Positions 1 to 64,000 of a stretch of DNA of 64,000 nucleotides are shown piece after piece. This DNA is from Tanticharoenia sakaeratensis NBRC 103193 (GTDB lineage: Bacteria; Pseudomonadota; Alphaproteobacteria; Acetobacterales; Acetobacteraceae): contig NZ_BALE01000009.1 of NCBI RefSeq assembly GCF_000963885.1, forward strand, positions 186,001 to 250,000. Direction: 5' to 3'. A program made the position numbers and the translations under genes. Each line of letters begins with the position of its first letter. Positions within the stretch are counted from its first letter, which is position 1. Below the pieces are notes generated by a model. It was not told where the DNA came from and ran no database searches. It saw nothing but the letters and a program-made list of their open reading frames with translations.

Positions 1-805
1 TCGTCAGGTCATGACGGACACGCTCGAAAGACGACAGTGGCAGCAGTGTTTCCTCATCCATATAAAGACTGCGACTGATCTCGATCTGCAGCACATGAAC
101 GCCGAAATGCGGTCGTCCATAATGACGTGTGACGTAGCCACCGGCATACGGATTGTTTCGTGCGACCGTGTAGTTCCTTGCCCGGAGCGCATTCTCGACG
201 ATCGCGACCAGCCTGGGGTCGCAGGCCGTGCCATGGGCGTCGCCCAGCACGATGTCGGGCGCGTTCCGGAAGGGACTTTTCGGCATCGAATGCCCGTCCA
301 GCAGAAGGCAGCGCCCGAACCGGTCGAGTGCGCGATCGATCAGCGAACGCAGGGCGTCGTGGTAGGGCTGCCAGAACATGGTCTGCCGATAGGCTGCCTC
401 GGCTACCGGGAGCGGCTTGCGGTAGATGTCCCGACCGGGACCCGCGCGCCGCGCCATCATCCCGAATCCGGCGCGCAGTTTGGGCGAATCGGTGATGGCA
501 TCGACCGGCAGACGGCCATCGAACATCGCAGGGTCGAGTTCCCATTTCGCGCGGTTCACGTCGCAGAACACACGTGGGAACGTCGCTGCGATCAGCGGCG
601 CACCGCAGGCCGGCGCATCGGCCAGCAGCGAATCGACGAAGCAGTCCTCGGATCGACGCAGCATCGCCAGATCGAGCCTGGCTGTTTCCAGAAACGCCGC
701 CGGATAGTGCATGCCCGAATGAGGAGATGCGACCACCACCGGTGTCAAAGCCGGCGGATAGGCAATCCGCATCGGCGGCGGAGCAGAGATTGGGCCGGCA
801 TCCAT
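1..805 (-). CDS. N-formylglutamate amidohydrolase family protein (3' end outside window)
   Basis: The frame is read by translating the minus strand from the ATG at 803-805; 268 residues are visible and the C-terminus lies beyond base 1. Family markers are SPHSGMHYP near residue 28, an FCDVNRA stretch, and LLLDGHSMP in the second half, as in PF05013 zinc amidohydrolases. These enzymes hydrolyse N-formylglutamate to glutamate and formate in histidine degradation. No other hut gene is visible, so the true substrate could be another N-formyl or N-acyl amino acid. It is transcribed away from tRNA-Val. Family assignment is firm and substrate is inferred. Confidence 0.85.
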   Translation of the reverse strand, partial: MDAGPISAPPPMRIAYPPALTPVVVASPHSGMHYPAAFLETARLDLAMLRRSEDCFVDSLLADAPACGAPLIAATFPRVFCDVNRAKWELDPAMFDGRLPVDAITDSPKLRAGFGMMARRAGPGRDIYRKPLPVAEAAYRQTMFWQPYHDALRSLIDRALDRFGRCLLLDGHSMPKSPFRNAPDIVLGDAHGTACDPRLVAIVENALRARNYTVARNNPYAGGYVTRHYGRPHFGVHVLQIEISRSLYMDEETLLPLSSFERVRHDLT

Positions 806-908
806 TTTTTGCTGGTAACCCGTGCGAACCCACGCTGCAATTTTTTTGGTCCGCTAGGCTCTTGCAAGCCCGATCGCACGACGCTAGAAGCGCGTCACCG
901 GACCGGAT

Positions 909-983
909 GGGCGCATAGCTCAGCGGTAGAGCACTACCTTGACATGGTAGGGGTCACAGGTTCAATCCCTGTTGCGCCCACCA
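909..983 (+). tRNA. tRNA-Val (GAC anticodon)
   Basis: The acceptor arms GGGCGCA (909-915) and TGCGCCC (973-979) pair fully. They are followed by discriminator A and an encoded CCA (981-983). The anticodon stem CTACC/GGTAG closes a TTGACAT loop, giving anticodon GAC. The T-loop TTCAATC is standard. The tRNA is 75 nt long including CCA and has no variable arm. Confidence 0.95.
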
Positions 984-1011
984 TCTGGTCCGGCGAAACT
1001 CCCCAAAAAAA

Positions 1012-1482
1012 TCAGATCGTTTCGCGTGTCGCGTCCAGATAGCTCTGGAGCGTGTAAGCCGCTGCCATCTTGTCCACGACCTCTGCGCGACGCTTGCGCG
1101 TCATGTCCATGTCGCTGATCAGGAAGCGATTGACTGCGCTCGAGGACAGCCGCTCGTCCCAGGCGCAGGCCGGCACGCCCAGACGATCGCTCAGAGCCTC
1201 CGTCCAGTCCTGTGCCGCCCGCGCCGCCGGCCCGAAACTGCCATCGAGCGAAAGCGGAAGCCCCGTCACAATCCCTCCGACATCCTGGGCACGAACGATC
1301 TTCGCAAGCGCATCCGCGACCTTGCCGAGCTTGTCCCGCTTCACGGTAGCGAACGGCGAGGCAAGCATCAGCGAGACGTCGGACAGCGCGAGCCCGATCG
1401 TCCGGCTGCCCGGATCGAGCCCGAGCAGGCGTGCGTTCGGAGCGAGGGACGCACGAAGCTCGTGCGGATTGAACAGGGCCAT
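1012..1482 (-). CDS. ruvX: RuvX/YqgF-family Holliday junction resolvase-like nuclease
   Basis: This 156-residue protein has the RNase H-like fold signature LGLDPGSRTIGLALSD near residue 20, including the catalytic Asp. It also has the IVTGLPLSLDG strand-loop in mid-protein and the WDERLSS motif, all typical of YqgF/RuvX. Members are essential in many bacteria and are linked to pre-16S rRNA 5'-end processing as well as to junction cleavage. It lies divergent to gatC, with 70 bp between the start codons that must hold both promoters. Length matches the family. The in vivo role is inferred from homologues. Confidence 0.92.
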   Translation of the reverse strand: MALFNPHELRASLAPNARLLGLDPGSRTIGLALSDVSLMLASPFATVKRDKLGKVADALAKIVRAQDVGGIVTGLPLSLDGSFGPAARAAQDWTEALSDRLGVPACAWDERLSSSAVNRFLISDMDMTRKRRAEVVDKMAAAYTLQSYLDATRETI

Positions 1483-1552
1483 GGGTCCGCGTTATGCTGA
1501 GGCAACGGCTGGAACGCCAGATTTTTCCCGACAAGCAGGAGTAAACCGCCTC

Positions 1553-1840
1553 ATGCCGCTCGACGCGCAGACGGTCCGTCGCATCGCCAGATTGGCGCGA
1601 ATAGGTGTCGCGGACGACGAACTCGTCCCCCTTGGCCACGAGCTCGACGGAATCATCGGCTGGGTCGAACAACTCGGGGAAGTGGACGTCGACGGTGTGC
1701 CGCCCATGATCGGCACCGGCCTTGCGATGCCGCGCCTGCGCGAGGATGCGGTGACCGACGGCAACCGGCGCGAGGACGTGCTGTCGAATGCGCCCGACCG
1801 GGTCGACGCCTATTTCACGGTGCCAAAGGTGGTCGAGTGA
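1553..1840 (+). CDS. gatC: Asp-tRNA(Asn)/Glu-tRNA(Gln) amidotransferase subunit C
   Basis: The 95-residue product begins [16 protein letters not shown], the usual GatC N-terminal helix, and ends in [11 protein letters not shown], the family C-terminus. GatC bridges and stabilises the GatA-GatB complex, which amidates mischarged Glu-tRNA(Gln) and/or Asp-tRNA(Asn). An AGGAG ribosome binding site at 1537-1541 selects this ATG over in-frame codons further upstream. Its stop overlaps the gatA start (TGATG), so it heads a coupled gatCAB operon. Confidence 0.95.
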
Positions 1841-3318
1841 TGCGCGGCTTTACTATCGCAACGGCACTCGAAGCACTCGACAAGCGCGAGATAACCGCCT
1901 CCTGGCTGTTCGACACATGTGCGAACGCGATCACAACGCATGACGGGACGCTGAACAGCTTCATCACGCCGACGCTCGAGCAGGGTCGCGCCCATGCCAA
2001 GGCAGCGGACGACGCGCGTGCACAGGGCAAGACGGGCCCGCTGCTCGGCATCCCGCTTGGCATCAAGGACCTGTTCTGCACGACGGGTGTCCGTACGACG
2101 GCTGCAAGCAGGATCCTGGGCGATTTCGTGCCGCCATATGAGAGCACGGTCACGCAGAACCTGCTCGACGCCGGCGCGGTCTTCGCCGGCAAGACCAATC
2201 TCGACGAGTTCGCGATGGGATCGGGCAACCTGACGTCCGCGTTCGGCCCGGTTCAGAACCCGTGGAAGCGCACCGGCTCGGAGGCGGCTCTGGTGCCGGG
2301 CGGCTCATCGGGCGGGTCGGCGGCGGCCGTCGCGGGCGGCCTGGTTCTGGGTGCGACCGGCACCGATACCGGCGGTTCGATCCGGCAGCCGGCGTCGTTT
2401 TGCGGCATCGTGGGCATGAAGCCGACCTATGGCCGTTGCTCGCGCTTCGGCACGATCGCGTTTGCAAGCTCGCTCGATCAGGCGGGCCCGATGACGCGCG
2501 ACGTGACGGACAGCGCGATCATGCTGGGCGCGATGGCAGGCTTCGATCCTCGCGATTCGACGAGCGTCGACCGGGCAGTGCCGGATTATCGCGCGGCACT
2601 CGAGCGCGGCGTGCGCGGCATGCGTGTCGGCATTCCCAAGGAATATCACGCGCCGGGCATGTCGCCGGAGATCGAGGCGCTGTGGACGCAAGGTATCGAC
2701 TGGCTGCGCGCCGAGGGCGCCGAAATCGTGGACGTTTCGCTGCCTCACACGAAATACGGCCTGCCGACCTATTATATCGTGGCGCTGGCGGAGGCGTCCT
2801 CCAACCTCGCCCGATACGACGGTGTGCGGTTCGGCAAGCGCGTTCCTGCCGAAACGCTGGATGCGCTGTATGAGGCGACGCGCGCGGCAGGCTTCGGTGC
2901 CGAGGTGCGCCGTCGTGTCCTGCTTGGCACCTATGTGCTGTCGGCCGGGTATTACGATGCCTACTACCTGCGCGCCCAGAAGGTCCGCACGCTGATCCAG
3001 CGTGACTTCCTGAGCGCTTTCGAGAACGTGGATGTGTTGCTGACGCCGACTGCGCCGTCCGCTGCGTTCGCGACGAACGAAGTGCCGGATGATCCGGTGC
3101 AGATGTATCTCAACGACATCTTCACGGTGCCTGCAAGCATGGCCGGCGTGCCGGCGATCTCTGTGCCGGCCGGTCTGGACGGGCAGGGGCTGCCGCTGGG
3201 TCTGCAGCTGATCGGAAAGTTCTTCGACGAGGAAACGCTTTATGCGGCAGCGCGCGTGCTGGAGCGCTCCGCGGGCTTTACGCATGTTCCGGCCTTGTGG
3301 GCAGGAGCAGCGGCATGA
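1840..3318 (+). CDS. gatA: Glutamyl-tRNA(Gln)/aspartyl-tRNA(Asn) amidotransferase subunit A
   Basis: This 492-residue amidase-signature enzyme releases ammonia from glutamine or asparagine for the transamidation reaction. The Ser-cisSer-Lys triad is visible as Lys76 (GIPLGIKD), Ser156 (GGSSGGS) and Ser180 (DTGGSIRQP), with the family's 24-residue Ser-Ser spacing. The ATG overlaps the gatC stop by one base; a GTG one codon earlier (1837) would give a GTGA overlap instead. The 3' end overlaps gatB in the same coupled manner. No key residue is missing. Confidence 0.97.
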
Positions 3319-4772
3319 GCGGGTATCGGATCGAAGGCAGCACGGGGCTTTGGGAGATCGTCGTCGGTCTCGAGGTTCACGCGCAGGTCATCAGCCAGGC
3401 CAAGCTGTTTTCGGGCGCGTCCGCATCCTATGGCGGTGAGCCGAACACCCATGTGAGTCTGATCGATGCGGGCTTCCCCGGGATGCTGCCGGTGCTCAAT
3501 GCCGAATGCGTGGCACAGGCCGTCCGCACGGGTCTTGGTCTGAATGCGGAAATCAACCTGTTCAGCCGGTTCGACCGGAAGAACTATTTCTATGCTGATC
3601 TGCCGACCGGCTATCAGATCAGCCAGTTCGCGCATCCGATCATCGGCACGGGCACGGTCGAGATCGAACTCGCCGACGGGACCGTGCGCCACATCGGCGT
3701 GACACGACTGCATCTCGAGCAGGATGCCGGCAAGTCGATGCATGACCAGGATCCGACGCGATCCTTCATCGATCTCAATCGTGCAGGCGTTGCCTTGATG
3801 GAGATCGTCAGCGAGCCGGACATTCGCTCGCCGGAGGAAGCGGGCGCCTATCTGCGCAAGCTGCGTCAGATCCTGCGTTATCTCGGCACGTGCGACGGCA
3901 ATATGGAAGAAGGCTCCATGCGGGCCGACGTGAACGTTTCGGTGCGCAAGCCGGGCGAAGAATTCCGCACACGCTGCGAGATCAAGAACGTCAATTCGAT
4001 TCGCTTCGTCATGCAGGCGATCGAGGTCGAAGCCGCGCGGCAGATCGAGGTCTGGGAGTCGGGCGGGACGGTCGATCAGGAAACGCGCCTGTTCGATTCC
4101 GCGCGGGGCGAGACACGCTCGCTGCGCAGCAAGGAAGACGCGCACGATTACCGCTATTTCCCGGATCCGGACCTGCTGCCGCTCGTGATCGAGCAGCCAT
4201 GGATCGACGCGCTGAAAGCGGCCCTGCCGGAATTGCCGGAGGCCAAACGAGCCCGTCTTGAGGCCGAATATGGCATCACACGCTACGAATCGGGTGTGTT
4301 GACGGTCGAACAGGCCGTTGCTGACTTCTACGAAACAGTGGCCCGTGATGCGGACGCACGCCTCGCGACCAACTGGATCCTCGGCGATTTCTTCGCAGCC
4401 CTGAACCGGACCGGTCGTTCGATCGAGAACAGCCCTGTCAGCGCTCAGGCCCTGCGCGAGCTGCTGGGGCTGATCTCGGATCAGACCATCAACGGCAAGA
4501 TTGCCAAGGACGTCCTGGAAATCATGGTCGAGACGGGCGAGGCGCCGCTCCAGATCGTGGATCGCGAGGGTCTGCGTCAGGTGACGGACACGGGCGCGAT
4601 CGATGCCGCCATCGCCGACATTCTGGCGGCCAATGCGGACAAGGTCGCGGAATACCGCTCGGGCAAGGACAAGCTGTTCGGGTTCTTCGTGGGGCAGACC
4701 ATGAAGGCCATGAAGGGCAAGGCGAACCCGGCCATGGTGAATGACGCACTGAAGAAGCAGCTCGCGGAATAG
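3315..4772 (+). CDS. gatB: Aspartyl/glutamyl-tRNA amidotransferase subunit B
   Basis: The 485-residue GatB carries the N-terminal kinase and tRNA-recognition domain. Visible motifs are [29 protein letters not shown] and [14 protein letters not shown]. The C-terminal YqeY-like tail ends [15 protein letters not shown]. GatB activates the misacylated tRNA with ATP before GatA-derived ammonia is transferred. The start chosen is the ATG at 3315, which overlaps the gatA stop (ATGA) and follows GGAGCAG. A further upstream in-frame ATG lies inside gatA and is unlikely. It ends the gatCAB operon. Confidence 0.97.
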
Positions 4773-4781
4773 CCGCGAAAA

Positions 4782-4817
4782 AGGGAGCGGCGGCTCTTTA
4801 CGCAGCCGTCGTTCCCT
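4782..4817 (+). terminator. Stem-loop downstream of gatB
   Basis: The arms at 4782-4795 and 4804-4817 form a 14-bp stem with two G-U pairs and an 8-nt loop, ten bases after the gatB stop. There is no T-tract on the plus strand; an A-run precedes the stem. It may end or stabilise the gatCAB transcript. Confidence 0.55.
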
Positions 4818-4863
4818 CGTAAAAGCACCCTGCAAACGCCGTGTTAAACTGCGTCTCTCCGGC

Positions 4864-4956
4864 GGAGGGGTGGCCGAGTGGCTGAAGGCGGCGGTTTGCT
4901 AAACCGTTGTACGGTGTCAAGCCGTACCGTGAGTTCGAATCTCATCCCCTCCGCCA
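4864..4956 (+). tRNA. tRNA-Ser (GCT anticodon)
   Basis: The acceptor GGAGGGG (4864-4870) pairs with CCCCTCC (4946-4952), then discriminator G and encoded CCA. The anticodon stem GCGGT/ACCGT closes the loop TTGCTAA, giving anticodon GCT. The long variable arm (TACGGTGTC...GCCGTA region) is characteristic of class II tRNA-Ser. The tRNA is 93 nt including CCA. Confidence 0.95.
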
Positions 4957-5113
4957 ACAAACCGAAATTTCCGAACGTCTGCCGCCCTGATAGAGGCCGC
5001 CTGAACGTGCTTTGTCAGGCCTGCTGCCTGTCCGATTGCTAATTTTGCGTCGGCATCGCGTTATGGACCGTGTCAGCATCCGTTTGGCGTATGTGCGATC
5101 GTCGTGGCACGTG

Positions 5114-5548
5114 TCAGTTGACGCGTCGTCGCAGCCATTCCGTCTCCCGGACCACCACCGATTTCAGCAGCGCCAGAACGGCATCGCCGTCTTCCGATAC
5201 CGCTGAAATTGGCAGTTGCGACGACAGCGTGGTGTCGCTCGAGCCTGTAAAAGCCATCGACCAGTCGGCGAAACTCCGGGCCTGGATAGGGCCGGACCGC
5301 AATACAATGACTTCGCTGTGGCGCTCATCGCATTGGATGCGCTCGAAGGCCGCCACCACGGCATCCATCGGACCTTCCAGAACCTGGGCGAAGCATCCGT
5401 CGCTGAAGATGAGCCCACCCGGCACCTGATCGCGCGCATTGTTCTGGCGCGATATCGCCAGAATCGTCTCTATATTGTCGGAAACCAGCTTCGAGCCGCC
5501 CGACATGCGGTTCCGACTGCAATAGAGAACCTGATAGAGTGCGGACAT
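5114..5548 (-). CDS. BLUF-domain blue-light photoreceptor
   Basis: The 144-residue protein is a stand-alone BLUF domain that should bind FAD. The residues of the photocycle are present: Tyr9 (LYCSRN), an Asn in the QNN at 35-37, Gln55 (FAQVLEGP), and the Trp96/Met98 pair (DWSMAF). After the roughly 100-residue core only a short helical cap follows, with no output domain, so it must act on a partner protein. It is the second gene after a PAS-GGDEF-EAL protein, with only 12 bp between them, making that protein or its c-di-GMP output the obvious partner. Photoreceptor class is clear from the residues; the partner is inferred. Confidence 0.9.
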   Translation of the reverse strand: MSALYQVLYCSRNRMSGGSKLVSDNIETILAISRQNNARDQVPGGLIFSDGCFAQVLEGPMDAVVAAFERIQCDERHSEVIVLRSGPIQARSFADWSMAFTGSSDTTLSSQLPISAVSEDGDAVLALLKSVVVRETEWLRRRVN

Positions 5549-5560
5549 CGCTATTCCTTG

Positions 5561-7300
5561 TCAGTTATCAGTGTTTTTTTTGCTGTTGTGGCGAGCGATC
5601 ATCAGATCGACCTCCTCCACAGGGATGGGGCGACTGAACAGATAGCCTTGAACAATCTTGCAACCGCCTTCGCGGATACGGGCAAGCTGCTCAGGTGTCT
5701 CTACGCCTTCGGCGATGGTCGCCATGCCCAGGCTCCCGCCCAGCGCGGCGATCGCGCGGATGACAGCATCCTGACCACGGTCATCCGCGCGGTCTTTCAC
5801 GAAGGAGCGATCGATCTTGATCTTGTCGAAGGGAAAACTGTGCAACTGGCTCAGTGACGAATAGCCCGTCCCGAAATCGTCCATCGCGACACGGACACCC
5901 ATGGCACGCAGGCGATGCAGAGCGTCCAGCACCCGGTCGGCATCCTGAAGAAGAACGCTTTCGGTAATCTCGAGCTCAAGCCGGCTGCCTGGCATGTCTG
6001 CCGCGGCAAGGGCCTCGGCGACCGCGTCGATCAGGCGATCTGTATCCCCGAACTGGCAAGGCGATACGTTGACCGCAATAGAGATATCACTTGGCCAGCA
6101 GCTTGCCGCGAGGCAGGCCTGCGAGAGAACCCATTCTCCCAAAGGCACGATCAGCCCGATCTCTTCAGCCAGAGGGATGAATTCCATGGGCGAGATGAGA
6201 CCGCGCTCCGGGTGGTGCCAGCGTAGCAGCGCTTCAAACCCGACGATGACGTTTCTCTGAAGATCGATCTGAGGTTGGAAGTGAAGAGAGAATTCACGCA
6301 GCGCCAAGGCTTTGCGCAGATCGTTCTCATTCTGGCGTCTTGCGGCCGCCCGTACGTCCATGGTCGGCTGAAACAGGCTGCTGGTCCCGCGCCCTCGGGA
6401 TTTCGCATCATAGAGGGCCAGGTCGGCGCTCCGCAGCAGGATCGCGTAGGTGCTCCCGCGCAGGGGGGTTACCGCGACGCCGACGCTGGCACCGATATTC
6501 ACAAGGTGACCATCCACCAGATAAGGGCGGCTGAGCACGTCGACGATTCGCGACGCAAGCAGGGAAACGGACTGAAGATCCGGTGCCGGCGAGATAAGGG
6601 CTGCGAACTCGTCGCCGCCGAACCGGGCTATAATGTCGGTCTGACGCATCATGCCCTGAAGGCGCTTCGATACAAGTCGAAGCAGCCCGTCTCCGGTCAG
6701 ATGACCCAGCGTGTCGTTGACGTTCTTGAAGCGATCGAGATCGATTACCATGACGGCGGGGCCATCGACGCCCTCTGATGCATTGCGATCCAGCGCCGCG
6801 ACGACCCGATCCTCGAAGAGCGTCCTGTTCGGCAGACCGGTCAGCGGATCACACATTGCCTCCTCGACGGCGCGAGCTTCGGCGACGCGCTGCGCGGTCA
6901 TGTCGACGATCGTCGCGAGGAATGTCTGATCGGGAAGGGGCTCAATCCTGATCGAAAAATAGAAAATTCCTTTTTCGTTCGAGCTGATTTCCAGCAACTT
7001 CAGCCGCCGCGTGAGGACCGCGTCGTGACAGGCTGCCAGCACCTGCTGAACGGCGGTCGAAGCGAGGATCGGGCTGCTTTCGATGAATGTCTGCAAATCG
7101 CTGCCAGCTCCGGCAGCATCGTCTGACAGGTCCAGCACAATCCTGAGCTGCTCGTTCATGAATTGGACGCACAAGGCGTCGTCGAAAGTAAACAGACCCA
7201 GATGCAGGCCATTCAACGCTGATCGCAGATGCATGATCGCAGCAGGACGGCGTGGTCTGCCGTGAGTATCCTGCGTGGGCTGCAACAACGACACCGTCAT
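5561..7300 (-). CDS. PAS-GGDEF-EAL c-di-GMP turnover protein
   Basis: The 579-residue cytoplasmic protein has a PAS-like sensor at about residues 25-140, a GGDEF domain and an EAL domain. The cyclase motif GGDEF is intact (228-232), with an inhibitory-site RxxD (RQTD) five residues upstream. The phosphodiesterase motifs are intact as well: EAL (356-358), LEITESV, DDFGTGYSSL and KIDRSF. It may therefore synthesise and degrade c-di-GMP, the net direction being unknown. No membrane segment is visible. The ATG at 7300 is preferred because GGAG lies 10 nt upstream; a TTG two codons earlier is too close. It leads the BLUF gene. Confidence 0.93.
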   Translation of the reverse strand: MTVSLLQPTQDTHGRPRRPAAIMHLRSALNGLHLGLFTFDDALCVQFMNEQLRIVLDLSDDAAGAGSDLQTFIESSPILASTAVQQVLAACHDAVLTRRLKLLEISSNEKGIFYFSIRIEPLPDQTFLATIVDMTAQRVAEARAVEEAMCDPLTGLPNRTLFEDRVVAALDRNASEGVDGPAVMVIDLDRFKNVNDTLGHLTGDGLLRLVSKRLQGMMRQTDIIARFGGDEFAALISPAPDLQSVSLLASRIVDVLSRPYLVDGHLVNIGASVGVAVTPLRGSTYAILLRSADLALYDAKSRGRGTSSLFQPTMDVRAAARRQNENDLRKALALREFSLHFQPQIDLQRNVIVGFEALLRWHHPERGLISPMEFIPLAEEIGLIVPLGEWVLSQACLAASCWPSDISIAVNVSPCQFGDTDRLIDAVAEALAAADMPGSRLELEITESVLLQDADRVLDALHRLRAMGVRVAMDDFGTGYSSLSQLHSFPFDKIKIDRSFVKDRADDRGQDAVIRAIAALGGSLGMATIAEGVETPEQLARIREGGCKIVQGYLFSRPIPVEEVDLMIARHNSKKNTDN

Positions 7301-7306
7301 GATCAA

Positions 7307-7683
7307 GCTGCTCCGCCTTCTGGTTTTTTAGGCTGTGTTGCAGCGCAATAGACACCGGTTTTATGGAAGAATCGTTAACAGGCGGCCACGCTCGGTCACG
7401 GATACTTGATCGTATTCTCGATTTACTGAGATAACTTCGATTGTTTATTGTGAAAACAATTATATTCGGGAATAATATTGCCAACGTTTTGTAGACACAT
7501 TTACCAGAAAAGCCGGATTTTTATCTTTCGATGATGTTTGTGAAACAGCCCTGTCAGCCGGTTACCGTGAAGTAACGACGTCTTCCTGCTTGCAAGGCAT
7601 GAGCATAAATGTGCCCGGCGAGGAATCTGTTCCACAGTGAGCCTGCCAAAACCCCGCAGCAATCGGGATGGCCAGGCGCAATG
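7307..7683. other. Intergenic region without genes, upstream of the GGDEF-EAL gene
   Basis: No credible gene lies in these 377 bases. The section 7320-7540 is much more A+T-rich than its surroundings and probably holds the promoter of the leftward c-di-GMP/BLUF unit. A TATAAT hexamer occurs on the minus strand at 7459-7464, but no well-spaced -35 hexamer is convincing. A 21-bp inverted repeat (7440-7460) overlaps it. Confidence 0.5.
7440..7460. repeat. Inverted repeat, candidate operator
   Basis: ATTGTTT (7440-7446), a 7-base spacer, then AAACAAT form a perfect 7-bp dyad about 140 bp upstream of the GGDEF-EAL start. It overlaps the only TATAAT-like hexamer on the minus strand. The spacing suits a dimeric regulator. 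No regulator is identified. Confidence 0.4.
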
Positions 7684-8496
7684 TCAGCGTCCCCGCCACG
7701 CCATCCTGACGGGCATGGCACGGTAGGCCGCCAACGTCCGGCCGCTGGATGCCGCCATGCCTCCGAAAGCACTGCCGGGCGCAGTTGCGCGCCGGATGAT
7801 CCGTGGAGGAGGACCATAGGCGATAGCCGTTGGCGGATGAGGCGTGAACGGCGAGCCAAGGGGCGTCTGCTCCGCAGGCCGGAATCCGGCGGAAAGCGGT
7901 ATGATGTGGCTGAAGCCGGGCAGGGCACCTCCTGTCCACAGGGCCATGACCCGCCGCGCGTAGTCATCGCCGATGCCCGGTGTCTGGGAGTGATAGGCAC
8001 CGGCCGCTGCCGGCCAGCCGTGCTTTTTTCGAAAAAGCGTTCCCAGAAACTCCGCTGCGTACCGGGCATTGGCCATGGGATCGAACGCCGCGTCGAGGGA
8101 CGCAAATGCGTCGGGGTGATTGCGCAGGTTGATCTGCATGCAGCCGACATCAAGCGATGTGACGCCGCGATTCAGGAAATCGCGTGCGGCGGCAATCGCT
8201 TCTTCCTTCGTTTCATAGAAGTAGCCGTGTCCGTTTGCATCGATGGTCCACGGCCAGGCGCGAAGCGCACCGCTTTCGGGATCACGGCGGCCGCTTTCTA
8301 TCCGGCTTATCGCATCAAGCAGCCGTGTCGGGATCTGGAACGCGCTCTCGGCAGTCGCCGCAGCGCGGGCGCACTGTGCTGCGGGGTCGCCCAGCGGCAC
8401 AGCTGCGATCATGCTGCTGCTGTCGTGTGCCGACGCAGTACGCAGCAGGAGCGCAAGGCAGGTCAGGAGACCGAGAAGTCGGCAGAACAGCGTCAT
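7684..8496 (-). CDS. Lytic transglycosylase (SLT-type) with signal peptide
   Basis: The 270-residue protein starts with a cleavable-looking signal peptide ending near ASA (residue 23). An SLT-fold domain follows: AISRIESGRRDP holds the catalytic Glu, and VGCMQINLRNHPDAF, ANARYAAEFL and AAGAYHSQTP are the usual downstream motifs. These enzymes cleave peptidoglycan glycan strands with 1,6-anhydro formation. The tail after about residue 200 is proline-rich and low in conserved features. Similar proteins accompany type IV secretion or flagella, but no such genes are nearby, so it is probably a general wall enzyme. Confidence 0.85.
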   Translation of the reverse strand: MTLFCRLLGLLTCLALLLRTASAHDSSSMIAAVPLGDPAAQCARAAATAESAFQIPTRLLDAISRIESGRRDPESGALRAWPWTIDANGHGYFYETKEEAIAAARDFLNRGVTSLDVGCMQINLRNHPDAFASLDAAFDPMANARYAAEFLGTLFRKKHGWPAAAGAYHSQTPGIGDDYARRVMALWTGGALPGFSHIIPLSAGFRPAEQTPLGSPFTPHPPTAIAYGPPPRIIRRATAPGSAFGGMAASSGRTLAAYRAMPVRMAWRGR

Positions 8497-8539
8497 TCAT
8501 GCTGTTCTGCCCGAAGAACCTTGACTGGAAGTTAAGGGC

Positions 8540-9562
8540 TCAGGAAACCGCCTGAACCAGTGCTGCGGTCAGTTCATGCGTGTTGACCTGACCGCCGAGG
8601 TCGCGCGTCCGCAGTCCATCCTTGCGGATTACCTTGTCGATACCCGAATCCAGACGCGTCGCGAGATCCTGCCGGCCGACATGGGCCAGCATCAGGCTTG
8701 CCGCCATCAGAAGCGCCAGTGGATTGGCGATGCCCTGGCCCGCAATATCGGGAGCGGAGCCATGAACCGCCTCGAAAATGGCCGCCTTCTCGCCGATATT
8801 CGCTCCCGGCGCCATGCCGAGCCCGCCCACGAGACCCGCCGCGAGATCGGAGAGAATATCGCCGAACAGGTTGGTCGTGACGATCACGTCGTAGGACTGC
8901 GGTGCGATGACGAGCTGCATGGCACAGGCATCGACGATCCGTTCGTCGACGGCCACGCGTCCTTCATATTCGGCAGCGACCTTGCGACCTTCTTCCAGGA
9001 AAATGCCGCTCAGGATCTTGAGAATATTGGCCTTGTGAACGAGCGTGACCTTCTTGCGGCCGTTCGCCACGGCGTGCTCGAACGCGAATCGCACAATGCG
9101 GCGACATTCCGCGCGGCTGTTGAAGCCTGCGCCATACGCCAGGCCGCGCGGGTCGTCGCCGCACGGCAGATAGTGCTCCATCGCGGCATAAAGCCCCTCG
9201 ATGTTCTCCCGCACCACGACGAGATCCACATTATCGAACCGGCCGCCAGGCACCACGGTGCGCGTCGGACGCAAATTCGCGTACAGGCCGAAGCGCTGAC
9301 GCAGCGTCACGTTGATCGACTTGAAACCACCGCCGACCGGGGTCGTCAGCGGCCCTTTCAGGGCAAGCCCGGTGTGGGCGATGCTGTCGATCGTGGCACC
9401 AGGCAGCGGATCGCCGGCCGCATCCACGCCCGCCATGCCTGCTGCCTGACGATCCCAGGTGAACGGGGCGTCCAGCGCATCGAGGACGGCCAGCGTTGCC
9501 TGCATGATCTCCGGCCCGATGCCGTCGCCTTCGATCAATGTTGCGGGGATACGATCAGTCAT
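8540..9562 (-). CDS. NAD-dependent isocitrate dehydrogenase-type decarboxylating dehydrogenase
   Basis: This 340-residue member of the isocitrate/isopropylmalate dehydrogenase family contains IEGDGIGPE near the N-terminus, [16 protein letters not shown], the substrate-binding Lys in LVHKANILK, and [21 protein letters not shown]. The EGLYAAMEH context resembles NAD-linked isocitrate dehydrogenases of the eukaryotic IDH3 type more than LeuB. It would oxidise isocitrate to 2-oxoglutarate in the TCA cycle. Homoisocitrate or tartrate dehydrogenase activity cannot be excluded by reading alone. It lies 25 bp downstream of the aminopeptidase gene on the same strand. Confidence 0.85.
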
Positions 9563-9587
9563 CAGTGTCGGTCCTATCGATGGTCAG

Positions 9588-11348
9588 TCAGGCAAGGGGA
9601 GCGCAGGCGCGGGCAAGCCATTCCGCGACGTCGGGCTCGAGCGTCCCGGCAAGATGGCGCTGCACCTGCGCGTGATAGGCGTCGATCCACTGGACCTCGT
9701 CCGGAGACAGCAGTTCGGGCGCAATAAGAATTCGGGCGAACGGCGCGAAAGTCAGCGTCTCGAACTCAAGAAACTTCTCCGGTGCCACGCTCGAGGCGCG
9801 CACCAGCAGCAGGTTCTCGATGCGCATGCCGAACGCGCCGGGGCGGTAGAAACCCGGCTCGTTCGAGATGATCATGCCCGGTTCAAGCGCGACCGGCCTC
9901 GGCACGGCCGAGATGTTGCACGGCCCTTCGTGAACCGAGAGATACGACCCGATCCCGTGACCCGTGCCATGATCATAGTCGAGGCCGGCCTGCCACAGCG
10001 CCATGCGGGCGAGCGTATCGAGACGGTGTCCGGTCGTGCCGGCCGGGAAGCGCGCACGTGACAGGGCAATGTTGCCCTTGAGCACGCGCGTATAGGCCTC
10101 CCGCACATCGTTGCCGGGCAGACCGGGACCCGACCACAGGGTGCGTGTGACGTCGGTCGTGCCGCTGCGATACTGGCCGCCGCTGTCGATCAGATAGATC
10201 TCGTTCTCGGCCAGCACCCGGTCACGACCTTCTGCCGCCCGGTAATGGATCACGGCGCCGTTCGGCCCCGCGCCCGAGATCGCCTCGAAGCTTTCGCCTA
10301 GATACCGCGGCGACTGGGCCCGGAATGCGTTGAGCTTCGCCGACAGTGCCGTCTCGTGCTGCCCGGTGCCATGCCGTTCAAACCAGTACAGGAACCGCAC
10401 CAGGGCCACGCTGTCCAGTGCATGGGCCGCACGGGCGCCTTCCTGTTCGACGGCATTCTTGCGGGCCTTCGGCAGGGTGCACGGATCGCCGCCTGCCTTG
10501 GGATGGGCCGCAGCCGTTTCCAGGCGATGCGCGAACCATTGCGGCGTCGTCGCGCGATCGAGGCGCACGGTCTTGTGGCACAGGGCGTCCAGCGACAGCT
10601 CCAGATGGTCCGGTGCATGGACGCGTACGCTGTCGCCGAAGCTCGCGAGAACGTCCTCATCGAGACGGTTGCGGTCGATGAACACATCCACGGAGGCATC
10701 GTCGCGCAGGATGGCGAAGGCCAGCGCGACGGGCGTGCAGGGCACATCGTCGGCGCGGATATTCAGGAGCCACGCGACCGACGTGGTGTCGCACAGAACG
10801 AAGGCCTGCTCTCCTGCGGCCTTGAGTTCTCCAGCCAGTCGCGCCCGCTTGGATGCACTCGATTCGCCGCTGAGGTCGTCCGGCTGCAACGTGACCCGGC
10901 TGGCGGGCGGCGCAGGGCGGTCCGCCCACACGGCGTCGATCGGGTTCGCATCGAGCGGCACGAGTTCGACCCCGGGTGCTCGAACGATATCGAGCATGGA
11001 CTCGCTCATGAGCTTCGGATCGTAGCCGACCTTCAGGCCCTTCGCGTGTTCCGCAAGCCATGCCGACGGCGGCTCCAGCGTGACATGGCGTCGCTGCCAG
11101 ATCGCATCGTCCACCTGATCCGCCATCTGCGTCACGTAGCGGCCGTCCGAAAATACGGCGCCGGCATCGCGCAGGAGGATCGCGAGGCCCGCGCTGCCGG
11201 TGAAGCCCGTCAGCCACGCAAGGCGCTCGGCGCAGGCCGGGACGTACTCGCCCAGATGCTCGTCGCCGCGCGGCAGGATGAATCCGTCGACACCGGCTGC
11301 GGCGAGCCGGTCGCGCACCAGGGCAGGGCGTTCGGCAAGCTGGGTCAT
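9588..11348 (-). CDS. pepP: Xaa-Pro aminopeptidase (aminopeptidase P, M24B)
   Basis: The 586-residue protein has two creatinase-like N-terminal domains and a C-terminal pita-bread metallopeptidase domain. The five metal ligands sit in recognisable motifs: YLIDSGGQYRSGTTDVTRTL (two Asp), GTGHGIGSYLSVHEGP (His), SNEPGFY (Glu) and MRIENLLLV (Glu). It removes an N-terminal residue preceding proline in the cytoplasm. The ATG at 11348 overlaps the stop of the acetyltransferase gene (ATGA), which favours it over in-frame codons inside that gene. Its length matches the long three-domain aminopeptidase P type. Confidence 0.93.
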   Translation of the reverse strand: MTQLAERPALVRDRLAAAGVDGFILPRGDEHLGEYVPACAERLAWLTGFTGSAGLAILLRDAGAVFSDGRYVTQMADQVDDAIWQRRHVTLEPPSAWLAEHAKGLKVGYDPKLMSESMLDIVRAPGVELVPLDANPIDAVWADRPAPPASRVTLQPDDLSGESSASKRARLAGELKAAGEQAFVLCDTTSVAWLLNIRADDVPCTPVALAFAILRDDASVDVFIDRNRLDEDVLASFGDSVRVHAPDHLELSLDALCHKTVRLDRATTPQWFAHRLETAAAHPKAGGDPCTLPKARKNAVEQEGARAAHALDSVALVRFLYWFERHGTGQHETALSAKLNAFRAQSPRYLGESFEAISGAGPNGAVIHYRAAEGRDRVLAENEIYLIDSGGQYRSGTTDVTRTLWSGPGLPGNDVREAYTRVLKGNIALSRARFPAGTTGHRLDTLARMALWQAGLDYDHGTGHGIGSYLSVHEGPCNISAVPRPVALEPGMIISNEPGFYRPGAFGMRIENLLLVRASSVAPEKFLEFETLTFAPFARILIAPELLSPDEVQWIDAYHAQVQRHLAGTLEPDVAEWLARACAPLA

Positions 11349-11878
11349 GGCTGATGTGGCTCCGGCTGTGACTGATCGAGCAGACGATACATCAAGAGAA
11401 GATCGAGCCAACGGCCGAACTTCTGGCCCACCTGAGGCAGGACGGCCGACTCGGTGAAGCCTGCCGCGCGATGCAATGCGATGGACGGTGCGTTGTCCGC
11501 CGTGATCGCCCCGATCATGATGTGAAAACCCTGTGCCGTCGCCTCCGCGATCAGGGCGTCCAGCAGCATTCGCCCGATGCCGCATCCGCGCGCATTGGCC
11601 GCGACATAGACCGAATGCTCGATCGTGCGGCGATAACCCTCGTACAACCGGAACGGACCGTAGGATCCGAAGCCGAGAACCGTCTCAGCCGCGTCGGTTG
11701 CGACCAGAACCGGCAGCCCCGCCTTTGTGCGGTCGGCAAACCACGCGGCCCGCTGGTCACGCGTCATAGGGCTGATCGCCCAGATTGCATCGGAATGGGC
11801 GATCGCATCGTTCGTAATAGTGAGGATCGCATCCAGATCCCCATCACGGGCAGCGCGCAGGATTACGGTGCCAATCAC
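11345..11878 (-). CDS. GNAT acetyltransferase, phosphinothricin/amino-acid N-acyltransferase type
   Basis: This is a 177-residue single GNAT domain. It contains AILTITNDAIAHSDAIW, the acetyl-CoA loop in VYVAANARGCGIGRMLLDAL, and HIMIGAITADNAPSIALHRAAGF with VGQKFGRWLDLLLM, the signature of the phosphinothricin/L-amino-acid N-acyltransferase (MnaT-like) group. It likely acetylates methionine sulfone or sulfoximine-like amino acids. The GTG at 11878 is chosen because it follows the prmA stop by 4 bases; there is no strong ribosome site, which fits coupling. It sits between prmA and pepP in a tight operon. Confidence 0.85.
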   Translation of the reverse strand: MIGTVILRAARDGDLDAILTITNDAIAHSDAIWAISPMTRDQRAAWFADRTKAGLPVLVATDAAETVLGFGSYGPFRLYEGYRRTIEHSVYVAANARGCGIGRMLLDALIAEATAQGFHIMIGAITADNAPSIALHRAAGFTESAVLPQVGQKFGRWLDLLLMYRLLDQSQPEPHQP

Positions 11879-11882
11879 GGCA

Positions 11883-12794
11883 TCAGCCACGGCGACGCAG
11901 CACGAGCGTGCTCCATTCCCCTTCGTGCAGCCAGCGTTCCAGCACGAGCCCTTGCCTGCGATGGGCGGCCAGCACCATGCGTCCCTGACTGCGCAAAAGC
12001 CCGGCCAGGATCGCCGTGCCGCCGGGCGCCAAGTGCTGCGCGAGGTCGGCCGCCATGCGGCACAGCGGGCGCGCGAGGATATTTGCGAACACGAGATCAT
12101 AGGGCGCGTTCTGCGCGACCGCCTGCGTCCGCCACCCGTTCCCGAGTTCCGCACGCACCAGCGTTCCGATGCCATTCAGGCGGGCGTTGCTGCGTGCGAC
12201 CCGAACCGACCATGGTTCGATGTCGACCGCGAGCACCGGCTTGCGCAGGAACATCGCGGCAGCCATCGCGAGAATGCCCGAGCCGCAGCCCATGTCGAGA
12301 ATCCGCGACGGATTGCGATATGCCACCATCTCGAGCGCGCGGAGGCAGCCGCGCGTCGAACCGTGCTCGCCCGAGCCGAAGGCGACACCCGCATCCAGCA
12401 CGATCGTCAGTCGGCGTGAGGCACGCTCGGGTGGCAGATGCGTGCCGCGTATGGCAAATCTGCGGCCGACATCCTGCTGCGGGAAGGCATCATAGGTGCG
12501 TGCCAGCCAGCCTTCGGCCTCGGTGCGCGTGCGGGTCAGCTCGGCATCTTCGCCCGTGATGGTGCGCGCGATGGACAGCGCGTCGGCCAGTAGCTCCTCG
12601 CCGTGGCCGATGTCCTTCACGCCCTCGATGCGCCAGTATTTCTGGGCGTCGTCCGCCTCGAAAATGCCGATCGTCGTGCAGGCGACCGACAACGCCTCCT
12701 CGAACAGGGGCACGGCCGCTTCCAGCACGGTGACCGATATCGTCTCCAGAGCCGAGGCGTGCCGTCGCACTTCCCCCGGGCCGAGCAGCCTCAC
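11883..12794 (-). CDS. prmA: Ribosomal protein L11 methyltransferase
   Basis: The 303-residue protein has an N-terminal ferredoxin-like substrate domain and a Rossmann methyltransferase domain. The hallmark VAFGSGEHGSTRGCL and the SAM-binding ILDMGCGSGILAMAA are present, followed by LVFANILARPL, where PrmA usually has an NPPF-like catalytic loop. It trimethylates L11 using SAM. The GTG start overlaps the helicase stop (GTGA), indicating translational coupling within the pcrA-prmA-GNAT-pepP run. Confidence 0.93.
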   Translation of the reverse strand: MRLLGPGEVRRHASALETISVTVLEAAVPLFEEALSVACTTIGIFEADDAQKYWRIEGVKDIGHGEELLADALSIARTITGEDAELTRTRTEAEGWLARTYDAFPQQDVGRRFAIRGTHLPPERASRRLTIVLDAGVAFGSGEHGSTRGCLRALEMVAYRNPSRILDMGCGSGILAMAAAMFLRKPVLAVDIEPWSVRVARSNARLNGIGTLVRAELGNGWRTQAVAQNAPYDLVFANILARPLCRMAADLAQHLAPGGTAILAGLLRSQGRMVLAAHRRQGLVLERWLHEGEWSTLVLRRRG

Positions 12795-15070
12795 GATGCC
12801 AGCTCCACGAAACCCGCCATCACCCGCTTCTCACCCGCCTTCTCGAAATTGATTGCCAACCGGTCGTCATCGACCCCGATGACGACGCCGTAGCCGAATT
12901 TCTGATGAAACACACGTGCGCCAAGCGGAATGTTTGTGGAGGGTTTCGGCAGCACGTCGGTCACGCGCGGTATGCGCGGTTCGTTCCGGCTTGCGGCCCG
13001 CGCATGGATCGGCCCGGCCGTGAAGACCGAAGGGGCATTGGCAAGCTGACGCCGCTCGGTCATCGCCTGGCCGCGATGCTCGACATGCTCGGACGGAATT
13101 TCCTCGATGAAACGCGAGGGGATCGCGCTCTGCCAGTTGGCATAGATGCGGCGGTTCGCAGCATGAAGAATGATCGCACGCTTGCGGGCACGCGTCAGGC
13201 CGACATAGGCGAGCCTGCGTTCTTCCTCGAGGCCCTTGTTGCCGCCTTCATCCATCGTGCGCTGGGACGGGAATACGCCTTCCTCCCAGCCGGGCAGGAA
13301 CACGGTGTCGAACTCCAGGCCCTTGGCACCATGCAGCGTCATCAGGCTGATCTTGTCGTTGCCCGAGTTGTCCTCGGCGTCCATGACGAGGGAGACATGC
13401 TCGAGAAAGCCCGCCAGCGAGCCGAAATCGGTCAGGGCGCGGATCAGTTCGCGAATATTGTCCAGCCGCCCCGGCGCTTCGGGCGACTTGTCGTTGCGCC
13501 ACATGGCCAGATACTGGCTATCCTCCAGCATCCGCTCGACCACGACGACATGCCCGTCGGACGACAGCCGGTCGCGTGCGTGATCGAAGACATCCATGAG
13601 TTCGCGCAGCGCCTCGCGGGCCTTGCCCTTGATTGCGTTGGTCTCGAGCTGATGCGCGACAGCGGCACTCAGCGGCACGCCAAGCGCGCGCGCCTGCACG
13701 TAGAGTTTCTGCAGCGCGGCGGTGCCGACGCCCCGACGCGGCACATTGATGATCCGCTCGAACGCAAGATCGTCCGCCGGCTGAGCAAGGACGCGCATGT
13801 AGGCCATCGCATCGCGGATTTCGGCACGCTCATAGAACCGCAGGCCCCCGACGACGCGATAGGGCAAGCCGAGCGTCATCAGCCGTTCCTCGAAGGGGCG
13901 CGTCTGGAAACCGGCCCGCATCAGGATCGCAATCTCGGACAGAGGATGGCCATCGGCGCGCAGTTGCTCGATGGCGCCCGCCACGATCCGCGCTTCCTCA
14001 TCCGAATCCCAGACCCCGATGACCTGCACGCGCTCGCCGGTCGCGTCCTCGCGTCCGGAGCGGAGCGTCTTGCCGAGACGTCCGTCGTTGTGGGCGATCA
14101 GCCCGGCCGCAGCGGCAAGGATCTGCTCGGTCGACCGATAATTGCGCTCCAGACGGACAATCTTCGCGCCCGGATAGTCGTGCTCGAACCGCAGGATGTT
14201 TTCGACTTCGGCCCCGCGCCAGGAATAGATCGACTGGTCGTCATCGCCGACGCAGGCGATATTGGACGGGCCCTGGTCGCGTTTCGCCAGAAGACGCAGC
14301 CACAGATGCTGGATCGTGTTGGTGTCCTGATACTCGTCCACCAGGATATAGCGGAAATAGCGGTGATACTGTGCCAGCACATCCGGCTGTGTCCGCAGGA
14401 TCTCCAGCATGTGCAGCATCAGATCGCCGAAATCGCACGCATTCAGCGCAACCAGCCGGTCCTGATATTCACCATAGATCCGCCGCGCGATGCCGTTGCC
14501 CGCGTAATCCGTATCCTCGGCCGGCGTGATCCGCGCAGGCGTCAGGCCACGGTCCTTCCAGCGCTGGATGACACCAAGCAAACCCTGCGGAGGCCAACGC
14601 TTGGTATCGATCCGATAGGGCTCCATGATCTGCTTGAGCAGGCGGATCTGATCGTCGGTGTCGAGGATCGTGAAGTTCTGGCGCAGGCCTACGTATTCGG
14701 CATGACGCCGCAGCATGCGCGCGCAGATCGCATGGAACGTGCCGAGCCAAAGCCCCTCCGGCGGCGTACCGAGAAGAGCGCCCACGCGCTCGCGCATCTC
14801 GCGCGCTGCCTTGTTCGTGAAGGTCACGGCCAGGATCTGGTTCGGCCGCGCGCGTCCGGTCAGCAGGATGTGGGCGAAACGCGTCGTCAGCACGCGAGTC
14901 TTGCCGGTGCCGGCACCTGCGAGAATCAGGAGCGGGCCTTCGGTCGTCTCGATCGCGAGACGCTGCTCGGGATTCAGCCGATCGAGATAGTCGCTGGCTG
15001 GCGCCGGAGCCGGATCCTGACTGGTCAGGCCGGAGAAGATGTCGGAAAGTTGGGTCACGCCCATCATCAT
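12791..15070 (-). CDS. pcrA: UvrD/PcrA-family DNA helicase
   Basis: This is a 759-residue superfamily 1A helicase. The Q-motif LNPEQRLAI, Walker A LAGAGTGKT, motif II DEYQD, and motifs CVGDDDQSIYSWRGA, LERNYRST, TLHGAKGLEFDTVFLPGWEEG and EERRLAYVGLTRAR follow in order. The C-terminal Tudor-like module (VFHQKFGYGVV) is typical of PcrA and alphaproteobacterial UvrD. It unwinds DNA 3'-5' in excision repair and clears RecA or RNA polymerase. Three consecutive ATG codons (15064, 15067, 15070) and a TTG at 15124 are possible starts, none with a clear ribosome site. It is divergent from radC with under 20 bp between. Confidence 0.94.
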   Translation of the reverse strand: MMMGVTQLSDIFSGLTSQDPAPAPASDYLDRLNPEQRLAIETTEGPLLILAGAGTGKTRVLTTRFAHILLTGRARPNQILAVTFTNKAAREMRERVGALLGTPPEGLWLGTFHAICARMLRRHAEYVGLRQNFTILDTDDQIRLLKQIMEPYRIDTKRWPPQGLLGVIQRWKDRGLTPARITPAEDTDYAGNGIARRIYGEYQDRLVALNACDFGDLMLHMLEILRTQPDVLAQYHRYFRYILVDEYQDTNTIQHLWLRLLAKRDQGPSNIACVGDDDQSIYSWRGAEVENILRFEHDYPGAKIVRLERNYRSTEQILAAAAGLIAHNDGRLGKTLRSGREDATGERVQVIGVWDSDEEARIVAGAIEQLRADGHPLSEIAILMRAGFQTRPFEERLMTLGLPYRVVGGLRFYERAEIRDAMAYMRVLAQPADDLAFERIINVPRRGVGTAALQKLYVQARALGVPLSAAVAHQLETNAIKGKAREALRELMDVFDHARDRLSSDGHVVVVERMLEDSQYLAMWRNDKSPEAPGRLDNIRELIRALTDFGSLAGFLEHVSLVMDAEDNSGNDKISLMTLHGAKGLEFDTVFLPGWEEGVFPSQRTMDEGGNKGLEEERRLAYVGLTRARKRAIILHAANRRIYANWQSAIPSRFIEEIPSEHVEHRGQAMTERRQLANAPSVFTAGPIHARAASRNEPRIPRVTDVLPKPSTNIPLGARVFHQKFGYGVVIGVDDDRLAINFEKAGEKRVMAGFVELAS

Positions 15071-15086
15071 AGAGGCACCCGCCCGC

Positions 15087-15785
15087 ATGGCCAACGCAGG
15101 ATCGGCTGCAAGCATGTTCAGCAATACCGGCCCGCAAGGCCACCGTGCCCGGATGCGCGCACGCGTCCTTGCCGCAGGCGCCCAGTCGCTTGCCGACTAT
15201 GAAGTGCTGGAAATGCTGCTGTTCTTCGGCATTCCCCGGCGCGACACCAAGCCGCTGGCCAAGGCGCTGATCAATGAATTCGGCAGCCTGTTCGCCGTAT
15301 TGCGGGCGCCGACACGCGCGCTCAGGGCGGCGTCCCTGTCGGACGATGCGATCCGGGCCCTCAGGCTGGTTCCGGTCATGGCCGAGCGCCTTGCCGGCGC
15401 GGAGGCCCGCGCCCGTCCGCCTCTCGGCAACTGGGACCAGTTGCTCGGCTATCTCGATCTGGCGTTGCAGGGCGCCGTCTCTGGTCAGTTCCGGGTCCTG
15501 TTCCTTGACAACCGGAACATGCTGCTGGCCGATGAGGCGATTGCCGAGGCCGATCGGGACGACATGACCCGTGCGATCTTCCGGCGTGCGCTGGCGCTGC
15601 ATGCAACGGCCCTGATTGCAATCCAGCCGAGCGACGGCACGGATCTGTCCGATCAGGCTGATGCCCGCGCCGACCTCGTCTCGAAGATGGCACTGCGGTC
15701 CGGGGCGCTGTCGATCACGGTCCATGACGTCATGATCGTCGGACCGGGAAACTGGCTCAGCCTGCGGCAGGAAGGCCGCCTGTAG
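15087..15785 (+). CDS. RadC-family (UPF0758) paralogue with degenerate JAB/MPN site
   Basis: The 232-residue protein has the RadC N-terminal helix-hairpin-helix region (GHRARMRAR, LADYEVLEMLLFFGIPRRDTKPLAKAL) and a C-terminal JAB domain. At the metal site the family's HNHPSGDPTPS is replaced by IQPSDGTDLSD, so both histidines of the HxH ligand pair are lost. The upstream Glu (LLADEAIAE) and the later Asp (QADARAD) remain. The C-terminal VHDVMIVGPGNWLSLRQ aligns with the usual DHLIIG...SFRE end. It is probably catalytically inactive. A canonical paralogue lies 0.9 kb away. The ATG at 15114 is an alternative start. Confidence 0.85.
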   Translation: MANAGSAASMFSNTGPQGHRARMRARVLAAGAQSLADYEVLEMLLFFGIPRRDTKPLAKALINEFGSLFAVLRAPTRALRAASLSDDAIRALRLVPVMAERLAGAEARARPPLGNWDQLLGYLDLALQGAVSGQFRVLFLDNRNMLLADEAIAEADRDDMTRAIFRRALALHATALIAIQPSDGTDLSDQADARADLVSKMALRSGALSITVHDVMIVGPGNWLSLRQEGRL

Positions 15786-15914
15786 GACGCCCCGACAGGA
15801 CAGGTGCGACCTGGCAGACCGGTCCGCCAACAAACCGTCTCGTCAGCAGGCAGCGATGATGCGTGTGGTCCGGCAGTAAAGCGGCCAACGACGAATCGGC
15901 CTTCGCAACGGCTC

Positions 15915-16616
15915 TCAGGCGGTGTGCGCCGCAGACAGCCGCAACTGCCGCTCGATCGCATCGGGCAGGCCGTCGGGCACCGTGACGATCGCATCCGCCC
16001 CGGCCTCGGTAAGCTCCGCTTCCCCACCATAGCCCCACAGGACACCGATCGCGCGCATAGCGTTCGCATGCGCGCCGGAGATATCGAAGCGACGATCGCC
16101 GATCATGACGCAGCGCTCCGGGCGCAGGTCGTGATCGCGCAGGATGCCTGCGATCATTTCCGGCTTTTCGGCACCCGTATCGTCCGGGTTCGCTCCGCAG
16201 ATGGCGTCGAAACAGGCATCGAGGCCATGCCGGGCCAGGATCTGGCGCGCCAGCACCGCCGGCTTCGACGTCGCAAGATAAAGCTTGGTCTCCGAGGCGG
16301 ACAGTGCTTCGAGATAGCTTGCCATGTGCGGGAACAGCGGCGTGCTCGGAACGCCGACATCCTGATAGAACGCGCGGTAGAGTGCGATAGCGTGGTCAGT
16401 CCGGGTATCGCCGTAATGCGCGATGACCTGACCGATCAAATCGGCCAGCGGTGGCCCAACGACCCAGGTGAGGTCCACGGAGCGGTCCGGCTCATGACCG
16501 AGTTCCGCAATCACACGATGAATGGTCGCGATGATTCCTGCGCGACTATCAATGATCGTGCCATCGAGATCGAACAGAACGGCTGTCCGCTCGGGCAGCG
16601 ACGTAAATATTGTCAT
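15915..16616 (-). CDS. HAD-superfamily phosphatase, phosphoglycolate phosphatase-like
   Basis: The 233-residue HAD hydrolase has motif I VLFDLDGTIID (nucleophile and acid/base Asp), motif II LATSKP, the motif III Lys in GAEKPEMI, and motif IV VMIGDRRFDISGA. A helical cap occupies about residues 35-100, as in Gph and pyrophosphatase PpaX relatives. Likely substrates are 2-phosphoglycolate, including that released from DNA 3' ends during repair, or another small phosphoester. Its place between two radC-family genes is suggestive of repair but not proof. Confidence 0.85.
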   Translation of the reverse strand: MTIFTSLPERTAVLFDLDGTIIDSRAGIIATIHRVIAELGHEPDRSVDLTWVVGPPLADLIGQVIAHYGDTRTDHAIALYRAFYQDVGVPSTPLFPHMASYLEALSASETKLYLATSKPAVLARQILARHGLDACFDAICGANPDDTGAEKPEMIAGILRDHDLRPERCVMIGDRRFDISGAHANAMRAIGVLWGYGGEAELTEAGADAIVTVPDGLPDAIERQLRLSAAHTA

Positions 16617-16676
16617 GATGCCATCCTAGCACGCATGATCTGATCTTGCGCCAGTGCCCGACAGCAGAGCCGAATC

Positions 16677-17453
16677 TTGAGCGATACACCTCCCGATCGA
16701 CCGGTCCCCGCCAGCGGCTTTCGAGATGCGGGCGGCTTTCGCGGCAATATCACGACCCTGCAGGCGGCCTTGCCTGACGAGGCACCGCCGCCTGATCCGA
16801 AACAGGCCCTGCTGACCGGACGCGCGCGTTATCTGGATGACGCAGACATCCTGGCCCTGACGCTCGAGATTGTGACTGCGAGCGCGCGCAGCACCTCACA
16901 GTCTCCGGAAATTCTGGCCGGCACGCTTCTCGAGCGGTTCGGCTCGGCGGCCGGCACGTTATCCGCGAGCGAGCAGGCGCTGGCAGGCGTCAGCCAACTT
17001 GGGCGTCACGTCGTGCCGGGACTGCGCCTGTTGCAGGAGGCAGCACTCCGGTACAACCGGGCACGTCTGGACGCATCGGATATCCTGTCCAACCCACAGA
17101 CCTTGCTGGATTATCTGACTGCACGTCTGGCACGCGAAAGCGTCGAACAGTTCCGGATCGTGTTTCTCGACGCACGCGGCGCGCTTCTCGCCGACGAGGC
17201 ACAGGCCCGAGGCACCGTGAACCACACGCCGGTCTATCCCCGTGAAGTCGCGCGCCGGGCAATGGAGCTGAATGCGGCCAGCATCGTCTTGGTCCACAAC
17301 CACCCTAGCGGCGATCCGACACCCTCGGAGGCGGATTTCCAGATGACGACCATGGTCCGAAACGCAGCCGATACCATCGGTGTCGAAGTCGTCGATCACC
17401 TGATCATCGGCAACGGCCGCCATGTAAGCTTCCGCGAACTCGGCGCATTATAG
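16677..17453 (+). CDS. radC: DNA repair protein RadC family (UPF0758), intact JAB/MPN site
   Basis: The 258-residue protein carries the complete RadC core. It has a helix-hairpin-helix region at about residues 75-135, then LLADEAQARGTVNHTPVYPREV with the catalytic Glu, and VHNHPSGDPTPSEADF with the HxH and Asp ligands of a JAMM metallo-site. It ends VVDHLIIGNGRHVSFREL. The biochemical role of RadC is unsettled; a repair role in E. coli was withdrawn. TTG at 16677 is the only reasonable start in frame. The 3' end overlaps convergent purK by six bases. Confidence 0.93.
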   Translation: MSDTPPDRPVPASGFRDAGGFRGNITTLQAALPDEAPPPDPKQALLTGRARYLDDADILALTLEIVTASARSTSQSPEILAGTLLERFGSAAGTLSASEQALAGVSQLGRHVVPGLRLLQEAALRYNRARLDASDILSNPQTLLDYLTARLARESVEQFRIVFLDARGALLADEAQARGTVNHTPVYPREVARRAMELNAASIVLVHNHPSGDPTPSEADFQMTTMVRNAADTIGVEVVDHLIIGNGRHVSFRELGAL

Positions 17454-18572
17454 CGCCGCGAGCGGACCCAGCGCATCAGCGATGCCGAACAGTCCCGGCA
17501 ATCCGCCTTTTGGGAAGATCAGATTGACATGGCCCATCTTGCGCCCCGGCCTTGCTGAGTCCTTGCCATAAAGATGCAGCGCAAGTCCTTCGGTTTGAAG
17601 GATTTCCGGGCACAAGGCCATCGCATCCGGCCCCACCAGGTTTTTCATCGCTGCGTCGGCAAAACGCGACGGATCGGGCATCGGCAGATTGGCAACGGCC
17701 CGGACATGCATCTCGAACTGGTCGATGAGACAGGCATTCATCGTCCAGTGTCCGGAGTTATGCGGACGCGGCGCGATCTCGTTGACCAACAGGGCATCGT
17801 CCGACGTCTGGAACATCTCGACGCCCATGATGCCGACCAGATCGAGTGCCACGGCCAACTGCATGGCCAGTGCAGCGGCATCGGCCGCGACGTCGTTCGT
17901 CACCTGAGCCGGTGCCAGGCTCAGGTCGAGAATTCCATTGGCGTGATGGTTCTCGGTGACGGCGAATGTGCGGCAATTGCCGTCCGTTCCTCGGGCCACC
18001 ATGACGCTCAGTTCACGGGCAAAATCGACGACGGCCTCGGCCACCATCGGGTAAGGCAGCGCGCCGTGATCGAGGCAGGCCAGATCATCCGCCGAGCGAA
18101 TGCGGAACTGCCCTTTTCCGTCGTAGCCGCCACGCGCCGACTTCAGGATCAGCGGCAGGCCCAGTGTCGCCACTGCAGTGTCGATGTCGGCTTCTTCGTG
18201 GACCGGCTTCCATGGCGCGATCCGAAGACCCGCTGCTTCCAGGGACTGCTTTTCGATGATCCGATCCTGGCTGAGCGCAAGGATCCGGCCTGCGGGCCGC
18301 ACCGGACGCATGGTCTCGAGCAGTTCGAGCCCTTCTGCGCTGATGTTCTCGAATTCAAACGTCACGACATCGACCGCTTCCGCGAACCGGCGCAGCACGT
18401 CAGGGTCGTCATAAGCGCCGATCGTCGCGCTGGAGGCGACCTGCAGGGCAGGTGCATCGGCTTCGGGCGTCAGGATATGCACACGCAGGCCCAGCCGTTG
18501 GGCAGCGACCGCCGACATACGTCCCAGTTGACCGCCACCGATAATCCCGATGGTGCGAACAGTCGACGTCAC
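17448..18572 (-). CDS. purK: 5-(carboxyamino)imidazole ribonucleotide synthase
   Basis: The 374-residue ATP-grasp enzyme begins with the phosphate-binding [12 protein letters not shown]. It then shows [23 protein letters not shown] in the ATP-grasp core, and [13 protein letters not shown] near the C-terminus. It carboxylates AIR to N5-CAIR with ATP and bicarbonate in purine synthesis. The GTG start overlaps the purE stop (GTGA), so purE and purK are coupled and their products act in consecutive steps. Confidence 0.96.
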
Positions 18573-19105
18573 GCCTCGGGTTCGTCCGCAACGGATGCCG
18601 TGCGCATGGCGCGCCAGGCCTCGAGACGGGCCTCGAGCACAGGGTTGGACAGCGACAGGATGGATGCCGCCAGCAGGGCCGCGTTGATCGCGCCGGCCTT
18701 GCCGATGGCAAGCGTGCCGACCGGAACGCCGCCGGGCATCTGGACGATCGACAGCAGGCTGTCCATACCCTTCAATGCCGCACTCTCAACGGGCACGCCA
18801 AGCACCGGCAGATGAGTCCAGGCCGCGCACATGCCCGGCAGGTGGGCGGCACCCCCGGCACCGGCGATAAGGACACGAAGACCGCGGCCACGCGCATCGC
18901 GGGCATAGCTCATCATCCGGTCAGGCGTGCGATGGGCCGAGACGATCCGGCGCTCATGCGCGATCTCGAGTTCATCCAGAACACCCACGCAGTGACGCAT
19001 CGTTTCCCAGTCGGACTGGGATCCCATGATCACGCCGACAAGCGGCGTGACATCACCATCGATCGTGGGATCAGCGGGGTCGGACAGGGTCTGTGTTTCG
19101 CTCAT
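18569..19105 (-). CDS. purE: N5-carboxyaminoimidazole ribonucleotide mutase
   Basis: The 178-residue class I PurE has [14 protein letters not shown] (substrate phosphate loop), [13 protein letters not shown] with the catalytic His, and [11 protein letters not shown]. It converts N5-CAIR to CAIR, using the purK product. Its ATG overlaps the stop of a DUF465 gene and its stop overlaps purK, making a three-gene coupled unit. The N-terminal ~20 residues are an unconserved extension. Confidence 0.96.
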
Positions 19106-19302
19106 GCGATGTCATCCGGAATCATGCGGGTCTCGATCCAGGAGATCTCGTCCTTCAGCAGCAGCTTGCGCTTCTTCAGACGCTGGAGCTGGAGCTGGTT
19201 GAGCGGATGGGTCACCAGCCGCTCGATCACCGTATCGAGGTCGCGATGCTCGCTGCGCAGCTCGTGCAGCTTGCGCAGCATGGTCTCGCGGTCTGTCAGC
19301 AT
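19102..19302 (-). CDS. DUF465/YdcH-family small coiled-coil protein
   Basis: The 66-residue protein is almost entirely helical and charged. [11 protein letters not shown] and [12 protein letters not shown] are the recognisable DUF465 (PF04325) elements. Function is unknown in the family. The ATG at 19302 is preferred over the GTG at 19308 because AGGG lies five bases before it. It overlaps purE by four bases, so it is co-translated with purine genes, but no functional link is known. Confidence 0.85.
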
Positions 19303-19402
19303 CGCCACCCTATGATTGCAATCGGTCAGTCGATCCGGCGCGAGGACGCCGAAGCCTTACGGGCCGCATAGCACGGCCTGTTCATCACTTCGAGGATGCC
19401 GA

Positions 19403-19984
19403 TCAGACGTCGGCGTCTTCGAAGCTGTCGGGGATGCTGACCGGAACGGCCTGACCCTCACGCGTCAGGCGCTCGTTGGCCGACTGCACCGAAGCGTTGA
19501 GATCGGTCTGGCTGCACAGGCCCAGGATCACGGGATCGCGCGGCTTGATGTTGGCCGAGTTCCAATGCTGGCGATCGCGAACCTTCGCGATGGTATCCTT
19601 CGTCGTGCCGAGAAGCTTGATGATCTGCGCTTCCGACAGCTGCGGGAACTGGCGCAGCAGGAACGCGATCGCGTCGGGACGGTCATTGCGCTTGGCAATC
19701 GGGGTATACCGCGCCCCTTTGGAGCGGCGTGCAACCGGACTGTGGTTGGCCAGCATCTTCAGACGCAGGTCGGGATTCTTTTCGCAGCGGGCGATGTCGT
19801 CCTGCGAGACCTGGTGGTTCTTGACCGGATCGTATCCGACGATGCCGGCTGCCACTTCGCCATCCGCAATCGCCTGGATCTCGAGCGGGTGCATCCCGCA
19901 GAATTCCGCGATCTGCGTGAAAGTGAGGCCGGTCTTCTCGATCAGCCACACTGCGGTGGCTTTCGGCATGAGAGGCAGGGTCAT
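19403..19984 (-). CDS. trcR: DUF1013 cell-cycle transcriptional regulator, TrcR-like
   Basis: The 193-residue protein matches DUF1013: MPKATAVWLIEKTGLTF and the helix-turn-helix-like QIAEFCGMHPLEIQAIADGE in the first half, then KRNDRPDAIAFLLRQFPQL and LLGTTKDTI. In Rhizobiales and Caulobacterales this family is called TrcR and is tied to cell-cycle transcription. The start at 19984 has TAGGACC upstream; longer in-frame starts lack one. Gene name is by family and the regulon is unknown here. Confidence 0.82.
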   Translation of the reverse strand: MTLPLMPKATAVWLIEKTGLTFTQIAEFCGMHPLEIQAIADGEVAAGIVGYDPVKNHQVSQDDIARCEKNPDLRLKMLANHSPVARRSKGARYTPIAKRNDRPDAIAFLLRQFPQLSEAQIIKLLGTTKDTIAKVRDRQHWNSANIKPRDPVILGLCSQTDLNASVQSANERLTREGQAVPVSIPDSFEDADV

Positions 19985-20169
19985 GATGGTCCTATGTGCC
20001 AGGATGCTTTGCGACTGACGCGCAGGCACCGGACCTTATCCCGACTCCGAGGGAAGAGCGGCCAGCCTGACCAGACCGACCATCGCGGCACCTGCAGATG
20101 CACAAGCGATATGGCGGTCATATGGAGCGCGGCACGTGTGCCGGTCAAGCCTGATCGGAGCACCGGACG

Positions 20170-20194
20170 AAAAAGGGCCGCCCGAAGGCGGCCC
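20170..20194 (-). terminator. Intrinsic terminator of hsp20
   Basis: On the minus strand an 8-bp GGGCCGCC/GGCGGCCC stem closes a TTCG tetraloop and is followed by a T-run (20170-20174). It lies about 20 bp after the hsp20 stop. A short T-run on the other side means it could also work in the plus direction. Confidence 0.85.
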
Positions 20195-20214
20195 TTTCCC
20201 TTGTCACCGAACCC

Positions 20215-20697
20215 TCAGGCGGCGTGGTCAAGCTCCGCCGGCGCTTCGGACGGCGCTGTCGTCTCGACACGCGGCGCTTCACCGACGGTCACCGGGATCC
20301 GACGCGGCTTGAGAGCCTCGGGCGTCACCCGACGGACGGACACGGTCAGCAGTCCGTTCACCAACTGCGCATCGCCGATCTCGATGTGATCCGCGAGCAC
20401 GAAGCGGCGCTCGAAGGCGCGCGTGGCAATCCCGCGATGCAGCCATTCGCCGGTCGTCGACTGTGTCGGGACGCTGCCCTTGATCGTCAGGGTGTTGTCG
20501 GCAAGCGTCAGTTCCACATCATCGGGGCCGAACCCCGCGAGCGCCATGGTGAGCGTGTAGGTCGCATCACCGGTCTTCTCGATGTTGTAGGGCGGATAGC
20601 CGGACGACCCCTGGCTCTGGGATGCCGTGTCCACAAGGCGCGCAAGGCGATCAAAGCCGATTGCAGTGCGGAAGAGGGGTGCGAAATCATAGGTCAT
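20215..20697 (-). CDS. Hsp20 family small heat-shock chaperone
   Basis: This 160-residue IbpA-type protein has an N-terminal LFRTAIGFDRLARL arm, an alpha-crystallin domain from PPYNIEKTGD to LLTVSVRRV, with AFERRFVLADHIEI and a near-canonical GLL-hydrophobic strand, and a C-terminal PRRIPV that supplies the I-x-V/I tail motif. It binds unfolding proteins without ATP. The ATG at 20697 has a strong AAGGAGG site that is buried in a predicted RNA hairpin. It is followed by its own terminator. Confidence 0.93.
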   Translation of the reverse strand: MTYDFAPLFRTAIGFDRLARLVDTASQSQGSSGYPPYNIEKTGDATYTLTMALAGFGPDDVELTLADNTLTIKGSVPTQSTTGEWLHRGIATRAFERRFVLADHIEIGDAQLVNGLLTVSVRRVTPEALKPRRIPVTVGEAPRVETTAPSEAPAELDHAA

Positions 20698-20760
20698 GAT
20701 AAAAACCTCCTTCAGGCAGGTCTTGCTGCTGGCGTCTCCCGGCATTCCGGCAAGACGCGC
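20698..20760 (-). promoter_or_regulatory. ROSE-like RNA thermometer in the hsp20 leader
   Basis: Two hairpins are predicted in the 5' leader. The proximal one (20705-20721) pairs ACCT...AGGT around a central T-A, G-G, C-G set and sequesters the Shine-Dalgarno AGGAGG. This is the layout of the ROSE 3' hairpin, where a G in U-x-GCU opposes a G of the ribosome site. The distal one (20732-20758) is GCGTCT/AGACGC with an inner CCGG/CCGG stem. Melting on heating should expose the ribosome site. Confidence 0.7.
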
Positions 20761-20877
20761 TTCTTGAATTCTGTCACGGCCCGGTATGGCACCGCGACAG
20801 ACAGGACATGTTCACAGGCAACGACCCTTTCAAGGCCCACAACCCGGGATTTCGGATTATTTTCCTAAGTCCGGACA

Positions 20878-20911
20878 ACAAAAAACGCCGACCCGGAGAC
20901 CGGATCGGCGT
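20878..20911 (-). terminator. Intrinsic terminator of rpmE
   Basis: On the minus strand a GCCGATCCGG/CCGGGTCGGC stem with a 3-nt loop (one mismatch or G-U) is followed by TTTTTT. It lies about 30 bp after the rpmE stop and isolates rpmE from hsp20. Confidence 0.85.
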
Positions 20912-20939
20912 TCCTGCAGGCGCGGGGCCGGGCGAAGAC

Positions 20940-21170
20940 TTACTTCGAGCCGCGGCCGCTGATGCCGGCGAAGCGCTTGTTGAACTTCGCGATCTGGCCA
21001 CCCGTGTCGAGGATGCGCTGCACGCCGGTCCACGCGGGATGGGACTTCGGGTCCACGTCGAGGCGCAGGGTCGCGCCCGGTGTGCCGTAGCAGGACCGTG
21101 TGACGTATTCGGTGCCATCGGTCATGATGACGGTGATGTCGTGGTAATCGGGGTGGATGCCGGACTTCAT
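20940..21170 (-). CDS. rpmE: 50S ribosomal protein L31, zinc-independent (C-) form
   Basis: The 76-residue protein has [11 protein letters not shown] at the start, then [10 protein letters not shown] and KFNKRFAG, all L31 landmarks. The four zinc-ligand cysteines of C+ L31 are absent; only one Cys (TRSCYGT) remains. This is the C- type that does not bind zinc. It lies on the 50S subunit near the bridge to 30S. It is monocistronic with its own terminator. Confidence 0.94.
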
Positions 21171-21415
21171 GGAATCTCGAACCTTCTGGCCTTGGAGGGC
21201 TCCGATGCCGACCGGAGCAGAAGACGCGGCCTATAACGGAACTCCGTCGCCGGATCAAACAGGAACGACAGGATAGACGTCGAAAACCGGCGGGCGTCGG
21301 GCCACTGAACTTTTGCCGCGTTATTTCGCTTGGCCCCCGAAAGGGAACACGGCAACCTTTTGATCATCGAAACATGCGGCCAACACAGCGCCGCAAGCAG
21401 CGTAAGGACCCACGC

Positions 21416-21895
21416 ATGAGTGGACACAGTCACCATATCCAGAAGCCCGGCTGGGTTGGAGAATTCCAGAAGTTTCTCGTCCGCGGCAACGTGGTCGATC
21501 TCGCCGTCGGTATCATCATCGGCGCGGCGTTCACTGCGATCGTCTCGAGCCTCGTCAAGGATATCCTGACGCCGTTCATCGGTCTCCTCACCGGCGGCAT
21601 CGACTTCTCGAACATCTTTATCACGCTGAAGGGGCCGCACGCCGCGACGCTCGCGGATGCCCAGAAGGTCGGCGCCGTCACCGTCAATGTCGGCGTCTTC
21701 CTGAATGCGGTGATCCAGTTCCTGATCGTGTCCTTCGTGGTGTTCTGGCTGGTGAAGCTCGTGTCCATGGCCCGCGCCAAGCCGCAGCCCGCGCCCGCGA
21801 CGCCGCCGGAGCCGAGCAAGAGCGAAGTGCTCCTCAGCGAAATCCGCGACCTGCTCGCGACCCGTACGGGCGAGACGCTCCCGCCGCGCGTCTGA
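21416..21895 (+). CDS. mscL: Large-conductance mechanosensitive channel
   Basis: The 159-residue protein has TM1 starting EFQKFLVRGNVVDLAVGIII, the conserved pore helix, followed by AFTAIVSSLVKDILTPFIGL. TM2 is FLNAVIQFLIVSFVVFWLVK, then a proline-rich linker and a C-terminal helix bundle (SEVLLSEIRDLL). As a pentamer it opens on membrane tension during osmotic downshock. The ATG at 21416 follows GTAAGGACC. Confidence 0.96.
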   Translation: MSGHSHHIQKPGWVGEFQKFLVRGNVVDLAVGIIIGAAFTAIVSSLVKDILTPFIGLLTGGIDFSNIFITLKGPHAATLADAQKVGAVTVNVGVFLNAVIQFLIVSFVVFWLVKLVSMARAKPQPAPATPPEPSKSEVLLSEIRDLLATRTGETLPPRV

Positions 21896-21908
21896 TCGCC
21901 AGTCGATC

Positions 21909-21928
21909 GCCGCACCGCATGGTGCGGC
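21909..21928 (+). terminator. GC-rich stem-loop after mscL
   Basis: A perfect 8-bp GCCGCACC/GGTGCGGC stem with a GCAT loop starts 13 bp after the mscL stop. No T-run follows, so it is a weak terminator or an RNA-stabilising hairpin. Confidence 0.45.
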
Positions 21929-22023
21929 ACAGGCCCGCATGCGCCCGGTCCTTGCATTTCGCGGGGGCCGGGCGAATTGTGTCGGCCATCATTCCATCTG
22001 CTACAGCACCTTCAGGAGGCCCC

Positions 22024-22377
22024 ATGGCATCGCGCAGGATCCTGACCCTGATCGCCACACTGATCGGGCTCTCGGGATGTGCCGCGCCGGGCGCGGAACG
22101 CGTGGCGACGGAGCCCACATCGCCGCACAGCCTCGTCTACACGTATCTCATGGCGCACGGCATGGCTTACGGGTACGTGATGGCAAGCGGCCCGAACACG
22201 CCTAATCTGAACATTCTCGTGGCGCTCGACCACAATGCCTGGATGCTGGTTCTCAACGAACTCAAGGCACCCAGCAACCGACATCTCGCTCAGGCGAACG
22301 GGGCCGTCGACAGGCTGATTGCGGCCGTCACGCCGCCGGACACGGCACCGACCGTCGATCACCGCGGCCCACGCTGA
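22024..22377 (+). CDS. Small predicted lipoprotein, unknown function
   Basis: The 117-residue protein has an N-terminal signal with lipobox LSGC (Cys at residue 18), so it should be a membrane-anchored lipoprotein. The mature part has a His/Tyr/Met-rich stretch (YTYLMAHGMAYGYVMASG) and then an amphipathic helical region. No family is recognised. A strong AGGAGG site at 22014-22019 sets the start. It stands alone between mscL and the convergent secF gene. Confidence 0.75.
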   Translation: MASRRILTLIATLIGLSGCAAPGAERVATEPTSPHSLVYTYLMAHGMAYGYVMASGPNTPNLNILVALDHNAWMLVLNELKAPSNRHLAQANGAVDRLIAAVTPPDTAPTVDHRGPR

Positions 22378-22396
22378 CGGGCCACGGTGCGTCTCG

Positions 22397-23347
22397 TCAG
22401 GGGCGTGCCGCGTCCCGACGCAGGCGCTTTTCGCCCATGAGCAGCAGGAGCGGGGCTGCGATGAAGATCGATGACGACGTGCCGACGACGATGCCGAAGA
22501 GCATGACGGTCGCAAATCCCGACAGCGAATGACCGCCGAACAGCGCCAGCGGCAGGGCCGCGAGGAACACGGTCGATGACGTGCCGAGCGTGCGGTTCAG
22601 CGTCTCGTTGATCGAGAGGTCGAGCAGTTCACGCAGCGGCATGGTGCGATATTTACGCAGATTCTCGCGCACGCGGTCATAGACCACGACCTTGTCGTTG
22701 GTCGAATAGCCGAGGATCGTCAGGATCGCGGCCACCATCACCAGATCGAACTGGAAGCGGGTCAGCGCGAGAAATCCGATCGTCTTGGTCAGATCGAGGA
22801 TGAGCGTGATCACGGCGGAGACCGCGAACTCCCATTCGAAGCGGACCCAGATATAGACGAGGATCATGGCAAGGCTGCACACCAGCGCCAGGATCCCGTC
22901 CCGGAACAGCTCCGACGAGACGGACGCACCGACAGCATCGGCGCGCACCACTTCGGCACCCGGCTGCGCCTGTGCCACAGCATCGCGCACGGCGTGCTCG
23001 ATGTTCTGTGTCTGGGCCTCGTGATCCGGACCTTCGCGCGGTGCGTCGATCTGGATCAGGACGTCGTTATCGGCGCCGAATTTCTGGATGCCGGCCGCCG
23101 AAACATGATGTTCCGCCAGCACCGTGCGCAGCTTGCCGAAATCGGCGGGGCCTTGCGTGCGGGCCTCGATGACGATTCCGCCCCGAAAATCCAGGCCCAG
23201 CGACAGGCCGGGGTAGAAGAACAGGATCAGCGACAGGACCGAGAGAACGGCCGAGGTCGCGAGACCGGCCTTGCGACCGCGCATGAAGCCGATGCGGTGA
23301 TCGTCGCGCACGAAGCGGAAGCGGGGGGACATGGCTGTGCTCGACAT
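22397..23347 (-). CDS. secF: Protein translocase subunit SecF
   Basis: The 316-residue RND-like protein has TM1 near residues 28-47, the LGLDFRGGIVIEARTQG signature and a periplasmic domain to about 135. Five membrane helices follow, including ILTILGYSTNDKVVVYDRVREN and NETLNRTLGTSSTVFLAALPL. With SecD it uses the proton-motive force to help pull proteins out of SecYEG. The ATG overlaps the secD stop by one base (TGATG). Confidence 0.96.
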   Translation of the reverse strand: MSSTAMSPRFRFVRDDHRIGFMRGRKAGLATSAVLSVLSLILFFYPGLSLGLDFRGGIVIEARTQGPADFGKLRTVLAEHHVSAAGIQKFGADNDVLIQIDAPREGPDHEAQTQNIEHAVRDAVAQAQPGAEVVRADAVGASVSSELFRDGILALVCSLAMILVYIWVRFEWEFAVSAVITLILDLTKTIGFLALTRFQFDLVMVAAILTILGYSTNDKVVVYDRVRENLRKYRTMPLRELLDLSINETLNRTLGTSSTVFLAALPLALFGGHSLSGFATVMLFGIVVGTSSSIFIAAPLLLLMGEKRLRRDAARP

Positions 23348-24885
23348 CAGACGGGAAGGGTTTGCGGACGGGTGTTGGCATACCAGCGCACCATCAGCAG
23401 GCGCGACAGCACGAGCGTCGTGAACAGCGTGGTGGCAATGCCGATCGTGATCGTCAGCGCGAAGTTGCGAACGGGTCCGGCCCCGAAGACGAACAGCATG
23501 ACATGGGCCAGAAAGGCCGTCGCGTTACTGTCGATGACGGTACCGGTCGCGCGCTCGAAGCCGACCTGCATGGCCTGAAGCGGCCCGCGCCCGCGCTTGA
23601 CCTCCTCGCGGATGCGCTCGTTGATCAGGATGTTCGCATCGACCGCCATGCCGAGCGTGAGCAGGATGCCCGCCATGCCCGGCAGCGTCAGCGTTGCCTC
23701 GAAGAGCGACAGGATCGCCATCATCAGGATCAGGTTCGCGAGCAGGGCGATGTCGGCGTAGAGCCCGAAGCGGCCGTAGAACAGCGCCATGAAGATGACG
23801 ACCAGCACGAACCCGACCGCCAGCGAGATCGCACCGGCCCGGATCGAGTCGGCTCCGAGCGACGGCCCGATCGACCGCTGCTCGATGACCGCGAGCGGCG
23901 CGGGCAGGGCGCCTGCGCGGAGCAGGAGCGCCAGATCGGTCGCCTGCTGGGCGGTGAAGCTGCCGGTGATCTGTCCGGTGCCGGTCGTGATCGGGCTCTG
24001 GACCACGGGTGCTTCGATGACCTTGTTGTCGAGGACGATCGCGAAACGCTTGCCGACATTGGCGCGCGTCAGGGCGCCGAACTCCGCGGCTCCCACACGG
24101 TCGAACGTGAGCGTGACCGCCCACTGGCCGCTCTGCTGGTCGATCACGGCGCCCGCATTGGTCAGGTCCGCGCCATCGGCATCGACGTGATTGGAGATCG
24201 GCAGCTGCTGCTCGGGATTGTTGACCATCGGCAGCATGGTGGTCCCGCTGCCGCTTTCACCCACGAGCTGGAAAGTCATGCGGGCGGTGGTTCCAAGCAG
24301 CGCCTTGATGCGCTCGGGGTCCGAAATGCCCGGCAGCTCGACTGCAATACGGTCATCACCCTGGCGAGTGATGCTCGGGTCGATTGCGCCTGTCGCGTCG
24401 ATGCGGCGGCGCACGATCTCGATCGACTGGCCGATCGCGTCGCGTCCGCGCTGCACCATCGCATCATGAGACAGAACGACCGCGATACGGCCATCGGCGC
24501 CCGTCTGCACCGAGAACTCGCCCGGCACGGCGCGAGGCATGTCGGACAATGCTGCGATATCGGCCTCACGCTCGCCCGTATCGCGCGGCAGGAAGGTCAG
24601 GCGCGCCGAAGCGGCATCACGTTGGAAATCGCGATACCCGAGCCCCTTGTCGAGCAGGGTGCGGCGGGCATTGTCCTCCAGGGACTGCAGCCGGGCGGCC
24701 GTCAGGCTCTGCAGGTCGATCCGCAGCAGCAGATAGGAGCCGCCACGAAGGTCGAGCCCCAGATGGATCTGTCGCCAGGGCAGGGACGGCATGGGCCGGT
24801 TCAGGGCATTGGGCAGGCAGAGCAGAAGCCCGAGCAGGCATATGCCCACCGTCCCAAGCATCCTCAGCCGGCTATAATACATCAT
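23347..24885 (-). CDS. secD: Protein translocase subunit SecD
   Basis: The 512-residue SecD has an N-terminal helix, HLGLDLRGGSYLLLRID, a P1 periplasmic domain of about 250 residues, then six C-terminal helices with AGILLTLGMAVDANILINERIREE. It partners SecF. yajC, which usually precedes secD, is not in the 168 bp upstream. Two adjacent in-frame ATGs (24882, 24885) are possible starts. Confidence 0.96.
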   Translation of the reverse strand: MMYYSRLRMLGTVGICLLGLLLCLPNALNRPMPSLPWRQIHLGLDLRGGSYLLLRIDLQSLTAARLQSLEDNARRTLLDKGLGYRDFQRDAASARLTFLPRDTGEREADIAALSDMPRAVPGEFSVQTGADGRIAVVLSHDAMVQRGRDAIGQSIEIVRRRIDATGAIDPSITRQGDDRIAVELPGISDPERIKALLGTTARMTFQLVGESGSGTTMLPMVNNPEQQLPISNHVDADGADLTNAGAVIDQQSGQWAVTLTFDRVGAAEFGALTRANVGKRFAIVLDNKVIEAPVVQSPITTGTGQITGSFTAQQATDLALLLRAGALPAPLAVIEQRSIGPSLGADSIRAGAISLAVGFVLVVIFMALFYGRFGLYADIALLANLILMMAILSLFEATLTLPGMAGILLTLGMAVDANILINERIREEVKRGRGPLQAMQVGFERATGTVIDSNATAFLAHVMLFVFGAGPVRNFALTITIGIATTLFTTLVLSRLLMVRWYANTRPQTLPV

Positions 24886-25053
24886 GTCGGATCGGGTCGC
24901 CTCTCGCGGACGTCGAGCCCGTTGTCTCCGGCCTCTCGCCCCACGTTCACACCAAGTCGTTATCGGTCGCGGAACATGCCGTCATGCAGCCCGCGATGCA
25001 ACCTTGGCCGCGCGCGGTCCGGAGGCTAGGACGGGAGCAGGGGAGAGACGCTG

Positions 25054-26061
25054 ATGATCTTCGGGACACGCCGGACCCAGACCGAGGCTCGAACGCTTCG
25101 GGTGGGTATCGTGGGCGCAGGGCATTTCGGGCGCTTTCATGCGCTCAAGGCACGCGATTGCCCGCGCGAAACGCTCGTCGCACTCCATGACCCCGATTCG
25201 GCACGGGCGCAGCAGGTGGCCCTGGAAGCTGGCTGCGACGTCGTCCCCAGTCTCGATGCACTGATCGAGGCAGTGGATGCCGTCATCATTGCGGCACCCG
25301 CCGAGCAACACTTCCCGCTTGCGACGGCATGCCTCAATGCGGGCCGACACGTTCTGGTGGAAAAGCCGATCGCGGCCACGCTGGATGAAGCGACCGCTCT
25401 CGCCGAAACGGCGCGTAGAACACAATGCGTGCTGCAGGTCGGGCACCTGCTGCGCTATTCGGCGGAACACGCGGCGATCACCGAACGCATCGGTCGGCCG
25501 CTTTACATCGAAGCCACCCGAATCGCGCCCTATAAGCCACGCGGCACCGACGTTTCGGTGATCCTGGATCTGATGATCCATGATCTCGATCTCGTGCTGG
25601 CTATCGTGGACAGTCCGATCGAGAGCATCGATGCGCTCGGGGCGGCCGTATCCAGCCAGCACGAGGATATCGCCAACGCCCGCGTTCGGTTTGAGAATGG
25701 CTGCGTCTGCACCATCACGGCCAGCCGGATTTCACTGAAAACCGAGCGCCGGATGCGCCTGTTCTCGGAAGAGGGCTATCTCTCGGCCGATTTCATGGCT
25801 CGTGAGTTGAGCTTCATCGGACGCGAGCGTGGCCTGCCACTGCCCGGAACCGGTGGGTTCCGGCGCGAAGCCGTGTCCTGGCAGGATCACGACAATCTGG
25901 CCGCCGAGCATCTCACCTTCGCCGCAGCCTGTCTCGATGGTGCGCCCGTGCTTGTAGATGCAGAGGCCGGGCGCCGGGCGCTCGATGCAGCGCTCCGCGT
26001 TCATGCCAGCATCGCGGATAGTCGCGCGCGTATGGAGCTGTCGGGCCTGATCGGCGCCTAG
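25054..26061 (+). CDS. Gfo/Idh/MocA-family NAD(P) oxidoreductase, possibly a UDP-sugar 3-dehydrogenase
   Basis: The 335-residue protein begins with a Rossmann fold (VGIVGAGHFGRFHA), carries the family's EKPIA motif with its catalytic Lys, and has VSVILDLMIHDLDLVL, where the His belongs to the active site. The VGHLLRY and DLMIHDLDL blocks resemble the GnnA-like UDP-GlcNAc 3-dehydrogenase branch associated with lipid A diamino-sugar synthesis, but neither gnnB nor lpx genes are adjacent. GGGGAGAG precedes the ATG. It overlaps the convergent ABC-F gene by four bases. Confidence 0.8.
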   Translation: MIFGTRRTQTEARTLRVGIVGAGHFGRFHALKARDCPRETLVALHDPDSARAQQVALEAGCDVVPSLDALIEAVDAVIIAAPAEQHFPLATACLNAGRHVLVEKPIAATLDEATALAETARRTQCVLQVGHLLRYSAEHAAITERIGRPLYIEATRIAPYKPRGTDVSVILDLMIHDLDLVLAIVDSPIESIDALGAAVSSQHEDIANARVRFENGCVCTITASRISLKTERRMRLFSEEGYLSADFMARELSFIGRERGLPLPGTGGFRREAVSWQDHDNLAAEHLTFAAACLDGAPVLVDAEAGRRALDAALRVHASIADSRARMELSGLIGA

Positions 26062-27854
26062 CTCTCGATCGCTTCCCGCTTCATCTCGAGTTCCAGCCAT
26101 TCTTCCTCTGCCGCCGTGAGCGCGGCTTCGGCCTCGGTCAACGCATCGGTCTGGCGCGTGAACATCTTGGGGTCGCGGGCATACAGGCCGGGATCCGAAA
26201 GGCTCGCCCGCGTCTTGACGATTGTCTCTTCGAGTTCAGCCATACGCTGTGGCAGCTTTTCCAGCGCAAGCTTGTCTTTGTAGGTGAGCTTTCGACTGTC
26301 GCTCTTTGGTTTTGCAGTATTTTTCTTTTCAGTCGCCGCAACATCGGCCGTACGTTCTTTGACGCCGGCTCCGCCTTGCGCCAGCATGTCGGAATAGCCG
26401 CCGGCATAATCCTGCCAATGACCATCACCTTCGGAAACCAGAACGGACGTCGCTACACGATCAAGGAAATCGCGATCATGGCTGACGAGAAGGACGGTAC
26501 CCGGATATTCGTCCAGCATCTCCTGCAGCAGGTCCAGCGTTTCGATATCGAGATCATTGGTCGGCTCGTCGAGCACCATGAGATTGGACGGCTTCGCCAG
26601 TGCGCATGCGAGTGCCAGTCGGCCCCGCTCTCCGCCGGACAGATGGGCGACCGGTGTCCGCGCCTGCTCCGGGCGGAACAGGAAGTCCTTCATGTAGCCG
26701 ATCACATGCCGCTTCTGGTCGCCAACCTGAACCATGTCGCCAGCACCACCCGTCAAGGTGTCGGCCAGCGTCTTTGACAGGTCGAGCTCAGCGCGCCGCT
26801 GATCGAGAGAGACGGTCGAGAGGGAGGCCCCGATCTCGATCCTGCCTTGGTCAGGAGCGTCCACGCCGGTGAGCAGGCGCAGAAGCGTCGTCTTTCCCGC
26901 ACCGTTCGGCCCGACGATCGCAAGGCGATCGCCACGAAGAACGCGCAGGCTCAGATCGTCGATGACCGTGCGTTCGCCGAACGAGCGTCCCACGTGCTCT
27001 GCCGTCACCACGATCTTGGCAGCGCCCGATGCGCCTTGCGCGTCCATCTTCGGACCATCGGTGCTCGCGAAACGCGTGTCACGCCGCTGCTGACGCAAGG
27101 CAGCCAGTTCGGCCACACGGCGGACGTTGCGTTTGCGCCGGGCCGTGACGCCATAGCGCATCCAGTCTTCCTCGTGCGCGATCTGGCGATCGAGCTTGTG
27201 AGCAGCCAGTTCCTCCTGCTCGATGATCTCCTCACGCCAGGCCTCATAACGCGCGAAGCCCTGATCGAGCCTGCGAGTGATACCGCGATCCAGCCAGACC
27301 ACCCCGCGAGACAACGTCTCCAGCAGGCGCCTGTCGTGGCTGATGACGATCATGGCGGACCGCGACGCCAGAAGCTCGCGTTCGAGCCATTCGATGCTCG
27401 GGAGATCGAGGTGATTGGTCGGCTCATCCAGCAGGAGCAGGTCGGGCTCCGCGGCAAGTGCCCAGGCCAGCGCGCACCGACGGGTCTCGCCACCGGAAAG
27501 TGTCGCAGTCGGCTCTTCGCCGGTCAGCCCCAGCTCGGCGAGCATGGCGCGGGCACGATAAGTTTCGTCCTCTGCAAGCCCTTGGGACGCATACGCCAAG
27601 GTCGTCGGAAAGGCGGACAGGTCGGGATCCTGCGGAAGATAAACGACTTTCGTGCCCGGCTGGACGAAGCGCGTACCTGAATCAGCCACAATTTGTCCTG
27701 CAGCGATGCGCAGGAGCGTGGATTTGCCGGAGCCGTTGCGGCCCACGAGGCAGAGCCGCTCGCCCTGTGTGACGCCGAGTTCGGCGCCGTCCAGGAGCGG
27801 CTTTCCGCCGAGAGTAAGAGTAATGTCTGAGAGAAGCAGGATCGGAGCGGCCAT
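26058..27854 (-). CDS. uup: ABC-F family ATPase, Uup type
   Basis: This 598-residue soluble protein has two ABC cassettes and no membrane domain. Walker A sequences are GRNGSGKST and GPNGAGKTT, signatures LSGGETRR and LSGGERGR, with LLLDEPTNHLDLPS and MVLDEPTNDLDIET as Walker B. After a linker of about 90 residues, a C-terminal charged coiled coil (from about residue 530) marks the Uup subgroup. ABC-F proteins act on ribosomes, and Uup also limits tandem-repeat deletion. It is 55 bp downstream of phyR on the same strand. Confidence 0.9.
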   Translation of the reverse strand: MAAPILLLSDITLTLGGKPLLDGAELGVTQGERLCLVGRNGSGKSTLLRIAAGQIVADSGTRFVQPGTKVVYLPQDPDLSAFPTTLAYASQGLAEDETYRARAMLAELGLTGEEPTATLSGGETRRCALAWALAAEPDLLLLDEPTNHLDLPSIEWLERELLASRSAMIVISHDRRLLETLSRGVVWLDRGITRRLDQGFARYEAWREEIIEQEELAAHKLDRQIAHEEDWMRYGVTARRKRNVRRVAELAALRQQRRDTRFASTDGPKMDAQGASGAAKIVVTAEHVGRSFGERTVIDDLSLRVLRGDRLAIVGPNGAGKTTLLRLLTGVDAPDQGRIEIGASLSTVSLDQRRAELDLSKTLADTLTGGAGDMVQVGDQKRHVIGYMKDFLFRPEQARTPVAHLSGGERGRLALACALAKPSNLMVLDEPTNDLDIETLDLLQEMLDEYPGTVLLVSHDRDFLDRVATSVLVSEGDGHWQDYAGGYSDMLAQGGAGVKERTADVAATEKKNTAKPKSDSRKLTYKDKLALEKLPQRMAELEETIVKTRASLSDPGLYARDPKMFTRQTDALTEAEAALTAAEEEWLELEMKREAIES

Positions 27855-27909
27855 GCCCCGCTATGTCGCGCGATGGACAGCGCCGTGCAAGCCGGGCGTC
27901 CTTCGACGC

Positions 27910-28644
27910 CTAGATCGTCGGGATGCCCCCGGTCACCGCCTGATAGGTCGTGATGGCAAGCATCATCGGCTCGAACGGCTTGGTGATGACGAACGGCGGC
28001 TCCTCGGCTGCACCCGTCAACAGACGCTCCGGATAGGCGGTTACGAAGATCACCGGCGCCCGGTGCGTCTTCATGATGCGTCCAACTGCCTGCATGCCAT
28101 CGTTGCCGTGTCCGAGATTGATGTCGGCAAGGATGAGCCCCGGCTTGTGCTCCTCCGCGAGGGCAACGGCTTCCGCCTCGGTCTGTGCGATGCCCACCAC
28201 ATTGTGACCGCACTGCTCGACCAGATCCTGGATGTCCATGGCGATGACCGGCTCGTCCTCGATGATGAGAACGGAGGTCTCGGCAACCGACCGGAGACCC
28301 GTTCGCGCCTTGGCGATTTCGAGTTCGGCAGTCTCGACGGGAATGTCGAGAATGGCCGCGGCCGTCGGCAGCGTCAGTTCCTCGAGGCCGGTCAGCAGAA
28401 GAAGCACACGCTGGTCAAAACCAAGTGTACCCTCGGCAACCGTCGCATTGTCGCGATAGCGTGCAATGATGTGTGCATAGAGCGCCTGGCGCGCCGGGGT
28501 GTCGGAGGAAGCTTCTGCCAGAAGTTCGGGAATGGCGGCGGCAACCAGCCGATCGCCGGCGGGCTGGTCGCCTGAAAGGGCACGGGCGAAACGCCGCGCC
28601 ATCGGAAGGGCGCGGACCAGATCCTGTCGCCTCATATCGATCAT
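27910..28644 (-). CDS. phyR: General stress response regulator PhyR
   Basis: The 244-residue protein has the unique PhyR architecture. An N-terminal sigma-factor-like domain (about 1-120, ending GLRSVAETS) mimics EcfG. A C-terminal receiver domain follows, with VLIIEDEPVIAMDI (acid pocket), LILADINLGHGNDGM (phospho-acceptor Asp), VIFVTAYPE and ITKPFEP. Phospho-PhyR binds the anti-sigma factor NepR, freeing EcfG. The ATG at 28644 follows GGAG; another at 28635 is possible. It is divergent from ecfG1 with about 50 bp between start codons. Confidence 0.94.
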   Translation of the reverse strand: MIDMRRQDLVRALPMARRFARALSGDQPAGDRLVAAAIPELLAEASSDTPARQALYAHIIARYRDNATVAEGTLGFDQRVLLLLTGLEELTLPTAAAILDIPVETAELEIAKARTGLRSVAETSVLIIEDEPVIAMDIQDLVEQCGHNVVGIAQTEAEAVALAEEHKPGLILADINLGHGNDGMQAVGRIMKTHRAPVIFVTAYPERLLTGAAEEPPFVITKPFEPMMLAITTYQAVTGGIPTI

Positions 28645-28691
28645 GATCCGGTTGACTCCAGGCAAAGACGGTCCACATGCATGAGGTGACA

Positions 28692-29291
28692 ATGCCACGA
28701 CCCGGCATCGCCGAAAAGGGACGTGGCAAGTATAGGGATGTTCCTCTGATAACCGATGTCCAGGATCCGAAGCCGGTGCCGACCGATGCACCGGTGACAG
28801 TGCGGCGTGGGCTCGTGGCCATACTGCCGGATCTCCGTGGTTTTGCCCGTTTCCTGACGCGCGACGTCTCTGCGGCGGACGATCTCGTGCAGGAGACGAT
28901 TGTGCGTGCTCTTGCATCGCAGGCCCAGTTTCGTCCCGGTACCAGTCTGAAGGCGTGGCTCTTCACAATTCAACGCAATGCGTTTTACGAGCAGCGCCGC
29001 AGACGCAAACGTGAAGACGAAATTCTCGATGGGATGGGACAGGACGGCAGCCTTGCCGGTCATCCGCTCTCCGAGCCCGGCCGCCATGACGACGTCTCCG
29101 ATCTGACGACCCTTCTATGGAAACTGCCTGACATCTTTCGCGAAGCACTCATTCTGGTCGGCGCCCAGGAAATGACGCACGAAGAGGCGGCCACGGTCTG
29201 CGGCGTGCCCGTCGGCACCATGAAAGCCCGTGTCTCGCGGGCGCGGGCGCAGCTTGCGGAACTGGCAGCGCCGCAGCTCGCTACGGGCTGA
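28692..29291 (+). CDS. EcfG-type ECF sigma factor, copy 1
   Basis: The 199-residue sigma factor has region 2 (AADDLVQETIVRALA, SLKAWLFTIQRNAFY) and region 4 (LPDIFREALILVGAQEMTHEEAATVCGVPVGTMKARVSRAR). The GAQEMTHEEAA wording and locus context place it in the EcfG (ECF15) group controlling the alphaproteobacterial general stress response. GAGG before the ATG at 28692 supports that start; an ATG at 28677 is alternative. It precedes a second EcfG-like gene by 154 bp and is divergent from phyR. Confidence 0.92.
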   Translation: MPRPGIAEKGRGKYRDVPLITDVQDPKPVPTDAPVTVRRGLVAILPDLRGFARFLTRDVSAADDLVQETIVRALASQAQFRPGTSLKAWLFTIQRNAFYEQRRRRKREDEILDGMGQDGSLAGHPLSEPGRHDDVSDLTTLLWKLPDIFREALILVGAQEMTHEEAATVCGVPVGTMKARVSRARAQLAELAAPQLATG

Positions 29292-29328
29292 ATCTTCCGC
29301 CTGCACAGATTTTCTTTCGCAAAAAATC

Positions 29329-29342
29329 GGCGGAATTCCGCC
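29329..29342. repeat. 14-bp perfect palindrome between the two sigma genes
   Basis: GGCGGAATTCCGCC lies 38 bp after ecfG1 and is preceded by an A-run. It would fold only into a tight hairpin without a plus-strand T-run, so a protein-binding site is as likely as a terminator. Confidence 0.4.
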
Positions 29343-29445
29343 ACGCCTTCACCGCATCCGCTTTTTTCGCGCGATTTTTTCGTCTTCCCGGCAACCCTTT
29401 TTTTCTGCCGTTCATTGATTGGGCAGAAACACGGGAGACAAAGAC

Positions 29446-30021
29446 ATGACGACCTTCCACAGCCAGGTCATTGCCATTCTGCCGAAGCTGCGGGTTCAGG
29501 CCCTTTCTCTGACCCGCAATCGCGCAGCCGCTGAAGATCTGGTGCAGGACGCTGTCTGCAATGCGCTCGCCGCGCAGGATAGTTTCATTCCCGGCACCAA
29601 TTTCTCGGCATGGATGCATCGCATCCTGCGCAACCGGTTCATCTCGGATCTCCGCAAGCGTCGTGATACCACGGACATCGACGATGTGCCCGCGGCATCG
29701 TTCGCAACCAACCCGACGCACGAGGACAACCTCGCGCTGAAGGACCTCTCGATGGCGCTGTCCCGTCTCCCGGCCGACCAGCGCGAAGCGCTCGTCATGG
29801 TCGTGGTCCAGGGCATGAGCTACGAGGCGCTGGCCGAAGCGACTGGCTGTGCAGTCGGCACGGCGAAGAGTCGTGTGTTCCGTGCCCGTCGTCAGCTTGA
29901 AGCCTGGATGACCGGCGATCTTCCGGCCAATGACAAGCTTCGCGTCAAGGTGTCCGCTCTGCGGGCCGCAATGGACGCACGCCAGCGTTCAGGTCAGCGG
30001 GGTGAAGATCTGCTGGGCTGA
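29446..30021 (+). CDS. EcfG-type ECF sigma factor, copy 2
   Basis: The 191-residue sigma factor has region 2 (AAEDLVQDAVCNALAA, NFSAWMHRILRNRF) and region 4 (LPADQREALVMVVVQGMSYEALAEATGCAVGTAKSRVFRAR). It differs from the first copy throughout and carries a longer basic C-terminal tail. ACGGGAGACA before the ATG at 29446 sets the start. It ends at a good intrinsic terminator. It may respond to the same NepR/PhyR switch or have diverged in promoter choice. Confidence 0.9.
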   Translation: MTTFHSQVIAILPKLRVQALSLTRNRAAAEDLVQDAVCNALAAQDSFIPGTNFSAWMHRILRNRFISDLRKRRDTTDIDDVPAASFATNPTHEDNLALKDLSMALSRLPADQREALVMVVVQGMSYEALAEATGCAVGTAKSRVFRARRQLEAWMTGDLPANDKLRVKVSALRAAMDARQRSGQRGEDLLG

Positions 30022-30052
30022 TCTGTTACGATCGACATAAAACAGCAACAAG

Positions 30053-30083
30053 CCGGGCGCCGTGCAGTGGCGTCCGGTTTTTT
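30053..30083 (+). terminator. Intrinsic terminator after ecfG2
   Basis: A 9-bp stem CCGGGCGCC/GGCGTCCGG (one G-U) with a 7-nt loop is followed by TTTTTT. It sits 31 bp after the second sigma gene and separates the sigma genes from nepR. Confidence 0.88.
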
Positions 30084-30317
30084 GCGTGTATGCGTCCGAA
30101 TTTGACGACACAATCAGAAACGATGCTGATATAAAGCCGGTTTTGAAACGTTATCCGGGTAAGCCAGCACCGTGGCAGTTCCGAAGGCTCGTCATTCGAT
30201 GCCTGTGCGAATTCTGCCTTCATCGACGCTCGGTCCCGATCCGCCATATTGGCAAGGGCAACCATCGGTCCGATCAGCGGTTGTTTGAATATCGGTTTTT
30301 GAAGACAGGGTGATGCG

Positions 30318-30503
30318 ATGAACCGGGGACCTGGCGGCGAACAGCCTGATCCTCCCAATTCCGACGCGCCGGAGGACGAAACTGCATTTGGGTTGTGGCT
30401 AAGGCGCGGTCTGCATCAGTTGTTTGACGACGTCGCCAACGAGCCGATCCCGGAGGAGTTACTGCGTCTGATCGAGGATGACAGGGACAAGACCCAGTCC
30501 TGA
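30318..30503 (+). CDS. nepR: Anti-sigma factor NepR
   Basis: The 61-residue acidic protein contains WLRRGLHQLFDDVANEPIPE followed by ELLRLIEDD, the two-helix core that wraps EcfG and is captured by phospho-PhyR. The N-terminal ~25 residues are proline/acid-rich and disordered, as usual. In most alphaproteobacteria nepR precedes ecfG. Here it lies downstream of two sigma genes and after a terminator, so it probably has its own promoter in 30084-30317. No obvious EcfG promoter (GGAAC-spacer-GTT) was found there. Confidence 0.9.
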   Translation: MNRGPGGEQPDPPNSDAPEDETAFGLWLRRGLHQLFDDVANEPIPEELLRLIEDDRDKTQS

Positions 30504-30590
30504 ACAGTCTCCGGGCTGCACGCGTGGGCGCCTGCAGTCCAATCTGCTCTTTCGGCATGTCATAATCAGCTAAGTAAGGACCGTATTCTT

Positions 30591-32363
30591 TTGAACGGTA
30601 GCGCCCGGCGGTGGCCCTGGTCCAAATGGCCGCTAAAGTCGGCTGCGTGGTTTGATACGGTCGGATCGCGCGTGGTCAGCCTCATGCTGGGCGCGACCAT
30701 GCCGCTTGCCATCATCGCAGCCCTGCTTGCCTGGAGAGCCTACGTGTCGGTTGCAAGCCAGGCGACCGGCTCCGCTGTCGGACTTGCCTCGCAGATCAAC
30801 GGCGAGATCGAGCGCGATATCGATCGCACGACCGACACACTGACCGTTATTTCGGAGATGGCGTCAAACACCAGTGCCATGGCTGGACAGTTCGCGCTGA
30901 TCCAGTCGGTGACGCTACATCGGTATTGCCTGATGGAACTGCGTGACGAGAGTGGCGTGCCGCTCGTCTCGGTTCGCGGAACCAGTTCCGACGGATGTCC
31001 GGGCGGCCTGACCGGCTCCGAGCCCATGACCGGCTCGGTAGGACAGACGGGCATCATCAACGTTCGCGGTCAGCTGCTGTCCCTCGTGAAACTACCTTGC
31101 CACTATCGGGACAACGCGGGGCACGATGCACGCGGTGTCATGCTCGGCATCAGGACGCTCGGCTGGCAGAACGACGCTCTGCCGCGCGATGACTCACGTC
31201 ATACGCTGCTGACAGCTCTCGCCGGGCATGCGTGGTTCGTTACTCCAGGCAACGCTCCGTTTCCGGTCATTATCAACCAGGCCGGCGGAGATGCCCTGGA
31301 TCCGGGCGTCGTGGCCAGGCTCGAGCGACAGGAAGCGCGCAAGCAGCATTCCGGCGAAATCGTCTACACGAAAACACATGGCGGCACGTGGGCGATGGGA
31401 CCGGCCTTCGGCCCGGCCCGGGTCGTGGTCGCAACCATGCCCACACAGGACGAAGCGCATGCGCTGCGCCTGTTCGTTTGGCGTGTTTTCCTGATCACGA
31501 CATTTCTGGCGCTCGAACTCGTCCTTGTGGCCATCGCGGCGCATGCGTTCCTCGTCGATCCCATGGAGACGCTGGCCAGCGCCGTCATGGAATGGCGACG
31601 GGGCGGGGCTTTCGCGCCGGATCTCGGGCGCGCCGTGCCGCTGGAGCTTCGTCATCTGGAACGCGCCATGACGCGTGCCACGATGCGGCTGAACCGGCAT
31701 GAAGCGCGGCTGCGGCGCGCCGCCCAGAACCAGACGCTGCTGATCCGGGAGATCCATCATCGGGTCAAAAACAACCTTCAGGTTGTCGCCTCGCTTCTGA
31801 ACCTTCAGGCCAGCCGCGTGCGATCCCCGGAAGCGCGCGAGGAGTTTCGGCTCGTGCGCGACCGTGTCCGGGCACTGGCAACGCTGCATCGCTATCTCTA
31901 CCCTGATGGCGGCATTTCTCAGCTCGACGTCCGGTCGTTCATGGATGAACTCTGCCGACAGATTTTCACGGCCAATGGCTTTACTGAAACCGGCCGTGTT
32001 CGCCTGGACCTCGACGTCCAGACGGTTGCGATCTCACCCGATCAGGCCGTGCCGCTCGCCCTGATCGTGACCGAGGTGCTCAGTAACGCACTGCGCCATG
32101 CCTATCCGGATGACGGAACGGGACGCGTGCTGGTGCGGCTCGCCATGGACGGTGATCAGGCCGAGTTGATCGTTGCCGACAATGGCGTCGGCATTGCGGC
32201 GACCCGAACGGATGACGGGCGACGACCGGGCATTGGCCTGCAACTCATCCGGGGATTTGCGCGCCAGATCCGGGCGTCTCTGGATATCGAGACAGAACAC
32301 GGGACCCGTTATCGGCTCCGGTTCACCCCTGAAAATGTACGGCGGACCGAAAACATTACCTGA
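30591..32363 (+). CDS. HWE/HisKA_2 membrane sensor histidine kinase, candidate PhyK
   Basis: The 590-residue kinase has TM1 at about residues 30-52 and an extracytoplasmic sensor to about 293, with several Cys (RYCLMEL, DGCPGG, LPCHY). TM2 is near 296-322, followed by a short linker. The HisKA_2 phospho-acceptor is IREIHHRVKNNLQVVASLL and the ATPase boxes are NALRHAYPDDG and VADNGVGIAA. This kinase class phosphorylates PhyR, and its place next to nepR supports that. TTG at 30591 is used as start with TAAGGA upstream; GTG at 30673 is less likely. Confidence 0.87.
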   Translation: MNGSARRWPWSKWPLKSAAWFDTVGSRVVSLMLGATMPLAIIAALLAWRAYVSVASQATGSAVGLASQINGEIERDIDRTTDTLTVISEMASNTSAMAGQFALIQSVTLHRYCLMELRDESGVPLVSVRGTSSDGCPGGLTGSEPMTGSVGQTGIINVRGQLLSLVKLPCHYRDNAGHDARGVMLGIRTLGWQNDALPRDDSRHTLLTALAGHAWFVTPGNAPFPVIINQAGGDALDPGVVARLERQEARKQHSGEIVYTKTHGGTWAMGPAFGPARVVVATMPTQDEAHALRLFVWRVFLITTFLALELVLVAIAAHAFLVDPMETLASAVMEWRRGGAFAPDLGRAVPLELRHLERAMTRATMRLNRHEARLRRAAQNQTLLIREIHHRVKNNLQVVASLLNLQASRVRSPEAREEFRLVRDRVRALATLHRYLYPDGGISQLDVRSFMDELCRQIFTANGFTETGRVRLDLDVQTVAISPDQAVPLALIVTEVLSNALRHAYPDDGTGRVLVRLAMDGDQAELIVADNGVGIAATRTDDGRRPGIGLQLIRGFARQIRASLDIETEHGTRYRLRFTPENVRRTENIT

Positions 32364-32433
32364 ACTTAAATGTTCAGCAACAATCGCGCATCGCACTATG
32401 TCTGGCAGCGTTCGGGGCCTATATGGCCAGTTC

Positions 32434-34125
32434 ATGAAGGCTGACAGATCCGTGGTTCGCGCGTGGACGCGCGCTGAATCGAAGGCAGCGCGACGCGCGG
32501 CCGGTCCCGTGATGATGCTTGGACTGTGTGGCAGCGTCATGGCGCTGGGGCAGGCCTATGCTCTTGCCGAGAGCCTGGCAGACGCGTTGCTGCATCGTGG
32601 CAATGCAACGCACGCGATCATGATGTTCGCGTTCTTCGCATTCATTCGCGCGGGCCTGACCTATGCGCAGGAGCGGGCAGCCGCTGCCGCCGGAATTCGT
32701 GCGCGGCGAAGCCTCCGCGAGCGCGTCCTTGGCCGGATCACGGGCGAGGGGCCGGCCTTGCTGCGTCGGCAGCACAGCGCTGAAATCGCAGCGGTGCTGG
32801 TCGACCGTATCGAGGCGCTCGACAGCTACTTTTCCCGCTGGGTCCCTGCATCCGTCCTCTGGATCGCATCACCTGCCATCATTCTGATCGGCGTTGCGAC
32901 CCGCAACATCGATGCGGCACTCGTGCTTGCCGTCTGCGGGTTCGTGGTACCGGTCGCGCAGGCCGTTTTCGGGATCGGGGCGGGGGTCGCGTCGCGCAAT
33001 CAGTTTCAGGCGCTGACACGGCTTCAGTCGCGCTTTCTCGATCGTATCAGGGGCATCGCGACCATCGTCCTTTCGGGCGCTGCGGAGCGCGAAGCCGAAG
33101 CGCTGGCTGAAGCGGCTGACGAGCTGCGCCGCCGCACAATGCGGATTCTGCGTGTCGCCTTCCTGTCGTCGGCTGCGATCGATGCCGCCATGGTGATTGC
33201 AATCGTCGCCATCGTGATCTCGCAGGGCCGGACGTTGCTGGTTCTGGCCGAAACGGGCACGACCGATGTCGAGGCCGTAGCATCCGCATTATTTGCGCTG
33301 TTGCTCGTACCGGAGTTTTTCGCGCCTCTCCGTTCGCTGGCTCTTGCCTATCAGGACCGTGCACAGGCTGCGAATGCCGCGGAGGCGATGCAGGATCTCG
33401 GGCCCGAGGCAAGCATTCCCGAGCCTGCGCAGCCCGTCCGGGCACGTGCCGGATTGTCCGTGACGCTCAGGGATGTCGCCTTTTCGTGGGACGAGAAACG
33501 CGGGCCGACACTCGAGCATATAGACGTCAAGATTCCTGCCGGTCAGACACTGATCCTGACAGGGCCCTCGGGCTCGGGCAAATCAACGCTGATCGAGATG
33601 CTGCTCGGATTCATTCGGCCCGACCATGGCCAGATCCTGTTCGACACCACGGATCTTGCGACGCTCCAGCCGCGCGACATCGCCACTGCAAGCGCCTGGG
33701 TCGGTCAGCGGCCTATGCTGTTCGCCGCGACCGTGCGGGAAAACATCCTTTTTGCGCGCCCTGACGCAACCGACGCCGAACTGCGGGCCGCCGTCTCGGC
33801 TGCGGCACTCGACAGGGTCATCGAGCTGTTGCCTCAGGGGCTCGACACGCACCTCGGAGAAGGCGGGTTCGGGTTGTCCGGCGGTCAGGCGCAGCGTGTC
33901 GCCATTGCGCGCGCATTTCTGAAAGATGCCCCCTTGCTGCTGCTGGATGAGCCGACGGCTCATCTGGATCCCGAGACGGAAGCCGAGATTCTGGTCACGC
34001 TGCATACACTTGCTGCCGGGCGGACGGTCATCCTGTGCGGCCATTCCGCTGCGACGCGCGGCTTTGGGGGCCAGGTTCTGGAACTGTCGCATGGGCGTAT
34101 GTCAGAGCTGAGGGCAGTGGCATGA
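32434..34125 (+). CDS. cydD: Thiol reductant ABC exporter subunit CydD
   Basis: The 563-residue half-transporter has a six-helix membrane domain (about 25-310) and a nucleotide-binding domain with GPSGSGKST, LSGGQAQRVAIARAFL and LLLDEPTAHLDPE. CydDC exports glutathione and cysteine or handles haem, and is needed to assemble cytochrome bd oxidases such as the cyanide-insensitive oxidase of acetic acid bacteria. Start at 32434 or the in-frame ATG at 32398; neither has a clear ribosome site. It overlaps cydC (ATGA). cydAB is not in the window. Confidence 0.9.
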   Translation: MKADRSVVRAWTRAESKAARRAAGPVMMLGLCGSVMALGQAYALAESLADALLHRGNATHAIMMFAFFAFIRAGLTYAQERAAAAAGIRARRSLRERVLGRITGEGPALLRRQHSAEIAAVLVDRIEALDSYFSRWVPASVLWIASPAIILIGVATRNIDAALVLAVCGFVVPVAQAVFGIGAGVASRNQFQALTRLQSRFLDRIRGIATIVLSGAAEREAEALAEAADELRRRTMRILRVAFLSSAAIDAAMVIAIVAIVISQGRTLLVLAETGTTDVEAVASALFALLLVPEFFAPLRSLALAYQDRAQAANAAEAMQDLGPEASIPEPAQPVRARAGLSVTLRDVAFSWDEKRGPTLEHIDVKIPAGQTLILTGPSGSGKSTLIEMLLGFIRPDHGQILFDTTDLATLQPRDIATASAWVGQRPMLFAATVRENILFARPDATDAELRAAVSAAALDRVIELLPQGLDTHLGEGGFGLSGGQAQRVAIARAFLKDAPLLLLDEPTAHLDPETEAEILVTLHTLAAGRTVILCGHSAATRGFGGQVLELSHGRMSELRAVA

Positions 34126-35795
34126 GCGAGCACGTGAGCTCGCGCGGAAACGCGCCGTCGCAGGGTCCACTGCGGGAAATTCTCGAGGTCTGGCGGCCTT
34201 TCTTCGGGCGCCTTGCCTTCGGCATGATCCTGTCGCTCGCGGCCGTTGCTGCAGGTCTTGCGCTGATGGCGAATGCCGGCGCACGGCTGAGCGGCATGGC
34301 GCTCGGGGCCGGACTGGCATTCTACGGTCTTCGCGCCATCGGCCTGGGTCGGATCATCCTGCGTTATGCCGAACGGCTCTATACACATGACGTGACGTTC
34401 AGGGCGCTGGCAGCCTTGCGCGTCTGGTTTTTTCGGCAACTGGCCCGCGGAGCGGCGGCAGGTCTGGGCTTTCGTCGTACAGGCGATCTCCTGACACGTC
34501 TCGTTTCCGATATCGAAACGCTGGATAACCTCTATCTGCGCCTGGCGATCCCGCTGGCAGGCGCCGTCATCACCCTGCCGATCCTGATGTGGGTTGGTCT
34601 CACGACAGGACCTGCGATCGGTATCGTCGTCGTAATCCTGTTCATCCTGGCCGCGTTTGTTGCGCCCTACGTCGCCGCCCGCGCAACGCGTCCGTCGGGC
34701 GAACTGATCCTGACGCGCGAGAGCGCGCTTCGGGAAAGCGCGCTTGACCTTGCGCAAGGGCTGCGTGAAGCGCGGGCTTTCGGTGCCGAACGCATGTTGG
34801 CCCGGGCTGTCACGCAACGGCAGGAGCGTCTGTTCGCGGCCCAGCGCACAAGGGCTGGGCAGCTCGCGCTGGCCGGCGGCTTTTCCTATCTCATCGGTCA
34901 AATCGCCCTGATTGCCGTGGTGCTCTCGGCGCTCGGACTGGGCCTGCCGAGAACCTCCCCACTCGCCACGATCGCGCTCCTGTTCCTGACGGTTGCGGCG
35001 TTCGAGAGCGTGTCCGGCCTGGTCCGCGCAGGCGTTCTGGCGGGCGAAGTCTCTCATGCGGCCCAGCGGATCGTCGAAATCGCACATGAGGCCCCCGCCG
35101 CGAAGGGAACTGCGCCCCTGCCGAGCGGCACGGCTCTTGCACTCGAGCATGTGACGTTCCGATGGGCAGCCGACCGGGCGCCGGTGTTCGACGATCTGTC
35201 CCTGACAATTGCGCCGGGCGAACGGCTTGCAATCATCGGCCCGTCGGGTGCCGGCAAGTCCAGTCTCGCGGCTCTGCTTCTCAAGGCCGCAGCCCCGCAA
35301 TCGGGTCGGATCCTGCTCGACGGCGTGGATATTGCGGCTCTCGATGATGATGCTTTGCGCAGCCGCGTCGCCTGGCTGTCGCAGCATACGCATCTGTTCG
35401 CCGACACGATCCGGCGCAACCTCACGCTCGGTCGGCCCGATATGTCCGACGACGCCCTGTTTGCAGCGCTTGACCGGGCGGCTGTGGGCGACGTGGTGCG
35501 GAGCCTGCCCGAAGGTCTCGATACCTGGCTCGGAGAGGGCGGCATGACGCTCTCGGGCGGGCAGGGGCGACGCATCGCTCTGGCGCGCACGCTGCTTTCC
35601 GATGCGCCGATTCTCATCCTTGACGAGCCGGCGACCGGACTCGATGCCGAAACTGAACGGGCGTTCCTGACCACACTTTACGAGACGACGACCGGTCGCA
35701 CGGTGCTTCTGATCGCTCACCGGCTGACCGGGGCGGAGCGCCTCGACAAGGTCTGGCTGCTGCAGAACGGCCATCTTGCAGCACAACCCGTATGA
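34122..35795 (+). CDS. cydC: Thiol reductant ABC exporter subunit CydC
   Basis: The 557-residue partner of CydD has membrane helices from about 25 to 310, including RLAFGMILSLAAVAAGLALM and the TGDLLTRLVSDIETLDNLYL coupling region, then an ATPase with GPSGAGKSS, LSGGQGRRIALARTLL and LILDEPATGLDAE. The ATG overlaps the cydD stop by four bases, so both halves are co-translated for heterodimer assembly. Confidence 0.92.
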   Translation: MSEHVSSRGNAPSQGPLREILEVWRPFFGRLAFGMILSLAAVAAGLALMANAGARLSGMALGAGLAFYGLRAIGLGRIILRYAERLYTHDVTFRALAALRVWFFRQLARGAAAGLGFRRTGDLLTRLVSDIETLDNLYLRLAIPLAGAVITLPILMWVGLTTGPAIGIVVVILFILAAFVAPYVAARATRPSGELILTRESALRESALDLAQGLREARAFGAERMLARAVTQRQERLFAAQRTRAGQLALAGGFSYLIGQIALIAVVLSALGLGLPRTSPLATIALLFLTVAAFESVSGLVRAGVLAGEVSHAAQRIVEIAHEAPAAKGTAPLPSGTALALEHVTFRWAADRAPVFDDLSLTIAPGERLAIIGPSGAGKSSLAALLLKAAAPQSGRILLDGVDIAALDDDALRSRVAWLSQHTHLFADTIRRNLTLGRPDMSDDALFAALDRAAVGDVVRSLPEGLDTWLGEGGMTLSGGQGRRIALARTLLSDAPILILDEPATGLDAETERAFLTTLYETTTGRTVLLIAHRLTGAERLDKVWLLQNGHLAAQPV

Positions 35796-35929
35796 GCGGA
35801 TGGCTCGGTTGCCGGTTCGCGGGATTGACGGCTGCCACCGCGCGAGGCACCAACCCTCAGACGCGCGAACCTTCGACGGTTGCGGCGCCACGCCAGGCCG
35901 GTCCGGCCGCAAGAACTGAGGAAGCTTTG

Positions 35930-36331
35930 ATGTTCCGTCTGTCTCCCGCCGCCTTGTTCGGTTTCGCCAGCATCGCGGCATTGTCTGTCGCTGGCTGCAC
36001 GACGACGGGGTCCGATCGGGACAAGTTCGTGGTGTTCTTCACGACGGGGTCCACCCAGCTCGAGAGTGCTGCCGCCAACACGGTTGCCGCCGCCGCTGCC
36101 GACGCGCGCACGAAGCATTCGAGCTCGATCGAGGTCGAAGGCTATGCCGCGGCCCACGGCAATCTGTCGGCTGACGAAATGCTGGCCATGCAGCGGGCGA
36201 AGCTCGTGGCCGACACGCTGCGGCAGGACGGCGTCGGATCGGCCGTCATTCACCAGACGGCGCATGCGCCCAGGAATGACGCCGAAGCCGCGGTCGCCGC
36301 ACGCCGCGTGATGATTGACGTCGATCCCTGA
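35930..36331 (+). CDS. OmpA-like small lipoprotein
   Basis: The 133-residue protein has a signal peptide with lipobox SVAGC (Cys near residue 23). The mature domain opens FVVFFTTGSTQLESAA and contains SIEVEGYAAAHGN and a final AARRVMIDV strand, the OmpA/MotB peptidoglycan-binding fold in short form. GAGGAA precedes the ATG. Probably outer-membrane or periplasmic. A partner is not apparent from neighbours. Confidence 0.78.
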   Translation: MFRLSPAALFGFASIAALSVAGCTTTGSDRDKFVVFFTTGSTQLESAAANTVAAAAADARTKHSSSIEVEGYAAAHGNLSADEMLAMQRAKLVADTLRQDGVGSAVIHQTAHAPRNDAEAAVAARRVMIDVDP

Positions 36332-36350
36332 TACGGACGTTCCGTAACCC

Positions 36351-38216
36351 TTGACCGAAAGCGACATTCTTCAGGCCGGACGGGAGACACCGCAGGCGGT
36401 GCTCGCCCGCGTGTTCGGCTTTCCGGCATTCCGGAGCCTGCAGGAAGACGCGGTCGAAAGTGTCATGCGCGGCGAGGACGTGCTCGTCCTGATGCCAACA
36501 GGTGGAGGCAAGAGCCTCTGCTATCAGGTTCCGGCGCTCTGCCGCCCCGGCATGGGCCTTGTCGTCTCCCCCCTGATCGCCCTGATGGACGATCAGGTGG
36601 CAGCTCTCCGGCAGGTGGGCGTCCGTGCGGCTGCACTTCATTCCGAGCTGGAAACCGACGAGGCGGCCCAGATCCGGGCCGATCTGTCGAACGATCGCAT
36701 CGACATCCTGTATGTCTCGCCCGAGCGGTTGCTGTCGCCCGGAACGCGCGACTGGCTCGCCCGCCGCAAGCTCTCGGTCATCGCGATCGACGAGGCGCAC
36801 TGCATCTCCGCATGGGGCCATGAATTCCGGCCGGAATATCGCGGCCTGTCCACGCTACGCGACATCTTCCCCGGCGTTCCGCGCATTGCCCTGACCGCAA
36901 CTGCCGATCCACGAACACGCGACGACATTCTTGCAGCCCTCGACATGCGTCACGCGCGTGTACTGACGGCGAGCTTTCACCGCCCCAACCTGATGATCGC
37001 GGCGTTGCCGAAAACCGGCGAGACACGACAGCTTCAGGATGCGCTCGCCGCTCACACGGGACCTGGAGCGACGGGCGCCTGCATCGTCTATTGCGGGTCG
37101 CGCGCGAAGACCGAACGGGTCGCCAATTCCCTGCGACAGCGCAACATCACGGCACTTGCGTTTCATGCCGGTCTGTCGCCGATGGAAAAGCGTGCGGCGC
37201 TGACGCGCTTTCGTGCAGGGGAGCCGATGGTCATCGCGGCGACCATCGCCTTCGGCATGGGCATCGACCGCCCGGACGTGCGCTGCGTCGTCCATCTCGA
37301 CATGCCGGGTTCGCCGGAGGCGTATTATCAGCAGATCGGACGCGCGGGCCGCGACGGGGCTATGGCCGACACCGTCCTGCTCTACGGCGGCGAGGACATG
37401 GCTCGCGCGCGCCACTGGCTGGAGCAGTCCAACGCGCCCGAGAGCGAACGCCGCATCATGGGCCAGCGGCTGGAAAGCATGATCGCGCTCACCGAGACGA
37501 CGGGTTGCCGCACGCGCGCGCTCCTGGCCTGTTTCGGGGAAACGCTGGCGGAGTCATGTGGCCATTGTGACAACTGCCGCAATCCGGTCGCGACGTTCGA
37601 CGGAACGCAGGCCGCACAGAAGGTGCTCTCTGCCATCTATCGAACCGGGCAACGGTTCGGCGCCGTTCATCTTACCAACGTGCTGCGCGGCAAGGCGGAC
37701 GACGCGGTCACGCGCAACGCGCACCAGCACCTGTCCGTATTCGGGGTCGGGAAGGATCACGATGCGACATGGTGGCGTGGCGTGATCCGGCAACTGATCG
37801 CACGCGGCGCCATTCGCACGGTCGGCGAACATGGTGCCCTGGCGCTCGATCCTGACGTCGCACGCCCCATTCTGCGCGGAGAAGAGCCCGTTCTCCTGCG
37901 TGACGACCAGACGGCGGCACTAGCCCGTGGACGTTCGTCGCGCGGGCGTGACACTGCGCGAGACGGCGGTCGCGATACCGAGCCTGCGCTCGATCCTGCG
38001 TCCGAGGCGCTGTTCGATGCCTTGCGCGCATGGCGTCTGTCGGAGGCGCGGGAACAGACGATCCCGCCCTACGTCATCTTTCACGACAGCGTCCTGCGGG
38101 ACATCGCGCGGGACAATCCACAGGACCGGGCCTCGCTCGGCCGCATCAAGGGCGTCGGCGCATCCAAGCTCGATCGCTATGCGGACGCGATCCTGACCGC
38201 ACTGGGCGCTCTCTGA
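36351..38216 (+). CDS. recQ: ATP-dependent DNA helicase RecQ
   Basis: The 621-residue helicase has motif 0 FRSLQEDAV, Walker A LMPTGGGKSLCYQVP, DEAH box IAIDEAHCISAWGHEFR, motif VI QQIGRAGRDG, and a zinc-binding RQC region with cysteines at GCRTRALLACFGE and CGHCDNC. A C-terminal HRDC domain starts near residue 550 (EALFDALRAWRL). It acts 3'-5' in recombination and repair. TTG at 36351 is the best start in frame. Confidence 0.95.
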   Translation: MTESDILQAGRETPQAVLARVFGFPAFRSLQEDAVESVMRGEDVLVLMPTGGGKSLCYQVPALCRPGMGLVVSPLIALMDDQVAALRQVGVRAAALHSELETDEAAQIRADLSNDRIDILYVSPERLLSPGTRDWLARRKLSVIAIDEAHCISAWGHEFRPEYRGLSTLRDIFPGVPRIALTATADPRTRDDILAALDMRHARVLTASFHRPNLMIAALPKTGETRQLQDALAAHTGPGATGACIVYCGSRAKTERVANSLRQRNITALAFHAGLSPMEKRAALTRFRAGEPMVIAATIAFGMGIDRPDVRCVVHLDMPGSPEAYYQQIGRAGRDGAMADTVLLYGGEDMARARHWLEQSNAPESERRIMGQRLESMIALTETTGCRTRALLACFGETLAESCGHCDNCRNPVATFDGTQAAQKVLSAIYRTGQRFGAVHLTNVLRGKADDAVTRNAHQHLSVFGVGKDHDATWWRGVIRQLIARGAIRTVGEHGALALDPDVARPILRGEEPVLLRDDQTAALARGRSSRGRDTARDGGRDTEPALDPASEALFDALRAWRLSEAREQTIPPYVIFHDSVLRDIARDNPQDRASLGRIKGVGASKLDRYADAILTALGAL

Positions 38217-38238
38217 GCCGCCCTTGATGCGTCCGCCG

Positions 38239-38781
38239 TCACTCCTGACGGGCGGCCTGTTCGACGGGAAACTGCAGCGTTCTGCTTGAGCCGCCGAGAA
38301 ACACGAACGTCACCGGGACCGAACCGCCAGGCAGGATCCCGGACTTCAGGCCGAGACAGACGAAATGATAGCCACCGACTGAAAACACCATGGCCGTGTG
38401 CTTCGGCAGGGCAAGGTGCGTGAACAGCGCGCTCGTCTTTTCCGTCGGCTCCTGATCGGTATGGCGCGCGATGATCTGCTGGCACGCGGGTGCCGTGATC
38501 CCCGTCAGAAGATGGGTCTGGCTGCTGTGGTTCTCGATCGTGAAATAGCCATCCGCCAGATCCGAATGTCCCGGCACGAGCTGAAAGCTCGGCGCCGTCA
38601 CCGAGATGTCGGCACCGGCGTTGCGCTGTCCCGGCAGATCGGTGTCCGCGTCGGGTCGAGGCGTCTGTGCCAAGGCGGCGGCTGAGACCAGAAGTGCCAA
38701 TCCCGAAAACAGGGCACCGATATACCCGGCGCGGATCGTACCCCGGTGGATCATGCCAGCCGGGCGGGGGTGTTTCGTCAC
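38239..38781 (-). CDS. PCu(A)C-like periplasmic copper chaperone with altered ligands
   Basis: The 180-residue protein has a signal segment ending ALAQ (about residue 39) and a cupredoxin-like PF04314 domain: DGYFTIENHSSQTHLLTGI, then VFSVGGYHFVCLGLKSGI and VPVTFVFLGG. In the family the copper site is H/M-rich (HxnMxnHxM). Here the final HxM is HFV with Cys next, and the middle Met is not evident, so copper handling may differ. GTG at 38781 is supported by GGAG eight bases upstream. It is adjacent to recQ, convergently arranged. Confidence 0.75.
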   Translation of the reverse strand: MTKHPRPAGMIHRGTIRAGYIGALFSGLALLVSAAALAQTPRPDADTDLPGQRNAGADISVTAPSFQLVPGHSDLADGYFTIENHSSQTHLLTGITAPACQQIIARHTDQEPTEKTSALFTHLALPKHTAMVFSVGGYHFVCLGLKSGILPGGSVPVTFVFLGGSSRTLQFPVEQAARQE

Positions 38782-38950
38782 TCTGCGAACTCCGAAGCCT
38801 CTGATTTCATGACATCATGCGGTATTGTATCATCAGGCTCAATGTTCGCGCCGTTTCCGACTGCCACGATGCTTTGGCGCGACGCTGTGATCTGTGGGAT
38901 AATCGGGCTAGGCCGGTTTGTCCGGTCGGTTCCAGGAGATACCCCTCGCG

Positions 38951-39445
38951 ATGCGTTGCCCGTTTTGCGGCCACGAAGACACCCAGGTCAAAGACAGCCG
39001 CCCGAACGACGACGGCGCGTCCATCCGCAGGCGCCGCGTCTGCGCCGGATGCGCGCAGCGTTTCACGACGATCGAGCGGGTCCAGTTGCGCGAACTCGTC
39101 GTCATCAAGGCCGATGGCCGCCGGGTCCCGTTCGATCGGGACAAGCTGATGCGCTCGATCCGCATCGCCCTGCGCAAGCGTCCGGTTCAGGAGGAACGTA
39201 TCGAGCGTGTGGTCAACGGCCTTGTCAGACAGCTCGAAGCCTCCGGTGAGCCCGAGATCGCATCGAAGCGAATTGGCGAGCTGGCGATGGACGCCTTGCA
39301 TGACATCGACGGGGTGGCCTATGTCCGCTTCGCCAGCGTCTACCGTGACTTCCACGAGATCGGCGAATTCTCGGACATCTTGACGGACATGCAGCCCGAA
39401 GGCGTGTCCGAACGGCTGCCCGACCGCGCGGATCCGTTGGACTGA
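38951..39445 (+). CDS. nrdR: Transcriptional repressor NrdR
   Basis: The 164-residue protein starts [18 protein letters not shown] and has a four-Cys zinc ribbon (CPFC and CAGC), then [15 protein letters not shown] and an ATP-cone from about residue 48 ([16 protein letters not shown]). It senses ATP/dATP and represses ribonucleotide reductase genes. CAGGAG precedes the ATG. nrdR-nusB-thiL is a conserved bacterial order. Confidence 0.96.
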
Positions 39446-39479
39446 CACGCTGGCCCATACAGGCTGAGAGGACGCCCCC

Positions 39480-39977
39480 ATGACCGATTCAACTGCGCCC
39501 GGACGCCCGCCGAAAGCCCGTTCGCGCACGACCGCGCGCGTCGCCGCCGTTCAGGCGCTTTTCCAGTGCGAGCAGGCCGGCGAGACCGCAGAGACCGTTG
39601 CCGACCAATTCACGCGCCATCGCCTTGGCGGAACCAGCACCGAAGACATCGACGAAGGGCAGATGCCCGATGCGGATTTCCGCCTGTTCGGCATGATCGT
39701 GCGTGGCACGACCGTGGCGCAGGACCGTATCGATGCCGAGCTTTCCGGCGCGCTGCCGGAAGCCTGGCCGCTCCATCGCCTCGATCCGGTCCTGCGTGCG
39801 CTCCTGCGCGCGGCCGTCTTCGAATTCGGCAGCGATACGCCGCCGCGCGTGGTCATCAACGAGTATCTGGATGTCGCGCACGGTTTCTTCTCGGGCGACG
39901 AACCCAAGCTGGTGAACGGGGTGCTGGACGCTCTGGCCAAGGCGCGCGCCCTTCAGACACCGGACACGGATGACTGA
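39480..39977 (+). CDS. nusB: Transcription antitermination protein NusB
   Basis: The 165-residue all-helical protein shows TTARVAAVQALFQCEQ at the start and LDPVLRALLRAAVFEF plus VVINEYLDVAHGFF in the second half. It binds boxA RNA with NusE (S10) in rRNA antitermination. It overlaps thiL by eight bases. No riboflavin synthesis gene (ribH) precedes it, as it does in many relatives. Confidence 0.94.
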   Translation: MTDSTAPGRPPKARSRTTARVAAVQALFQCEQAGETAETVADQFTRHRLGGTSTEDIDEGQMPDADFRLFGMIVRGTTVAQDRIDAELSGALPEAWPLHRLDPVLRALLRAAVFEFGSDTPPRVVINEYLDVAHGFFSGDEPKLVNGVLDALAKARALQTPDTDD

Positions 39978-40935
39978 CGATCCGCAGGCGCCGGGCGAAT
40001 TCGGCTTCATCGCCCGGCACTTCGCGCCGCTTGCCGGCCCGGAGGGGCTCGGGCTCGGCGATGACGCCGCCCTCTTTCGACCATCCGCCGGCATGGAAAC
40101 GGTCATTTCCGCCGACATGATGGTGGAGGCGGTTCATTTTTTCCCGGACGATCCGCCCGACCTGATCGCCCGCAAACTGCTCCGATGCAATCTGTCCGAC
40201 CTTGCGGCCATGGGCGCAGTACCTCGGGGCTATCTGCTTGCGATTGCAAAACCCGATCGTCTGCATGACGCATGGTTTTCAGAGTTCGCTCGCGGTCTTG
40301 CGACTGACCAGGCGACATTCGGTCTTACCCTGTTCGGGGGCGATACGACGCGTTCTACCGGACCTCTGGTGCTGTCGCTGACAATCCTCGGCGATGTCCC
40401 GGCGGGCGCCGCGCTTCGCCGATCCGGCGCTCGACCAGGCGATTCGGTCTGGGCCAGCGGAACGATCGGCGATGCTGCGCTGGGGCTGCTGGCACGGCAA
40501 GGGAAGCTGCCCGATCCTGATGGCATGCTGCGCGACCGTTATCTCCTGCCGCATCCGCGGATGGGCCTGGGTCTCGCTGTCCGCGACATTGCCCATGCCG
40601 CCATGGATATCTCTGACGGCCTGGTGCAGGACGCGGGCCATCTCGCACGTGCAAGCAACGTCCGGATCACGATCGATGCGGATTGCGTGCCCTCGTCAGC
40701 GGCAGCACGGGCGGCCGGCGGCGACTGGCTCGAGACCAGATTGACCGGTGGAGACGACTACGAACTCCTGCTGACATGTCCCGCCGATCGAACCGATGCG
40801 CTTCTGGCGGCTGCGTCCGCCAGTGGCACCGCACTGACCCGCATCGGTGCCGTCGAGCCGGGGCAGGGTGTCGTGGTGCTGGATCAGGCAGGACGGGGCA
40901 TCAGCTTTGCCCGTCCGGGCTGGCAGCACTTCTGA
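39970..40935 (+). CDS. thiL: Thiamine-monophosphate kinase
   Basis: The 321-residue PurM-fold kinase has GLGDDAALF, VISADMMVEAVHF, LRCNLSDLAAMGAVP, LFGGDTTRS and AMDISDGLVQDAGH in order. It phosphorylates TMP to thiamine diphosphate. There is no TPP riboswitch before it; it reads through from nusB. Its last 35 bases overlap an opposite-strand acetyltransferase gene. Confidence 0.95.
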   Translation: MTDDPQAPGEFGFIARHFAPLAGPEGLGLGDDAALFRPSAGMETVISADMMVEAVHFFPDDPPDLIARKLLRCNLSDLAAMGAVPRGYLLAIAKPDRLHDAWFSEFARGLATDQATFGLTLFGGDTTRSTGPLVLSLTILGDVPAGAALRRSGARPGDSVWASGTIGDAALGLLARQGKLPDPDGMLRDRYLLPHPRMGLGLAVRDIAHAAMDISDGLVQDAGHLARASNVRITIDADCVPSSAAARAAGGDWLETRLTGGDDYELLLTCPADRTDALLAAASASGTALTRIGAVEPGQGVVVLDQAGRGISFARPGWQHF

Positions 40936-41536
40936 CGGGCGTTTCATAAGCCGAAAGAAACGCCTGCAGATCGTCGCCCGTCATCAGCGGCAACGCCGCA
41001 CGGATCTTGTCCTCGGGCCAATCCCACCAGCCCAGCGCGAGCAGGCGCGTGATGGTCTGCTCGTCGAACCGGCGTCGGACGATGCGGCCTGGATTGCCCG
41101 CCACGATACTGTAGGGCGGAATGTCGCCGCGCGCCGTGGTCTGCGCACCGATGACGCTGCCTGTACCGATCCGCGTGCCGGGAAGAATGGTCGCACCGAG
41201 CCCGATCCAGACATCGTGTCCGATCGAGACGGCACCGCGCCCCTCATGGTCGCGCGGTGCTTCGCCGGTCAGGCCCCAGAACGATCCGAGCACGCCGAAC
41301 GGATAGGTCGTCGCCGTATCCATGCGGTGATTGCCGAGAATGATTGTGACGTCGGGACCGATCGAGCAGAAATCGCCGATTTCGAGTGGTGCCATTTCAG
41401 GCTCCAGCACGCGGGGGCGGCCATAGGTGTGCGGCCCGATGCGCCAACCCCATTGTTCGATGTCGGCTGCCAGCTGGTAACGCGTCAGCGCCGCGAAGAC
41501 CGGTTTGGGACGACGAGGCGAGGACACGTGTTCCAT
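40901..41536 (-). CDS. CatB/Vat-type hexapeptide-repeat acetyltransferase
   Basis: The 211-residue left-handed beta-helix protein has IGPHTYGRPRVL, IGDFCSIGPDVTIILGNH (containing the catalytic His of xenobiotic acetyltransferases), and the repeat block ISIGHDVWIG-like to GTGSVIGAQT, then VAGNPGRIVRRRF. Relatives acetylate chloramphenicol or streptogramins, but most chromosomal members act on sugars or unknown hydroxyls. Resistance should not be assumed. Confidence 0.85.
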   Translation of the reverse strand: MEHVSSPRRPKPVFAALTRYQLAADIEQWGWRIGPHTYGRPRVLEPEMAPLEIGDFCSIGPDVTIILGNHRMDTATTYPFGVLGSFWGLTGEAPRDHEGRGAVSIGHDVWIGLGATILPGTRIGTGSVIGAQTTARGDIPPYSIVAGNPGRIVRRRFDEQTITRLLALGWWDWPEDKIRAALPLMTGDDLQAFLSAYETPVRSAASPDGQS

Positions 41537-41551
41537 CCGGTGCTCCGGGCT

Positions 41552-42820
41552 TCAGGGGCCAGTGTCGGGCGCCGGGCGTTCGATGGCGCGCTCGTAGACG
41601 CGATACCGCTTGTTGGGCAGAGGCGCGATGCGCTCGATCAGCCGCCGCATCGGCATATCATGTTCGCGGATCCAGCCCAGATCCACATGATTGTAGGGCA
41701 GGCTGTGTCCGCGCTGAAACAGTTCCGCGATCGCGACGCCCGGCATCAGCGCGCCGAGCAGTGTCCCCTGCAGCCTGGATGACACGCCCAGCAGGATCAC
41801 CCGGGCCGATGTGAAGCGGTGTCGCAGCAGCCGTATGCCGAGCCGGGCCCACCCGAAAGGCGAGGGAGCCCCGCCGAGATCGCCGGCAATGTCATAGAGA
41901 TTGGGCACGACGAGCGCCATGGCGACCGGAACGCCGTTCTGTTCGATCTGAACGTAATGTTCCGACCGCAGCAGGGGAGCAAGCTGCTTGATCATCGATT
42001 CGATTTCGTAGGACTGCAGCGGCACGAAATTCCAAGTGTTCTTCCACGCGTCATTATACAGCGTCCGCAGGACCTCGCCCTGCTGGGCGATTTCCTTCTT
42101 CGACAGGCTCTTGATGGCGATGTTGCGCAACGCACCCTGGCCCGGCTTCATGCCGTCCGGGACCGCGTGCGCCAGCTCGGTCGTCCCGTCCAACGGCATG
42201 CGGTAACTCAGAAGATCGTTGGTCTCGTCGAACCCGAAGGCGGCAACATGATCCGCAAGCCATACAGGGTGCCACGGCATGGCAATCATCGCCGGCTCGG
42301 ACTGTCCTTCGATCATCAGGCCCGATTCGCCATTCGGGCTAGGCGTGAGGGGGCCGCGCATCCCGCGCATTCCCTGAGCCCTCAGCCAGTCCTGCGCCGC
42401 GTCCAGCAACGCATGAACGACAGCACGATCGTCGATCGCATCGAGCGCACCGAAATATCCGGGCGCGTTTGCGTCCTGCGACTGTGCCACGAAATCGACC
42501 TGCGCGCAGATCCGGCCCACCGGCGCGCCGCTGCGCCATGCGATGAACATCTGGACCGATGCATGCCGGTAAAACGCCGATTTCGCGGGATGCAGGAGAT
42601 CGGCCTGTTCCAGGTCGAGGGGCGGCACGAAGCCTGCAAGTCCCGCATACAGGCGCCGCGGAAGACTGATGAAGAGCGCGATACCAGCCTTGTCCGCAAC
42701 CGGGGTCACCGACACCGCATCAGCGGGGGAGTCGGAGCGCACGAGGTCAGATTCGGGCTGTGGCACGGTGGTCTCGAACTTCCATGATCGGGAGGGGCGG
42801 CTGTTTTCCAGCTTGGCCAA
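41552..42820 (-). CDS. GNAT-fold acyltransferase-like protein, possible ceramide-synthase relative
   Basis: The 422-residue protein belongs to a GNAT-like family seen widely in Proteobacteria. Key stretches are RRLYAGLAGFVPPLDLEQ, PVGRICAQVD, GYFGALDAIDD, MRGPLTPSPNGESGLMIEG and the C-terminal GVSSRLQGTLLGALM. In Caulobacter a protein of similar description is the bacterial ceramide synthase. This link is from memory of the family and is not proven. TTG at 42820 is a weak start; a later one may be used. It is divergent from an SDR gene with 49 bp between, and may share its promoter region and pathway. Confidence 0.6.
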   Translation of the reverse strand: MAKLENSRPSRSWKFETTVPQPESDLVRSDSPADAVSVTPVADKAGIALFISLPRRLYAGLAGFVPPLDLEQADLLHPAKSAFYRHASVQMFIAWRSGAPVGRICAQVDFVAQSQDANAPGYFGALDAIDDRAVVHALLDAAQDWLRAQGMRGMRGPLTPSPNGESGLMIEGQSEPAMIAMPWHPVWLADHVAAFGFDETNDLLSYRMPLDGTTELAHAVPDGMKPGQGALRNIAIKSLSKKEIAQQGEVLRTLYNDAWKNTWNFVPLQSYEIESMIKQLAPLLRSEHYVQIEQNGVPVAMALVVPNLYDIAGDLGGAPSPFGWARLGIRLLRHRFTSARVILLGVSSRLQGTLLGALMPGVAIAELFQRGHSLPYNHVDLGWIREHDMPMRRLIERIAPLPNKRYRVYERAIERPAPDTGP

Positions 42821-42869
42821 GCCGCGATAGATGTCACGTCACGAACGGATTCGCAAAGGAGGCGACAGC

Positions 42870-43661
42870 ATGAACGGCGCACAGCGGTCGCAGACCCGGG
42901 AACCACACGTCCTGGTCACAGGGGCATCAGGCGGACTTGGAGCGGCACTTGCCCGCCACCATGCAGCGCTTGGCCATCGCCTGACGCTTTGGGGGCGAAA
43001 CGAGGAGCGGCTGAACGCCGTGGCCGGTTCCTGCCGGGCGCTTGGCGCCATGGTCGTTACGCGCATCGTCGACCTGGAGAACCCGACGGCCGCCGAGCAT
43101 GCCTATCTGGAAGATGACGCGCGCGATCCGGTCGACATCGCAATCTTCAACGCCGGACTTTCGGATATTCGCGCGCCCGATGCACTGACCGAAGATCCGG
43201 AGCGTGTGCGGGCACTGGGCCTGGTCAACTACGTGACGCCCAGCGTGCTCGCGACCGTCGCCGCCGGAAAGATGCTGCCGCGCGGCGGACGCATCATCAT
43301 GATCGGTTCTGTCGCGGCATTCCACGACCTCCCATTCGGGACGGCCTATTCAGGATCCAAGGCGGGTCTCGCCCGGTTCTCGACGGCGCTCGACCTCTAC
43401 ACGCGTCCGCGCAGCGTGCCGGTTCTTCTCGTCTCGCCCGGCTTCATCGATACCCCCATGAGCCGGCGGCTCAGCGGTGCGCGTCCGTTCCTTGTCAAGC
43501 CGGCGCGCGCGGCGCGACTGATCGTGGAAGCGAGTGCGCAGGGGAAACGGCACATCGTCTTCCCATGGCCGTTCCACGTGTTGCGCATCATCGACATGCT
43601 GGCGCCCTATCGGCTCCGCGCGGCTCTTCTTGGGCGCGTGAAGGTGACCCAAAGTCCCTGA
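42870..43661 (+). CDS. Short-chain dehydrogenase/reductase
   Basis: The 263-residue SDR has VTGASGGLGAALARHH (cofactor loop), FNAGLSD, and a catalytic set Ser in IMIGSVAAF with Tyr/Lys in TAYSGSKAGLARF. An IDTPMSRRLSG motif follows. The C-terminal segment after about residue 215 (HIVFPWPFHVLRIIDML) is hydrophobic and suggests membrane contact, as in lipid-modifying SDRs. A strong AAAGGAGG precedes the ATG. It is divergent from the acyltransferase gene. Confidence 0.85.
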   Translation: MNGAQRSQTREPHVLVTGASGGLGAALARHHAALGHRLTLWGRNEERLNAVAGSCRALGAMVVTRIVDLENPTAAEHAYLEDDARDPVDIAIFNAGLSDIRAPDALTEDPERVRALGLVNYVTPSVLATVAAGKMLPRGGRIIMIGSVAAFHDLPFGTAYSGSKAGLARFSTALDLYTRPRSVPVLLVSPGFIDTPMSRRLSGARPFLVKPARAARLIVEASAQGKRHIVFPWPFHVLRIIDMLAPYRLRAALLGRVKVTQSP

Positions 43662-43731
43662 CCGATACGATCCCGACGCTTCTTGACGCGTTCGTGAGAG
43701 ACTGCGAGTGATCGCGCATGAATGTTTCAAC

Positions 43732-43756
43732 CTGATCATCATTCCGTGATGATCAG
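43732..43756. repeat. 9-bp inverted repeat upstream of glk
   Basis: CTGATCATC (43732-43740), a 7-base spacer and GATGATCAG (43748-43756) form a perfect dyad 60 bp before the glucokinase start and 71 bp after the SDR stop. No T-run follows, so an operator is as likely as a terminator. Confidence 0.5.
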
Positions 43757-43815
43757 GGTGGAAAAGGTCTCTCGGGCCACGGGCCCGCTCAATCGATGCC
43801 AAGGACGTCAGTATC

Positions 43816-44784
43816 ATGAAAGAAATCGTAGCGGTCGATATTGGCGGCACTCATGCGCGTTTCGCGCTGGCCGAAGTCGAGGATGGCAAGGTGCTGAGCC
43901 TTGCGGAAGAAACCACGCTGCGCTGTGCGGAACATGCGAGCTTCGCACTTGCCTGGGAGGCGTTCGGCCGCCGTCTCGGACGTCCTCTTCCGCGTGAAGC
44001 CGGGATCGCGGTCGCCTGTCCGATCCAGGGCGAAGTCCTGAAGATGACCAACAATCCGTGGATCATCCAGCCCGGTCAGCTCGCATCCCGACTGCATCTC
44101 GACCACTTCGTCCTCGTCAACGATTTCGGTGCTGTCGGTCATGCCGTGGCGCAGGTCGGCCCGGAGCATCTCAAGCATCTCTGCGGCCCTGACCGCGCGA
44201 TGCCCTCGTCAGGTGCGACGACCATTGTCGGGCCGGGAACCGGGCTTGGCGCCGCGTGCCTGCTGCGTCGCGGAAGCCGGTATTTTGTCATGGAGACGGA
44301 AGGCGGACACATCGACTTCCCGCCAGTTGACGAGCTTGAGGACAAGATCCTCTCCGCCCTGCGCAAGCGGTTCCGCCGCGTGTCGGCCGAGCGGGTCGTG
44401 TCGGGACCCGGCCTCAGCAATCTTTACGAGATCATTGCCGACATCCAGTCGCTGCCAATCACGGTGCGCGACAACCGGCAGCTCTGGACCATGGCGCTGG
44501 AACGTCGCGATACGTTGGCGGAAGCGGCTCTCGAGCGTTTCTGTCTGAGCCTTGGGTCCATCGCCGGCGATCTGGCCCTGGCTCATGGTGCGCATAGCGT
44601 CGTGATTGCAGGAGGCTTGGGTCTGCGCCTGGCGGATCAGCTTGCGAATTCAGGATTTGCAGAGCGCTTCGTCGCGAAGGGGCGTTTCGAAGCGATGATG
44701 ACGGACATGCCCGTGAAGATCATCACGCATCCGCAGCCGGGTCTCTTCGGCGCAGCGGCAGCTTACGCCGAGGCGCATAGCTGA
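43816..44784 (+). CDS. glk: Glucokinase
   Basis: The 322-residue ROK-unrelated bacterial glucokinase has VAVDIGGTHARFALAE (phosphate 1), ACPIQG, LVNDFGAVGHAV, IVGPGTGLGAACLL and METEGGHIDFPP. It phosphorylates glucose to glucose 6-phosphate in the cytoplasm, feeding the pentose phosphate and Entner-Doudoroff routes that dominate in acetic acid bacteria. CAAGGAC precedes the ATG. Confidence 0.94.
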   Translation: MKEIVAVDIGGTHARFALAEVEDGKVLSLAEETTLRCAEHASFALAWEAFGRRLGRPLPREAGIAVACPIQGEVLKMTNNPWIIQPGQLASRLHLDHFVLVNDFGAVGHAVAQVGPEHLKHLCGPDRAMPSSGATTIVGPGTGLGAACLLRRGSRYFVMETEGGHIDFPPVDELEDKILSALRKRFRRVSAERVVSGPGLSNLYEIIADIQSLPITVRDNRQLWTMALERRDTLAEAALERFCLSLGSIAGDLALAHGAHSVVIAGGLGLRLADQLANSGFAERFVAKGRFEAMMTDMPVKIITHPQPGLFGAAAAYAEAHS

Positions 44785-44797
44785 AGGCGGCCATCGC

Positions 44798-44871
44798 TGG
44801 AGGTCCGGGCGGGAATCGAACCCACATTCGCGGATTTGCAGTCCGCTACATCACCATTCTGCCACCGGACC
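44798..44871 (-). tRNA. tRNA-Cys (GCA anticodon)
   Basis: On the minus strand the acceptor GGTCCGG (44871-44865) pairs with CCGGACC (44808-44802). The discriminator is T, and CCA is encoded at 44800-44798. The anticodon stem GCGGA/TCCGC closes CTGCAAA, giving anticodon GCA. The T-loop TTCGATT is standard. The tRNA is 74 nt including CCA. Confidence 0.95.
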
Positions 44872-45043
44872 GGAGCGAGGCCGGTGGCTATATCGACTGT
44901 CCCGCAGAAGAGGTCAAGTCACTCCGATCGATCTGATGCTCACAGGCGTCTCGCTGTAGTTTCTTTTCGAGATTGCGCCAGCCTGTTAACGTCCGGTTCA
45001 CCGGATTGCGCCATCCTCGGCGCTGCTATCGACAGGGATCGGC

Positions 45044-46501
45044 ATGACTTCTTCCGCAGGACGCATCTTTGCGCGCTATGCCCCGGCAGGCATCGGACTG
45101 GCTGCCGGGCTTTGCGGTTCCACGGCCCTGGCCCAGAAATATGACGGCTCGGGCTCGCCGACGGCGATTCCCCATACGCTGCAGCAGGCTCTGGCCAATG
45201 CCTACCTGACCAATCCGACCCTGCAGGAAGAACGCGCGACGCTGCGCGCGACGGACGAACAGGTACCGACGGCCCTTGCGGGCTGGCGCCCGACAATCCA
45301 GGGCAGCATGGCGCTGTCTTATTATCAGGGCTCGACGAGCTACGGCACATATGGTGGGGTCGTTCAGCCTCCGCGTACGTATGCGACGCCCGGATACGCC
45401 GGTCAGCTCAGCATCACCCAGCCGCTTTACAGTGGCGGCCATACGACGGCCGCGACCCATCAGGCGGTCAATCGCGTCATGGCCGAACGGGCGCGGCTGA
45501 TCGCGACCGAACAGCAGGTCTTCAGCAACGTCGTTCAGGCCTATATCGGCGTGGTCGAGGACGAGCAGCTTCTCCAGCTCGATATCAACAACGAGCACGT
45601 GCTCGAACAGCAGGTTGCGGCAACCGAGACCCGGTTCCACGCAGGCGAGATTACCCAGACGGATGTGGCACAGGCCCGCGCGGCGCTTGCCAGCGCGCGC
45701 GCCACGCGTCAGCAGGCGGAAGGCACGCTTCAGACGGCGCAGGCGACCTATCTGCAGATCGTAGGCCAGGCGCCGCCGCCCAATCTCATTCCGCCGCAGC
45801 CGCTCGCATTGCCGGTCAAGTCCGAGCAGGAAGCTGTGGGTCTGGCCGTCCAGAACAATCCGAACGTCGTGAACGCGCTGTTTACCGAGGCGTCCCAGAA
45901 AGATGCTGTCGCCGTGGCCGTGTCCGCGATCATGCCCAAGATATCCGCTGAAGCAGCTTACACGCACTCCATCAACCAAGGCTATTCGGGCTATGGAACG
46001 GATAACAAATACGCCCTGCTGAACTTCAATATTCCGATTTATCAGGGTGGATCCGAATACGCGGCGGTGCGTCAGGCGCGCCAGCAGGCGATGGCTTCGC
46101 ATCGCGACGTCGATGTCCAGCGTCGTGCGGCTCTTCAGCTCGCAGCCTCCAACTGGCAGCAGATGATGGCCTATCAGGCCGCCATCTCCAGCAACCGCGT
46201 TGCGATTTCCGCCAATGTGGTCGCGCTGGATGGCGTCGAGCGCCAGGCAATCGTCGGCACGAGCACGACGCTTGCTGTTCTGCAGCAGCAGGAGACGCTG
46301 CTCCAGTCACAGATTGCGCTGGTACAGAGCCTCAGCAGTCTTGTTCAGGCGTCCTACAATGTTGCGGCCGCGATCGGGCGACTGACAGCAGTCGATCTCC
46401 AGCTCCAGGTACCTCTCTATGACGAGAAGGCTTATTACAAGGCGGTGAAAGACCGTCTCTGGGGCATCAACGACTATGCGGTGGGACAGCCGGGCCGTTG
46501 A
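45044..46501 (+). CDS. tolC: TolC-family outer-membrane efflux/type I secretion channel
   Basis: The 485-residue protein has a signal peptide ending TALAQ (about residue 31). Two homologous halves follow, each with the pattern of TolC helices: LQQALANAYLTNPTLQEERA and, in the second half, EAVGLAVQNNPNVVNA. GQLSITQPLYSGG and NFNIPIYQGG are the beta-strand markers. It forms trimers spanning the outer membrane and periplasm. The order tolC-popZ-valS is common in alphaproteobacteria. Confidence 0.93.
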   Translation: MTSSAGRIFARYAPAGIGLAAGLCGSTALAQKYDGSGSPTAIPHTLQQALANAYLTNPTLQEERATLRATDEQVPTALAGWRPTIQGSMALSYYQGSTSYGTYGGVVQPPRTYATPGYAGQLSITQPLYSGGHTTAATHQAVNRVMAERARLIATEQQVFSNVVQAYIGVVEDEQLLQLDINNEHVLEQQVAATETRFHAGEITQTDVAQARAALASARATRQQAEGTLQTAQATYLQIVGQAPPPNLIPPQPLALPVKSEQEAVGLAVQNNPNVVNALFTEASQKDAVAVAVSAIMPKISAEAAYTHSINQGYSGYGTDNKYALLNFNIPIYQGGSEYAAVRQARQQAMASHRDVDVQRRAALQLAASNWQQMMAYQAAISSNRVAISANVVALDGVERQAIVGTSTTLAVLQQQETLLQSQIALVQSLSSLVQASYNVAAAIGRLTAVDLQLQVPLYDEKAYYKAVKDRLWGINDYAVGQPGR

Positions 46502-46540
46502 CGGGCTAACTGCAGGCAATTCTGGAAAGGTCGACATTTA

Positions 46541-47218
46541 ATGACGGTGCAGCCAAAGACGATCGGCAGCGATACGGATTCGGACGAGCAGTCGATCGAA
46601 AGCGTTCTGCACTCGATCCGCCGGATTCTGAAAGAAGATCAGCCCGCGCGTGACGATGTCGCCAATGACATTGATACGGATCGCGAGCCGGACGGCGACA
46701 CGCTTATGCTTGATCGATCCATGCTCGTTGCACCCGATGAACCGGCTTCGGACGCGTCCCCGATGTCCAAGCCGGATCACAGCCTTCTCGCAATTGCCCA
46801 ACGCGCGCAGGAGCGCGAGCGGCCGCCTGCGCTGGGCAGACCCGAGACAAATCCGGAGCTAGCCAGTTCCTCTGCGCCGATATCCGCTGCGTCGGCGGTA
46901 CAGCCTGAGCCGCCGACAACGCGTTTCGACGCACCGGACGATCTGCCGAAGCAGCAGATCCCGGACGATCGTCTGATCGGCGATGAGACGCGAGCCGCGG
47001 CCGAGCGTTCGCTGGATGCCCTGCACGAAGCGCTCTCCCGCCACGAGCGCCGGACGACCATTACAGGGGCGACCCCCGTTAGCGTCGGAAGCATCACGAT
47101 CGAGGACATGGTGCGGCAAGAGGTCCGCGCCATGGTGCGCACCTGGCTCGATGCTCATCTTCCATCTCTCGTCGAGATCATGGTCCGCGCAGAGATTTCG
47201 AAGATGGCGCAGCGCTGA
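46541..47218 (+). CDS. popZ: DUF2497 polar organizing protein PopZ-like
   Basis: The 225-residue protein has the short N-terminal helix EQSIESVLHSIRRILKED, a long Pro/Asp/Glu-rich disordered middle (about 40-150), and the C-terminal oligomerisation helices IEDMVRQEVRAMVRTWLDAH and LPSLVEIMVRAEI. This is the PopZ layout. PopZ forms polar condensates that anchor the chromosome and cell-cycle kinases. GGAAAGG precedes the start. The spacer is longer and less acidic than in Caulobacter by eye. Confidence 0.88.
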   Translation: MTVQPKTIGSDTDSDEQSIESVLHSIRRILKEDQPARDDVANDIDTDREPDGDTLMLDRSMLVAPDEPASDASPMSKPDHSLLAIAQRAQERERPPALGRPETNPELASSSAPISAASAVQPEPPTTRFDAPDDLPKQQIPDDRLIGDETRAAAERSLDALHEALSRHERRTTITGATPVSVGSITIEDMVRQEVRAMVRTWLDAHLPSLVEIMVRAEISKMAQR

Positions 47219-47303
47219 GAGAGAGTCTTCTGGGGGTGGCAATTCTGCGCCGGCTGGGACACAAGCGCACGCCAAGGATTGCAAGGACCCGGAGTGCGAA
47301 CCG

Positions 47304-49988
<2,685 letters not shown>

Positions 49989-49991
49989 CTT

Positions 49992-50840
49992 ATGACATGG
50001 CGAGCAGCGCTTGTTCTGCTGCTGCTCGCCATCTTCTCTCCAGCCGCGCATGCACACACGTCTGCGAAGCAGCGATTGACCGCACATGTGGACGGTACGT
50101 CGCTGACCGTCTTTACGTATCGTCCGAGTTGCGAGCCGCGCGGCATCATTCTGGTGTTCCACGGCATAGCGCGGAATGCGCGGCACTATCGGGATGCGAC
50201 GATCCCGCTTGCGGATGCGGCTTGCGCGCTCGTCTATGCGCCACAGTTCGATGCCACCCGGTTTCCGTCTTCCGCCTATCAGCATGGCGGCGTGACACCG
50301 GATCGGGCGACGCTGACATCGGCCCCGGTGGCAATGGTCCCGGACCTGATCCGTTGGGCGCAGGCCCGATCGGGCTCGCCGCTGCCCACAATGCTGGTGG
50401 GGCATTCGGCAGGTGCGCAGTTTCTTAGTCGCGTTGCAGCTTACGTGCCCACCGCGGCGCGCGCCATCGTGCTGGCCGATCCATCCACTTATGTCATGCC
50501 CGATCCGGCTGTTGCGGCACCCTTTGGCGGCGGGTTCACATCGCCTGACCCCGGCTGGCTTGCCGCCTATCTATCACGGCCAATTTTCATCGTGTTGGGG
50601 GCAAATGACGTAACCGACAACCATCACCTGTCGGAAACACCTCAGGCTCGGGCACAAGGATCAAACCGCCTGACACGTGGTCAGACGGCCTTTGCGCTGG
50701 GTCAGGCGGCAGCCCGACGGATCGGGCGCCCATGCGCATGGCAAAAGGCGATCGTGCCAGGTGTCGGGCACGATGCCGCCGCGATGTTTGCGTCATCCCA
50801 GATGAGGGATATCGCACGCGCCGTTTTCAGGAGCCCCTGA
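49992..50840 (+). CDS. Secreted alpha/beta-hydrolase
   Basis: The 282-residue protein has a signal peptide ending AHAHT (about residue 22), the oxyanion segment ILVFHGIARNARHY, the nucleophile elbow VGHSAGAQFL, an Asp region near VLGANDVTDN, and a late His in PGVGHDAAAMF. It is a periplasmic serine hydrolase; esterase or peptidase activity is unknown. It starts three bases after valS and may be read from it. Confidence 0.82.
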   Translation: MTWRAALVLLLLAIFSPAAHAHTSAKQRLTAHVDGTSLTVFTYRPSCEPRGIILVFHGIARNARHYRDATIPLADAACALVYAPQFDATRFPSSAYQHGGVTPDRATLTSAPVAMVPDLIRWAQARSGSPLPTMLVGHSAGAQFLSRVAAYVPTAARAIVLADPSTYVMPDPAVAAPFGGGFTSPDPGWLAAYLSRPIFIVLGANDVTDNHHLSETPQARAQGSNRLTRGQTAFALGQAAARRIGRPCAWQKAIVPGVGHDAAAMFASSQMRDIARAVFRSP

Positions 50841-50848
50841 AAACCTGC

Positions 50849-50874
50849 CGCGCGCGTGGCTTTCAGCGCGCGCG
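50849..50874. repeat. CG-repeat stem-loop at the convergent hydrolase/ilvD junction
   Basis: CGCGCGCG at 50849-50856 can pair with CGCGCGCG at 50867-50874 across a 10-nt loop, spanning the ilvD stop. No T-run is present. It could act as a bidirectional weak terminator. Confidence 0.35.
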
Positions 50875-52716
50875 CTTCGAAACCTGGCTGACGTCACGCA
50901 CAGCACCATGCGCCGCGCTGGTGGTCATTGCTGCATAGGCACGCAGGGCCGGCGACACCGAACGCACGCGATCGGGCATCCAGGCTGCCTCGCCCCGACC
51001 GGACATGACGTCCCGACGACGCGCAATCTCCGCACCGTCAACCGCGAGGTGGAGGCGGCGCGACGGAATGTCGATTTCGATCGCATCGCCATCCTCGATC
51101 AGGCCGATCAGTCCGCCCTCGGCAGCTTCCGGAGAGATATGGCCGATCGACAGCCCGGATGATCCGCCGGAGAAGCGGCCATCGGTGATCAGTGCGCAGG
51201 ACTCCGCAAGCCCCTTCGACTTCAGATAGCTCGTTGGATAGAGCATTTCCTGCATGCCCGGTCCGCCACGCGGGCCCTCATACCGGATCACGACGACATC
51301 GCCTGCGGCGATCCGCCCACCGAGGATGCCGGACACGGCATCGTCCTGGCTCTCGAACACCCGCGCGGTTCCGGTGAATGTCAGCACCTTGTCCGAGACG
51401 CCCGCGGTCTTCACGATCGCGCCGTCTTCCGCGAGATTGCCGTAGAGCACGGCCAGACCGCCATCCTGACTGAAGGCATTGGCACGGTCGCGCAGGACCC
51501 CCGCCATGCGGTCGCGATCAAGCTCGTGATACACGCTCGACTGAGAGAATGCCTGTGTGGTCCGAACGCCGCCGGGCGCCGCGCGGAACAGCGCCTCCGC
51601 TTCGGCGTCGCCATTCATCACGTCCCACTTGGCAAGAGCTGCAGCCATGGTCGGCGCGTGGACAGTCGGCACCGTCGTGTCGAGCAGGCCGCAGCGGTCC
51701 AGTTCGCCCAAAATTGCAGGAATGCCACCGGCGCGGTGCACGTCTTCCATATGCACGTTCGCTTTTGCCGGGGCGACCTTGCAGAGGTTGGGCGTCTCCC
51801 GCGACAGACGGTCGATATCGACCATCGCAAAATCCACTTCAGCCTCGCGCGCCGCGGCCAGCAGATGCAAGACTGTGTTCGTCGATCCGCCCATCGCGAT
51901 GTCGAGCGTCATGGCGTTGCGGAAGGCGCTGCGCGTTGCGATGCCGCGGGGCAGGGCGGTTGCGTCATCCTGCTCATACCACCGGCGCGCGAGCTCAACA
52001 GACAGACGGCCGGCCTTCTGGAACAACTCGCGCCGGGCGGCGTGGGTCGCCAGCAGGCTGCCATTGCCCGGGAGGGCGAGACCAAGCGCTTCCGTCAGGC
52101 AGTTCATCGAGTTGGCGGTGAACATGCCCGAGCACGACCCGCAGGTCGGACAGGCGGATCGCTCGATCTGTTCCGATTCAGCGTCCGTCACGTTCGGGTT
52201 CGCGGCGGCAACCATGGAATCGACAAGGTCGAGCTTGCGGTCCACGCCCGGTCCGTCGATCTTGCCGGCTTCCATGGGGCCGCCCGAGACGAAGACGGTC
52301 GGAATGTTCAGGCGCAGCGCCGCCATCAGCATGCCCGGCGTAATCTTGTCGCAGTTGCTGATGCAGACCAGCGCATCGGCACAATGGGCGTTGACCATGT
52401 ATTCGATCGAATCCGCGATCAGCTCGCGCGAGGGCAGGGAATAGAGCATTCCTCCGTGGCCCATGGCGATGCCGTCGTCGACCGCGATCGTGTTGAACTC
52501 GCGCCCGATACCGCCGGCCTCCGCCACCGCCTCGCCGACCAACTGGCCCATGTCCTTGAGATGGACGTGGCCCGGGACGAACTGCGTGAACGAATTGGCG
52601 ATGGCGACGATCGGCTTTCCGAAATCGCCGTCCGTCATGCCGGTCGCGCGCCAGAGGGCCCGCGCGCCCGCCATGTTGCGGCCGTGGGTCGTCGTGCGGG
52701 AGCGAAGTTGCGGCAT
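50863..52716 (-). CDS. ilvD: Dihydroxy-acid dehydratase
   Basis: The 617-residue enzyme has iron-sulfur cysteines in [14 protein letters not shown] and [18 protein letters not shown], and [21 protein letters not shown] and [20 protein letters not shown]. It dehydrates 2,3-dihydroxy-isovalerate and -methylvalerate in branched-chain amino-acid synthesis. Length and motifs agree with the E. coli-like form. No other ilv gene is nearby. Confidence 0.96.
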
Positions 52717-52852
52717 GGTCCTGACACTCTCGTTTCGGATTGGCTATCGAATCTGCGAGTGCCGGGAGGTAGTGCCGATTCCCGGACCGATCAAGTAATT
52801 TTCAGCAAGGCCGATCCATGTTCTACGAAACAATCGTGCGAATACGAGGAGG

Positions 52853-53023
52853 TCAGGCCATTTTCGCCTCGTAATCGCGCCAGGCAAGCACCGCCCAGAC
52901 CGCGGCCGGCAGCCAGCCGATGATCGTCAGATGAAGAAGCACACACAGGATCCCGGCGAACGGGCGCCCGATGGTGAAGAATAGGAGCCACGGCACCAGG
53001 AGTGCGATCAACAGGCGAATCAT
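52853..53023 (-). CDS. YqaE/Pmp3 family small membrane protein
   Basis: The 56-residue protein has two membrane helices, LLIALLVPWLLFFTIG and GILCVLLHLTIIGWLPAAVWA, joined by a short loop, as in the Pmp3/UPF0057 family. These peptides modulate membrane potential and are often stress-induced. The ATG at 53023 follows GAGGAG. It is divergent from the ester-hydrolase gene with about 105 bp between. Confidence 0.85.
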   Translation of the reverse strand: MIRLLIALLVPWLLFFTIGRPFAGILCVLLHLTIIGWLPAAVWAVLAWRDYEAKMA

Positions 53024-53129
53024 CGAAAGACAAGCTCCTCTGAACAGATGTCCCGAGATGGGAACGATGCGACCTCGCGTCGGTTGCGGTTCAGTCCGGA
53101 GGTGCTGGTCGATCACGCGGACGCATGGC

Positions 53130-55085
53130 ATGCTCATTCTCATGATTGCATCCCGTCGCAAACGCTCAGGCGTTCTCGCTCTCCTCTGTTCGGTGGCGTT
53201 GGGCGCCGCCGGCTGGTCCGCTCCCGCCCAAGGGCAGGTCGATCCCTCGATGATGCAGGACGGCAGCGACATTCCGCAGCACGCAGCCCTGCCGACCGAT
53301 GCACGGGACTATATCAAGCAGGACGTCATGATCCCGATGCGGGACGGCGTGAAACTGCACACCGTCATCGTCATCCCTAAGAACGCACACGATGCGCCAA
53401 TCCTGCTGACGCGCACGCCCTATCATGCGTCCGAGCGCGCGGAGCGTATCCCGGGCGCCAATTCGATCCGGTCCATCCTGCCGGAAGGTGATGGCGTATT
53501 CGTGGACGAGGGCTACATCCGCGTGTTTCAGGACGTGCGCGGCAAGTACGGTTCGGAGGGCGACTATGTGATGACCCGGCCGCCGATCGGGCCGCTCAAT
53601 CATTCGAAGACCGACGACACGACCGATGCGTGGGACACGATCGACTGGCTCGTGAAGAACGTGCACCAGAGCAATGGCCGCGTCGGGATGACCGGATCGT
53701 CCTATGAGGGCTGGACGGTCGTCATGGCGTTGCTGAATCCGCATCCGGCGCTGAAGGTGGCCGCACCCGAGAGCCCCATGGTGGACGGCTGGATGGGCGA
53801 CGACTGGTTCCATTACGGGGCCTATCGCCAGGCGAGCTTCGATTATTTCTCGATGCAGATGATGCGGGCGGGAAGTGGCGACCCGATCCCGCGCGACGAC
53901 GCGGACGATTACACGACCTTCCTGCGTGACGGCTCGGCCGAAGGTTTCGCAAAGCGCGTCGGCCTCGATCAGTTCCCGTGGTGGCAACGCGTTCACGCCA
54001 ATCCGTCATACGACGCGTTCTGGCAGGAGCAGGCGCTGGATCACCTGATCGCCAGGCGGCCGCTGACCGTGCCCACGATCTGGGAACAGGGGCTGTGGGA
54101 TCAGGAAGACATGTGGGGTGCGATCCATTCCTGGCTCGCGATCAAGGCCAACCACCCGTCAGTGCCGAACATTCTTGTCATGGGACCGTGGCGCCACAGC
54201 CAGGTCAACTACAACGGCAGCGAACTCGGCCCGCTCCATTTCTCGGGCGACACGGCGCTCTGGTATCGCAGGAACGTCATGCGGCCGTTCTTCGACACCT
54301 ATCTGAAGCCCGGCTCGAAGCAGGCGTCCTTCCCGCAGGCGATCATCTACAACCCCGGCGCGGATCACTGGGATTTCCTGCCGCACTGGCTCGATCACTG
54401 CACCACGACCTGCATCGGCGAGGGCCGCAGGCTTTATCTGCAGGCCGATCATGGCCTCGGTTTCGGCAACGCGACCGAAGGCGCGGACAGCTATGTCTCG
54501 GATCCGGCGCACCCGGTGCCGTTCGTGACGCGCCCCTATGCGTTCGCGAACAGTGCCCGCTGGAAGCCCTGGCTGACATCGGACCAGCGTTTCGCGGAAT
54601 CACGCCCCGATGTGCTGACATATGAAACGCCGGTGCTCGATCATCCCGTACACGTGAGCGGTGTGCCGACAGCGGACCTGTTTGCCGCGACCACCGGGAC
54701 GGATGCGGACTGGGTGGTGAAGGTCATCGATGTCTATCCCGGCGTGACGCCCGATACGCCTGCGATGGGCGGCTATGAACTGCCGATGTCGATGGACATC
54801 TTCCGCGGCCGCTATGCGCATGATTTCGCGCATCCAGCAGCCATCCCGTCCAACAGCGTTCAGGAATATCGCTTCACGCTGCCGGCCATCAATCACGTCT
54901 TCCAGCCGGGCCACCGGATCATGGTGCAGATCCAGTCGAGCTGGTTCCCGCTCTATGATCGCAACCCCCAAAAGTTCGTGCCGAACATCTTTGATGCCAA
55001 ACCGGCCGACTACATATCTGCGACCCAGACGATTCATCGTGGCGGCGCGCAGGCCAGCGCGATCGACCTGCCGGTCGTCCCGTAA
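53130..55085 (+). CDS. Alpha-amino-acid ester hydrolase (CocE/NonD family)
   Basis: The 651-residue protein has a signal peptide (about residues 1-36). Its alpha/beta-hydrolase core has the nucleophile in GSSYEGW (Ser191), acid Asp324 in WDQEDMW, and His356 in GPWRHSQ. The carboxylate cluster that selects alpha-amino substrates is kept as Asp225, Glu326 and Asp327, by spacing match to known enzymes. A C-terminal jelly-roll starts near residue 430. Such enzymes hydrolyse and transfer amino-acid esters and beta-lactam side chains. The start could also be ATG 53142. Confidence 0.88.
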   Translation: MLILMIASRRKRSGVLALLCSVALGAAGWSAPAQGQVDPSMMQDGSDIPQHAALPTDARDYIKQDVMIPMRDGVKLHTVIVIPKNAHDAPILLTRTPYHASERAERIPGANSIRSILPEGDGVFVDEGYIRVFQDVRGKYGSEGDYVMTRPPIGPLNHSKTDDTTDAWDTIDWLVKNVHQSNGRVGMTGSSYEGWTVVMALLNPHPALKVAAPESPMVDGWMGDDWFHYGAYRQASFDYFSMQMMRAGSGDPIPRDDADDYTTFLRDGSAEGFAKRVGLDQFPWWQRVHANPSYDAFWQEQALDHLIARRPLTVPTIWEQGLWDQEDMWGAIHSWLAIKANHPSVPNILVMGPWRHSQVNYNGSELGPLHFSGDTALWYRRNVMRPFFDTYLKPGSKQASFPQAIIYNPGADHWDFLPHWLDHCTTTCIGEGRRLYLQADHGLGFGNATEGADSYVSDPAHPVPFVTRPYAFANSARWKPWLTSDQRFAESRPDVLTYETPVLDHPVHVSGVPTADLFAATTGTDADWVVKVIDVYPGVTPDTPAMGGYELPMSMDIFRGRYAHDFAHPAAIPSNSVQEYRFTLPAINHVFQPGHRIMVQIQSSWFPLYDRNPQKFVPNIFDAKPADYISATQTIHRGGAQASAIDLPVVP

Positions 55086-55205
55086 TAGTGCTGGGCATGC
55101 GGACGTGCGGCGAAAACCGCTGCGCGTTCGCTGTTCCTGTATCTGCGCCCGGCACGCCGCGTGACGGTGGGTGCGTCTGACATCGCACAAGAGGATCTGA
55201 CCCGC

Positions 55206-55757
55206 ATGACAAACAACACGGCGCCTGCACGGGCGATATTCGGTGGCGGCTGCTTCTGGTGTGTCGAAGCCGTCTTCAAGGACCTGCGCGGTGTCAGCAG
55301 CGTCAAGCCGGGATATGCCGGGGGTCATGTGGATCACCCGAGCTACGAGGCCGTCTGCACTGGTCGTACCGGACATGCCGAAGCAGTCGAGATCGCCTTC
55401 GACCCGGACGAAATATCCTATGCCGATCTGCTCCGGGTGTTTTTCACGACGCACGATCCGACGACGGTCGATGCCCAAGGCAACGACATCGGGCCGCAGT
55501 ATCGCTCCGTTGTCTTCGCGCTCGACGACGGTCAGGCCGAGACGGCCCGGCGCGTACGGGACGAAATCGATGCGGAAGGCATCTGGCCTGCGCCGATCGT
55601 GACCGAAATTGCGGGACCCGCACATTTCTGGGAGGCGGAAGCCAAGCATCACGACTATTTCGCGCGCAATCCGGAGTCCGGTTACTGCCGGGTCGTGGTG
55701 GCGCCGAAGGTGGCGAAGGCGCGCAAGCTCTATCGCGACCGCCTGAAAGCGGCCTGA
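55206..55757 (+). CDS. msrA: Peptide-methionine (S)-S-oxide reductase
   Basis: The 183-residue protein has the catalytic FGGGCFWCVEAVF, GYAGGHVDHPSYEAVCTGRTGH, FFTTHDPTTVDAQGNDIGPQ and YRSVVF. The first Cys is the sulfenic acid former; a C-terminal Cys (SGYCRVV) can resolve it. It repairs Met-S-sulfoxide using thioredoxin. DUF2252 follows in three bases, suggesting co-translation. Confidence 0.95.
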   Translation: MTNNTAPARAIFGGGCFWCVEAVFKDLRGVSSVKPGYAGGHVDHPSYEAVCTGRTGHAEAVEIAFDPDEISYADLLRVFFTTHDPTTVDAQGNDIGPQYRSVVFALDDGQAETARRVRDEIDAEGIWPAPIVTEIAGPAHFWEAEAKHHDYFARNPESGYCRVVVAPKVAKARKLYRDRLKAA

Positions 55758-55760
55758 GGC

Positions 55761-57119
55761 GTGATCCTGCGCCGTGAGCTCGAAACCCGCGACGAACGCA
55801 GGACACGCGGCCGTGCGCTGCGCGGCGCGGTGCGGCGGCGCGAGAACGCCGACTGGCTGGCGGCCCCCGGGCGCCGCGACCCGATCGATATCCTGATCAG
55901 ACAGGGCGAGAGCCGGATCGCGGAGCTGCTGCCGATCCGCTATGGCCGCATGCAGACATCGCCGCTGGCCTTCCTGCGCGGAGCTGCGGCGGTCATGGCG
56001 TCCGATCTCGCCACGACGCCGGTAGCCGGCATCCCGGTTCAGGCTTGCGGCGACTGCCATCTCAACAATTTCGGGAGCTATGCCACGCCGGAAGGCATAG
56101 CTGTTTTCGATATCAACGATTTCGACGAGACGCATCCGGCGCCGTTCGAATGGGATCTCAAGCGGCTCGCAACCAGTCTCGTCCTGGCGGGACGTCAGGC
56201 CGGGGCTTCATCCCGCGGAGCACGGGATCTGGCCCTGTCGGCGGCGCACGCCTATGTCGCCGAGATCAGGCGATTGGCCGGCCTGTCTCCGCTGGCCGCC
56301 TGGTACACGCGCATCGATCTCGAATCGGTTATCGAGGCTATCCCGAAGCATCGCGTCCGCACGCATCTGCAGCGTCGGTTCAGTCAGCAGATCGCAAGCG
56401 TCCGCGGTCAGTTCGGCATCGTCGATCATGGCCGGCTGCCCCGGCTGGTCGACCGGCCACCGCTGATCGAACGCCTGCCGAGCCATGACGAGACACTGCG
56501 CGCGGCATTTGCTCGTTACGTTGCCCAGCTTCCCCCGGAGCGCCGAATGGTGGTCGAGCGCTACCGGCTGCGGGACATCGTGTTCAAGGTGGTCGGCGTC
56601 GGCAGCGTCGGCACGTTCTGTGCGCTGGGGCTCTATACGACGGAAGATGGGCAGTCGCTGATCCTGCAGATCAAGGAAGCGCAGCATTCCGTGCTGGAGC
56701 CTTACACAGCGCCATCCGATTTTTCGAACATGGGCGAGCGCGTGGTTACGGGGCAGCGCGTGATGCAGGCGGCCTCGGACGTCTTTCTCGGATGGACGCG
56801 CAGTCAGGGCACGAAGACACAGACGAAGGACAGCGCCGGCGCGGGCCGGGAGTTCTACGTGCGACAGGCCAAGGATTCACGCCTGGCCTCCCTGAGCGAG
56901 CAGATCGAGGCCGATCTGCTCGACGTCTATGCTCCGTTGTGCGGTCGGGCGCTGGGACGCGCGCATGCCAGATCGGGCGATACTGCGCTGTTGTCCGGTT
57001 ATCTCGGGCGCGGCCGGTCGTTTTCCGATGCGATTGCAAGTTTCGCGGTTCTTTATGCCGACCAGACGGAACGCGATTACAAGCAGTTCATTGCTGCCTG
57101 TGAGCATGGGCGGCTGTAG
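55761..57119 (+). CDS. DUF2252 family protein
   Basis: The 452-residue protein has RMQTSPLAFLRGAAAVMA, CGDCHLNNFGSY, VFDINDFDETHPAPFEWDLKRLATSL and SVGTFCALGLY, the PF10009 (DUF2252) pattern, which resembles a kinase-like or aminoglycoside-phosphotransferase fold. Function is unknown. GTG start three bases after msrA. No clear catalytic assignment is made. Confidence 0.85.
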   Translation: MILRRELETRDERRTRGRALRGAVRRRENADWLAAPGRRDPIDILIRQGESRIAELLPIRYGRMQTSPLAFLRGAAAVMASDLATTPVAGIPVQACGDCHLNNFGSYATPEGIAVFDINDFDETHPAPFEWDLKRLATSLVLAGRQAGASSRGARDLALSAAHAYVAEIRRLAGLSPLAAWYTRIDLESVIEAIPKHRVRTHLQRRFSQQIASVRGQFGIVDHGRLPRLVDRPPLIERLPSHDETLRAAFARYVAQLPPERRMVVERYRLRDIVFKVVGVGSVGTFCALGLYTTEDGQSLILQIKEAQHSVLEPYTAPSDFSNMGERVVTGQRVMQAASDVFLGWTRSQGTKTQTKDSAGAGREFYVRQAKDSRLASLSEQIEADLLDVYAPLCGRALGRAHARSGDTALLSGYLGRGRSFSDAIASFAVLYADQTERDYKQFIAACEHGRL

Positions 57120-57673
57120 GCGGCTATATCGCAGCCAGCGTCCAGTCGTCCCGGGGCAGCTTTCAGACGCGGCCTGTTCATTGCAGGCGCATTGTCCAAA
57201 AGCGTTGCGCGCGTCGTGTTGCTTGAGGGCACACGCCTGAACGCTGCAAGACATATACAGGTGGAGCGGGCGGCCACGACCGCGCACGGACCGCCTCTCT
57301 TCGGCATTAGACCTGGCCATTCTGAGCTGTCCACATTAACGATAGCTTAAGCCGGATTGCCCTGCGATCTGCACTGGCCACTGCATGGCCCCCTGGAACA
57401 TCCCGGCTGCCGACAGTCATTCGCTGCAGTGTAGTGTCGAACGTCATCTGCCGGTCAAGAACTGTCACGCACGTCGCGTCCGGTTTTTTGCTGTCCGGCG
57501 TGATGCTGGTCCGGCTGCGTATCATGAGGCCGACCGCCGGTTACCGATCCGGCATCGCGCCGGACAGGGTGAGGGAGCATATGCGGATTGTCTGGAAGCA
57601 CGAGGGTCTGTCGGCACTCGTCATATCAGGCGTTCAGACAGGAAGCTGTCCGCTCGCATATGACGGGTGCCGC
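57120..57673. other. Gene-poor 554-bp region
   Basis: Open frames exist on both strands, but none resembles a known protein or has a convincing ribosome site. No tRNA, terminator or transposon end is seen. It separates DUF2252 from a convergent SDR gene and may be a decayed gene or carry an unrecognised small RNA. Confidence 0.4.
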
Positions 57674-58435
57674 TTATCGCCCCCCGGAGGCCGTCAGTGT
57701 CGTGCCAAGCACAAAGGAGGAGGCTGGCGACAGGAGCCATGCAACAGCTTCCGCGATCTCGTCGGGCTGACCGACGCGGCCGATCGGAACGGATTTTTCC
57801 GCAGTCTCGCGCATGTGATCCGACGTCATGCCGGTCTCCACAATGCCGGGAGCCACCGCGTTCACACGAATGCCTTCCCGCGCAACCTCGGCTGCCAGTC
57901 CCTTGGCCAGCGTATCGATAGCGCCCTTGGTGGCGGCGTAGGGCACCAGCCCACCGAGCCCGCCCAGACGGCCCGCTACTGACGACAGAAGCACGATACC
58001 GCCGCCCGGGCCGCCATAACGGGTCGAGAGCCGACGAATGGCTTCCCCCGCGCACAGCATCACGCCAAGCACGTTGACATTGAACAGCGCGGTCAGATCT
58101 TCCGCCGTCTGCTCGTCCACCCTGGCCTGCGTGCCGAGGATACCGGCATTGGCAACCAGCGCCCGGAGTGGCCCCAGCTCACGTTCGACCTGGACGAACA
58201 GGCCCGGGATTGCCGCGTGGTCGCCAAGATCCGCATGGAACGCGGCCGCCATGCCGCCGGCTTCGCGAATCCGGTCCACGACTTCCTCGGCCTTGGCGCG
58301 GCTGCTGCCATAGCCGACGCCGACCGCATAACCGTCCTGCGCCAGACGGTCGCAGATCGCGCGTCCGATCCCGCGCGAGCCTCCCGTTACAAGGGCAACC
58401 GGTGGAATGGCCTGATCAGCGATACTCTTGCTCAT
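57674..58435 (-). CDS. Short-chain dehydrogenase/reductase (3-oxoacyl-reductase-like)
   Basis: The 253-residue classical SDR has VTGGSRGIGRAICD, NAGILGTQ, VLLSSVAGR (Ser), YAATKGAIDTLAKGLAAEV (Tyr/Lys) and IRVNAVAPGIVETGM. The C-terminal AWLLSPASSFVLGTTLTASGGR is FabG-like. Substrate unknown; likely an NADP sugar or keto-acid reductase. It is divergent from the membrane/XRE pair, with tandem repeats between. Confidence 0.87.
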   Translation of the reverse strand: MSKSIADQAIPPVALVTGGSRGIGRAICDRLAQDGYAVGVGYGSSRAKAEEVVDRIREAGGMAAAFHADLGDHAAIPGLFVQVERELGPLRALVANAGILGTQARVDEQTAEDLTALFNVNVLGVMLCAGEAIRRLSTRYGGPGGGIVLLSSVAGRLGGLGGLVPYAATKGAIDTLAKGLAAEVAREGIRVNAVAPGIVETGMTSDHMRETAEKSVPIGRVGQPDEIAEAVAWLLSPASSFVLGTTLTASGGR

Positions 58436-58525
58436 GGGGCTGCTCCTGTCCGTTCAAAGACGAGGACAGAAAGCGGCGCATGGCGATTGGTTCATGAGGC
58501 ATGAATTCACTTGTCTCGTGTGATA

Positions 58526-58556
58526 CCTCAAGGTTACATGTCACCTGAGGGTTACA
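58526..58556. repeat. Tandem 13-bp direct repeats in a divergent promoter region
   Basis: CCTCAAGGTTACA (58526-58538) and CCTGAGGGTTACA (58544-58556) match at 11 of 13 bases with an 18-bp period. They lie between the SDR and membrane-protein genes and look like regulator half-sites. Confidence 0.5.
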
Positions 58557-58591
58557 CCCTGTGTTTTATTGGCCGGGTAATGGAGAGAGGC

Positions 58592-59011
58592 ATGCTCACG
58601 GAGATCGAACGGGCGGAGCGGGGGCGGACGACCATGGCGATCACGTTCTACATCTGCGCGGTAGCCATCGTCCTCATGGAAGTGTCGGCATTCAACGAGA
58701 CGGCGAGCCCTGCGCTGATCGCCTCGTTCATGACGATCAGCGCGACCTACGCATTCATTTTCTCAGGGCTGCCGCACCGCATCATGCCGGCGTCACGGTC
58801 CCATTTCTTTTATGACGAGACGGCCCGGGATTTCAGGCGCGATGCATTGGCGGTCGGGTTCTGGGCATCACTCGCATCCGCGGGTGCACTGGTCTGTGTC
58901 GACGGCTTCATTGTGCCTCTCTCCGCATTTCAGGCGCTTCGCATCGTGACGGGGGCTGGGATCGCCGCCACCTTGATTGCCAATGCAACGCTGGAACTTC
59001 GGGCCGCATGA
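58592..59011 (+). CDS. Four-helix membrane protein of unknown function
   Basis: The 139-residue protein has four predicted membrane helices: FYICAVAIVLMEV, PALIASFMTISATYAFIFSG, AVGFWASLASAGALVCVDG, and ALRIVTGAGIAATLIANA. No family is recognised with certainty. GAGAGG precedes the ATG. The gene is followed by a small XRE regulator after 55 bp, an arrangement seen in small membrane-protein/regulator pairs. Confidence 0.7.
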   Translation: MLTEIERAERGRTTMAITFYICAVAIVLMEVSAFNETASPALIASFMTISATYAFIFSGLPHRIMPASRSHFFYDETARDFRRDALAVGFWASLASAGALVCVDGFIVPLSAFQALRIVTGAGIAATLIANATLELRAA

Positions 59012-59066
59012 TGCCCGAACGCGCGGACCGCGCATTGCCGGACCGTCAGATGGTGCCGAGCCGCTG

Positions 59067-59279
59067 ATGGCCGAGACACTTCTCAATACGCTCAGGTCTG
59101 AACGTGACCGGCTGGGACTGACACAGGCCGCACTCGCGGAGCGCTGCGGCGTCAGCCGCAAAACGATCAATACGGTGGAGAACGGGGTCTTCGTTCCGTC
59201 CACGATCCTTGCGCTGAAGCTTGCGGCAGCGCTCGACCGGCCGGTCGAGGCGCTGTTCAGGATCGAGTCTACTCCTTGA
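59067..59279 (+). CDS. XRE-family transcriptional regulator
   Basis: The 70-residue protein is one Cro/C1-type helix-turn-helix: LRSERDRLGLTQAALAERCG then VSRKTINTVENGVFVPSTILALKLAAALD. Such YozG-like proteins pair with membrane proteins. It overlaps the convergent ABC ATPase gene by 11 bases at its 3' end. Target operator may be the repeats at 58526-58556, untested. Confidence 0.85.
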   Translation: MAETLLNTLRSERDRLGLTQAALAERCGVSRKTINTVENGVFVPSTILALKLAAALDRPVEALFRIESTP

Positions 59280-60615
59280 CCTCTTCCAGCTCGAACTGGT
59301 CGGCTTCCTCGTCGAAATCGAACAGTTCGGCATAGCGTGCCCAGTTGATCGCCGTGTGCAACGTCTGCTGCGCGTAGTCGGGCGACATCGTGTCTTCCAG
59401 CTCGCTGCGGAAGCGGTCGGCATCGGCGCTGTGGTTCGGTCGTTCGTCGAGCACGGCCCGGATCGCACGCACCAGCGGCACGTAATGCAGCAAGGCTGCG
59501 CGCATGATCTCCTTGCGTTCGTCGAGTTCGGCCTGCACGAAGCGCGCGCCTTCCGAGGTCAGCAGGATGTCGCCGTCTTCCAGCTCCGCGAGCTGGAGCA
59601 GCTCGAGCGACTCACACAGCGGAAACAGGTCGTCGAGCGCCATCTGTAACCGCTCGGCCAGCAGCGGCAGGTCGGCGCGGCCATTCAGCGGTGCCGCCGC
59701 GAGCGTTTCCAGCAATCCCACCATCACGTTGATCGGCAGATCCGGCAGGACGACGGACAGCGGCGGCGGTGCCTGGGACACGGCTCCGGTCGCTTCAGAC
59801 ACAATCGGCGCGCGACGGGTCATAAGCGAATAAATCTCGTCCACGAACTGGCGAAACGCCGGATCGGCCCGGTTGCGGGGATGGGCGAACGGCACCACGA
59901 GCTCATGGGAAACCCGGCCCGGATTGGACGAGAAGACGAGGATGCGGTCGCACATCAGCACGGCCTCCTCGATATTGTGCGTCACGATCAGCATCGACTT
60001 GATCGGCAGCTTGCGTTCCGACCACAGCTCGATGAGATCGGTGCGCAGGTTCTCGGCCGTCAGCACATCGAGTGAGGAGAACGGCTCGTCCATCAGCAGA
60101 AGATCGGGGTGCACGACGAGCGCACGGGCAAGACCGACGCGCTGGCACATGCCACCCGAGAGCTCGCGCGGATAGGCGTTCTCGTAACCGCCGAGCCCGA
60201 TCAGATCGATGGCGTCGTTCGCACGCTTCTCGCGCTCGCTCCGCTTCATGCCGCGCGCCTTGAGGCCGAGTTCCACGTTGTCCCGCACCGTCAGCCACGG
60301 AAACAGGGCGAACGACTGGAACACCATCGCGACGTCGGAAACCGGCCCGTCGAGCACGCGTCCGCGCCATGACACCTCGCCGGACGTCGGCGCGATCAGG
60401 CCCGATATGATCCGCAGGAGCGTGGACTTCCCCGAACCCGAACGGCCCAGGAGGCCCACGATCTCGCCCGCGTCCAGCGTCAGGTTCACGTCGTCCAGCA
60501 CCACGAGGTCCGTGGCGCTCTCCTTGTGATAGGCCTGCCGGCAGTGACGCAGAGAGACCAGTTCCTCACGCGTGGCGGCATCCATGCGACGCTCCTCGTA
60601 TATCGACGCGCTCAT
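59269..60615 (-). CDS. NrtD/SsuB-type ABC ATPase with C-terminal AAA-associated domain
   Basis: The 448-residue protein has an ABC domain (about 15-260) with GRSGSGKST, LSGGMCQRVGLARALV and LLMDEPFSSLDVL, and a C-terminal AAA-associated extension (about 290-430; NVMVGLLETLAAAPL, ILLTSEGARFVQAEL) as in PF09821. It energises the adjacent permease. Its ATG overlaps the permease stop (ATGA). The substrate is not indicated. Confidence 0.88.
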   Translation of the reverse strand: MSASIYEERRMDAATREELVSLRHCRQAYHKESATDLVVLDDVNLTLDAGEIVGLLGRSGSGKSTLLRIISGLIAPTSGEVSWRGRVLDGPVSDVAMVFQSFALFPWLTVRDNVELGLKARGMKRSEREKRANDAIDLIGLGGYENAYPRELSGGMCQRVGLARALVVHPDLLLMDEPFSSLDVLTAENLRTDLIELWSERKLPIKSMLIVTHNIEEAVLMCDRILVFSSNPGRVSHELVVPFAHPRNRADPAFRQFVDEIYSLMTRRAPIVSEATGAVSQAPPPLSVVLPDLPINVMVGLLETLAAAPLNGRADLPLLAERLQMALDDLFPLCESLELLQLAELEDGDILLTSEGARFVQAELDERKEIMRAALLHYVPLVRAIRAVLDERPNHSADADRFRSELEDTMSPDYAQQTLHTAINWARYAELFDFDEEADQFELEEVKE

Positions 60616-62357
60616 GCAATGCCCCCGGACGGATCGCGATTGGCGAAGCGTCGGCCGACATAGGTCTGCAAGGGCAGCCAGACCAGCTGATTGATGGCAA
60701 CCACATAGGCCGCCATCATCGCAACGCCGAGCGCCACATGCGCCGTATTCCCATCCTGCGTGGCGGTCGCGATGAAATCGCCCAGACCCTTGGCATGCAA
60801 CGTCACGTCTCCCCAGCGCGCCATTTCGGCCAGGATCGATGCATTCCATGCACCACCTGCGGCTGTCACGGCGCCGGTCGCAATATAGGGCGCGATGCCC
60901 GGCAGCATGACCGAGCGCCACCACAGGGTGCCGCGCAGGTCGAGATTGCGGGCGGCTTCGAGGAGTTCCGACGGGAACACAGATGTGCCGGCCACCACGT
61001 TGAACAGGATGTACCACTGCGTGCCGAGCACCATGAGCGGCGTCAGCCAGATGTTGGCGTTGAGGTGGAAGCGTACGATGACGACCACGAAGACGGGAAA
61101 GAAAAGGTTGGCGGGGAAGGCGGCCATGAATTGTGCAAGCGTCTGCGCCCGGCGCGCCCAGCGCGGTCGCAGGCCAAGCCACACACCCGCCGGGATCCAG
61201 ACGGCACAGGCGAGGACCACCATGCTGACGACCCGTGCCAGCGTCAGCGCGCCACAGATTGCCGCATTCCAGAAATCCGCCGGCGCCACGCGACCATCGG
61301 CCAGCGTCCAGACCCCGTAGGCGCAGATCACGCAGAGCAGGGCGATGCCCATGCGCCAGAGGTTGCGGCCAACAGGCGTCTCCAACGCATCAGGCGCCGT
61401 CCAGCGCGGGCTGCCGCCAATACGAAGTGTTCCGAGACTTGCAAGGCTTTCCGCGATCCGCTCGCCGAACTGACGCAGGAGCCGGGTCCGGCGCCATGCC
61501 GTCAGCACCCATGGATCCGGGGCCGCACCCTCGGGCGACTGCCCGACACGGAACCGGCCCGACCAGGCGACCAGCGGACGAAAGATAAGCTGATCGTAGG
61601 CCAAGATGACGAGCGCCATGGCAATGATGGCATAGACGATCGCAAGCCCGTCGCGCCGGGCGATCGCCTCTCCGACATATGAGCCGATGCCGGGAAGGGC
61701 GACCGTCGTGTGGCCTACGGCAATGGTCTCGGCGGCCACCAGCATGAACCAGCCGCCTGACATGGACATCATGGCATTCCAGACCAGAGAAGGCACCGCC
61801 GACGGCACTTCGAGCCGCCAGAATCTCTGCCATGACGTGAGGCCGAAGCCACGGGCCGCCTCGATCAGGTCCGGCGGCACCGTTCTGAGCGACTGGATCA
61901 TCGCAAAGCCCATATTCCAGGCCTGGCTCGTGAAGATCACGAAAACCGCAGCACATTCCGCGCCGAGAATCCGGCCCGGGAACAACCCCATGAAGAACAC
62001 GTAGGTGAATGTCAGGAAGCCGAGAATCGGTGTCGACTGAAGGATGTCGAGCAGCGGGATCATGATCCGGCCTGCAAGCCGGCTTTTCGCTGCGATCACC
62101 GCATAGGTGAAGGTGAAGACGAGCGATGCGCCGAGGGCCGTGAACATGCGCAAGGTCGTGCGCAGGGCGTATTCCGGCAGGTAAAGCGGCGAGAGGCGGA
62201 TCGTGGACATGCCGGCCGGCGCGATCGGCGCGAGCGTGTGGCGCGCAACGTCCGCGAACGACAGCGCCAGCACCAGCAGGCAGAGAAACGCGGCCAGATC
62301 GGCGAGGTTAGGGCGCGCGGGGGCAGCCACCCTCATGGTCAGGCCCTGCGTCGTCAT
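60612..62357 (-). CDS. Fused double ABC permease, NitT/TauT-like
   Basis: The 581-residue protein holds two binding-protein-type permease modules in tandem. Each has about six helices and an EAA-like loop (LIEAARGFGLTSWQRFWRLE in the first, LLEAARNLDLRGTLWWRSVM in the second). Nitrate, sulfonate and taurine importers usually use one module per subunit; here one chain supplies both. No substrate-binding protein is encoded nearby. It overlaps the ATPase start. Confidence 0.88.
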   Translation of the reverse strand: MTTQGLTMRVAAPARPNLADLAAFLCLLVLALSFADVARHTLAPIAPAGMSTIRLSPLYLPEYALRTTLRMFTALGASLVFTFTYAVIAAKSRLAGRIMIPLLDILQSTPILGFLTFTYVFFMGLFPGRILGAECAAVFVIFTSQAWNMGFAMIQSLRTVPPDLIEAARGFGLTSWQRFWRLEVPSAVPSLVWNAMMSMSGGWFMLVAAETIAVGHTTVALPGIGSYVGEAIARRDGLAIVYAIIAMALVILAYDQLIFRPLVAWSGRFRVGQSPEGAAPDPWVLTAWRRTRLLRQFGERIAESLASLGTLRIGGSPRWTAPDALETPVGRNLWRMGIALLCVICAYGVWTLADGRVAPADFWNAAICGALTLARVVSMVVLACAVWIPAGVWLGLRPRWARRAQTLAQFMAAFPANLFFPVFVVVIVRFHLNANIWLTPLMVLGTQWYILFNVVAGTSVFPSELLEAARNLDLRGTLWWRSVMLPGIAPYIATGAVTAAGGAWNASILAEMARWGDVTLHAKGLGDFIATATQDGNTAHVALGVAMMAAYVVAINQLVWLPLQTYVGRRFANRDPSGGIA

Positions 62358-62523
62358 CCTCTCCCCAAGCTATCGTTTTCGACTGTGACAGCACCCTAGC
62401 TCGGCCCGAGCAGGATCGGCAATCGCGCGAGTCCGACATCATGCCCGCGTGGTGACATCGATCACTACGGCCGGGTTTCGGCAGCTGCTACCGGAAAGCA
62501 GGTTCTGACAGGAGTTAGCCGCG

Positions 62524-62673
62524 ATGAACGATCTTCATGCCGACGCGTCCGACCGGGGGGCGCCCGGCGTCAATCCCACGGTTCATTACCTGTTCGAGCG
62601 GGCAGGCTGGATGCTCTGGCCGCTCGCCTGGGTGCTGGTCGGAGCCATGGCCCATTTCATCGCGCACCTTTGA
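62524..62673 (+). CDS. 49-residue single-span membrane peptide
   Basis: ATG at 62524 with CAGGAGTT seven bases upstream opens a 49-codon frame ending TGA at 62673. After a hydrophilic first half (DASDRGAPGVNP), a Trp-rich hydrophobic stretch WMLWPLAWVLVGAMAHFIA would span the membrane. No family is recognised. It is convergent with dut at seven bases. Confidence 0.6.
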   Translation: MNDLHADASDRGAPGVNPTVHYLFERAGWMLWPLAWVLVGAMAHFIAHL

Positions 62674-62680
62674 GGTTGCG

Positions 62681-63136
62681 TTATCGGCCCGTGCTGCCGA
62701 AGCCGCCCTGACCCCGGACGGTGTCATCGAGCGTATCGCGCTCGTCCCATGATACGCGCATCACGGGCGCGATGACGGCCTGCGCGATCCGCAGCCCCCG
62801 CGTGATGACGAACGTCTCGCTACCCCCGTTGAAGACGATCACACCGAGCTCGCCGCGATAATCCTCGTCGATCGTGCCGGGGCTGTTAGGGAGCATGATG
62901 CCGTTCTTCAGGGCGAGCCCCGAACGCGGGCGGATTTGAAGCTCGTAGCCCGGCGGCAGCGCGATCCGCAGGCCGGTCGGCACCAGCGCGCGGGCACCGG
63001 GGGCAAGCTCGAGCGCATCTGTGACAGCCGCCAGCAGATCCATGCCGGCCGCGCCATCGCTCGCATAGGCCGGCAAGGGCAGGTCGTGCGCATGTGCCAG
63101 ACGGGAAACACGGACCGGAATTGTCGGAGCAGTCAT
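62681..63136 (-). CDS. dut: Deoxyuridine 5'-triphosphate nucleotidohydrolase
   Basis: The 151-residue trimeric dUTPase shows all five motifs: [44 protein letters not shown] and [10 protein letters not shown]. It hydrolyses dUTP to dUMP, preventing uracil incorporation. The start at 63136 is preferred over longer in-frame alternatives because the conserved N-terminus begins here. Confidence 0.95.
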
Positions 63137-63173
63137 CGCGTCTGTCTGCCTCGGAGACCGGCCGGCTGCAAGC

Positions 63174-64000
63174 CTATCGGGCGGGTTTGAGATGCATGTC
63201 CATGCGATAGATCGCAACCGGCAGTTTCACCCGGGACTGGCCGTCCGGCTGAAACGTTGCCGTCCGGTCGAGCTGGACCGCCGGTATCCACAGCCGCCCG
63301 TGGGAGTCGATCCACATTGCATCCGCCCAGACCAGACGCGGGTCGGCAATCAACGTCGAAGCGCGCCCGTCCGGTGAAATCTTCAGGATCTTCAGATGGT
63401 CCACGTCCGAAACGTAGAGGTTGCCGTTTCCATCGATGGCGGTCCCGCCGGTCGTCGGCGTGTCATAGACCTGACGCACCTGCGCCTCGAGCTGGGCCTC
63501 CGACAGGTTCGGGTCCTCGAGGGCCGCGGCGGGGGCTGCGAACAGTGGTCCCGAACTCGGCTGAAAATAGACTGTGTGACCATCCGGCGCCGTTTCGATC
63601 TGGTCGGCTTGAATACGGGCCGGTTTGCCGCCGGTCGTCAGGACGTGGCCTTCAGCCATCATGTCCCGCTCGTCCGTCGTTGAACGGGCATGCTGCAGGA
63701 CACGGCGTTCAGATCCGTCGCGCGTATCGATGACGACCAGCGCCGGATCGCCTGCATCCGTCAGGAAAAGGAATGGGCCTGCGAACCGCAGATCATCGAT
63801 GTAGGAGTGTGGCGTGACGGCCCGATCCAGCGGGATCACATGGTCGACAGTATTGTGCGAAAGATCGATCGCCACGAGCTTCGGCCTGGCACCATCAGGT
63901 GGGTTTTCCTTGCCACCGACATTGGCTTCACCGGAATCCACGACCCAGAGCTTGCCATCCGGCCCGATCCGGATCGCATTGACCCGAACGAAACTGTGGG
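63174..64000 (-). CDS. Major royal jelly/L-dopachrome tautomerase-related beta-propeller protein (5' end outside window)
   Basis: The visible 274 C-terminal residues continue past base 64000 (frame reads through [13 protein letters not shown] at the edge). [53 protein letters not shown] and [17 protein letters not shown] are beta-propeller blades of the MRJP family. Bacterial members are often periplasmic; function is unknown. It is upstream of dut on the same strand. Confidence 0.82.

Follow-up and report, generated by a model that had tools for sequence, protein, structure and literature searches.

The genome of Tanticharoenia sakaeratensis carries, within the stretch of 64,000 nucleotides analysed here (the window), two adjacent genes on the minus strand. 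The upstream gene (5561..7300) encodes a protein of 579 aa in which Pfam finds PAS, GGDEF and EAL domains; the downstream gene (5114..5548) encodes a stand-alone BLUF protein of 144 aa (Pfam BLUF, 92.2 bits). Gene coordinates and Pfam matches agree on this point with the sequence-only reading, which had placed a stand-alone BLUF gene 12 bp after a PAS-GGDEF-EAL gene. The 12-nt gap (5549..5560, minus) includes a ribosome-binding-like site, AAGGA, ahead of the BLUF ATG, and the two genes probably form one operon. The start assigned to the PAS-GGDEF-EAL gene is the ATG at 7300, though a TTG at position 7306 could serve instead. Upstream lies an AT-rich intergenic stretch of 383 bases (7301..7683; 46.7% GC), presumably the promoter region. 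Promoter-like matches number two between 4750 and 7800, versus 0.9 (sd 0.9) in shuffles, and neither promoter nor terminator scans near the pair rise clearly above shuffled sequence. Downstream, tRNA-Ser and gatB are encoded on the plus strand and run towards the pair; upstream, beyond the 383-base stretch, comes a transglycosylase gene oriented like the pair. The latter (7684–8496, minus) shows a faint resemblance to VirB1 (19.7 bits; cut-off, 212). The GC content of 5114–7300 is 59.7%, compared with 63.9% (sd 1.7%) for window stretches of the same length—a weak hint of transfer.

The BLUF profile is covered in full (positions 1–92 of 92) in the Pfam scan of the 144-aa protein, and the scan detects no second Pfam family at E <= 0.001. 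The domain, delimited by Pfam match and alignment (5252..5539, minus), contains Y9, N37, Q55, W96 and M98; that is, the photocycle set Tyr, Asn, Gln, Trp/Met is complete. Y9, Q55 and M98 never vary among 53 aligned BLUFs, the window's included, and conservation is at least 90% for N37 and W96. Asn and Trp are known participants in the BLUF photocycle. Tyr, Gln and Met are the residues named for BlsA in the excerpted account of that protein (PMC8508746). The protein is expected to bind FAD. Its C-terminal helix (residues 119–143; 5120..5194, minus) is a candidate for partner contact, drawn from a low-confidence structure model whose pLDDT in this region is mostly below 50. A profile search of the genome finds this one BLUF and no other.

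The larger protein begins with a PAS_7-like domain (residues 29–141; 6878..7216, minus), a weak match whose 30.2 bits barely exceed the cut-off of 27. The GGDEF domain (6386..6859, minus; Pfam GGDEF, 138.5 bits) contains the GGDEF motif itself, read in the sequence at 6605–6619 (minus), and five residues ahead of it the sequence RQTD (6635–6646, minus), which we take to be the I-site. The EAL domain (5627..6325, minus; Pfam EAL, 249.3 bits) displays the motifs EALLRW, NVS, EITES, MDDFG, KID, AEGVET and QGY. It possesses all 11 of the 11 metal and catalytic sites scored. The GGDEF catalytic and I-site residues tested are likewise all intact, and the earlier claim that the catalytic motifs and I-site are preserved therefore holds for every residue tested. 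This EAL domain is one of eight EAL matches in the genome; of the other seven, some of them partial, four have a full EAL set, two a full GGDEF set and one an I-site. Confidence in the structure models of the two proteins is low (mean pLDDT 58.8 and 68.3). A fold search with the low-confidence model of the larger one puts DosP and PAS-GGDEF-EAL and GGDEF-EAL structures on top, and the fold searches add nothing beyond the domain calls.

How often does this arrangement recur? In the family, Acetobacteraceae, 137 of 397 genomes have some BLUF, and a BLUF like that of the window (E <= 1e-15) occurs in 62 of the 397, at 73 places in all if the window is counted. At 52 of these places, distributed over 49 genomes, a GGDEF-EAL gene immediately precedes the BLUF gene in the same orientation, in one case fused to it. 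The remaining 21 have no adjacent partner, and in one of them (L099) a partner lies at a distance of 292 nt. Weaker matches make up most of the 21; L099 and L106 sit among paired BLUFs on the tree. Next to the 24 other top-scoring family BLUFs, no same-strand GGDEF-EAL neighbor was found within 1.5 kb (0/24). Near three unpaired BLUFs (L004, L150 and L159) a GGDEF or EAL gene lies on the opposite strand—GGDEF-EAL for L004, one of the 24—and none was scored as a pair. Flanks were read to 1.5 kb for these 24 and for the class sample described below, and to 4–5 kb elsewhere, less at contig ends. The label 'paired' changes 7 times over a tree built from 124 BLUFs, compared with a shuffled mean of about 41, and 0 of 500 shuffles gave as few changes. 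(In the comparison of paired with other BLUFs, L089 was replaced by L123.) From the pair counts and these label changes together, the pairing of BLUF and GGDEF-EAL genes is beyond chance. Since 60 of the tree's 121 inner forks are open, a single origin of pairing is neither established nor ruled out. The C-terminal helix offers a lead, too: a motif there, picked after the sequences, which are related, had been viewed, occurs in 21 of the 57 BLUFs that are paired and in none of the 61 that are not. A looser pattern gives 37 of 57 and 8 of 61. It is a candidate for the surface that meets the partner.

A BLUF match at E <= 1e-25, with up to 10 candidates scored per genome, turns up in at least 29 of 385 sampled genomes of the class, our own included. 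Leaving the window aside, 28 places could be read and one of them is paired; a BLUF in two frames (L161) was dropped, and two matched places had no locus. Among plasmids, 112 records match. Seven of the 11 examined are paired, these being the seven best-ranked of the 112, and the four lower-ranked ones are unpaired. The paired plasmids belong to other families: Skermanella (twice), Rhizobium (twice), Neorhizobium, Aureimonas and Sinorhizobium. Several plasmid loci have peculiarities of their own. In Skermanella rosea pSR-2 (L163, 3436–4428) the partner gene is a mere fragment and the BLUF lies in two frames, and in Rhizobium sp. CC-CFT758 (L164, 2385–3983) the partner extends across several frames, from decay or sequencing error in either case. 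In Skermanella mucosa pSM-1 (L169, 2326–6759) bchE and bchJ follow immediately after the pair in the same orientation, which may point to a connection with bacteriochlorophyll synthesis. A Methylobacterium currus plasmid (L171, 2482–4456) has a short EAL gene some 730 nt upstream of the BLUF gene, same strand, with an opposite-strand PAS gene between; this was not scored as a pair and is perhaps a looser, PapA–PapB-like set. The loci L176 and L184 each have two close same-strand BLUF genes and no GGDEF-EAL neighbor.

The pair is conserved, and it is portable. A search of 66 loci from relatives, most of which reach 4–5 kb to each side, for six of the window's neighbors (RuvX, GatA, GatB, the transglycosylase, IDH and a peptidase-like ORF) brought up four weak matches of 33–36% identity: a GatA-like one in L082, and IDH-like ones in L087, L092 and L100. 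The genes surrounding the pair differ, and a conserved chromosomal site, considered for it, was not seen. Distances in the BLUF and partner trees correlate (r=0.53 over 49 pairs, with 0 of 2000 permutations as high, a figure that still includes shared genome descent), and in 37 of the 49 the nearest neighbor is common to both trees; three of the 52 pairs, namely both L082 rows and the short partner of L100, were left out. In one genome (G098) there are three such modules, two in tandem (L082, 3409–7829), the first split and the second fused, and a third on the contig of L123. The fused one is an open frame for GGDEF-EAL-BLUF of 651 aa (L082:5877–7829), placing on one polypeptide the EAL and BLUF domains that in the window occupy two genes; a Met just ahead of its BLUF part makes separate translation possible.

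MorA, PA0575 and PA0861 of Pseudomonas aeruginosa, likewise GGDEF-EAL or PAS-GGDEF-EAL proteins, rank among the solved structures closest to the window's partner; none of them is known to have a BLUF partner gene. BldP is one polypeptide that ends in an EAL-BLUF module. Here there are two proteins instead, except in the fused relative (L082), and the order—EAL, then BLUF—is common to both. In BlrP1 and YcgF the BLUF domain comes first, at the N-terminus. Similarity between the window BLUF and BlrP1 is weak (E=0.00079 and 0.0035). The BldP proteins of Allochromatium vinosum and Magnetococcus marinus, and the derivative EB1, resemble the present system in having a BLUF sensor, and PMC8846402 describes them as phosphodiesterases (PDEs) activated by blue light. 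BlrP1 (Klebsiella) and YcgF (Escherichia coli) also couple BLUF to EAL, in one chain rather than in separate genes as here, and the available passages on them mention no GGDEF (PMC8846402, PMC4844311). Then there is PapB–PapA of Rhodopseudomonas palustris, in which a short, one-domain BLUF protein, PapB, acts in trans on the EAL PDE, PapA, the signal passing through the BLUF C-terminal helices (PMC8846402). By that description PapA is a solo EAL protein, whereas the partner here consists of PAS, an intact GGDEF with I-site, and EAL (PMC8846402). Trans-acting BLUF–EAL pairs (PapB–PapA) and one-chain EAL-BLUF enzymes (BldP) are already known; here the two proteins are split, the partner is bifunctional and carries PAS, and the two genes are conserved together. 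No description of a conserved BLUF and GGDEF-EAL operon was found in the literature searched, much of it in excerpt, which does not establish its absence from print.

By analogy with PapB–PapA and BlrP1, as outlined in the excerpted PMC8846402, it seems likely on balance that the BLUF protein docks in trans on its PAS-GGDEF-EAL partner, and that blue light raises the hydrolysis of c-di-GMP. The BLUF protein would hold FAD. Blue light would rearrange the Tyr9–Gln55 hydrogen-bond network around the flavin, and the signal would pass from the last strand (Trp96/Met98) through the C-terminal helix to the EAL domain. This domain would then hydrolyse more c-di-GMP, and light would mean lower c-di-GMP. 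The PAS domain would be a second input. The GGDEF domain could be a working cyclase held in check by its I-site, or it could bind GTP and so regulate EAL. What the sequences show is the two genes with their motifs, and a pair that is conserved and portable; the operon, FAD binding, complex formation, the sign of the light effect and the downstream target are our suppositions. The broader proposal of the sequence-only reading, light control of c-di-GMP, gains from the conservation of the pair, the one fused relative and the intact active sites, and to that extent it stands as a prediction from sequence. A BLUF–EAL protein need not be a PDE: the EAL of YcgF is described as inactive in the portion of PMC4844311 available.

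Which of the two enzymatic activities matters more can be gauged from the partners in the family. EAL catalytic residues are complete in all 51 partners that are fully readable, and across the 52 none of the eleven sites is ever substituted, one truncated partner being without one site. The GGDEF domain, too, is present in all 50 partners scanned (50 of the 52 were aligned, the short L095 and L100 being left out), and this, together with the GGDEF sites that are all intact in 37 of them, the window's among these, and the I-site intact in 46, would suit a true two-way switch, in which GGDEF makes c-di-GMP in one light state, EAL removes it in the other, and BLUF sets the balance. The catalytic D or E of GGDEF has been lost in 6 of the 50, however, against no EAL loss in 51, which makes the cyclase dispensable in the group, and a degenerate GGDEF can serve instead as a GTP-binding regulator of EAL (PMC3989770, in part). 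Such a switch is, we think, unlikely. With EAL sites never lost and GGDEF catalysis lost in six, the hydrolysis of c-di-GMP is the constant output, and conservation favors EAL over the equal weight that the first reading had given the two domains. The N-terminal part varies over the 50 partners—PAS_8 in 11, PAS_7 in 9, and PAS_4, PAS_9 and MHYT in 2 apiece. Judged by sequence, then, the constant core would be EAL plus BLUF, the cyclase common yet dispensable, and the N-terminal sensor exchangeable.

The two genes might, on the other hand, be merely transcribed together, the BLUF protein acting on some other target, in the way that BlsA acts on transcription regulators, while GGDEF-EAL answers to PAS alone. 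BlsA is an example of a short BLUF protein with partners of an unrelated kind (PMC8508746, in excerpt), and the 21 of 73 similar BLUFs that have no adjacent partner would fit. A pair that is kept amid differing neighbors, recurs on plasmids of other families and has once become fused makes this account distinctly improbable. BLUF might also regulate its partner in some other way, for instance by inhibiting it in the light or by sensing redox or flavin status. The sequence, from which the sign of the effect cannot be read, allows this, and yet it is very hard to credit, since the BLUF-linked PDE systems tabulated in the part of PMC8846402 consulted (BlrP1, two BldP, PapB with PapA) are all activated by blue light, and Spongiibacter nanhainus, though no phototroph, is known to use a BLUF protein for sensing blue light (PMC8805636). 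A term search of the Spongiibacter paper (PMC8805636) returned none of c-di-GMP, GGDEF or EAL.

If docking in trans and light-raised hydrolysis are what the pair performs, what might the lower c-di-GMP do? A profile search of the genome, listed as 99.89% complete, finds no match to Photo_RC, the reaction-centre genes, and this bears out the description of the host as non-phototrophic; a match for PQQ alcohol dehydrogenase (666 bits versus a cut-off of 480) is present, which would suit an acetic acid bacterium. In the family, Photo_RC occurs in 20 of 49 pair-bearing and 104 of 348 other genomes (Fisher p=0.14, uncorrected for kinship; one genome, G018, with a match under the cut-off, was counted as without), and 29 of the 49 have no reaction-centre genes. 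Phototrophy as the reason for the pair was rejected for want of a significant association. Cellulose, which had been put forward as the possible output, is not supported for this genome, a profile search having found no match to BcsB. PilZ has no match either, by the same kind of search, and a PilZ-mediated output was likewise set aside; given the eight EAL matches, the c-di-GMP receptors would be of other kinds. One flagellin scores above its cut-off, and motility, or attachment through another receptor, is a possible target.

A bolder reading, possible though rather unlikely, is that the two genes form a portable photoreceptor cassette that differs from PapB–PapA in its bifunctional PAS-GGDEF-EAL partner. 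Acetobacteraceae, mostly non-phototrophic, would gain from it a balance between making and degrading c-di-GMP that is set by light. Exchangeable sensors at the N-terminus would supply a second input, and the BLUF C-terminal helix would have evolved for docking. A split, two-protein, light-controlled c-di-GMP switch could serve in optogenetics. For most short BLUF proteins we know of no target. They made up 64% of bacterial BLUF proteins in a 2014 survey, according to the passages of PMC4844311 available. With the pair described here, one short-BLUF lineage gains a likely target from genome data, and its response to light is directly testable, in non-phototrophs too.
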